IMG/VR virus record: IMGVR_UViG_3300048104_000063
Coordinates: 1 to 33,540 of that record
Origin: a virus
Strand: one strand, 5' to 3'
Length of the DNA: 33,540 bases
Under the pieces are notes generated by a model. The model worked only from the letters and a program-made list of their open reading frames with translations, had not been told where the DNA came from and made no database searches. A program made the translations under genes and the position numbers. This document shows, in pieces, positions 1-33,540 of the stretch (position 1 is the first letter of the stretch; each line of letters starts with the position of its first letter).

Positions 1-530
1 TAGGAGAAGCTCCAGTAAATACATTAGGAGGTACAAGCGTACCAGTAACAGTTGTCCAAGCAGAAACCGTATTAGACGAAACAAACAGAGCGATCCAATC
101 AGAAGGGTGGCATTTCAATACGGAACACGAATACGTGTTAACTCCTGATGCAGGTACTAGTAAGATAAACCTGCCGAGTAACACACTAAGGGTAGACTTA
201 GACCCACAAATTTATACAGACTCAGACCCTGTGCAGCGTGGACTTACTTTGTATGACCGCAAGAATCACACGGATGTCTGGTCTAAGGAGGTTAAAGCCT
301 CCATTACTTTCGAGTTGGACTTTACAGATTTACCTGAGCAGTTCCGACATTACATTACTGTTAAAGCAGCCCGTATCTTTTCCAACCGCTTCTTAGGCAG
401 CAGGGAGATAGAAGGCTTTGCTTTGAGGGATGAGATAGAAGCTAAAGCTAGAGCAGTAGACAGTGACGCTGAAGCTTCTGACAGAACTATATTTGATAAC
501 TACAGCGTACTCCGAGTGCTAGACAGATAG
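1..530 (+). CDS. Tail tubular protein A (T7 gp11-like), 5' partial
   Basis: This is the adaptor/gatekeeper ring between portal and nozzle in T7-like virions. The reading frame is open from base 3 to a TAG at 528-530, so the gene enters from outside the window. About 175 residues are present. The first visible residues, GEAPVNTLGG, match the T7 gp11 segment IGEPPVSTLEG, and 'SEGWHFNTE' matches 'SRGWTFNIE'. The conserved C-terminal 'YITVKAARIFSNRFLG' is also present. By comparison with T7 about 25-30 N-terminal residues are missing. A GTG at 135 could be mistaken for a start, but conserved sequence upstream of it shows it is internal. The tail tubular protein B gene follows after three bases, as in T7. 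I am sure of the family. Confidence 0.93.
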   Translation, partial: GEAPVNTLGGTSVPVTVVQAETVLDETNRAIQSEGWHFNTEHEYVLTPDAGTSKINLPSNTLRVDLDPQIYTDSDPVQRGLTLYDRKNHTDVWSKEVKASITFELDFTDLPEQFRHYITVKAARIFSNRFLGSREIEGFALRDEIEAKARAVDSDAEASDRTIFDNYSVLRVLDR

Positions 531-533
531 ACT

Positions 534-3500
534 ATGCCGTTACTCGTAACAAGTGTACCGAACCTTGTCCAAGGCATATCGCAACAGCCCGACAACTTAA
601 GGTATCCCGGTCAAAGTGATGAGCAGATAAATGCTTGGTCTACTGTTGTGGAAGGTTTAGTGAAGCGACCTCCTACTGAGTATGTTAGAAAAACAGAGAA
701 TAGAGTAGACACAGACAACGACTTGTTTACTCATTTTGTTAAGAGAGATGAGTCTAATAAGTATGTAGTAGCTGTATCGATTAATACTACTGATCCGTCT
801 CTGCCTAAGGTAAGTCTTGGTGTGTTAAACACAGAGGACGGAGAAAGGTTTCCTGTCGACGCTACTGCTACTGCTGCTAGTTACCTGAGCGGTATAACAA
901 ATCCTAGAGAAGACTTAAAAGCACTGACTGTTGCTGACTATACATTCCTTGTTAATAAAAAGAAGCCTGTAAGAAGCGATCCAACTTTATATTCAGATCC
1001 TCTAAGAAAGGAAGCATTAATAGCTGTAAAGCTTGGAGACTATGAGAAAGCTTACAGTATATATATCAACGGAGCTTTAGTTCCTTTAGCTTCAGCGTTA
1101 CCCGGTCATTCTACTGCTTCTAGTTCTCACCACGATTATAATCACGTAGGACACGGTGCTCAAGCGGCTACTTATGTAAGTGGCCCAGCTGATTCAAGCC
1201 CTAAAGGATTACACGCAGATACAGAGTTTATAGCGAAAGACTTAGAAACCTGCTTGCAAAGTTCTTACGGTACATCAGGTACTACCGCTAATATAGGAGT
1301 AACCGAGGTAAGCGTAGACGCTGTAAATTCTAGTGCAGGTTACTTTAATAGACTAGGTGCTAACATCTATACATGGTGGGCTTTTGAAAAACAATACCCA
1401 GTAAAATTAAAGTTTACCGTAGACCAAACAATAGCGGGTGTTACTAATTCTAGTGCCAAAGGCGAAGCTAAAGTTGTAGACGGCTCTATAGTTTCCTTAG
1501 AACTTACGAGTGTAGGAACAGGTTATATAGAGTCTACAGATCCAACTTATGTCGCACCTGTTTTAACTTTTCAAGAGTATTTCTTCACTAAAGCGTGGTG
1601 GCCTTACGACGGGAGTCATCGTCTTGTATCATCTGTACCAACTCCCACACCTCCTACTGCTGGAGAAGTTTCAATAACAATAGCCCCTACTCCTACTTTC
1701 AATATAGTTAGAGAGGGTAGTCTTATAAAAGTACTAAGCCAATCTGTAGACTTTTCTATTAGGTCTAGTGATGGTTTAGCTGACCAAGGCCTAGGAGTTA
1801 TCTATAAAGAGGTAAAAAGTATTACTGATTTACCCGCTGAGTGTTTTAATAGGTTTAGAGTTAAAGTAATAGGAGACGCTGAGTTAGAGCAAGATGACTA
1901 TTATGTACAATTTAAAACAAAAGATGGTGAAGAGTTTGGGGAGGGCAGTTGGGTAGAAACAGAAGGATGGTACTTAGATGACAGTGATACAACACCTCAA
2001 CGAGGTTCTGCTTCTAAGTTCGAACTCAACACCATGCCTATTGTTTTAGTACCACAACTTACAGGCAGCAATGTTACTAGCTTTGTTTTAGAAAGCCCCG
2101 AAGAAAGTTTAAATGTAGAAGTACCTTTAACTAAGGGTTGGAGGGGTCGCAATGCAGGTGATGGTTTAACTAATCCCTTCCCTAGCTTTACATCCACAGA
2201 CGGAGCTTTTGTTATCTATGGAGACTTTGTTACTTTTGGTGGTAATAATTACAGATGTATAAGAGACCACGAAGATGCTACTATAGACCCAACTAACACA
2301 GAATATTGGGAGCAGATTGCGGACGTTCCGGTGGGCACAGGGGCTTGGGTAGGAGGCACTGCATACAGAGAAAGAGGTTACAGATGCACGACGTCACACG
2401 CAGACGCTACAATCTTACCTACAGATACGGATTATTGGACAGCAGTTGATATAGCCCCTCCTAATACAGAAACGTGGGTAGGTGGAGAGACTTATACAGG
2501 AGATGTAAACAGAACCATTAACGACATCTTCTTCTTTAAGAACCGCTTGGGTATTCTTACTGACAGCAATGTTATCTTTAGTGAAGCAGATGAGTACTTT
2601 AACTTCTTCCGTACTACTACTCAGCAGTTACTTGACTCTGCTCCTATAGATGTAGGACTCAGTCACACAAAAGTAGCACAACTGCAACACGCTCTGCCAT
2701 TCCAAGAGAAGCTTATGTTATTTAGTAGGCAGTCTCAGTTTGTGTTAAGAGGTGCAGACTTGTTGACTCCTAAGACTGTAAGTATATCACCTGTTACAGA
2801 GTACGACATATCAGACAATATAGACCCCGTTGCTCTAGGTAACTACATCTACTTCCCATTTAAGCGTGATGCGTTTGAGGGGGTGTATGAATACTTTGTT
2901 GATAACAATACTGAGGTGTTTGAAGCTAATGAGATAACAGCACAAGTGCCTAAGCTTATACCTTCTAACATTACACATCTTGTAGGTACGGCTTCTGAGA
3001 ACATGATAGTAGCTAAGTCTAGCAATGACGACTACACGTTGTTTGTTTACAAGTACTACTGGCAGAACAAGGAGAAGATACAGAGTGCTTGGATGAAGTT
3101 TACATACAGCCGTAAGATACGAGGCTTTGACTTTATAGACTCCGACTTGTTGTTACTGACAGAGGACGGACAGGGCTTACACCTAGAGAAAGCTACAATG
3201 GAGAACGGACTTGTTGATGACGGTCTGTCTTATAAGTTGTACCTTGATAGTAGGGTTGATAGTAGTCAGTTGACTGCTGCTTACAATGCTGCTTCTAAGA
3301 CTACTACGATTAGCGGTTTCCCTTATGATCCGGGTCTTACTTGGGACAACATTACTCAGACATGGGAGAATTTTGGTGTACCTTTCGGTATTAACCACGG
3401 CATACAGATATACACAAAAGGAGGAACACTTAAAGAGTTTACCAGAACATCAGCTACATCAGGTACAGTAAGCGGTGATCTATCTTCTACTCCTTTCTTT

Positions 3501-3887
3501 GCTGGCATCCCTTACAATATGTTGTACAGGTTCTCCAATCAGATACTGAAGCAACCAACAGAGCGAGGAGGACGCAGTGCTTCTGACTACACCTTTCAAA
3601 CAATTCGTAACGCTAGTATTGAATACGCAGATACTGGACACTTTACTGTGGAAGTTACACCACGATTCCGAGACACATACAAGTACCCCTACAACCCAGC
3701 GTTGCTTGCTTCTATCTCCACTCTTAACGACTTTACACCTGAGAGCGGACACTTTAGATTTGCAGTACAAGCTCAACCTAATGAAGCAACTATTGAGATA
3801 AAGAGCGATTCAGCCTTGCCTTGTAAGCTGTTAGCTGCAGAGTTTGAGTCTATGGTTATACCGAGAGCTAAGAGATATGGAAGTTAG
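534..3887 (+). CDS. Tail tubular protein B / nozzle (T7 gp12-like), enlarged
   Basis: This protein forms the hexameric tail nozzle through which DNA and core proteins leave the virion. The N-terminus 'VPNLVQGISQQPDNLR' and the central 'FFFKNRLGILTDSNVIFSEA' are hallmarks of T7 gp12. At 1117 aa it is much longer than T7 gp12 (794 aa). Extra sequence includes a His-rich segment near residues 190-210 and two tandem repeats at about residues 555-660, inserted between the conserved 'NPFPSF' and 'RTINDIFFF' blocks. The repeats follow W-GG-Y-G-YRC-H-DATI-PT-YW, which resembles CBM5/12-type carbohydrate-binding modules. The ATG at 534 has no clear Shine-Dalgarno sequence. The gene overlaps the next one by 11 nt if that gene starts at 3877. 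The assignment is secure; the binding role of the insert is inference. Confidence 0.95.
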   Translation: MPLLVTSVPNLVQGISQQPDNLRYPGQSDEQINAWSTVVEGLVKRPPTEYVRKTENRVDTDNDLFTHFVKRDESNKYVVAVSINTTDPSLPKVSLGVLNTEDGERFPVDATATAASYLSGITNPREDLKALTVADYTFLVNKKKPVRSDPTLYSDPLRKEALIAVKLGDYEKAYSIYINGALVPLASALPGHSTASSSHHDYNHVGHGAQAATYVSGPADSSPKGLHADTEFIAKDLETCLQSSYGTSGTTANIGVTEVSVDAVNSSAGYFNRLGANIYTWWAFEKQYPVKLKFTVDQTIAGVTNSSAKGEAKVVDGSIVSLELTSVGTGYIESTDPTYVAPVLTFQEYFFTKAWWPYDGSHRLVSSVPTPTPPTAGEVSITIAPTPTFNIVREGSLIKVLSQSVDFSIRSSDGLADQGLGVIYKEVKSITDLPAECFNRFRVKVIGDAELEQDDYYVQFKTKDGEEFGEGSWVETEGWYLDDSDTTPQRGSASKFELNTMPIVLVPQLTGSNVTSFVLESPEESLNVEVPLTKGWRGRNAGDGLTNPFPSFTSTDGAFVIYGDFVTFGGNNYRCIRDHEDATIDPTNTEYWEQIADVPVGTGAWVGGTAYRERGYRCTTSHADATILPTDTDYWTAVDIAPPNTETWVGGETYTGDVNRTINDIFFFKNRLGILTDSNVIFSEADEYFNFFRTTTQQLLDSAPIDVGLSHTKVAQLQHALPFQEKLMLFSRQSQFVLRGADLLTPKTVSISPVTEYDISDNIDPVALGNYIYFPFKRDAFEGVYEYFVDNNTEVFEANEITAQVPKLIPSNITHLVGTASENMIVAKSSNDDYTLFVYKYYWQNKEKIQSAWMKFTYSRKIRGFDFIDSDLLLLTEDGQGLHLEKATMENGLVDDGLSYKLYLDSRVDSSQLTAAYNAASKTTTISGFPYDPGLTWDNITQTWENFGVPFGINHGIQIYTKGGTLKEFTRTSATSGTVSGDLSSTPFFAGIPYNMLYRFSNQILKQPTERGGRSASDYTFQTIRNASIEYADTGHFTVEVTPRFRDTYKYPYNPALLASISTLNDFTPESGHFRFAVQAQPNEATIEIKSDSALPCKLLAAEFESMVIPRAKRYGS

Positions 3888-4317
3888 AGTAGAGCAAGCA
3901 CAGCCTGATATGGATGCCTTTGACTTGTACGACGATATGAGGGAGGAAGACATGATTGAATGTATCGGTCTTATGCACCACCCTAAAGATGCAGTCGTTG
4001 AGTCCTTTGTATCGTCCTGTAAATGCTACAGTGTACGAAGTGAGGAAGGGTTGCACTGCTGCTTTGGTGTCAGTCGTAGGAGTGATGATATAGGGATTGT
4101 GTGGCTGCTTGGTACTAGGCAGATGCCAAAGATTCGTAAGTATTTCTTGAAGCACTCTAAGCAATATGTTGATGAGTTATTGGAAGGCTTTGACTACTTA
4201 ACAAATGTTGTAATGAAGACAAACTACCTTAGTTATCGGTGGTTAAAGTGGTTGGGTGCTGAGTTTAACGATTGCCAACTAGATGGTTATCAGTCATTTA
4301 TATTAAGGAGTAAGTAA
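3877..4317 (+). CDS. Internal core protein A (T7 gp13-like)
   Basis: A 146-residue protein at the exact position of T7 gene 13. It shares that protein's pattern: an 'ECIGL' stretch near the N-terminus, then 'WLLGTRQMPKIRKYFLKHSK' against T7 'WRLSGKAKRKFRKLIMEYRD', and 'YLSYRWLKWLGAEF' against 'HIRFLKTIGAVF'. T7 gp13 (138 aa) is needed for core assembly and resembles an acetyltransferase fold. No catalytic activity can be claimed here. The frame extends back to a TTG at 3844, but the ATG at 3877 overlaps the nozzle stop by only 11 nt and gives the usual length, so I chose it. Confidence 0.82.
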   Translation: MEVRVEQAQPDMDAFDLYDDMREEDMIECIGLMHHPKDAVVESFVSSCKCYSVRSEEGLHCCFGVSRRSDDIGIVWLLGTRQMPKIRKYFLKHSKQYVDELLEGFDYLTNVVMKTNYLSYRWLKWLGAEFNDCQLDGYQSFILRSK

Positions 4318-4324
4318 CGATATT

Positions 4325-4882
4325 ATGTGTTTTCCCGGATTACCAGCAGTGATGGCGGGGCTAGCAGTAGCCTCTGGAGGTGCTCAATATATAGGAGCAA
4401 GGAGGCAAGCTAAACAACAGGCAGCTTATCAAGCACAGGCAGCAGCTGCGGAGCGTCAAAGGTTTCTACAGGAACAGACTTCTCTTCGTATGCGTCAAGC
4501 ACAGGAGCAGGAAGCTGTAGGTCGCGAACTGGAGCAAGTAAGTAAGAAGTCACAAGAAGCTTTAGCTCGTGCTAGAGTATCTGCTGGAGAAGCAGGAGTG
4601 GCAGGAGCATCTGTACAAGCTTTAATGGACGACTATGTCAGGCAAGAAGGAGGATACCGAGCAGCACTTCTAAGACAACAAGAGTTAGGACAAGTGGCTA
4701 CAGGACTACAGCTTGAGCAAGCAGGGTTCGCTACACAGCAAAGACAGATAGGTATTAACAGACCTATAGCTAGACCCGACTTCTTAACATCTGCTTTATC
4801 TACAGCTACTAGTGCTTTAGGTGCTTACGGTACAGGATTACAGATCGGACAGATGAGAGATGGCGGAGGCAGTACAGCTTAA
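4325..4882 (+). CDS. Internal virion protein B (T7 gp14-like)
   Basis: A 185-residue protein in the position and length class of T7 gp14 (196 aa), which is ejected and forms the outer-membrane part of the ejection conduit. An N-terminal small-residue hydrophobic stretch (residues about 5-25, 'AVMAGLAVASGGAQYIGA') is followed by a long Gln/Ala/Glu-rich coiled-coil segment (about 28-135). A second hydrophobic small-residue stretch lies near 150-172. The pattern 'ALARARVSAGEAGVAGASV' is typical of gp14 homologues. It starts MCF, like the gp7.3-like gene at 32284. An AAGGAG lies about 15 nt upstream of the ATG, farther than usual. Role from synteny plus pattern; good confidence. Confidence 0.85.
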   Translation: MCFPGLPAVMAGLAVASGGAQYIGARRQAKQQAAYQAQAAAAERQRFLQEQTSLRMRQAQEQEAVGRELEQVSKKSQEALARARVSAGEAGVAGASVQALMDDYVRQEGGYRAALLRQQELGQVATGLQLEQAGFATQQRQIGINRPIARPDFLTSALSTATSALGAYGTGLQIGQMRDGGGSTA

Positions 4883-4888
4883 ACAACT

Positions 4889-6775
4889 ATGGCTAAAGAA
4901 CGAGTACAAGTACAAGGTATAGGAGGAGCCGTTCCCGGTATATCTCCTACAATTCAACGAGGCGGTCAGTACAGCGTACAAGTACGGCAAGCTGGTCGTA
5001 ACAAGTTGATGGATCTTGCTGATGCTCTTTCACAGGTAAACCCTTTGTTACAACAATACGTAAGACTAGGAGGTATTCAAGAAGCTATAGGAGCTGAAGA
5101 AGCTTCCGCTTTGCCTGAGTCAGAATTATTTAAAACAACAAGAGGGAGCGGCGGCGGTCGCGGTATTGATCCTTTTGCTGAAAGGGCTAAAGAACGCAGG
5201 TTCAGGGAGGAGATTGAGAAGCGTAAGGTAGATTACAGAAAGAAGTTATTAGCCGAAGGACAGCAAGCTTTTCAATTAGACCCCACAGGTGTGTCCGAGC
5301 AGTTAAAACAAAGAGCACGTAAGTTAGCTGAGATAGGAGAGTTACCTGATAACGCTAATGTTATACGAGAGGTAGGAGCGTTACGAGCACAAGCTGAAGT
5401 TTTAGCTAAGAGAGATTACAGAGCTATGCTCCTTGATCCTACTGTGTTACAAACGACTGAAGACCCTGTTGTTACTGCTTTACAAAAAAGAGAAGAGTTC
5501 CTTGAAAGAATAGAATTACAGAACCCACTTGTCAGAGACCACGCTTTACAGTTTTTAATGGAAGCCGAAGACGAGTTTATTGATAAAGCACAAGATAGGA
5601 TAGACGCTCGTAACATAGAAATAGGAAAGAATAGTTGGTTAGATTTAGGTAGAGATTCTGTATCCTTAGCTATAGGTGGCGAATTAGATGTAAACGATGA
5701 ATCTATTAAAACTTGGTTAAACCACCCTGCTGGAGTCTTTAAGGGTTCCCGTAAGTTTGCTTGGGATAACTTGATAAAGGAAGATTTAAAAGAAGGAATG
5801 ACGAGCGGTAAATATACACCTACACAAGTAACAGACTTCTTAGACGATCTTAGAAGTTTAGACTTAGGAGGAGGAGTAAAGTTTGCAGATGAAGAAACAG
5901 GAAACGCTATATCTGACTTTTACGGCTATGCGGAGGGGCAGCGGGCTGTGCTAGAAAATAGAACTAAAGAGGCAGTAAATTTAGAATACCGACAAACTCT
6001 CGGTTCGGCTAGTCAAAGGTTTTTTGAAGAATATAAGGAATCAGGAACTGTATCAGAAGATACTTATATAGCAGAACAACAGATAGCTGCCGAAAAAGTA
6101 CCTTTACATATGGTGGCACAAGTACAAGCTGACATTAATCAAGCTTGGAAGATGTTTGAAAAAAGAAAAGATGAAGCTACGAATGTTGTCTTTGACGATT
6201 TAAACGGAGGTATAGAAGATGGTGTAGATTTGGATATAGTAAAAGCTGATATAATAGAAGCAGCCAATTCAGGAAGCATTACAGCAGATCAATACGATAA
6301 ACTAAATACACGATTAGAAAACTCTAGAGACTTCGATATTCAAGTATTAAAGAATCCAAGTTATATTGATTTAAAAAGTTCTTACAATGAAATTATCACA
6401 GGTTTTAAACGAGAGAAAACATTACTTTCTGGTGCACTCGATCTATCTACATCCAAAGGTTACTTTCAACTCCTAACAACTGAAGGTAAACAGAAGAGTG
6501 AAGACGACTACGATACTTCTTCGATTTATACAGCTATTAAAACCAAAGCGGGAGAAGCTAAAGCTAAGATGTTTGTTAACAGTCGCTATAGAGAATTTGA
6601 TCGTCGTTTACGCAATGTTTTAGAAAATGAATTTAATAAAAGAGTGGCTAAAGGGGATAGCGTTGATGTCGCAAAAACTTACATAGAAGAAAACCAAGAC
6701 GCTATTGCTGAGAAATTATTTGAAAGCTGGTCTGCAGACTCTATAAGCGTAGCAAATACTATTTACTTGAAATAA
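4889..6775 (+). CDS. Internal virion core protein (T7 gp15-like)
   Basis: A 628-residue, highly charged, mainly helical protein between the gp14-like and gp16-like genes, the place of T7 gene 15 (747 aa). T7 gp15 is a core ring protein ejected into the cell that forms the periplasmic tunnel. A glycine-rich stretch around residues 85-95 and long amphipathic helices fit the family, but sequence conservation is low and I see no catalytic motif. The ATG follows the previous stop after six bases with an A-rich leader and no Shine-Dalgarno sequence. The assignment rests mainly on synteny, size and composition. Confidence 0.8.
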   Translation: MAKERVQVQGIGGAVPGISPTIQRGGQYSVQVRQAGRNKLMDLADALSQVNPLLQQYVRLGGIQEAIGAEEASALPESELFKTTRGSGGGRGIDPFAERAKERRFREEIEKRKVDYRKKLLAEGQQAFQLDPTGVSEQLKQRARKLAEIGELPDNANVIREVGALRAQAEVLAKRDYRAMLLDPTVLQTTEDPVVTALQKREEFLERIELQNPLVRDHALQFLMEAEDEFIDKAQDRIDARNIEIGKNSWLDLGRDSVSLAIGGELDVNDESIKTWLNHPAGVFKGSRKFAWDNLIKEDLKEGMTSGKYTPTQVTDFLDDLRSLDLGGGVKFADEETGNAISDFYGYAEGQRAVLENRTKEAVNLEYRQTLGSASQRFFEEYKESGTVSEDTYIAEQQIAAEKVPLHMVAQVQADINQAWKMFEKRKDEATNVVFDDLNGGIEDGVDLDIVKADIIEAANSGSITADQYDKLNTRLENSRDFDIQVLKNPSYIDLKSSYNEIITGFKREKTLLSGALDLSTSKGYFQLLTTEGKQKSEDDYDTSSIYTAIKTKAGEAKAKMFVNSRYREFDRRLRNVLENEFNKRVAKGDSVDVAKTYIEENQDAIAEKLFESWSADSISVANTIYLK

Positions 6776-6782
6776 AAGAATA

Positions 6783-9700
6783 ATGGCTAACGACGATAAA
6801 ATACTTACCGAAGAAGAAAAGCAAAAACTTACCGAACAAGTTACTCAGCCTATTCTTAAGGAAGCGGAAGAACGTATGGTACAAGGCATACGCACTCAAA
6901 AACCAGTAGAGCCTCTTACTAGACAAGAGCAGATAGAGCAAGCACCAGAAGGGCAAATGCCTAAACGTTTACGACCCGGTGCTCCTACTTCAGATAGAAT
7001 AGAATTACCTACTACTTTACCTAAACATGGCGTTAGAGCTTTATATAGTGACGAAGAACGTATACTTGAAAGAGCCTCACAAATAACAAACCTGCCTCCT
7101 GAAAGTCCTTTTACGCATACAATAGCACAGCGTATAGCTAAGGGTGATCCTTTTTCAACAGAAGCTTTAGAAGATGCGAAAGCAGAAACAATGAAGTTGG
7201 TACGGGCTGGGCTTATACCTAATCCTAATTATGAAGGATGGCAGGGAAAAGTGGTGCAAGCTTATGAAACATTAGCACCTTTGACTGTTGAAATAGGTTT
7301 ACCAATGGTGCAAGCTATTGCTACATCACCTTTGTTAGTTTCACCTGTGCCGGGGTCGAGGCCGCTTTATTTTGGTGCATTGGGATTAAATTCAGGTGTC
7401 GCTAATATGTGGGCTCAACAGATGCGTATAGGTTACGGGCATCAAGACGAAACATCATATCAAGAAGCTGCTGCTGCTACTGTTTGGGGCATGGTTCCGG
7501 GTTTAAAAACTCCGAGAGACATGAGTAAAGCTGCTACTACAGTTATCAGAGGTTTTGAAGGTGCTGTTATGGCAGCTGGTGAGAACTCTACACATCAAGG
7601 CTTGGAGATGCTGTACGGAAAGAGAGATCAATTATCAGCAGGAGAATTAGCTTTAACGACAGCTGGAGGTGCGACTATAGGCGGAGTGTTAGGGCGTTTA
7701 GAGTCTGCTTTTGTTAAGTACGACCCTAAAGAAAAAGCAGCACCCCTACTACGTAAAGCTATTAAGGACGAGTTAAAAGGAGCTAAGAAAGAAGTAGCTC
7801 GACTAAAGAAAGCAGGGCAAAGTCGTGGTTTAAAAGGGCACGAAGATAAGATAACAAAACTAGAGCAGAAGTTAGACGCACTCAGAGAGCCGGAAGATAA
7901 GATACTGCAGCGAGCGATCGACGAACTTGAAGAGTTTGAACAACAACAGGTAGAAGCCGTAGAGCTATACGCTAAAGAGTTTCAAGAAAGCGAAGCAGCT
8001 AGAGTACTGAAGGAAAGTGATGTACCGAAGATTAAAGAAAAAGAAGGAGTATCTAAAGCAGAAGAACCTGTTGTAACTGAGAAACCCAAAGCTGAAGTTA
8101 AACAACAAGCTAGAGAAGCACTAGACGACTTCATGGCTGGAGGTGGTACTCGTGATGTTGATCCTGAGACAGGTAAGATTAAAGATACTGAAGATGAAGT
8201 AAAAGCTCGTTTGTTAACTTCTGATGTTGAAAAACAACGACTCATAAACTCCGTACAAGATGCTATCAAGGAAGACTTACAGAATGTAAAAGGAGGAAGA
8301 GAGGGACAGGTTGAATACTTAGCTAAAGTACAGCGAGAGTTAGACAGAAGACTAGGTACTGACATGGGTGAAGAGTTTGCACTTGTGTTAAAAGCTTCTC
8401 AATTAAGCGACAATATAGAAGTAGCGGATGCTATCAATGACTTGTCTATACAGATGTCAGCTAACGGTGCTATCATGGTAAAAGGTTTTGATGATTTATT
8501 GAAGCTGACTCGTGAGAAAGATTTTAACAACCCTGAAGAGTTAAACGACGCGATGGTTTCTATGCATAAGTTAATACCTCAGATGTTGGGTTGGAAGAAA
8601 GCAGGAAGTGCTGCTGGTCGTTTGTTGCAATCTAGGAAATATACTAAGGATCAACTTGAAATGAAGGTTGAGCGGTTAGAGGCTGAGATGGAGGAAAACC
8701 TTGTGGGTAATTTAAAAGCTTCTAAGGACATGACCCCAGAGCAGCTTGAAGCTCAAGTAAAAACCTTTGGAGATATAGAAGCTGTTAAACGTTTACTAAA
8801 AGCTGTACAACAAGCAGATGATATAAGTGAGGTAAAAGACATTCTTATTAAGCAACAACAAGCGTTTCAAAATAAAAGCACACTTAGTAAGAATTTTAAT
8901 CAAGGAGCTAACTTATACACAAAAGTAAGAGATGTTGGAATGGATCTTCTTTACTCTAGTATGTTATCTTCTCCTACAACTATTATAAAAGTAGGTTTAG
9001 GCAACGCTGTTATGTCTAGGTATACTTCTTGGCAGGGGATGGTAGGTGCTAAGTATATGTCTATTGCTCCATGGGCGAGACGTGGCATGACTAAACAACA
9101 ATTTGAAGAGGCTCAAAAGTTTTGGACTAATGTAGCAGCTACTTATGGTGATTTTAATGACATCGCTTTACAGGAAGCAAGAAAAGCTTTTAAGTCTGGT
9201 ATATCTGATTTACGCTCTCACTTTGAAAGAATAGGCGAGTCTGCTTTATCGATGGAGCGTACAGGCATGACAGGAGCATTGGGTCAGTCTTTAGAAAATT
9301 TAGGTCAGTTTATAGATGTACCGGGTAAAGCTATGGCTGCTGTTGATGCTCGTTCTAGAATGAGAGTAGCACACGCTATGACTAAATCTAAAGCTCAATA
9401 CGACTGGAGAACCGCTAAGATGAATGGTGAAGAGGTTCCCGATAATTTTGATGATTACTATAAAGGATTTTTAAACAAAGTATTCACAGAAGACGGTACA
9501 CGCTTGATGACTGAAGACCAAGTTAAAAGGCAAGCTATTCTCAACGCTGAGAAAGAAGGTGTTAAAGCTGAGAACATGGCTTCTTACATAGATAATTACA
9601 TTAAAAACAATTGGGATAAGAGCACTAGCAACTTTGTTGATTACGTACAACGCAATGTAAAGGAGATTACTTTTACAGATGAGTTAGGTGAGTTTGCTGA

Positions 9701-11225
9701 GATGAATATATTAGAGAAAGGTTTAGCTGCTCCTATGGAGAATTTGTTAAATACTTTTCCTCTTCTTAAAACAATACTTAACCCTTTCCAGAGAACAGGT
9801 AGAAATATAATAAGAGAAGGTTTAAGCAGTACCTCCGCACTTGCCGATGTACCGGGACTAAAAAAGTACGCTGATAAATTGTGGGCAAAGACATCACAAG
9901 ATTTAAAAAGCAATGATCCCATAATAGCAGCACGTGCAAAAGGAAAGCAGATCATAGGTGCAGGTATTATAGCGACTGCTTGGGGTATGGCTGAAGCTGG
10001 GTTGTATGTAGGCATGACCGCTCAGAATTGGAAGAAAAGAGAGAATATGCAGATAGGTACAGGTCTTGGAGATTATGAGCTAAGACTTCCTGATGGTGAA
10101 GGCGGGATTGTAGGGCAAGAGATAACCGTCTTAGAACCTTTTGCTACAATAATGAATATAGTGGCTGATTGTCATACACTTAGTAAAGGTTCTATGGCTC
10201 AGAAGAAAGAAGCTATGAGTGCTTTAAATATTCTAGGTTTGGTAGTAGCTAATAATATAGGTAATAAATCTTATTTTAAAAATCTAGGAGACGCTATAGA
10301 ACTCATTACTCTTACCAGTGAATCTGAAGAAGCTATAGATGCTAAACGCATGAGACTTGTAAAAGGTATGTTTAGCTCTGTTGTACCTTCGGCTATGAAT
10401 GCAATGTCGATGGCTACTGACGAGTGGAGAAGGAGAAGCGATGATGTTTTAGGAATGCTTGGAAAGCGTATAGGAGGTATAGCTAGAGAAGTCCCTCCAT
10501 ACAGAGACTTGTTCGGTGACCCTCAACCTTTACACACGACAGATAAACTACAAGCTTTAAGTCTTATCAATCCTTTTAAAGTTAATAAACAACTAATGGA
10601 TATAGAAGATTATGTTGTTACAGATGAAGATGGTTTTAGAAGCTTTAATAAAGAAAAACTTAAAAGCATCAAACTAAACGATGAAGAAGCTGTTAGGAAT
10701 GCTGCTTGGGCTGTGGTTTTAGAACTAGATGGAGAATATCATTTTAACGGGGGTACTACCTTGAAGGATGGAGTGGATTTACAGGAGATAGTTCACGATG
10801 AAACAAGAGTAGACGCTTTTGAAAGATGGCAGAAAATATATCAAACTCAGAAAATAGATGGCTTAAATGTCAAGCAAGCTGTTGTAGCTTTAGCTAAAGG
10901 TTTGACGACTCCATCCAAACTAGACCCTAATAAAGCACCAGAAGGTTTTAAGCAGAAAGATATACGACTACAAAAGATTAATCAACTTCTAGGAACTTAC
11001 AGGAAAGTAGCATATCAAAAACTTAAAAGTGAATATAAAGTGCTACAAGATCAAGAAGTTGAGAGTAAAATTAGAAATGCTCTTCTCTACACTTCACCTA
11101 ATGACGAACAGGTAAAACGATTAACTTCTGAAATGCCTGTCGAGAAATACAAAAAGGAACAACCAGATACAAGACTTAAGGAATTGTTAGGGAAGACTCC
11201 ATATAAACCCGTTACTTTAGACTAA
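6783..11225 (+). CDS. Large internal virion / ejection protein (T7 gp16-like)
   Basis: At 1480 aa this is the largest protein in the window, in the place of T7 gp16 (1318 aa), the core protein that helps pull DNA into the cell. Residues about 300-470 and 600-700 are Lys/Glu-rich coiled coil. The region from about 700 ('VRDVGMDLLYSSMLSSPTT') to 1150 carries the conserved core of phage internal virion proteins, with hydrophobic stretches such as 'IIGAGIIATAWGMAEAGLY' near 1060. I do not find the N-terminal lytic transglycosylase of T7 gp16 (the E-S-x-F / G-L-M-Q type motifs); the first 150 residues are Pro/Glu-rich instead. No Shine-Dalgarno sequence precedes the ATG. Confidence 0.87.
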   Translation: MANDDKILTEEEKQKLTEQVTQPILKEAEERMVQGIRTQKPVEPLTRQEQIEQAPEGQMPKRLRPGAPTSDRIELPTTLPKHGVRALYSDEERILERASQITNLPPESPFTHTIAQRIAKGDPFSTEALEDAKAETMKLVRAGLIPNPNYEGWQGKVVQAYETLAPLTVEIGLPMVQAIATSPLLVSPVPGSRPLYFGALGLNSGVANMWAQQMRIGYGHQDETSYQEAAAATVWGMVPGLKTPRDMSKAATTVIRGFEGAVMAAGENSTHQGLEMLYGKRDQLSAGELALTTAGGATIGGVLGRLESAFVKYDPKEKAAPLLRKAIKDELKGAKKEVARLKKAGQSRGLKGHEDKITKLEQKLDALREPEDKILQRAIDELEEFEQQQVEAVELYAKEFQESEAARVLKESDVPKIKEKEGVSKAEEPVVTEKPKAEVKQQAREALDDFMAGGGTRDVDPETGKIKDTEDEVKARLLTSDVEKQRLINSVQDAIKEDLQNVKGGREGQVEYLAKVQRELDRRLGTDMGEEFALVLKASQLSDNIEVADAINDLSIQMSANGAIMVKGFDDLLKLTREKDFNNPEELNDAMVSMHKLIPQMLGWKKAGSAAGRLLQSRKYTKDQLEMKVERLEAEMEENLVGNLKASKDMTPEQLEAQVKTFGDIEAVKRLLKAVQQADDISEVKDILIKQQQAFQNKSTLSKNFNQGANLYTKVRDVGMDLLYSSMLSSPTTIIKVGLGNAVMSRYTSWQGMVGAKYMSIAPWARRGMTKQQFEEAQKFWTNVAATYGDFNDIALQEARKAFKSGISDLRSHFERIGESALSMERTGMTGALGQSLENLGQFIDVPGKAMAAVDARSRMRVAHAMTKSKAQYDWRTAKMNGEEVPDNFDDYYKGFLNKVFTEDGTRLMTEDQVKRQAILNAEKEGVKAENMASYIDNYIKNNWDKSTSNFVDYVQRNVKEITFTDELGEFAEMNILEKGLAAPMENLLNTFPLLKTILNPFQRTGRNIIREGLSSTSALADVPGLKKYADKLWAKTSQDLKSNDPIIAARAKGKQIIGAGIIATAWGMAEAGLYVGMTAQNWKKRENMQIGTGLGDYELRLPDGEGGIVGQEITVLEPFATIMNIVADCHTLSKGSMAQKKEAMSALNILGLVVANNIGNKSYFKNLGDAIELITLTSESEEAIDAKRMRLVKGMFSSVVPSAMNAMSMATDEWRRRSDDVLGMLGKRIGGIAREVPPYRDLFGDPQPLHTTDKLQALSLINPFKVNKQLMDIEDYVVTDEDGFRSFNKEKLKSIKLNDEEAVRNAAWAVVLELDGEYHFNGGTTLKDGVDLQEIVHDETRVDAFERWQKIYQTQKIDGLNVKQAVVALAKGLTTPSKLDPNKAPEGFKQKDIRLQKINQLLGTYRKVAYQKLKSEYKVLQDQEVESKIRNALLYTSPNDEQVKRLTSEMPVEKYKKEQPDTRLKELLGKTPYKPVTLD

Positions 11226-11265
11226 GTGCTTGAACTCTTCGCCCAATAGACAATAATATAACATC

Positions 11266-12795
11266 ATGGCCACCACTTACGTAGACTACACAGCGACAGC
11301 TTCGCAAACAGACTTTGCTTTTAACTTTGACTATCTGGAAGATGAACACGTAATAGTCGAGATAAACGGATCAGCTACGACTGAGTTCACTATTGTTACT
11401 TCACCTGCTAAGAAAGTAGTATTAAACACCGGAGCTACAGCAGGAGCTGTTGTAAGAGTTCGTCGTAAGAGTCAGCCTGATACTAACCTTGTAGATTTTG
11501 TAAATGGTTCTGTGTTAACGGAATCCGAACTAGACCGTGCTTACCTACACAATCGTTACTTAAACGAGGAGATAGCTGAGTTAAATGACGCTTCGTTACA
11601 GATAGAAGCAGGAGGCACGGACTGGGATGCACGGACTAAGAAGATAAAGAACTTAGCTGATCCTACTCTTACAACCGATGCTACAACTAAAGACTATGTA
11701 GACGGTAAGTTTAACCAAGCAGCTAGTGGTGCGTCTAACCCTCCTCTTAAGTGGGTGTTTACAGGCACAGCAGGAGCAGATACTACTTACACTGTTACAG
11801 GTGCTGAGATCAACGGAGACACTGCTTACGATGTAAGTATTGACGGATCGGTACTTGAACCTACTACAGACTACACGGTAGACCCTAACACTGACACACT
11901 CACGATAAAGACCACTCTTACGGGCGGTGAAGACATTGTCATTATTCAGCGTGGGTTTGGTATACCTATCAGCACAGGAGAGATAGGCAGTGCTCAGATA
12001 AGTGCTGACTCTATTACTACAGCTAAGATAGCAGACTCTGCTGTTACTACTCCTAAGATAGCGGATGCTGCTGTAACTACTGCTAAACTATCTTCAAACT
12101 CTGTTACTGCTAGTAAGATTTCTAACGGTAGCATTGATACCGACAAGATAGCTGACACTGCTGTTACAACGGCTAAGATAGCTGACAACGCTGTTACTAC
12201 TGATAAACTAGCTGATAATATTGGATTTGTACCTACAGGAACAGTGTCTGCTTTTGCAGGTAGTACAGCACCAACTGGTTATTTATTGTGTGACGGTAGT
12301 ACTGTTAGTCGCACAACATACACTAATTTAGCTGCTGTATTAGAAAACCCTTCATCACCGGGAAATTATCTATACGGTAACGGTGACGGTTCGACTACAT
12401 TTAATCTTCCTGACCTTCGTGGACGAGTAATTGCGGGGCAGGATGATATGGGAGGTTCTTCTGCTAACCGATTGACTGGGCAGACGGGTGGAGTTAATGG
12501 GGATACTTTGGGGGGCGAGGGTGGTTCTGAGACGCATACGCTTACGGAAGCTGATACTCCATCACACACACACTACGCAGTAAAGAAAAATACAACTTCC
12601 TTAGATGATTTTATATTAGCTGGAGATGAGGTATTAGCTGCATCAGGCCCAGCAAGTAATATTAATGAGAGGTACGCTCTCACAGAGACCACAGAAGGTG
12701 ATCCTGACACAGCTATAACATCTAGCACAGGCGGTGACCAAGCTCACAACAATGTCCAGCCTACCATCATTTTAAATTACATCATTAAGGCTTGA
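11266..12795 (+). CDS. Tail fibre, T7 gp17-type N-terminus with collar domain
   Basis: A 509-residue attachment fibre. Residues 1-115 are the T7 tail-fibre N-terminal domain that docks on the tail: YVDYTATASQTDFAFNFDYL, then 'VRVRRKSQPDTNLVDF' and 'LTESELDRAYLHNRYL'. 'KIKNLADPTLTTDATTKDYV' (about 125-145) is a common fibre linker. A 10-residue repeat array covers about 247-318. The C-terminal third is a phage tail collar domain: 'PTGYLLCDGSTVSRTTY', 'NLPDLRGRVIAGQDDMGG', 'HTLTEADTPSHTHY' and a terminal 'VQPTIILNYIIKA'. T7 itself has a different C-terminal domain. The fibre lies directly after the gp16-like gene, as in T7. Confidence 0.93.
   Translation: MATTYVDYTATASQTDFAFNFDYLEDEHVIVEINGSATTEFTIVTSPAKKVVLNTGATAGAVVRVRRKSQPDTNLVDFVNGSVLTESELDRAYLHNRYLNEEIAELNDASLQIEAGGTDWDARTKKIKNLADPTLTTDATTKDYVDGKFNQAASGASNPPLKWVFTGTAGADTTYTVTGAEINGDTAYDVSIDGSVLEPTTDYTVDPNTDTLTIKTTLTGGEDIVIIQRGFGIPISTGEIGSAQISADSITTAKIADSAVTTPKIADAAVTTAKLSSNSVTASKISNGSIDTDKIADTAVTTAKIADNAVTTDKLADNIGFVPTGTVSAFAGSTAPTGYLLCDGSTVSRTTYTNLAAVLENPSSPGNYLYGNGDGSTTFNLPDLRGRVIAGQDDMGGSSANRLTGQTGGVNGDTLGGEGGSETHTLTEADTPSHTHYAVKKNTTSLDDFILAGDEVLAASGPASNINERYALTETTEGDPDTAITSSTGGDQAHNNVQPTIILNYIIKA
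12004..12219 (+). repeat. Seven 10-residue (30-nt) repeats in the tail fibre shaft
   Basis: Inside the gp17-like gene the protein reads as consecutive decapeptides of the form D-S-A-V-T-T-A-K-I-A, with variants such as SNSVTASKIS and NGSIDTDKIA. The DNA copies are similar but not identical. Such T-x-K-I repeats are common in trimeric fibre shafts. Confidence 0.8.
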
Positions 12796-12805
12796 TAATA
12801 CACAG

Positions 12806-13057
12806 ATGACTGAATCAATATCACATTTCTTAGACACTGCATTAGCTGTTATCCTTGGTGTTATCGCTTGGATGATAAAGAAGCTGTCTGACCGCTTAGA
12901 GAACGACGAACGACGACTTACTAAGATAGAGGTTGAACTTGCTGCTCAGAACGAACGAGACATAGCTGTAGAGAACCGTATGAGTGGTGTAGAGACAGCT
13001 GTTAAAGAAATGAATACTAAACTAGATAGAATGTTGGAGATGCTTATTAAACGATGA
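12806..13057 (+). CDS. Small membrane-anchored coiled-coil protein, holin candidate
   Basis: An 83-residue protein with one hydrophobic helix at residues about 8-27 ('LDTALAVILGVIAWMIKKL') followed by a charged coiled coil (about 30-80) ending in basic residues. It sits just after the tail fibre, where T7 has its holin gene 17.5. Topology resembles XhlA-like or other small lysis-associated membrane proteins, but the sequence alone does not prove a holin. Its stop overlaps the start of the next gene in an ATGA. No endolysin gene is nearby. Function is inferred from position and topology only. Confidence 0.6.
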   Translation: MTESISHFLDTALAVILGVIAWMIKKLSDRLENDERRLTKIEVELAAQNERDIAVENRMSGVETAVKEMNTKLDRMLEMLIKR

Positions 13058-13185
13058 AACAAGGACTATACGCAAACATTAACAGACGACGCGAGCTAGG
13101 TATCAGCCGTAGCAAGAAGAAGTCTACAATCAGCTCTAAAGCTTACAGTAACATGAAGCGTGGGTTTCCTAAGAAGAAGAAGTAA
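13054..13185 (+). CDS. 43-residue very basic protein, function unknown
   Basis: A short gene starting in an ATGA overlap with the previous one and ending two bases before the next. The product starts MKQGLYANINRRRELG and ends GFPKKKK. About a third of the residues are Lys or Arg. The 'GLYANI' opening is familiar from small proteins in many aquatic phages. Position and charge would suit a virion or nucleic-acid-associated role, but no function is established. Confidence 0.7.
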   Translation: MKQGLYANINRRRELGISRSKKKSTISSKAYSNMKRGFPKKKK

Positions 13186-13187
13186 GG

Positions 13188-13409
13188 ATGGCTAAACGAA
13201 GACCAGCGAAAGGTAAAGCGGTTGTTGTTAAGGTAGGCAAGCGTAACTTATCTGTAGGTCAAGCAGGTAAAAAACCTAGACCGGGGACAAAAGCAGGACA
13301 TTCATACTGTGCTCGATCTTTAGCTATCAAAAAATGCAGCAACCCTCCTTGTGCTAACGACGTGTCTAGGGATCGCTGGGGATGCAAGGGCGACAGGTCA
13401 TACGCTTGA
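13188..13409 (+). CDS. Small basic cysteine-containing protein
   Basis: A 73-residue protein with a Lys/Arg-rich N-terminal half and a C-terminal block with cysteines in the order SYCARS, IKKCSNPPC, RWGCKGD, a possible metal-binding or structural knuckle. Similar small proteins occur next to the 'GLYANI' gene in other aquatic phages as far as I recall. The start is the ATG two bases after the previous stop, with a weak GGA upstream (AAGGATGG). Function unknown. Confidence 0.65.
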   Translation: MAKRRPAKGKAVVVKVGKRNLSVGQAGKKPRPGTKAGHSYCARSLAIKKCSNPPCANDVSRDRWGCKGDRSYA

Positions 13410-13410
13410 T

Positions 13411-13632
13411 ATGCCGTTACGCCCTAGACCAGTCATACACCCGCTTACGTTCCAAAACAGAACGCTGTCTGTAACTGCTGCTGCGGAAGCTAAACAGAAC
13501 CAAGAGAAAGCGACAGCACTTGAACAACAAGTAGAGTCTTTAGAGAGTGATCCATTTTTTGTTACCATTGATGGCGGTGGCCCTGTGTTAGAAGATACTG
13601 ATATATTTGATGGAGGAAGTATAGATGCCTAG
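13411..13632 (+). CDS. Small tail-region protein with C-terminal 'FDGGSIDA'
   Basis: A 73-residue protein starting at the ATG one base after the previous stop; an upstream GTG at 13351 in the same frame overlaps the preceding gene and is less likely. The middle (residues about 22-48, Ala/Gln/Glu-rich) is helical and probably coiled coil. The C-terminus, 'DPFFVTIDGGGPVLEDTD' then 'FDGGSIDA', is a β-type motif often seen in structural proteins near tail fibres of marine phages. It overlaps the next gene by 8 nt. Probably virion-associated; function unknown. Confidence 0.65.
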   Translation: MPLRPRPVIHPLTFQNRTLSVTAAAEAKQNQEKATALEQQVESLESDPFFVTIDGGGPVLEDTDIFDGGSIDA

Positions 13633-13861
13633 TTTTACAAAACGTATACAATTAAGAAGAGGAACAGCGAGTAACTGGTCAGACGAGAACCCTGTGCTGC
13701 TCGAAGGAGAAGTAGCTATTGAGTTGGATAATAACCGTAATCGTATCAAGATAGGTGACGGTGTTACTCCTTGGAATGCTTTGCCTTACTTCCTAGACGC
13801 TCGTGAAGAAGAAGTAGGAGATCACACTGAGTTCCTTGAAGGCTTGACAGGTGATCCGTGA
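13625..13861 (+). CDS. Stand-alone Mtd N-terminal-like domain protein
   Basis: A 78-residue protein consisting almost entirely of one recognisable module: 'RIQLRRGTASNWSDENPVLL', 'GEVAIELDNNRNRIKIGDG' and 'VTPWNALPYF'. This is the N-terminal domain type of the Bordetella phage major tropism determinant and many fibres, which mediates attachment of the adhesin to the tail. Normally it heads a long receptor-binding protein; here it stands alone with a short acidic tail. It overlaps the preceding gene by 8 nt. Probably a fibre adaptor or tip component; no variable C-type lectin domain and no reverse transcriptase accompany it. Confidence 0.78.
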   Translation: MPSFTKRIQLRRGTASNWSDENPVLLEGEVAIELDNNRNRIKIGDGVTPWNALPYFLDAREEEVGDHTEFLEGLTGDP

Positions 13862-13907
13862 TGCTCTAACAAGAGTCGGATTTAACCTTAACAAATGAAA
13901 CAGAACA

Positions 13908-14102
13908 ATGAGTGTATGGTATCAAATGGGACAAAGCGTAAGAAACTTATTAATATCTCTTACTTCAACTAGCCAAGCTATATTGGACACTGAAAGTAAC
14001 ATAACTGCTAGAACTGAAGACACTTTGGGGACGATGGCTTTTGCTACTGATACCTCTAAGCTCTACGTTTTTACTGAGTCAGGGTGGGTTCACGCACAAT
14101 AA
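13908..14102 (+). CDS. Small 'QMGQ ... YVF..W' tail-adaptor-like protein
   Basis: A 64-residue protein with two parts. The N-terminus 'VWYQMGQSVRNLL' resembles the starts of the genes at 14150 and 16709. The C-terminal half, 'GTMAFATDTSKLYVFTESGW', is the short module found in several proteins of this phage. A 46-nt gap before the ATG holds no Shine-Dalgarno sequence. The double similarity suggests a small fibre-associated adaptor. Unlike its neighbour at 14150, the module lacks the Asp-Gly pair before the Trp (it has ESGW). Function inferred from modules only. Confidence 0.65.
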   Translation: MSVWYQMGQSVRNLLISLTSTSQAILDTESNITARTEDTLGTMAFATDTSKLYVFTESGWVHAQ

Positions 14103-14149
14103 GCTTTGACTTAATTTAATCACTAACATAAAACATATTAACAACAACT

Positions 14150-14407
14150 ATGGCAAATATACTTCAACAAATCGGACAGACAGTTAAGTCGAAGTTGGAT
14201 GACAAGGTCGATAAGTCGGATGCAGTTACAGACTTTCTTAAGTCTATACTTGGATTCCCTGAAGACACTGTTGCTCCTTCGGTGGACACTTCTACAAATA
14301 TAGCGGCTAGAACTAGCGACGACACAGGTACAATCATGTACGCTAGTGATACTTATGATATGTATGTGTTTGACGGCACTAACTGGCAAATCTTTAACAA
14401 CAGCTAA
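14150..14407 (+). CDS. Small 'QIGQ ... YVFDG.NW' tail-adaptor-like protein
   Basis: An 85-residue paralogue of the gene at 13908. It starts 'ILQQIGQTVKSKLDDKVDK', has a short helical linker, and ends in the module 'GTIMYASDTYDMYVFDGTNW'. Its 47-nt leader contains TAATCACTAAC, also found before the other QIGQ gene at 16709. The next gene follows after two bases, so it is probably cotranscribed with the LamG-like adhesin. Likely a fibre connector or stub; inference from module sharing. Confidence 0.65.
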   Translation: MANILQQIGQTVKSKLDDKVDKSDAVTDFLKSILGFPEDTVAPSVDTSTNIAARTSDDTGTIMYASDTYDMYVFDGTNWQIFNNS

Positions 14408-14409
14408 GA

Positions 14410-15321
14410 ATGAGTGATATTACATTAATTGACGACAGCGAGCAATCTTCGCTGGTAACTAACGGTCTCGCTAAGAATGGTGAGATGTATTTAAAGAAAG
14501 CAGGAAGCACCGACGCTGGTTCTATTGTTGTATATGACAGTGGAGCTTGGAAGACTTTTGCTAATGAGTATGATGCTGGTTTAAGTAACACATACAGCGT
14601 AGACTTTGACGGTACAAATGATATTGTATCAGGCCCAACTGTAGGAACTACTGTAGGCACTTGTTCAATGTGGTTCTACAATGACGATGTTATTACAACC
14701 GGTTCTACAGGTCAGACACTCCTGAACACCAAAAGTTCATATTTTGGAATTGTTTTAGGAAATCAGACTGGATTGACCAATGAAATAATAGCTATAAAAT
14801 ACCAACAAAGTGGCCAGTGGAGAACCATAGGGTATACCGGATCAGGATTATCGCTTGCAAGTGGTTGGCATCATATCATGACTGCATGGGTAAGTAGCTC
14901 TTCAACCAATCCCGGAAACCCCGGATATGATATATGGTTAGACGGTGTTAAAGTGGGTAACGATACGGCTAATACTGCTCCAACAGCACCCGATGTTTTA
15001 GCCAATAACGGTAACGGTTTTCATTTAGGTGCTCGATTTGGTACAGGCTCTATTTATCGTCCTTTTAACGGTAAGATTGACGAGTTCGCTGTTTGGTCTG
15101 GTAATGTTTCGGGTGATATTGCTAACATCTACAACAGTGGAGCAGGAGCTGTGGATTTAAATAGTTCAGGCGTTGTCGGAACGGCTCCAGAAATTTGGTG
15201 GAGAATGGGCGATAACGACGGAGGAACCGGAACAACCATTACCAACCAAGGATCATTAGGGTCAAGTGCTAACGGAACTCTCGCCAATAGCCCAACCTTC
15301 TCAACCGACGTACCTTCTTAA
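14410..15321 (+). CDS. LamG/concanavalin-like adhesin, copy 1
   Basis: A 303-residue protein. Residues 1-55 carry a variant of the short 'VVYDSGAW' module. From about 58 ('YSVDFDGTNDIV') to the C-terminus there is a LamG/concanavalin-like jelly-roll: 'GWHHIMTAWVSS', 'YDIWLDGVKVGND', 'FNGKIDEFAVW' and the closing 'IWWRMGDNDGGTGTTIT'. These domains usually bind glycans. A second copy lies at 15570 with well-kept edges and a diverged middle. A small partner gene follows after five bases. Probable receptor-binding protein. The alternative is a decoration protein on another virion surface. Confidence 0.8.
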   Translation: MSDITLIDDSEQSSLVTNGLAKNGEMYLKKAGSTDAGSIVVYDSGAWKTFANEYDAGLSNTYSVDFDGTNDIVSGPTVGTTVGTCSMWFYNDDVITTGSTGQTLLNTKSSYFGIVLGNQTGLTNEIIAIKYQQSGQWRTIGYTGSGLSLASGWHHIMTAWVSSSSTNPGNPGYDIWLDGVKVGNDTANTAPTAPDVLANNGNGFHLGARFGTGSIYRPFNGKIDEFAVWSGNVSGDIANIYNSGAGAVDLNSSGVVGTAPEIWWRMGDNDGGTGTTITNQGSLGSSANGTLANSPTFSTDVPS

Positions 15322-15326
15322 TAATT

Positions 15327-15566
15327 ATGAACGACAGACAATATGTTATAATAAACGCTGCTGATGTTTCTACCGTCAACTTTGATGACGTGCTTGAGAC
15401 TTCAGGAGATACACTAAGATACAATGTAGCAGGGGATGAAACCTTTGTTAAATACGAAGGAGCTAAACCTCGTTGCTTATACGGTAAAGACACACTGAGT
15501 TACTCAGCTATGCTTACTGTATTACAAGGAGAAGCTTGGACTGCACCAGAGGAGGAGGAACTATAA
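15327..15566 (+). CDS. Small partner protein of LamG adhesin, copy 1
   Basis: A 79-residue acidic protein directly behind the adhesin at 14410. Key stretches are 'YVIINAADVSTVNFDDVLET', 'SGDTLRYNVAGDETFVKYEG' and 'GEAWTAPEEEEL'. It is clearly homologous to the gene at 16449, which sits behind the second adhesin. I recall similar short proteins in tail regions of marine phages. Repeated pairing with a fibre gene suggests a cognate fibre-assembly factor or capping subunit, by analogy with tail fibre assembly proteins; this is inference. Translation is probably coupled to the adhesin. Confidence 0.72.
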   Translation: MNDRQYVIINAADVSTVNFDDVLETSGDTLRYNVAGDETFVKYEGAKPRCLYGKDTLSYSAMLTVLQGEAWTAPEEEEL

Positions 15567-15569
15567 GAC

Positions 15570-16436
15570 ATGGCTAAACTAGACTTAATTACATCATCCA
15601 CCCGTCCCGCTTCGCCAGCTGCTGGTAAAGCATACTTTGAGACGGACACTAATAAGATTATCGTGTGGGACGGTTCTGCTTGGACAGAGCTTGTTTCGGA
15701 CAATGCACCTGCTTCTTTCTCTAACGACTACAGCGTAGACTTTGACGGCAGTAATGATTATGTAGATGCTGGGTCAAGTCCTTCAGCACTAACCGTAGAA
15801 GGTTTATCTGTATGGTTTAGACCCGATGTTGCTTACGGTAGCGGTCCTAAATCTTTCTTATTAGGATTCGGGGGTTCGGATATAGGTATTGCTTTAGGTG
15901 GAGATTTCTTTGGTCCTGTCGCAGATGAAGTAATCACGGTTGTTAATATTAATCACTTATGGAGTTACGCAGGTAGTGGTTTAAGTATCTCGGCTAATAA
16001 TTGGCATCACTTGGGAATACGCTGGGAATCTTCTAGTAGTTCCACCAACTCAGGTAATGCAGGTTATGACATTTACTTGGACGGTACTAAAGTAGGAAAT
16101 TCTTTTGGCACTTATAGTTCAGGGACAGGTTCAAAAATGGCAACCCAAAGATTTACTGTGGCAGCGAGGAATAGAAACGGAGCTATCGCACAATATTATA
16201 ATGGTAAAGTAGATGGGTTAGGAATATTTACTTCAGCAGTATCTGAGTCTGATTTATTAGCTATGTATAATAGTGGTAATGGTCCTATTGATTTAACTTC
16301 ATATTCTCCTGCTTTGTGGTGGCGAATGGGAGATAATGACGGAGGAACCGGGACTACTATAACAGACCAAGGTAGCGGAGGCAATGACGCCACACTCACT
16401 AACGGCCCTACCTTCTCCTCTGACGTTCCTAGCTAA
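15570..16436 (+). CDS. LamG/concanavalin-like adhesin, copy 2
   Basis: A 288-residue paralogue of the gene at 14410. The N-terminal 45 residues carry a cleaner form of the short module: 'RPASPAAGKAYFETDTN' then 'IIVWDGSAWTELV'. The jelly-roll starts at 'YSVDFDGSNDYVDAG' and includes 'NNWHHLGIRWESS', 'YDIYLDGTKVGN' and 'YNGKVDGLGIF'. It ends with the same 'WWRMGDNDGGTGTTIT' signature and '(S)DVPS' as copy 1. The centre differs, which would suit different ligands. GAGGAGGA lies about 10 nt before the ATG, one of the better ribosome sites here. Probable second receptor-binding protein. Confidence 0.8.
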   Translation: MAKLDLITSSTRPASPAAGKAYFETDTNKIIVWDGSAWTELVSDNAPASFSNDYSVDFDGSNDYVDAGSSPSALTVEGLSVWFRPDVAYGSGPKSFLLGFGGSDIGIALGGDFFGPVADEVITVVNINHLWSYAGSGLSISANNWHHLGIRWESSSSSTNSGNAGYDIYLDGTKVGNSFGTYSSGTGSKMATQRFTVAARNRNGAIAQYYNGKVDGLGIFTSAVSESDLLAMYNSGNGPIDLTSYSPALWWRMGDNDGGTGTTITDQGSGGNDATLTNGPTFSSDVPS

Positions 16437-16448
16437 CCCTTACTAACT

Positions 16449-16682
16449 ATGAGAAACTACGTAATCATTGACGCTTCGGAAGTTCCTTCTGTAGACTTTA
16501 ATAACGTTCTTGAAACCTCAGCATCTACCCTTCGGTATAATGTTGCAGGAGATAAGACATTTGTTAAATATGAAGGAGCTATGCCACCTTTTCTATTAGG
16601 TAAAGACACTTACAGCCACGCTCAAATCCTTGAGGTTTTAGACGGTGAAGAGTGGACTGCTCCTATGGAAGATTTATTATAA
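16449..16682 (+). CDS. Small partner protein of LamG adhesin, copy 2
   Basis: A 77-residue paralogue of the gene at 15327. By eye well over half of the residues match, including 'TLRYNVAGD.TFVKYEGA.P' and 'WTAP'. It follows the second adhesin after 12 nt. The N-terminus 'YVIIDASEVPSVDFNNVLET' is better kept than the region after 'GKD', which may be the part that fits the cognate adhesin. Proposed role: fibre assembly or capping factor, from its repeated pairing; not proven. Confidence 0.72.
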   Translation: MRNYVIIDASEVPSVDFNNVLETSASTLRYNVAGDKTFVKYEGAMPPFLLGKDTYSHAQILEVLDGEEWTAPMEDLL

Positions 16683-16708
16683 TCACTAACTAACTAAATA
16701 CTAATAAT

Positions 16709-17944
16709 ATGCCAGATACATCATCCATATTCTATCAAATTGGTCAATCGACCAAAAGTGCTATTGCAACAGAAGAAACACGGGCGTTGGCTGCAGAGGC
16801 TACACTTCAGACGAACATCAATTCTGAAGCCTCCAGTCGTGCAAGTGCTGATACTACATTGCAATCCAACATCGACAGCGAAGCTTCAAGCCGTTCGGCT
16901 GCTGACTCTACCTTACAAGGTAACATTGACACAGAAGCAAGCAGCCGAGCATCCGCTGACTCCGCTATTCAGTCTGAACTTGACGCTACTCAAAGTGGTG
17001 CTGGTCTTGCTGCTGGTGGTTCGTACTCCGCTAACTCTTCCACCAACTACATTACTTCGGTAACTACATTGGTTGGAGCTGACGAAGCTCTTGACGGACA
17101 AATCAAAACTAACGCTGACGCTATCTCTTCTGAAGCAAGTACTCGTGCATCTGCTGATTCCGCTTTACAAGCTGAGATTGACGCTGAAGAAACAGCTCGT
17201 GCATCTGCCGACACAACTCTTCAAAGCAACATCACAAGTGAAGCTTCCTCAAGAGCCAGTGCTGATACGACACTCCAAAGCAACATTGATTCTGAAGAGA
17301 CTGCCCGTCAAGCTGCTGACTCCACGCTTCAAACAAACATTGACGACGAAGAAACAGCCAGAACTTCCGCTGATACGACTTTACAGTCCAATATCGACGC
17401 TGAAGAAACTGCTCGTATCGCTGCTGTTAGTGGTGAGGCTACAGCTAGAGCTTCTGCTGACACGACTCTTCAGTCTAACATTGACTCTGAAGCTTCGACT
17501 GCTCGTGCTGCTGAATCGGCTCTTGACGCTGCTAAAGCTAATCTTGCTGGTGCTTCCTTCACAGGAGACGTAAGCGGAACAAACCTTGTCCTTAGCGGAA
17601 ACTTAACTGTTAACGGTACAACTACTTCCGTTCAAACAACAAACTCCGAGATCAAAGACTCTATTCTTTTGATCAACGACGGTGCTGCTGGTTCAACTAA
17701 CAACTCAAACGACGCTGGTCTTATCATTGAGCGTGGTACAGGTGACGGTGGAAACATTGCTGCTGTATACGACGAAGGTATCGATAAGTTTGCGTTCTAT
17801 AAAACATCCGCTACTTCTGCTTCTACTGACATCAGTGGAGACGACGGAAGTGCTGAGTTGATCGACGTTAAAGCAAACGACGTTGTTCTTGGAGACGGTA
17901 ACAATCTTGGTTCATTGGCTGACTTTACAGCTGCAATGGCGTAA
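16709..17944 (+). CDS. Long coiled-coil repeat tail fibre
   Basis: A 411-residue fibre. The N-terminus 'SIFYQIGQSTKSAIATEE' shares the QIGQ motif of the small proteins at 13908 and 14150, a possible common docking element. Residues about 22-275 are mostly 18-residue repeats of the type E-T-A-R-A-S-A-D-T-T-L-Q-S-N-I-D-x-E in two blocks, split by a Gly/Ser-rich insert ('GAGLAAGGSYSANSS'). The C-terminal part, 'SFTGDVSGTNLVLSGNLTV' and 'DSILLINDGAAGSTNNSNDA', is a β-rich tip seen in many marine phage fibres. Synonymous codons vary strongly between repeats. Its leader contains TAATCACTAAC. Confidence 0.85.
   Translation: MPDTSSIFYQIGQSTKSAIATEETRALAAEATLQTNINSEASSRASADTTLQSNIDSEASSRSAADSTLQGNIDTEASSRASADSAIQSELDATQSGAGLAAGGSYSANSSTNYITSVTTLVGADEALDGQIKTNADAISSEASTRASADSALQAEIDAEETARASADTTLQSNITSEASSRASADTTLQSNIDSEETARQAADSTLQTNIDDEETARTSADTTLQSNIDAEETARIAAVSGEATARASADTTLQSNIDSEASTARAAESALDAAKANLAGASFTGDVSGTNLVLSGNLTVNGTTTSVQTTNSEIKDSILLINDGAAGSTNNSNDAGLIIERGTGDGGNIAAVYDEGIDKFAFYKTSATSASTDISGDDGSAELIDVKANDVVLGDGNNLGSLADFTAAMA
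16772..17530 (+). repeat. About eleven 54-nt (18-residue) coiled-coil repeats
   Basis: Repeats inside the fibre gene, consensus E-(T/A)-(A/S)-(R/S)-(A/R)-(S/A)-A-D-(T/S)-T-L-Q-(S/T)-N-I-D-x, four before and about seven after a Gly/Ser-rich insert. One copy is truncated (EETARIAAVSG). Protein copies are nearly uniform while codons differ between copies. Confidence 0.85.
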
Positions 17945-17965
17945 GACTTAAACAACTAGCTAACA

Positions 17966-18160
17966 ATGAGTACGAAAAAGAAAAAGGATACATTAGTTCC
18001 TATTAATTTTCGTCTCACTAGCTCACAAAAGAGGGAGGTCGCTGGCATCGCATCAGATTTGGGTGTCAGCACCTCGGCTCTTTTACACTCGTGGATTACT
18101 AGAATCTTAAACAACATGAACGGATTCGGTGACCATGACCAGCTACTGAGAGATAAATAA
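17966..18160 (+). CDS. Small ribbon-helix-helix-like protein
   Basis: A 64-residue protein. A Lys-rich N-terminus (STKKKKD) leads into 'VPINFRLTSSQKREVAGIAS' and 'LGVSTSALLHSWITRILNN', a β-strand followed by two helices as in Arc/CopG ribbon-helix-helix DNA-binding proteins. It lies between the coiled-coil fibre and small terminase, 7 nt before the latter. T7 has no such gene here. It might regulate late transcription or aid packaging; both are inference. No operator is evident. Confidence 0.6.
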   Translation: MSTKKKKDTLVPINFRLTSSQKREVAGIASDLGVSTSALLHSWITRILNNMNGFGDHDQLLRDK

Positions 18161-18166
18161 CAACGT

Positions 18167-18409
18167 ATGAAGTCATTCAAAGAACTAGGTAAGATGCACG
18201 CAGCTACGGCTGACTTGTTATCAGATTCTGTTAAGTTCATGAAAGCCACCGAGGAGTACAACCCTGCATTGATTAACTGTGTGATTAAGTTCCTTAAAGA
18301 TAATCGTGTTGAGTGTATGTCCGAAGAAGGAACTCCTCTAAATGATTTGAAAATCGAAGCTCTACCTTTTTTAGAAGACCCAGAGGTTCAACGGCAAATC
18401 GGCAAATAA
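18167..18409 (+). CDS. terS: Terminase small subunit (T7 gp18-like)
   Basis: An 80-residue helical protein upstream of large terminase, as in T7, where gp18 (89 aa) recognises DNA for packaging. It shows gp18-type features: 'ADLLSDSVKFMKATEEYNPA' and 'LINCVIKFLKDNRVEC' compare with T7 'RMLADLSDDRSPQLYNAIN'. The C-terminus is acidic. It is followed by a terminator-like hairpin rather than directly by the large subunit. Assignment by position, size and weak similarity. Confidence 0.75.
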   Translation: MKSFKELGKMHAATADLLSDSVKFMKATEEYNPALINCVIKFLKDNRVECMSEEGTPLNDLKIEALPFLEDPEVQRQIGK

Positions 18410-18446
18410 CACCTACTCTTTGTTTCAGATTACATACACCAATAAG

Positions 18447-18489
18447 GAGTCGCTTCTGAATTAAACCGGAGGCGACTCTTTTATTTTAT
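18447..18489 (+). terminator. Rho-independent terminator-type hairpin before large terminase
   Basis: GAGTCGCTTCTG (18447-18458) pairs with CGGAGGCGACTC (18467-18478), a 12-bp stem including G-T pairs, with an 8-nt loop, followed by TTTTATTTTAT. The large terminase ATG comes immediately after the T tract, and the only Shine-Dalgarno-like GGAGG (18468-18472) lies inside the 3' arm. Terminator structure seen directly; use in vivo not shown. Confidence 0.85.
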
Positions 18490-20193
18490 ATGAAGACTAA
18501 GAAAGCACCAACACCTGTAGAGATACCACCACAGCTAAAGAACTTTAAGAACTTCCTGTACATTATATGGAAGCATCTTAACCTGCCTGATCCTACTCCT
18601 TTGCAGTATGACCTCGCTGACTATATGCAACATGGCCCGAAGAGGTCTGTTATCATGGCGTTTAGAGGAGTAGGTAAGTCGTGGATATGTAGTGCCTATG
18701 TAGTACATCAGTTACTGCTAGACCCCACTTTAAACATCCTTGTAGTGTCTGCCAGTAAGAACAGAGCAGATGACTTCTCCACCTTTACATTGAAGATCAT
18801 ACACGACATACCTATTCTTCAAGGACTCATACCAACAGATAACCAACGATTCAGTAAGATAGCTTTTGATGTAGGCCCTGCTCCTGCTGCTCACGCTCCC
18901 TCTGTTAAATCACTGGGTATATCGTCACAGCTTACCGGGTCGCGTGCTGACATCATCGTAGCAGACGACATAGAAGTACCCAACAACTCCGCTACACAAG
19001 GTATGAGAGACAAGCTGGATGAGCAGGTAAAGGAGTTTGAAGCTATTGTTAAACCACTGGACTCCTCCCGCATCCTCTTCCTTGGTACTCCTCAGTGTGA
19101 AGACTCTATCTATAACAAACTGCGAGACAGGGGCTACAACGCCCGTATATGGCCTTCTGAGTATCCACAGCTGTCTACCCTTGCCTCACACTACGGAGAC
19201 GATCTAGCACCCTTTATAGGCGATAACACATCAGAAGAGACAGAAGGTACAACTACAGAGCCTCTACGGTTCTCTGATATAGACCTAGAAGAGCGTAAGA
19301 TGTCGTACGGCAGGACAGGGTATGCTTTGCAGTTCATGCTTAATCCTCGGCTATCTGATGCTGACCGCTACCCCTTAAAGATTAACGACCTTATTGTTAT
19401 GGACGTAGATGTGGATGTAGCTCCTGAGAAAGTCATGTGGACATCTGATCCTACTTTTGCTGACAGAGACCTACCTAATGTGGGACTGAGGGCTGACCGC
19501 TACCACCGACCTCTTAAAACAATAGGAGATATGATACCTTACACTGGTTCTGTGTTATCTATTGACCCTAGTGGTAGAGGTAAGGATGAGACGGGGTACG
19601 CTGTGGTAAAGATGTTGAACGGTCAGCTGTATGTTCCTGACGCTGGCGGACTGAGAGGTGGCTACGATACACAAACCCTACAACAACTTGTCGGTATAGC
19701 TAAACATAACAAAGTTAACCAAGTAGTTATAGAGTCTAACTTTGGGGACGGTATGTTCATGGAGCTGATTAAGCCTCTGTTTCGTACGACTTACCCGGTA
19801 ACAATAGAAGAAGTAAGACATAACAAACAGAAGGAGCTTAGGATAGTCGATGTGATGGAACCTGTACTGAATGCTCACAGACTGGTGTTTGATCCTTCTG
19901 TAGTAACATTAGACTATAAGTCTGCTCAGGCTTACCCTATAGAGATACAAACGAAGTATATGCTATTTTACCAACTATCTAGGATAACAAGAGAGAAGAA
20001 CAGTCTGACGCATGACGACCGCTTAGACGCTCTTTCTATAGCTGTAGCTTACTGGGTACAACAGATGGCAGCAGACGTTAACCTAAATATGCAGGAGAGG
20101 AAGCAGGAGCTACTACAACAAGAGTTAGATAGCTTCACTGATAGCTTTCACAAAAGAAGCTTTAGCGGTAACAAAGCGTTACTGTGGTCTTAA
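18490..20193 (+). CDS. terL: Terminase large subunit (T7 gp19-like)
   Basis: A 567-residue ATP-driven packaging motor and nuclease, close in length to T7 gp19 (586 aa). Walker A is 'AFRGVGKSW' at residues 57-65 (Lys63). Walker B is 'DIIVADDIEVP' at about 153-163. Other gp19 signatures are 'GISSQLTGSRAD', 'LFLGTPQ', 'FMLNPRLSDADRYPL' and the nuclease motif 'SIDPSGRGKDETGYAV' (Asp359). 'VIESNFGDGMF' and 'HDDRLDAL' complete the nuclease domain. The ATG follows a terminator-like hairpin with no gap, so expression probably depends on read-through. The gene closes the late block; a long non-coding stretch follows. Confidence 0.97.
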   Translation: MKTKKAPTPVEIPPQLKNFKNFLYIIWKHLNLPDPTPLQYDLADYMQHGPKRSVIMAFRGVGKSWICSAYVVHQLLLDPTLNILVVSASKNRADDFSTFTLKIIHDIPILQGLIPTDNQRFSKIAFDVGPAPAAHAPSVKSLGISSQLTGSRADIIVADDIEVPNNSATQGMRDKLDEQVKEFEAIVKPLDSSRILFLGTPQCEDSIYNKLRDRGYNARIWPSEYPQLSTLASHYGDDLAPFIGDNTSEETEGTTTEPLRFSDIDLEERKMSYGRTGYALQFMLNPRLSDADRYPLKINDLIVMDVDVDVAPEKVMWTSDPTFADRDLPNVGLRADRYHRPLKTIGDMIPYTGSVLSIDPSGRGKDETGYAVVKMLNGQLYVPDAGGLRGGYDTQTLQQLVGIAKHNKVNQVVIESNFGDGMFMELIKPLFRTTYPVTIEEVRHNKQKELRIVDVMEPVLNAHRLVFDPSVVTLDYKSAQAYPIEIQTKYMLFYQLSRITREKNSLTHDDRLDALSIAVAYWVQQMAADVNLNMQERKQELLQQELDSFTDSFHKRSFSGNKALLWS

Positions 20194-20729
20194 TAACATC
20201 TGCTTACTACTCCTCTTACTACTATAACAAATATTCACTAGTGCTGTGGTAGTTAGTACAAATACATAAGTGTTAGTAAACCGTTACTCCTCCTGTCGCT
20301 TCGCTCCATCGTCTTTACTCTTACTGATCTATATCTTTAGATACACCTCGCCTTAAACCTTTGTAAGTATTACGTTTGTTAGAAGTAGTAAGAGTATTAG
20401 TAAGAGTAGGTTTTGAAGCGAATCGCTGTAGAAACCTCAATAGAGTAAGTATGAGGAGTATAAGTTGTTGTACCTCTTACTCCTCCTTGCTGTTGCTTGT
20501 GTTATTGCAAACAGACAGTTTAACTAAAACTTTATACTAACTTAGTACTACTATCTAAATATCATTAGTATAATGAAAAATCACCGAAGGAAACCTGTCA
20601 ATACTAAAGTTGTAAGTCGTTGTTAATGAGGTGTTTAAAATTAGGGTAAAACAGCAGTGCAAAAATTAAAGCAACAGATGTACAAAAGTGTTTACAAGTA
20701 ATACAGACCTGTGATAGCGTAGCAGCACT
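20194..20729 (+). other. Non-coding, repeat-rich region after terL (probable genome-end region)
   Basis: No convincing gene in 536 nt. It contains repeated pyrimidine-rich TTACTCCTC / TACTCTTACT motifs and their reverse complements, several TTAGTA copies, and a 9-bp inverted repeat TTATACTAA (20532-20540) / TTAGTATAA (20565-20573). T7-like genomes end just after large terminase and begin before the early genes, so packaging ends and origin-like sequences are expected in or near here. That placement is inference. Two tiny ORFs (20451, 29 codons; 20573, 17 codons) are not supported. Confidence 0.6.
20281..20460. repeat. Nested inverted repeats
   Basis: TACTCTTACT (20316-20325) is the exact reverse complement of AGTAAGAGTA, present twice in tandem at 20387-20396 and 20399-20408. 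Outside this pair, TCGCTT (20296-20301) matches AAGCGA (20416-20421), and ACTCCTC near 20286 has reverse-complement relatives around 20451-20460 (AGGAGTA). A small hairpin AGGTTT/AAACCT with inner AGCG/CGCT lies at 20408-20437. Confidence 0.65.
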
Positions 20730-20945
20730 ATGATGAATAACAACGATCAGACTGATGTTTTACAGTTCGAACTTAATAACCTTGTAGCCAAGTTCCAGCA
20801 GGAGTTTGATCTGAATGCTCAGACGATCATTGGTTGTTTAGAAGTTACTAAGCTAGACCTCATAACAGACTTCGGTGTAGAGTTTATACCCGACGAAGAG
20901 CTAGAGGACGACAGCGATAGTAACGACATCTTCCCTACGTTTTAA
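20730..20945 (+). CDS. Small acidic protein, function unknown
   Basis: A 71-residue protein between large terminase and the tRNA. It has an N-terminal helical part 'QFELNNLVAKFQQEFDLN', then 'AQTIIGCLEVTKLDLI', and an acidic tail 'EELEDDSDSND'. Small acidic proteins with a 'Q/E-F-L ... IIG.LE' core occur in other T7-like phages. Two adjacent ATGs (20730, 20733) could start it; no Shine-Dalgarno sequence is evident. It lies at the presumed genome junction, so it could be the first early or last late gene. Confidence 0.6.
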   Translation: MMNNNDQTDVLQFELNNLVAKFQQEFDLNAQTIIGCLEVTKLDLITDFGVEFIPDEELEDDSDSNDIFPTF

Positions 20946-20963
20946 TCAAACTAACTACGAAAC

Positions 20964-21039
20964 GCCACCTTAGCTCAGTTGGTAGAGCACTCGCCTTGTA
21001 AGCGAACGGTCGTCAGTTCGAATCTGACAGGTGGCTCCA
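20964..21039 (+). tRNA. tRNA-Thr (anticodon UGU)
   Basis: A 76-nt tRNA. Acceptor stem GCCACCT/AGGTGGC, D arm GCTC...GAGC, anticodon loop CTTGTAA giving UGU (reads ACA), variable loop CGGTC, T arm GTCAG-TTCGAAT-CTGAC, discriminator T and an encoded CCA at 21037-21039. The anticodon stem has one terminal C-A mismatch. All other stems are fully paired, so it should be functional. ACA is frequent in the phage genes, so codon supplementation is plausible. Confidence 0.95.
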
Positions 21040-21460
21040 GTAGAGGTCGGCTCAAAATAGGTTGAAAAAATGTGAAGGGCTTACGCTATATACGCGGGCA
21101 GATTTTACCCCATAGCCTACCCTAGTTTTTTCTGTAGGGGGCGGGGGCTTTGTGCAAGTTTTGTTATCTATTAATGCACTGTCTGCCATGTACTTAGTTA
21201 TGACGATTGCGTAAACTCCTGATAATCAGACATAAGCGAGATGTGCTTGGTTCGTATAATAGGTATTATGTCTAATTGATAGTAGCTAATAGGTTGATCA
21301 CGGCTTATTGCAAGTAAGTTGCGTTAAGGTAAAGTCGTATCGTCATATCTTGATGCGTTGATGCGTTTTTTGATGTTTGTTTTATTTTTCAATAACTTTG
21401 CATCTATCACCACTCAAGTGCTACATATATAACTATTTTAAACAAATATTGCTAAATGTG

Positions 21461-21490
21461 TTGACAGCTTGTTATTTTTAGTCTTTTGGT
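21461..21490 (+). promoter_or_regulatory. Candidate early promoter, perfect -35, poor -10
   Basis: TTGACA at 21461-21466 equals the sigma-70 -35 consensus and lies 70 bases before the first early ATG. At the usual 16-18 nt spacing there is only TTTTGG-like sequence (21483-21490). TAGTCTTTTG (21479-21488) is a near-miss to the Bacteroidota -7 element TAnnTTTG. Weak candidate. Confidence 0.35.
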
Positions 21491-21498
21491 AGGTCATC

Positions 21499-21527
21499 AC
21501 ACATTATTAACTTAATACACATTATTA
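21499..21527 (+). repeat. 11-bp direct repeat upstream of first early gene
   Basis: ACACATTATTA occurs at 21499-21509 and again at 21517-21527, with an 18-bp period, ending 3 nt before the ATG at 21531. It could be an operator pair or a leader duplication. Confidence 0.6.
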
Positions 21528-21530
21528 CTT

Positions 21531-21770
21531 ATGAAAAACGATAATACATATAACGGCTGGACAAATTACGAGACATGGAGAGTCAATCTCGAAGTCTTTG
21601 ACGGCGGAGAGTTTAGCTCCATGGCGGCCTGTGAAATGCGAGAGTTTGTCGAGGAACTCATTGAAAGTCAAACGCCCGAAGGTTTAGCTCGCGATTATGC
21701 CATGGCTTTTCTTTCTGAGGTTGATTGGATGGAAATAAGAGAGCATTACGAAGAACTTGCAACCGCTTAA
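21531..21770 (+). CDS. Early protein with 'NGWTNYETWRVNLE' motif
   Basis: A 79-residue acidic protein, the first gene of the early block. 'YNGWTNYETWRVNLEVFDG' is a strongly conserved N-terminal signature of a small phage and plasmid protein family of unknown function. The rest is helical: 'MREFVEELIESQ' and 'FLSEVDWMEIREHYEEL'. Early position suggests a host-takeover or regulatory role, which is inference. The leader carries the 11-bp repeat and no Shine-Dalgarno sequence. Confidence 0.75.
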   Translation: MKNDNTYNGWTNYETWRVNLEVFDGGEFSSMAACEMREFVEELIESQTPEGLARDYAMAFLSEVDWMEIREHYEELATA

Positions 21771-21780
21771 GACTAAAAAC

Positions 21781-21981
21781 ATGAAAAACGAAAAAGACAT
21801 CATGACCAACCGATTACATCGTTATATCAACGCTCAAACGCCAAAGCTCAAACCTTTCAACCCTGATGATTATGTCTGGCAAGAAAAGGGTACAAGATGG
21901 AAGCAATTGCTAGTCATCCTTCTAAGTCCTTTAAGCTGTATCTTGGTATGGCTTTACTTGGCTTTCTTATCTAGTAAATAG
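21781..21981 (+). CDS. Small early membrane protein
   Basis: A 66-residue protein with a polar N-terminal half and one hydrophobic C-terminal helix at about 42-63 ('LLVILLSPLSCILVWLYLAF'). The frame extends to a TTG at 21757 overlapping the previous gene, but the ATG at 21781 gives a cleaner start 10 nt after that gene's stop. Probably an inner-membrane protein with its N-terminus in the cytoplasm. Function unknown. Confidence 0.62.
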   Translation: MKNEKDIMTNRLHRYINAQTPKLKPFNPDDYVWQEKGTRWKQLLVILLSPLSCILVWLYLAFLSSK

Positions 21982-21982
21982 T

Positions 21983-22198
21983 ATGAGCGTCACAACCATA
22001 TTAAAAAGCTTAGACGGCAAGCGTGATATTCGCTTCTGTCATTACTTACAATGCGATCACGCTCACTCCATGCCTAAGCTTATGTGGAAATGTGTAAGCC
22101 ATCCAGAGTATCAGGGAGAGGCTATGTCTAAAGAGCATTTACAGGAGTGTTTTAAGGATATTTTGAAGTTACTTCATGTTAAAATAAACCAACAATAG
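21983..22198 (+). CDS. Small early protein with Cys/His residues
   Basis: A 71-residue protein starting one base after the previous stop. Cysteine and histidine residues cluster at 'FCHYLQCDHAHSMPKLMWKC' followed by 'VSHPEYQGE', which could bind metal, though spacing does not match a standard zinc finger. The C-terminus is helical. I do not recognise the family. Confidence 0.58.
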   Translation: MSVTTILKSLDGKRDIRFCHYLQCDHAHSMPKLMWKCVSHPEYQGEAMSKEHLQECFKDILKLLHVKINQQ

Positions 22199-22212
22199 AA
22201 AAAACCGATAAA

Positions 22213-22392
22213 ATGATAAAACTAAAAGAAAAAGAAAGCACAATAGACATGACTCCTACTTGGCAATCCGCTGTTAAAATTTACATGGCAGTCTTAGAGA
22301 ATGACAAAGCCAGTTTTGAAGGTAAGAAGGTGGCTAGGGAGGAATTACTAAGACTTGCTAAAATAGTAGACGCCTATCCGCACAATGAATAA
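22213..22392 (+). CDS. 59-residue early helical protein
   Basis: ATG at 22213 to TAA at 22390-22392. The product begins MIKLKEKESTIDMTPTWQ and continues 'AVKIYMAVLEND' and 'GKKVAREELLRLAKIVD'. The order 'W...L..YMAVLENG ... AREEL.R.A' is a pattern I associate with a common small phage protein of unknown function. Its 3' end overlaps the start of the next gene by 8 nt, supporting a real, translationally linked gene. Confidence 0.68.
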   Translation: MIKLKEKESTIDMTPTWQSAVKIYMAVLENDKASFEGKKVAREELLRLAKIVDAYPHNE

Positions 22393-22711
22393 CTGCCTTC
22401 AATGTGGGCTTTCGTTACAAGGTAGAGACAATGAGTCAGAAACCTGCAGCGACTGCCTACTGGGCTTAACTGACGATTACGAAACAATAAACCAACCAAT
22501 TATGAAACCTAACCGAAAAATAATGATGGATCCAATAAACATGACCGAGGAGCTAATGGCTCACATCTTCCACACTGAATTTGGTGGCGAGCTAGATGCT
22601 AACCATCGATTCTTTGAGCTATATTTACAGCTCCAGTTATATAAAGAGAAGATGTTAAACGACGAACGGGATACTTACGTGTCCGTGGAAAATGATGAGG
22701 TGAAGCAATGA
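22385..22711 (+). CDS. Early zinc-ribbon protein
   Basis: A 108-residue protein. The N-terminus has two CxxC pairs ('CLQCG' at 4-8 and 'CSDC' near 21-24), a small zinc ribbon. The rest is helical ('EELMAHIFHTEFGG', 'FFELYLQLQLYKEKM'). It overlaps the gene before it by 8 nt and the one after it by 4 nt (ATGA). Probably a small nucleic-acid- or protein-binding early factor; function unknown. Confidence 0.65.
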   Translation: MNNCLQCGLSLQGRDNESETCSDCLLGLTDDYETINQPIMKPNRKIMMDPINMTEELMAHIFHTEFGGELDANHRFFELYLQLQLYKEKMLNDERDTYVSVENDEVKQ

Positions 22712-22848
22712 ACGACACATTTATGGGCTGGCAAAGCTACCCGTTACAATTTACGTGTTCGTGGTGCGGGGAAACCTGCGATATTGACTATGCATACGAG
22801 CATGACTATTGCGAACCGATTGAAACCGAAGAGGAGGAGGAGCTATGA
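22708..22848 (+). CDS. 46-residue Cys-containing early peptide
   Basis: Starts in an ATGA overlap with the zinc-ribbon gene and ends in an ATGA overlap with the next. The product contains 'FTCSWCGETCDIDY' and a third Cys near residue 35, then ends in a Glu run (IETEEEEEL). The C-S-W-C-G pair looks like half of a zinc ribbon. Phased overlaps at both ends argue that it is translated. Function unknown. Confidence 0.6.
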   Translation: MNDTFMGWQSYPLQFTCSWCGETCDIDYAYEHDYCEPIETEEEEEL

Positions 22849-22922
22849 CACTATTAGGATTAGGAGTAATGGTTATCATGTTTATGGTCTTAATCGCAAT
22901 ACTTTACAACGAAGACGGATGA
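22845..22922 (+). CDS. 25-residue membrane micropeptide
   Basis: ATG at 22845 in an ATGA overlap; stop at 22920-22922 in another ATGA overlap. The product is almost entirely one transmembrane helix, 'LLGLGVMVIMFMVLIAILY', with a short acidic tail NEDG. The two stop-start couplings make it more credible than a random ORF of this length. It may act on a host membrane protein, as several phage micropeptides do; this is inference. Confidence 0.52.
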   Translation: MTLLGLGVMVIMFMVLIAILYNEDG

Positions 22923-23110
22923 GATGCCCTAAATGCCACACTAAGACGGAAGTCTTGCATACTTATGCATCAGACTTACGTGTCCGTAGAAGAAGGGAAT
23001 GCCCTGCTTGCAAACGCAGAATGACCAGTCACGAATTAACCGACGAAGCTTGGTTTGAATACTTGACAGAAGCACTAAAGAAGGTTTTAAAGGTACGAAC
23101 CGATGATTGA
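22919..23110 (+). CDS. NrdR-type zinc-ribbon protein (stand-alone)
   Basis: A 63-residue protein starting at the ATG that overlaps the micropeptide stop. 'MRCPKCHTKTEVLHTYASD' followed by 'RRRRECPACKRRMTSHE' matches the N-terminal zinc ribbon of the ribonucleotide reductase repressor NrdR (CPxC ... RRRREC..C..RF). The ATP-cone domain of NrdR is absent; instead there is a short helix ending ALKKVLKVRTDD. Such stand-alone ribbons occur in phages of several hosts. It may bind DNA or interfere with host nucleotide control; not demonstrated. The frame stays open to 22784, but those codons overlap the two preceding genes. Confidence 0.7.
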   Translation: MRCPKCHTKTEVLHTYASDLRVRRRRECPACKRRMTSHELTDEAWFEYLTEALKKVLKVRTDD

Positions 23111-23315
23111 TATACACGTAGTTCACGACTTTGACTGGTCTATTTTAGACTATCAAACACGCAAGCAGATACAAGAGGGGAGCGATGCTTTCTGGGCTGA
23201 CTGTGAGCTTGCTGTAGTGAATGGCGAAGTTGTCCGTACAGACATACCACGCAAGAAACCGATTACAGGGTTTGACTTTGTATTTAACGACGAGACGCAA
23301 AGTGAAGAATACTGA
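23103..23315 (+). CDS. Small early protein before RNA polymerase
   Basis: A 70-residue acidic protein overlapping the zinc-ribbon gene by 8 nt. Features are 'HDFDWSILDYQTRKQIQEG', 'CELAVVNGEVVRT' and a terminal 'VFNDETQSEEY'. Family not recognised. It supports a downstream start for RNA polymerase, because the region 23221-23301 is already coded here in another frame. Confidence 0.55.
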   Translation: MIDIHVVHDFDWSILDYQTRKQIQEGSDAFWADCELAVVNGEVVRTDIPRKKPITGFDFVFNDETQSEEY

Positions 23316-25659
23316 GCAGGTCTTTAAACAAATGAGGGACTTCGGAATCGCTAAGTATCGGGAGTCACAACGAATCTACAGAGAGAACGGCTTGCGTGGT
23401 GAGACTGAGAGCTGTCGTCGGGTCATGCGTAGCGTCTTGCCACAGGTAGGAGAAGCTTTGTGTAAGGAGTTGGAGTTTTACAGCCATCGTCGTAACAATC
23501 CACCGCTGTTCCTGATGTTTGTCATGGACTTTGATGGTAACGAGCTTGGTCATATAGCTTTGAAGACTTTGATGGACATGATGGACAGCTTACCGAAGTT
23601 GCAGGAGGTAGCTTATAACATAGGCTCTGCTGTGGAAGCTGTTGCTCGTCGTCGTTACTTTGAGGACAACAGAGGTGAGTGGGATAAGTACTTGTTGAAC
23701 AAGAAGCAGAAGGTCTTTAAAGGAAGCCGCAAGTCACAGATGGAGATATTCTTTGAGGAGGAGGAGAAGCACGAACGGTTTGGGGGCTTCATACGATTCA
23801 AGCTGTGGGACCCTCGTTACCGAACATCGCTTGGTATGTGGTTGTTTGAGCAGGTAAGGATGCACAGCGGTCTGTTTGAGTTGTACTACATGAAGAGTAG
23901 AGTAGGACACAGCACAAAGCACGTCCGTCCCAGTAAGAACTTTGATAACTGGCTTCACCGCTTTGACAGATGGCGTGAGCTGATGAATCCGCAATACCTA
24001 GCTACTCCTGATGTGCCTACTAAGTGGGAGGGTAACAATGTCGGAGGTTATAAGCACGACGGAGAGATGAACCTTACCTTTGTGAAGTACCGCAGTGATG
24101 AAGGAGATATGCACAAGCTATTTAACAGCGTTAACAACATCCAATCGGTTAAGTGGCAGATCAATAAGCAGGTGTTAGACGTAGCTACTAAGTCGTGGAC
24201 GGAAGGCTTACTGCTTGGCGGTATGCCCCACAATGAGGAGCTTGAGATAGAGGATTACTACGAAGGAGAAGACAAGCAGGAGTTAAGTGAGTGGAAGACT
24301 CGCAAGCGTCGTGCTTTGGAAGCTAACTTAAAGAACAAAGGACTGAGGTTTCGTACTGCTAAGACTGTTTACATAGGTAACTACTACTACAAGAACTTAT
24401 CCGACGGCTTTTACTTTCCACACAACGTTGATTACAGAGGCAGAGTCTATCCGCTTCCTTCTTTTGTTAACCCACAGAGTGATGACCTTGGTCGTAGCTT
24501 GTTGTTGTTTGCAAAGGGTGAGCAGATAGTAGATGAAGAAGACTTTGAGTGGATACTTGTGGCAGGAGCTAATGCTTTCGGTACAAAGGGTACATTTGAG
24601 GAACGAGTCGCTTGGGCAAAGAGTCGTGAGTTCTGTATACTTGCCAGTGCTGAAGACCCGATAGGTGAGCAGTGGTGGACAGAAGCTAGTGATCCGTGGG
24701 CTATGTTAGCGTTCTGCTTTGAGTACAAGAAGTGGAAGGACGAAGGCTACGGGTACACCAGTTACTTTCCCGTCCATCAAGACGCTAGTAATAACGGCAT
24801 ACAGCTGATGAGTATGTTGTTGAGAGATGAGGAGTCAGCCCGCCAAGTAAACCTGTGTCCTGATGCACCGCTCGGTGATATGTATCAAAAGGTAGCGGAC
24901 AATGTAACTGAGATTTTAAAGAAGGACAGGAGTAAGGACGCTCTAGCAGCAGGTTGGTACAGGTTTGGTGTCAGTCGCAAGTTTGCAAAGCCTATCGTCA
25001 TGGCTCGTCCGTACGGTGCGAAGTGCTACAACAGCGTGGATGTACTGATGCCTGTGTACGAGGCTATGGTAGAGAAAAGCTACCGACCCTTTGAGAAAGG
25101 AGAGAACCTTACAGCTATTGGGTACTTGGCTAAGTTAATAAACAAAGAGGTGGACAAGCTGTTACCTAAACACATGGCTTTGATGTCGTGGTTGAAAGCG
25201 TTGTACAAAGATGGACCACTAGAATGGACTACACCATACGGCTACTCAGTAAAGAGTGTAGTCTACAGGTACAAGAAGGTAGAGTTCATGACTGCTGTTA
25301 ACGGACTACTCGACAAGTGCTACATCAAGAAAGAGGAGGGAGTAGATAAGAAAAGAATCCGTCGTGCTTTCATTGCTAACTACATTCACAGCCTTGACGC
25401 ATCAGTTGTACACAAGGTAGCGGATCAGATGGAGTTTGACATGGGCTTTGTACATGATAGCTTCTGTTCCCACGCACCAAATGTAAAAGCTATGAAGCGT
25501 CTACTGCTTAAAACTTACAACGAATATTTTTCACGTGACCTGCTTGACGAGTTGAGTAAGGAGGTTGCAATAACACAGGATACGGAAGTACAGTCTCGGC
25601 CTCAGCTTGGCACTTATGATGTGTCGCAAATACACAGATGTCCTTACGTATTCCATTAA
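23302..25659 (+). CDS. Single-subunit DNA-directed RNA polymerase (T7 gp1-like)
   Basis: The phage polymerase that transcribes middle and late genes. Conserved blocks: 'FPHNVDYRGRVYPLPSF', motif A 'VHQDASNNGIQ' (Asp494), motif B 'GVSRKFAKPIVMARPYGAK' (Lys563 and Tyr571, with the same spacing as T7 Lys631/Tyr639), and motif C 'GFVHDSF' (Asp719). All catalytic residues are present. Length is 785 aa from GTG 23302, against 883 aa in T7. An ATG at 23221 would give 812 aa but overlaps the previous gene by 95 nt and adds residues unlike the family. An ATG at 23332 is another option. I prefer 23302 because 'KNTEQVFKQMRDFGIAKYRE' resembles polymerase N-termini. Confidence 0.95.
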   Translation: MKNTEQVFKQMRDFGIAKYRESQRIYRENGLRGETESCRRVMRSVLPQVGEALCKELEFYSHRRNNPPLFLMFVMDFDGNELGHIALKTLMDMMDSLPKLQEVAYNIGSAVEAVARRRYFEDNRGEWDKYLLNKKQKVFKGSRKSQMEIFFEEEEKHERFGGFIRFKLWDPRYRTSLGMWLFEQVRMHSGLFELYYMKSRVGHSTKHVRPSKNFDNWLHRFDRWRELMNPQYLATPDVPTKWEGNNVGGYKHDGEMNLTFVKYRSDEGDMHKLFNSVNNIQSVKWQINKQVLDVATKSWTEGLLLGGMPHNEELEIEDYYEGEDKQELSEWKTRKRRALEANLKNKGLRFRTAKTVYIGNYYYKNLSDGFYFPHNVDYRGRVYPLPSFVNPQSDDLGRSLLLFAKGEQIVDEEDFEWILVAGANAFGTKGTFEERVAWAKSREFCILASAEDPIGEQWWTEASDPWAMLAFCFEYKKWKDEGYGYTSYFPVHQDASNNGIQLMSMLLRDEESARQVNLCPDAPLGDMYQKVADNVTEILKKDRSKDALAAGWYRFGVSRKFAKPIVMARPYGAKCYNSVDVLMPVYEAMVEKSYRPFEKGENLTAIGYLAKLINKEVDKLLPKHMALMSWLKALYKDGPLEWTTPYGYSVKSVVYRYKKVEFMTAVNGLLDKCYIKKEEGVDKKRIRRAFIANYIHSLDASVVHKVADQMEFDMGFVHDSFCSHAPNVKAMKRLLLKTYNEYFSRDLLDELSKEVAITQDTEVQSRPQLGTYDVSQIHRCPYVFH

Positions 25660-25690
25660 TAATAACACACAATAACAATAAATAAATACT

Positions 25691-26341
25691 ATGAGTATAG
25701 CATCGAGAAAGAAACACGACATCATTAAGTTAAAAGGCACGGCTAAGTTCTGCCACTTGAATGAACCTAATAAAAGATTCAACGCTGAGTTTGGAATATG
25801 GAGCTGTGACCTTGCTGTTGATAGCGATCAAGCGGAGGTGTTAAAACAAACTCTTCGTCCGTTGTTTGAGGCAGAGTTACAGAAAGTACAAGACGCTAAT
25901 CCCGGTAAAGAAATCAAGCAAGCAGAGAAACCATTTAGCGAGCAGTCAGACGGTACAACTCTTGTGAAGATTAAACGCAAAGGAGGAGGACGCAGAGCAG
26001 ACGGTACAACTTACACCTTATCCAGTCCTGCTTTGTATGACAGTGCAGGTAAACCGTTACCCGAAGATGTACAGATATGGGGAGGAAGTAAGATGAATGT
26101 AGCTTTTCGTCCTAACTTTTGGTACTCCGCAGCTCTTGGGTTTGGTGTATCACTTGATCTTGAAGCGGTACAAGTCGTTGAATTAGCTAACGGAGGAGTA
26201 AGCAACGTAGCAGCTGAAGCCTTTGGATTTACAGAAGAAGAAGGATTTGTAGCTAACGGTGGTGAAACCCTTGACGCAGTATTCAGTGCCGAAGATAACA
26301 AAGAAGAAGAACAAGCGACCGTCACGACAGCGGACTTCTAA
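25691..26341 (+). CDS. Single-stranded DNA-binding protein (T7 gp2.5-like)
   Basis: A 216-residue protein between RNA polymerase and endonuclease I, the place of T7 gp2.5 (232 aa). 'IIKLKGTAKFCHLNEPNKRF' and 'NAEFGIWSCDLAV' open an OB-fold-type domain, followed by 'SKMNVAFRPNFWYSAALGFG'. The C-terminal tail is acidic and ends in Asp-Phe, the feature through which gp2.5 contacts DNA polymerase and primase-helicase. A 31-nt A-rich leader precedes the ATG with no Shine-Dalgarno sequence. Its last 56 bases overlap the next gene. Confidence 0.88.
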   Translation: MSIASRKKHDIIKLKGTAKFCHLNEPNKRFNAEFGIWSCDLAVDSDQAEVLKQTLRPLFEAELQKVQDANPGKEIKQAEKPFSEQSDGTTLVKIKRKGGGRRADGTTYTLSSPALYDSAGKPLPEDVQIWGGSKMNVAFRPNFWYSAALGFGVSLDLEAVQVVELANGGVSNVAAEAFGFTEEEGFVANGGETLDAVFSAEDNKEEEQATVTTADF

Positions 26342-26813
26342 TAACGGTTTTCGTAGCGGGTTTGAGAGCAAGCTCGCACATCAACTGGAGCGTGGTGGTA
26401 TTCGATACAAGTATGAAACATTACAGATCGAGTATCAAAAGGTCAGCACTTATACTCCCGACTTCATACTACCTAACGGCATCATCATTGAAGCCAAAGG
26501 TTTGTGGACGACGGAGGATAGGAAGAAGCACTTGTTAGTACGTGAACAGCATCCGCAGTTAGACATACGACTCGTGTTTCAAAGTGCTACAAATAAGATA
26601 CGCAAAGGATCGAATACTACCTACGCTGGTTGGTGCGAAAAGAAAGGAATAAAATATGCAAATAAACTTATACCAGAATCATGGCTTTTACAGCAACCCA
26701 TCAGCCCTGTGATCGATGCGGGTCGTCTGACGGTGCAGCAATCAATGACGACGGGAGCACACACTGCTTTGTCTGTAACAGGCACGAACGAGGAGAAAAC
26801 ACACAACGAGTGA
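26286..26813 (+). CDS. Endonuclease I, Holliday-junction resolving (T7 gp3-like)
   Basis: Cleaves branched DNA and breaks down host DNA. Catalytic residues align with T7 gp3: Glu27 in 'FRSGFESKLAHQLE', Asp59 in 'YTPDFILPNG', Glu69 and Lys71 in 'IIIEAKGLW' (T7 Glu20, Asp55, Glu65, Lys67, same spacings). 'DRKKHLLVREQHPQLDIRLV' and 'KLIPESWL' are also conserved. The start is uncertain: GTG 26286 (175 aa) fits best, GTG 26259 is possible; both overlap the SSB gene. After 'IPESWL' the last 40 or so residues have no gp3 counterpart and lie over the primase start in another frame. T7's lysozyme gene, normally next, is missing. Confidence 0.92.
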   Translation: MPKITKKKNKRPSRQRTSNNGFRSGFESKLAHQLERGGIRYKYETLQIEYQKVSTYTPDFILPNGIIIEAKGLWTTEDRKKHLLVREQHPQLDIRLVFQSATNKIRKGSNTTYAGWCEKKGIKYANKLIPESWLLQQPISPVIDAGRLTVQQSMTTGAHTALSVTGTNEEKTHNE

Positions 26814-28273
26814 CTATAGAAAAAACACACACAACTATTGATTTACTAAGAGGAAAACCACAAGCACTAACACGAAGAAACTTAACAGAAGATACCTGCC
26901 GTAAGTGGGGGTATTGGGTAAGCGATGAGAACGGACAACCTGTTCAAGTAGCTAACTATAAAACACGAGACGGCAAGACCTGCGGACAGAAGATACGACG
27001 AGCAGATAAAAGCTTTGGCGTAAGAGGGGAACTAATCAGCCTGTACGGTCAGCACCTGTGGAGAGACGGAGGTCGTCGTGTAGTAGTAACAGAGGGAGAG
27101 ATAGATGCTCTGTCTGTTAGCCAAGCGTTAGGTAACAAGTGGCCTGTGGTGTCTGTACCAAACGGTGCAGGTGCTGCAAAGGGACACATAGCTAGAGCGA
27201 TTGATTGGTTAGAACGATACGAGCAGGTAGTCTTCTGCTTTGACATGGATGATCCGGGACGGAAGGGAGCAGCAGAATGTGCAGCACTTCTTACACCGGG
27301 TAAAGCAAAGATCGCAGAGCTTCCACTAAAAGACCCGAACGATATGTTGGTGGCAGGTAGGAGTAAGGACTTAGTCAATGCTTTGTACGACGCAAGAGAG
27401 TACAGACCTGACGGCATCGTAAACGGTAAAGACCTGTGGGATGTCATCGCTAACAAAGAGGAGCACCAAGCTGTACCCTATCCATATGTTAGTCTTAACA
27501 ACTTAACCCACGGCATGAGGACAGGTGAACTTGTAACTGTCTGTGCGGGTAGTGGAATTGGGAAGTCCCTGTTCTGCCGTGAGGTTGCTCATCATCTGTT
27601 AGACCTCGGTGAGAAGGTAGGATACATAGCACTGGAGGAATCTGTTAGACGGACTGCTCTTGGTATCATGGGTATCCATCTGAATAAACCGCTGCACTTA
27701 GAAGAGGATGAAGTATCACAAGAAGCACTGCGTCCTGCGTTTGAAGAGACAGTGGGTAACGGTAAGTTCTACACCTACGATCACTTCGGCAGTATGGACA
27801 GCGACAATCTTCTTACTAAAATAAAGTACTTAATAAAGGGATTTGATTGTAAGTGGATATTCTTGGATCACCTCTCTATTGTTGTCAGTGGTATAGCAGG
27901 AGACGATGAACGACGGTTAATTGATAACACCATGACCAAGCTTAGGAGTCTTGTTGAAGAGACAGGGTGCGGTATGGTGTTGGTGTCTCACTTGAAGAGA
28001 GTAGATACAGGTCATGAGGAGGGAGGACGAGTAAGTCTGCACCACCTGCGTGGCAGTCAAGCAATCGCACAACTAAGTGACATGGTCATAGGACTGGAGC
28101 GTAATCAACAAGCTGAGACTACATCTAATGAGACACGAGTAAGAGTGTTGAAGAATAGATTCAGTGGACAGACAGGACATTGTACTACTCTTGGTTATGA
28201 CCACGACACAGGACGATACAAGGAGGACACCAATGTGTTCAAAGCAACAGACGATAACAACCAACCATTCTAA
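26681..28273 (+). CDS. Primase-helicase (T7 gp4-like)
   Basis: A 530-residue bifunctional replisome protein (T7 gp4 is 566 aa). The zinc-binding domain has Cys10, Cys13, Cys29 and Cys32 ('CDRCGSSDG', 'HCFVC'). The primase fold has 'VVVTEGEIDALSV' (Glu138) and 'FCFDMDDPGRKG' (Asp188, Asp190). The helicase has Walker A 'AGSGIGKSLF' (Lys295), 'IFLDHLSIVVSG' and 'LRGSQAIAQLSDMVIGLERN', and ends in an acidic stretch with a C-terminal Phe, as in T7. The first 133 nt, coding the zinc domain, overlap the endonuclease gene. The ATG is kept because T7's zinc motif lies at the same distance from the N-terminus. Confidence 0.97.
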   Translation: MAFTATHQPCDRCGSSDGAAINDDGSTHCFVCNRHERGENTQRVTIEKTHTTIDLLRGKPQALTRRNLTEDTCRKWGYWVSDENGQPVQVANYKTRDGKTCGQKIRRADKSFGVRGELISLYGQHLWRDGGRRVVVTEGEIDALSVSQALGNKWPVVSVPNGAGAAKGHIARAIDWLERYEQVVFCFDMDDPGRKGAAECAALLTPGKAKIAELPLKDPNDMLVAGRSKDLVNALYDAREYRPDGIVNGKDLWDVIANKEEHQAVPYPYVSLNNLTHGMRTGELVTVCAGSGIGKSLFCREVAHHLLDLGEKVGYIALEESVRRTALGIMGIHLNKPLHLEEDEVSQEALRPAFEETVGNGKFYTYDHFGSMDSDNLLTKIKYLIKGFDCKWIFLDHLSIVVSGIAGDDERRLIDNTMTKLRSLVEETGCGMVLVSHLKRVDTGHEEGGRVSLHHLRGSQAIAQLSDMVIGLERNQQAETTSNETRVRVLKNRFSGQTGHCTTLGYDHDTGRYKEDTNVFKATDDNNQPF

Positions 28274-28290
28274 TAAGGAGAACAATTAAC

Positions 28291-28626
28291 ATGGGACTAG
28301 ATCAGACAATATATATACAAAAGGACTACAATAAATTTGGTAGTAGGAAAGATGATTACGAAGAACATTACTTTAGGAACTTCTACACATTACACAACGC
28401 TATAGAAAAGCAATGGGTGGATAGAGGTAGACCGGGAGAAAATGTGTATGGTGTGAAGAATCCTGATGAACTTATAGATATGGGGATAGCTTTGCAAGCG
28501 AGCGACCTTGAACCTATGAGAAATATAGAAGTACCTGACTCTTATAAAAAGGAGTACAATGAAGTATTAACTAAGAGCGAACAAGCATTCAAGGATGCTA
28601 GGAGGGTTGACTACATTGCGTCATGA
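28291..28626 (+). CDS. 'MGLD' family phage protein, function unknown
   Basis: A 111-residue protein between primase-helicase and DNA polymerase. The start MGLDQTIYIQKDY, then 'FRNFYTLHNAIEKQWVDR' and 'NPDELIDMGIAL', fit a widespread small phage family beginning MGLD with a conserved 'F..W/L.NAIH.W' block. Biochemical role unknown; its place in the replication block suggests an accessory role. It has one of the clearer ribosome sites (AAGGAG about 10 nt before ATG) and ends in an ATGA overlap with the polymerase gene. Confidence 0.72.
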   Translation: MGLDQTIYIQKDYNKFGSRKDDYEEHYFRNFYTLHNAIEKQWVDRGRPGENVYGVKNPDELIDMGIALQASDLEPMRNIEVPDSYKKEYNEVLTKSEQAFKDARRVDYIAS

Positions 28627-30485
28627 AAACACTATTCTTTGATATAGAAACAAATGCGATAGAGGATTGGACGAACTTGTCTGACTTAAAGACTGTTCAC
28701 TGCCTCTCTATCTACGACCCTACCATACCTAAGATGATTACTTATCACGGTGCTGGTATAGAGAACGGACTAAGGGAGTTAGCTAAAGCAGACAAGATCG
28801 TCGGACACAATGTCATAGGCTTTGATCTACCTGCTTTGTCTAAGAAGTACAACTTCCATCCTCCTCTTGTACGAGTGCTTGATACGATGGTCATGGCTAG
28901 GTGTATAGTGCCTGATGTACGGAACGATGACTTCATGCGTAAGGACTTTGACAAGACTCTAGTCGGCAGTCACTCCTTGAAAGCGTGGGGTAAGCGTATG
29001 CACAAGTTAACCAAGCTATCGTATGGAGAAGAGGACGATGCGTTTGACAACTACAACGAAGAGATGAGGAAGTACTGCGAGCGTGATGTCATTGTAACAC
29101 AGCTGTTGTTTGATTACCTCCTATCGAAGGAACCGAGTGAACATATGTTAGCTGTCGAACACTGGTTTGCTTTCCTTATGCACCGACAAGAGAAGCGTGG
29201 GTTTGCGTTTGATGTGGAGAAAGCAGAGAAGCTAGAGGTCAAACTTATAGGCCGTCGTGCTGACCTGCTTGATAAATTACAGAACGAGTTCCCTGCTAAG
29301 ACAGAGGAGATGAAGACACCAAGCGGTTGGATGGTAGAGATTGACGGGGTTACTTATGAGGCTGAAACAAAGGTGCTACTTAAACAAGTACTGAAGGAAG
29401 CCAAGCAAGTACAAGCTAGAGCAAAAGATGCAGTAGCACTAGCTAACAAGCAGAAGGTGTTACCTTTTAATCCCGGTAGTCGTCAGCAGATAGCAGAACG
29501 TATGCTTGAGCTAGGCTATGAGTTACCAAAGGAACCGGACGCTAAGACACCAAAGGTAGATGAAGCTGTACTGAAGAGTATAGACCATCCATTTGCTGCT
29601 GTGTTATGTGAGTATCTCCTTGTAGCTAAACGACTTGGGCAATTAGCAGAAGGCAATCAAGCTTGGCTAAAGCTCATGAAGCACGGCAGGATACACGGCA
29701 GGGTCAACACCAACGGAGCAGTCACAGGTAGATGTACGCATCAGAATCCTAACGTAGCACAAGTACCTGCTTGTCGTGCTGAGTACGGTCAAGAATGTAG
29801 AGACTTGTTTAAGGCAGGTAAAGGATTCAAGCTGGTAGGTTGTGACGCAGCAGGTCTAGAACTACGGATGCTTGCTCACTACCTTGCTTTGTTTGATGGA
29901 GGTGAGTATGCACAGACTGTAGTAACAGGAGATGTACACACACTGAATCAGAAAGCAGCAGGGCTTGAGACTCGTGACCAAGCCAAGACATTTATCTACG
30001 CTTTCCTTTACGGTGCAGGTGATGCAAAGATAGGAGAGATAGTAGGAGGATCAGCAGCGGAAGGACAGATGTTGAAGCGTAAGTTCCTAAGCAACCTACC
30101 TGCACTGCGTAAGTTACAGATGGCAATCAAGCAGAAGGTAGAACGAGGAGGTAAGCTTGTCGGATTAGACAAACGGATACTTCCAGTACGCTCTCCTCAT
30201 GCTGCTCTCAATATGTTGTTACAAAGTGCAGGAGCTGTGTGTATGAAGGTTGCTTTGATCCAACTGTTTCACAAGCTTAACATCTTGAAGTGGTCACAAG
30301 GTGCAGACTATGCGTTTGTCGCTAATGTACACGACGAGTTCCAAGCAGAGGTAGTACCTGAGAAGGCTGACATCTTCGGACAGTTAGCAGTCGGAGCAAT
30401 CCAAGCAGCAGGTAAAGAATTAAAACTTAACGTAGCCCTCGATGGCGAAGCAAAGGTAGGTAACACATGGGCGGAAACACACTAA
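28623..30485 (+). CDS. DNA polymerase, family A with 3'-5' exonuclease (T7 gp5-like)
   Basis: A 620-residue replicative polymerase (T7 gp5 is 704 aa). Exonuclease motifs are intact: 'FFDIETN' (Asp7, Glu9), 'GHNVIGFDLPAL', 'YCERDVIVT'. Polymerase motifs: A 'GCDAAGLELRMLAHYL' (Asp408), B 'AKTFIYAFLYGAGDAKIG' (Lys455, Tyr459), C 'ANVHDEFQAEV' (Asp571, Glu572). The segment where T7 gp5 has its thioredoxin-binding insert is here only about 60 residues (222-281), Ala/Lys/Gln-rich and unlike T7, so the processivity partner may differ. Starts in an ATGA overlap and ends 19 nt into the next gene. Confidence 0.97.
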   Translation: MKTLFFDIETNAIEDWTNLSDLKTVHCLSIYDPTIPKMITYHGAGIENGLRELAKADKIVGHNVIGFDLPALSKKYNFHPPLVRVLDTMVMARCIVPDVRNDDFMRKDFDKTLVGSHSLKAWGKRMHKLTKLSYGEEDDAFDNYNEEMRKYCERDVIVTQLLFDYLLSKEPSEHMLAVEHWFAFLMHRQEKRGFAFDVEKAEKLEVKLIGRRADLLDKLQNEFPAKTEEMKTPSGWMVEIDGVTYEAETKVLLKQVLKEAKQVQARAKDAVALANKQKVLPFNPGSRQQIAERMLELGYELPKEPDAKTPKVDEAVLKSIDHPFAAVLCEYLLVAKRLGQLAEGNQAWLKLMKHGRIHGRVNTNGAVTGRCTHQNPNVAQVPACRAEYGQECRDLFKAGKGFKLVGCDAAGLELRMLAHYLALFDGGEYAQTVVTGDVHTLNQKAAGLETRDQAKTFIYAFLYGAGDAKIGEIVGGSAAEGQMLKRKFLSNLPALRKLQMAIKQKVERGGKLVGLDKRILPVRSPHAALNMLLQSAGAVCMKVALIQLFHKLNILKWSQGADYAFVANVHDEFQAEVVPEKADIFGQLAVGAIQAAGKELKLNVALDGEAKVGNTWAETH

Positions 30486-30997
30486 TACAACAGCAACCAG
30501 AGATCGAGTACGACTATTACTTGAAACTCGCAGAGTTGTACGATACTATCGACCTCGATGTACCTTGGGATTGGAAACAACAACACGAAGATTCATATAT
30601 GCCATCATCCAAATCAATTAGAACAGGAGCTATAGCCGAGCAGCGTTTTATAACAGAATGCTTAGAGCGTAACTTCGAACCTCACACACCTGTCACTCCT
30701 ATGCCTTGGGACTTTATTGTTACTTGCCCTGCTGGTATATTGAAAGTTCAAATTAAATCTAGCCAAACCAAAAGCACAGCTAACACTTACCTAGTAGGCA
30801 CGTCATCAGGTAGGGCTCATAAGAGTAGGATGTGTGGTACAATAGATGTGGTGGGTTGTTACATACCTCCGCTAGATACTTGGTGGCTTATACCTCGTGA
30901 CGAGATAGCAGGTAAAACAATAAAGCTAAACCCTGAACCATCAAGCAAAGGAAAACATAAAAAGTACCAAGAGAACTGGAGCATATTCTATGAATAA
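30467..30997 (+). CDS. PD-(D/E)xK-type nuclease
   Basis: A 176-residue protein. 'GAIAEQRFITECLERNF', 'TPMPWDFIVTCPAGILKVQI' and 'IKSSQT' give the order Glu, Asp, Gln-x-Lys expected in PD-(D/E)xK endonucleases with a Q-x-K variant, as in the PDDEXK_5 group. 'DVVGCYIPPLDTWWLIPRDE' is the usual following β-strand region. It lies between DNA polymerase and exonuclease, where T7 has assorted small genes but no such nuclease. Possible roles are recombination, host DNA degradation or superinfection exclusion. Fold assignment is fairly confident, function is not. Confidence 0.72.
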   Translation: MGGNTLIQQQPEIEYDYYLKLAELYDTIDLDVPWDWKQQHEDSYMPSSKSIRTGAIAEQRFITECLERNFEPHTPVTPMPWDFIVTCPAGILKVQIKSSQTKSTANTYLVGTSSGRAHKSRMCGTIDVVGCYIPPLDTWWLIPRDEIAGKTIKLNPEPSSKGKHKKYQENWSIFYE

Positions 30998-31943
30998 TAA
31001 AACACTACTAATCGACGGTGATGTCCTAGCGTTTGAAGGATCAGTCGTTGCAGAAGAATCAATCGAATGGAAGGAAGAGATGTGGACTGTCCACGCTGAC
31101 ATGACCATAGCAAAGAACAGAATACTTAATCGCATTGTTGAGTTTAAAGACTTGATAGGAGCAGATGAAGTAGTAGTCGCTTTGACTGACCGTGCTAACT
31201 TCCGACGCAAACTATATCCCGCTTATAAATCTAACAGGTCTAAGTCACGACTGCCTATCATACTGAAGCAAGTAAAGAAGTGGATGCTTGAAGAACTAGA
31301 TGCAGAGCTGTGGCCTAACTTAGAAGCTGATGATGTGTTATCAATACTAGCTACTGACAGATGTATGGATGAGGAGACAGTCATTGTAAGTATAGATAAA
31401 GACTTCAAGAGTGTGCCGGGTATCTTCTACGACTACAACAAAAAGGAATACCATCACCCATCAGAAGAAGAAGCAGATCAGTTCCACCTCATACAATCTA
31501 TAACAGGAGACTCAACAGACGGCTTTGGCGGTGTGCCTAAAGTGGGGCCAGTCGGTGCAAAGAAAGCACTTGATGCTAACGGCTACACATGGGAGACTGT
31601 CGTTGCTATGTATGAGAAGGCAGGACTAACAGAACAAGATGCACTAACAAATGCGTGGATGGCTAGGCTGTTACGCACAGAAAACTACAACCAAAGAAAG
31701 AAAGTAATAAAGAACTTATGGACACCGAGAAACTACCAAACCAAGGATATACTAAAGATTTCACCACAGGCAGCAAGCGTGACGGGGACACTGGACGCGG
31801 ACGACCCAACCTTATACCTCCAGTCGCCTTACGCTCTCTCGCCCGACGATTTGAAGAAGGAGGAAAGATGTACGGAGACAATAATTGGCAGAAAGGATTC
31901 CCGCTCTCCCGCCTCTACGACTCCATGTTCCGCCACCTTCTAG
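30990..31943 (+). CDS. 5'-3' exonuclease (T7 gp6-like) with overprinted tail
   Basis: A FEN/PIN-type exonuclease for host DNA breakdown and primer removal. Acidic motifs include 'LLIDGDVLAF' (Asp9, Asp11), 'LEADDVLSI', 'VSIDKDFKS' and 'GDSTDGFGGVPKVGPVGAKK', the last a good helix-hairpin-helix with glycine spacing. 'WMARLLRTENYNQRKKVI' and 'LWTP' match the end of T7 gp6 ('ARILRFNEYN', 'LWRP'). T7 gp6 stops there; this frame runs on for about 74 residues of low-complexity Ser/Thr/Pro-rich sequence read over the next gene. It overlaps the upstream nuclease gene by 8 nt. Confidence 0.88.
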   Translation: MNNKTLLIDGDVLAFEGSVVAEESIEWKEEMWTVHADMTIAKNRILNRIVEFKDLIGADEVVVALTDRANFRRKLYPAYKSNRSKSRLPIILKQVKKWMLEELDAELWPNLEADDVLSILATDRCMDEETVIVSIDKDFKSVPGIFYDYNKKEYHHPSEEEADQFHLIQSITGDSTDGFGGVPKVGPVGAKKALDANGYTWETVVAMYEKAGLTEQDALTNAWMARLLRTENYNQRKKVIKNLWTPRNYQTKDILKISPQAASVTGTLDADDPTLYLQSPYALSPDDLKKEERCTETIIGRKDSRSPASTTPCSATF

Positions 31944-32089
31944 CTTTAGCTGAGGGGGATAACTCTGAAGACCATGCAGGTGCTATCTTATGGAATGCTT
32001 CAGCTTGGATATGGACGGAGCAACAAATAAAAGATGGCAAACTACCACAAGACTTAGATAATATATCATATAGAAACAATGAAAGCTGA
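31718..32089 (+). CDS. dATP/dGTP diphosphohydrolase-like protein (DUF5664 type)
   Basis: A 123-residue helical protein. 'GRGRPNLIPPVALRSLARRF', 'EEGGKMYGDNNWQKGFPLSR' and 'RHLLALAEGDNSEDHAGAIL' then 'WNASAWIWTEQQ' match a MazG-like nucleotide hydrolase family common in phages, some members of which are annotated as dATP/dGTP diphosphohydrolase. The E-x-x-K-Y-G and G-D-x-S-E-D-H blocks supply the acidic metal-binding residues. It may adjust the dNTP pool. No PurZ gene is seen, so diaminopurine DNA is not indicated. The first 226 nt overlap the exonuclease frame. Confidence 0.8.
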   Translation: MDTEKLPNQGYTKDFTTGSKRDGDTGRGRPNLIPPVALRSLARRFEEGGKMYGDNNWQKGFPLSRLYDSMFRHLLALAEGDNSEDHAGAILWNASAWIWTEQQIKDGKLPQDLDNISYRNNES

Positions 32090-32279
32090 AGAAATAGTAC
32101 TACCTGCTCTGTCAAAAAACTTGATAGATAAGCTTGACAAATTGTTTCCTGATAAATGTGCAGACTTGACGGACGACGACAGAATGGTATGGTATAAATC
32201 AGGACAACGTAGTGTAATTAATTATCTACGACAGATTTACGACGAACAACTTCAAGACAATATCATAACAAAGGATTAA
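32079..32279 (+). CDS. Small conserved phage protein, function unknown
   Basis: A 66-residue protein overlapping the preceding gene by 11 nt. 'IDKLDKLFPDKCADLTDDDR' and 'VWYKSGQRSVINYLRQIYDE' follow a pattern I associate with short proteins in many tailed phages (K-x-F-P-x-K-C-x-D-L ... W-x-x-G-Q-R-S-V). Function unknown; it sits at the boundary between replication and structural genes. Confidence 0.68.
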   Translation: MKAEEIVLPALSKNLIDKLDKLFPDKCADLTDDDRMVWYKSGQRSVINYLRQIYDEQLQDNIITKD

Positions 32280-32283
32280 TACT

Positions 32284-32496
32284 ATGTGCTTTTCTACACC
32301 TAAGATGCCACCCCCTGCCCCACCCCCTGCCCCACCCCCACCTCCGTTGGCTATGGCAGAGAAAGCTGCACCGTCTAAAGCTAGACCACAAGCAGCTACT
32401 AAGCGTCGCAGAGGTACACAACAGTTGACTGCTCGTCGTCGTCCTACTATTGGAGCTGGCATGGGTGGAGGAACAGGTGTTAATTTACCAACATAA
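32284..32496 (+). CDS. Proline-rich tail-assembly protein (T7 gp7.3-like)
   Basis: A 70-residue protein: MCF start, a polyproline/alanine stretch (residues about 8-23), a basic middle ('KRRRGTQQLTARRR') and a Gly-rich end ('GMGGGTGVNLPT'). The basic segment plus glycine end resembles T7 gp7.3 ('GRKKARAGGKKSLSVARSSG', ending GGINI), a virion protein needed for adsorption or tail assembly. The position after the exonuclease region and before the expected portal fits. The short overall length and proline run differ from T7. A weak AAAGGA lies about 8 nt upstream. Confidence 0.65.
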   Translation: MCFSTPKMPPPAPPPAPPPPPLAMAEKAAPSKARPQAATKRRRGTQQLTARRRPTIGAGMGGGTGVNLPT

Positions 32497-32515
32497 TAAC
32501 AGGAGATAAATATAT

Positions 32516-32833
32516 ATGAGCCTTCGCGCACTAGACAAAAAGACATTACTTTCAGATGCTACTTCAGCAGGGGCAGGTAATGCATTCTCAGTCGAGCGTT
32601 CTAAGGGATGGACGTTTGTAATAGCAACGACCGTCGTAGGAACAGCGACTATTGACATTGAAGCCTACATCGGTGGTATCTGGTTTGTAGTACACAGCCA
32701 AGACGTAAGTGCTGAAGGATCGTTTATGATTCGTGATGACCACGGACACTACGAAAAGATCAGAGGTAACATCAGTGCTTACACCAGCGGTACACACAGC
32801 GTCTACGCTACAGGTAGTGTTGACTCTCTTTAA
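32516..32833 (+). CDS. Small β-rich putative virion protein
   Basis: A 105-residue protein predicted by eye to be mostly β-strand, with 'GWTFVIATTVVGTATIDIEA', 'GSFMIRDDHGHYEKIRGNIS' and 'YTSGTHSVYATG'. It follows the gp7.3-like gene with a good AGGAG about 10 nt before the ATG. T7 has no counterpart here. The pattern suits a capsid or tail decoration protein. Its stop codon overlaps the next start (TAATG). Function inferred from context only. Confidence 0.6.
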   Translation: MSLRALDKKTLLSDATSAGAGNAFSVERSKGWTFVIATTVVGTATIDIEAYIGGIWFVVHSQDVSAEGSFMIRDDHGHYEKIRGNISAYTSGTHSVYATGSVDSL

Positions 32834-33153
32834 TGTTAAACGTATATCCAGCTGAACAGCTCAAGCCGAGTCGCTTGTTAGGTTTACCTAATGGGTTTGC
32901 TCGTCCTACGTTTGAAGTACTGTATGGTTTTGATGTACCAGCAGATCAGACACTGCGAGGACAACCCGGACTGTTTGATGACATCATAGCCACAGCACCT
33001 CTAGTAGGTACAGTTCGATACGCTAACGACATCGATGCTATTATGGTTTACGACGGCACGGACTGGCAAGTATACTACAGCACTCATAACTACGCATTCC
33101 TACGCACAAATTGGGAAACCTTCAGCTCCCGCTCATGGGACAACATGACTTAA
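32833..33153 (+). CDS. Putative tail protein with the 'MVYDGTDW' module
   Basis: A 106-residue protein. The first half ('LKPSRLLGLPNGFARPTFEV') is not recognised. Residues about 57-80, 'VGTVRYANDIDAIMVYDGTD' followed by W, carry the short module also found in the genes at 13908, 14150, 14410 and 15570, almost 17 kb away. This links it to the tail-fibre system. The ending is rich in Trp, Ser and Asn. It starts in the stop codon of the previous gene. Confidence 0.62.
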   Translation: MLNVYPAEQLKPSRLLGLPNGFARPTFEVLYGFDVPADQTLRGQPGLFDDIIATAPLVGTVRYANDIDAIMVYDGTDWQVYYSTHNYAFLRTNWETFSSRSWDNMT

Positions 33154-33179
33154 ATTAACACTTAAAACTTATATATAAA

Positions 33180-33540
33180 ATGGCAGACTTAACAGGAACA
33201 ACACCCGCAGATACTTACAAATCTTTATTACAAATAGGCGACGCTACAAACGGAGTAGACGCTACCGCTAAATACATAGAGGACGGAGAAGGTACAGACT
33301 CAGCACTTGCTATCAGCACGACAGCGGTTGGAATTGGTACGGATAGTCCTGATGCTCCTTTGCACATTGTAGGGTCACCTGCTTCAACATTAATTTTAGA
33401 AAGAGACTCCGCTGATGGAACGGCTATAAGTTCCGTTGTTTTAAAAGACGGATCGGATGATCAGGTAAGAATTTCAAGCACTGACAGTAAACTTCGTCTT
33501 GAAACCGGTTCAGGAAATGACGTAAGAATGCTAATCGACT
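33180..33540 (+). CDS. Fibre-like protein, 3' partial
   Basis: An open frame from ATG 33180 to the end of the window (120 codons seen). The start 'MADLTGTTPADTYKSLLQIG' has an 'LLQIGD' stretch like the QIGQ motif of other fibre genes. 'TTAVGIGTDSPDAPLHIVG' is the sequence that often precedes or sits within fibres carrying a C-terminal intramolecular chaperone (peptidase S74) domain, which would lie outside the window. It is preceded by a 26-nt A/T-rich gap without a Shine-Dalgarno sequence. Probably a receptor-binding or capsid fibre. Confidence 0.7.
   Translation, partial: MADLTGTTPADTYKSLLQIGDATNGVDATAKYIEDGEGTDSALAISTTAVGIGTDSPDAPLHIVGSPASTLILERDSADGTAISSVVLKDGSDDQVRISSTDSKLRLETGSGNDVRMLID

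Follow-up and report, generated by a model that had tools for sequence, protein, structure and literature searches.

In the Mtd/diversity-generating retroelement systems and in the invertible systems of the Gin/Cin type, a constant scaffold is combined with a variable receptor-binding part. Another described arrangement is the tail fibre and chaperone module (T4 gp37/gp38, Mu S/U, or Alteromonas V22/A5), in which an adhesin gene is followed by a small dedicated gene, and which is common to distantly related phages and prone to recombination. In the A5/V22 module the chaperone has been described as cognate, with matched insertions in fibre and chaperone (PMC10579305). The locus studied here shares with these modules the gene order, the presence in distantly related phages and the tendency to recombine, with a LamG gene (a putative adhesin) in first place and a small partner gene encoded directly downstream, as in Tfa/gp38-type modules. 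It differs in that the heads are of the LamG/pentraxin fold, in that no similarity of the partner to known chaperone families could be detected and in that the partner is constant: whereas in Tfa/gp38-type modules such as A5/V22 the specificity of the small protein follows the variable head, here the partner keeps its site and the bodies change. Unlike in the Mtd and Gin/Cin systems, whole bodies are replaced and the two units have the same, direct orientation. Both lie head to tail on the + strand, rather than as inverted copies flanked by recombination sites as in Mu/P1-type cassettes, and the window proteins that were scanned included neither a reverse transcriptase nor an invertase.

The window, i.e., the whole stretch of DNA analysed, is a virus record of 33,540 bases classed as linear. 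It belongs to a marine T7-like podovirus, with T7-like markers such as a T7-type RNA polymerase, SSB, primase-helicase, DNA polymerase A and exonuclease, plus a tail tubular protein and a T7-type tail fibre N-terminus; its closest terminase matches are from an uncultured marine phage and roseophages (61–65%). The double locus lies between the tail fibre gene (11266–12795) and the terminase (18490–20193), and its genes follow one another in the order LamG 1, partner 1, LamG 2, partner 2, separated by intergenic gaps of 5, 3, and 12 bp (Table 1). All four ORFs are thus in place on one strand, as the preliminary description had it when it recognized two head-to-tail copies of a gene pair. The LamG proteins are 43% identical in amino acids (289 columns, E 2e-51) and both contain YSVDFDG.ND and WWRMGDNDGGTGTTIT, and the two partners are 64% identical (76 aa, E 9e-36), in agreement with the early remark that the small protein is well conserved. 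The pattern of kept jelly-roll edges and a diverged middle, also noticed then, holds in an alignment of 62 relatives, where conservation is 0.72 in SNxYSVxFDG, 0.6–0.77 in the C-terminal 78 residues and mostly 0.2–0.35 in the middle (residues ~91–210), the surroundings of WHH excepted. The proposed tandem duplication stands as an event of the distant past but not as a fresh one. In the partner tree each partner is nearer to its same-position counterparts from other phages than to the other partner of the window (partner 1 is at a distance of 0.075 from its nearest relative, partner 1 of contig L001, and of 0.96 from partner 2). A recent tandem duplication of the pair is ruled out by this tree, in which the partners form two old site-specific lineages common to related phages, and a recent duplication within a genome is apparent only in contig L061.

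Table 1. Features of the double LamG/partner locus and of the small ORFs upstream of it (positions in the window).
Feature	Positions	Strand	Remarks
64-aa ORF	13908..14102	+	anchor-like small domain only, without LamG, without partner
85-aa ORF	14150..14407	+	anchor-like small domain only
LamG 1 gene	14410-15321	+	
Site 1 anchor	14410..14592	+	N-terminal ~61 aa of LamG 1, small domain with STDAGSIVVYDSGAWKTF
LamG 1 body	14593..15195	+	exchangeable, begins YSVDFDG; homologous to LamG 2
LamG 1 tail	15196..15318	+	conserved at the C-terminus, WWRMGDNDGGTGTTIT...PTFSTDVPS; belongs to the fold and is exchanged together with the body
Partner 1	15327-15566	+	79 aa, site 1 lineage
LamG 2 gene	15570-16436	+	
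Site 2 anchor	15570..15728	+	N-terminal 53 aa of LamG 2, TSSTRPASPAAGKAYFETDTNKIIVWDGSAWTEL
LamG 2 body	15729..16316	+	PF13385; AF2 pLDDT 88
LamG 2 tail	16317..16433	+	conserved C-terminal tail
Partner 2	16449-16682	+	77 aa, site 2 lineage; AF2 pLDDT 91, small alpha/beta domain

The Pfam family Laminin_G_3 (PF13385) was found on LamG 2 with E 4e-10 and 40.4 bits, above the gathering cut-off of 27.6; LamG 1 alone stayed below threshold in the Pfam scan, and a tblastn search of LamG 2 against the reference phage collection gave zero matches. Apart from its first ~50 residues, the LamG 2 model (mean pLDDT 88) aligns in full with the LamG domains of CRP, SAP, PTX3, PAPP-A and dimethylformamidase (Z 17–19.6), for instance residues 50–288 with CRP 3–206 at Z 17.4. 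The CRP, SAP and PTX3 chains are aligned almost fully from N to C terminus (Z 17–18), and the predicted beta-sandwich corresponds end to end to that of the pentraxin-fold lectins, including PAPP-A LamG, with the same strand order, although the phage protein carries an N-terminal anchor-like segment and the sequence identity is 10–14%. Segments similar to the site 2 anchor were also found in hypothetical proteins of cyanophages and of Streptomyces and Mycobacterium phages. When canonical phage LamG proteins were searched with a profile of the C-terminal tails, it matched (best E 3.8e-6) the stretch that leads up to the FDG strand. In the marine phage LamG proteins of S-SKS1 and immuto, which likewise have a LamG domain and the partner directly downstream, the segment GSGTTWTDLSGNGNNGTLTNGPTYS precedes the FDG strand, whereas the homologous segment of the window type is C-terminal. 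By sequence, the LamG of the window type is therefore circularly permuted with respect to the canonical phage LamG.

The partner matches no family in Pfam or NCBIfam. Chaperone families gave nothing at E<=1 in Pfam or at E<=0.1 in NCBIfam, and the only match in PHROGs was a weak one to phrog_25155 (best E 0.0014), the function of which is not annotated. Its AF2 model is a confident, compact small fold with a mean pLDDT of 91. It resembles 11 viral models of uncharacterised proteins at E<1e-3 and nothing convincing among the solved structures of the PDB (best E 0.92, Z 3.1); no resemblance to known chaperones was found by sequence or by fold. One structural match (E 1.6e-4) is to a predicted protein from an algal virus, Pyramimonas orientalis virus. 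The comparison of partner 1 with its counterpart in L001 (dN/dS 0.029/0.102) points to purifying constraint on the partner.

Scanned against IMG/VR, the partner recovered 80 loci, and a pattern search with one conserved peptide of the family gave 423 places. A set of 201 partner ORFs was reduced to 156 distinct cassettes and, leaving aside 8 without upstream DNA, 148 were scored; the counts include related phages and describe our sample rather than independent events. A LamG ORF lies directly upstream of the partner in all but two of these 148 cassettes (in a few, just a short LamG end is visible where the contig starts), and an independent Pfam scan detected Laminin_G_3 in 59 out of 63 diverse proteins upstream of the partner. 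One exception is the third copy in L065 (4916–5286), a head-deleted cassette where a 44-aa anchor stub replaces the LamG gene, the body being gone and the partner intact. The other is L078, with a 72-aa ORF (3772–3990) between the LamG gene and the partner; this LamG gene has another C-terminus, and the intervening ORF is possibly a second type of helper. No ORF joining LamG and partner was seen in the 171 loci examined, in which the longer partner ORFs are start-codon extensions. The same LamG–partner order is present in two isolates distant from the window, Synechococcus phage S-SKS1 and Flavobacterium phage immuto.

In the reverse search, the partner was present behind 79 of 86 LamG genes with a WRMGD tail and room downstream. 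The seven without it, two of which directly precede a portal or portal-like gene (L194:3995–4843 and L207:1247–2092), indicate that the partner is dispensable for some LamG proteins of this kind. The partner also follows canonical LamG proteins that lack a WRMGD tail, which means that other docking sites are possible; this, together with the tails lacking a partner, weakens the idea of WRMGD as its exclusive docking site. Among 195 Verrucomicrobiota genomes searched there was one clear match to the partner, and for all its 47 LamG domains one Verrucomicrobia genome has a single partner, adjoining one LamG gene. The partner could in principle be physically unrelated to LamG, either a regulator or a passenger retained as the flank of an exchange site, and both the LamG genes without partner and the fact that it stays in place when bodies are exchanged (see below) agree with this. 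We find it improbable, since the adjacency to LamG persists where the genes further downstream are of many unrelated kinds (portal, fibre, spanin-like, and others) and also in S-SKS1 and immuto, where the LamG architecture differs, a breadth that is not expected of a mere passenger. The partner family is widespread in phages and so far undescribed; no description of a LamG phage adhesin with a small partner was found in the literature searched.

Contig L001 aligns with window positions 13748–18198 at ~80% identity, and we compared the genes of both sites in 50-nt steps. The L001 site-1 gene is 100% identical to window site 1 in the first 100 nt, then 96% and 77%, and its LamG body differs; this body and most of the tail are instead mostly 96–100% nt identical to window site 2 (98% aa between bodies), and the partner region is 92–100% nt identical to window site 1. 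At site 2 the L001 anchor is 97–100% nt identical to that of the window over the first ~150 nt and the partner is nearly identical, with a body that is just 26–56% identical over most of its length. Among 55 cassettes with complete anchors compared pairwise, 39 pairs exceed 80% identity in both anchor and partner, and in 38 of them body identity is <40%. Body identity is >70% in seven pairs, each of which differs in anchor (0.11–0.62) and in partner (0.53–0.69). Mantel correlations were 0.48 for anchor and partner, 0.42 for tail and partner, and 0.23 for body and partner. The LamG 1 body is 78% aa identical to that of L016, which sits on an unrelated anchor, and the exchanged stretch has like borders in all the further swap pairs (L052/L107, L002/L010, L016/window, and L033/window), running from the junction of anchor and LamG to the LamG stop codon. 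At the sequence level, these comparisons demonstrate that bodies have been replaced as a unit, from site to site within one phage type as well as from one phage type to another, and that each site passes on its own anchor and partner.

Most of the contigs compared are metagenomic fragments, L001 itself being a short one, and the near identity of its site-1 body to the window site-2 body might raise the suspicion that the mosaics are chimeras of metagenome assembly rather than natural swaps. We consider this very improbable, as the other swap pairs are only 78–91% identical in the body and come from different samples and phage types. Their bodies have diverged by 9–22% since the exchange, which assembly chimeras cannot explain. 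Besides, nearly all contigs would need to be chimeric to generate the pattern seen in 38 of 39 pairs, and distinct partner lineages are maintained at the two sites. The preliminary description had pictured an adhesin and a dedicated partner travelling together in an expandable array. The dedication to LamG is borne out, partner homologues lying mostly away from adhesins not having been seen, and copy number was found to vary, with 1 to 4 partners per contig and the duplication in L061. The joint travel proved wrong in detail, because the body travels while anchor and partner stay, and in L065 the body alone has been deleted.

The codons of YSV.F are far more uniform than the background, with a same-codon frequency of 0.85 against 0.32 expected and GTA used in 35 of 38 sequences, and those of the right-hand motifs are mostly near background. 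This uniformity indicates that the left edge (TAC AGC GTA ... TTT) is conserved as DNA besides protein, an indication rather than a test given that the 38 sequences are partly related; the right edge appears to be conserved mainly as protein. The left edge may be a joint for recombination, and its conservation as DNA is also consistent with descent of the edge. At this left edge of the body, TACAGCGTAGACTTT (window 14593–14607 and 15729–15743) is conserved at the DNA level across cassettes.

Our preferred reading, which we think probably right, regards each unit as a socket into which different lectin adhesins can be placed, the constant partner being a general cap or assembly factor. The N-terminal anchor would attach the LamG protein to the virion, and the body, with its predicted LamG/pentraxin fold, would be the variable head and probably bind host glycans. 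The product of the small gene would serve any LamG body placed in its site, most likely by helping the LamG head to assemble or by capping it transiently. More tentatively, and with somewhat less than even confidence, the whole family of ~75 aa partners could be a universal licensing/assembly partner for LamG heads, the cassettes being plug-in sites in which heads are exchanged via the DNA-conserved left joint, independently of chaperone and anchor. We rank as main rival a role of the partner as a permanent virion subunit (e.g., a collar, foot, or tip on each LamG multimer) instead of an assembly factor. Its strict adjacency and strong conservation, its nature as a compact soluble domain, and the L065 copy, where anchor and partner persist without a LamG body as though forming a base, would all suit such a subunit. 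We nevertheless judge it rather unlikely, since arrays that mix partnered and partnerless LamG genes are better suited to a trans-acting factor than to a fixed 1:1 component; no virion proteomics was found in the literature searched. If the partner is indeed an assembly factor or cap for exchangeable heads, host-binding sites of uncultured marine phages would have a common marker gene, and a family left blank by current libraries would gain an annotation. Adhesin heads would then change while the helper protein stays constant, and the portable parts of a phage adhesin would become directly testable.

Upstream of site 1, the 64-aa and 85-aa ORFs are kept in 8 out of 8 relatives inspected. Together with ORF 13625, which has a match to Mtd_N (PF18454, 1.7e-13), they apparently share small domains like those of the LamG anchors (13625–14407), and up to five anchor-like units appear in a row when the LamG anchors are counted as well. 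The proteins starting at 13908, 14150, and 16709 have a common opening motif (YQMGQS, QQIGQT, and YQIGQS, respectively), perhaps a shared docking signal.
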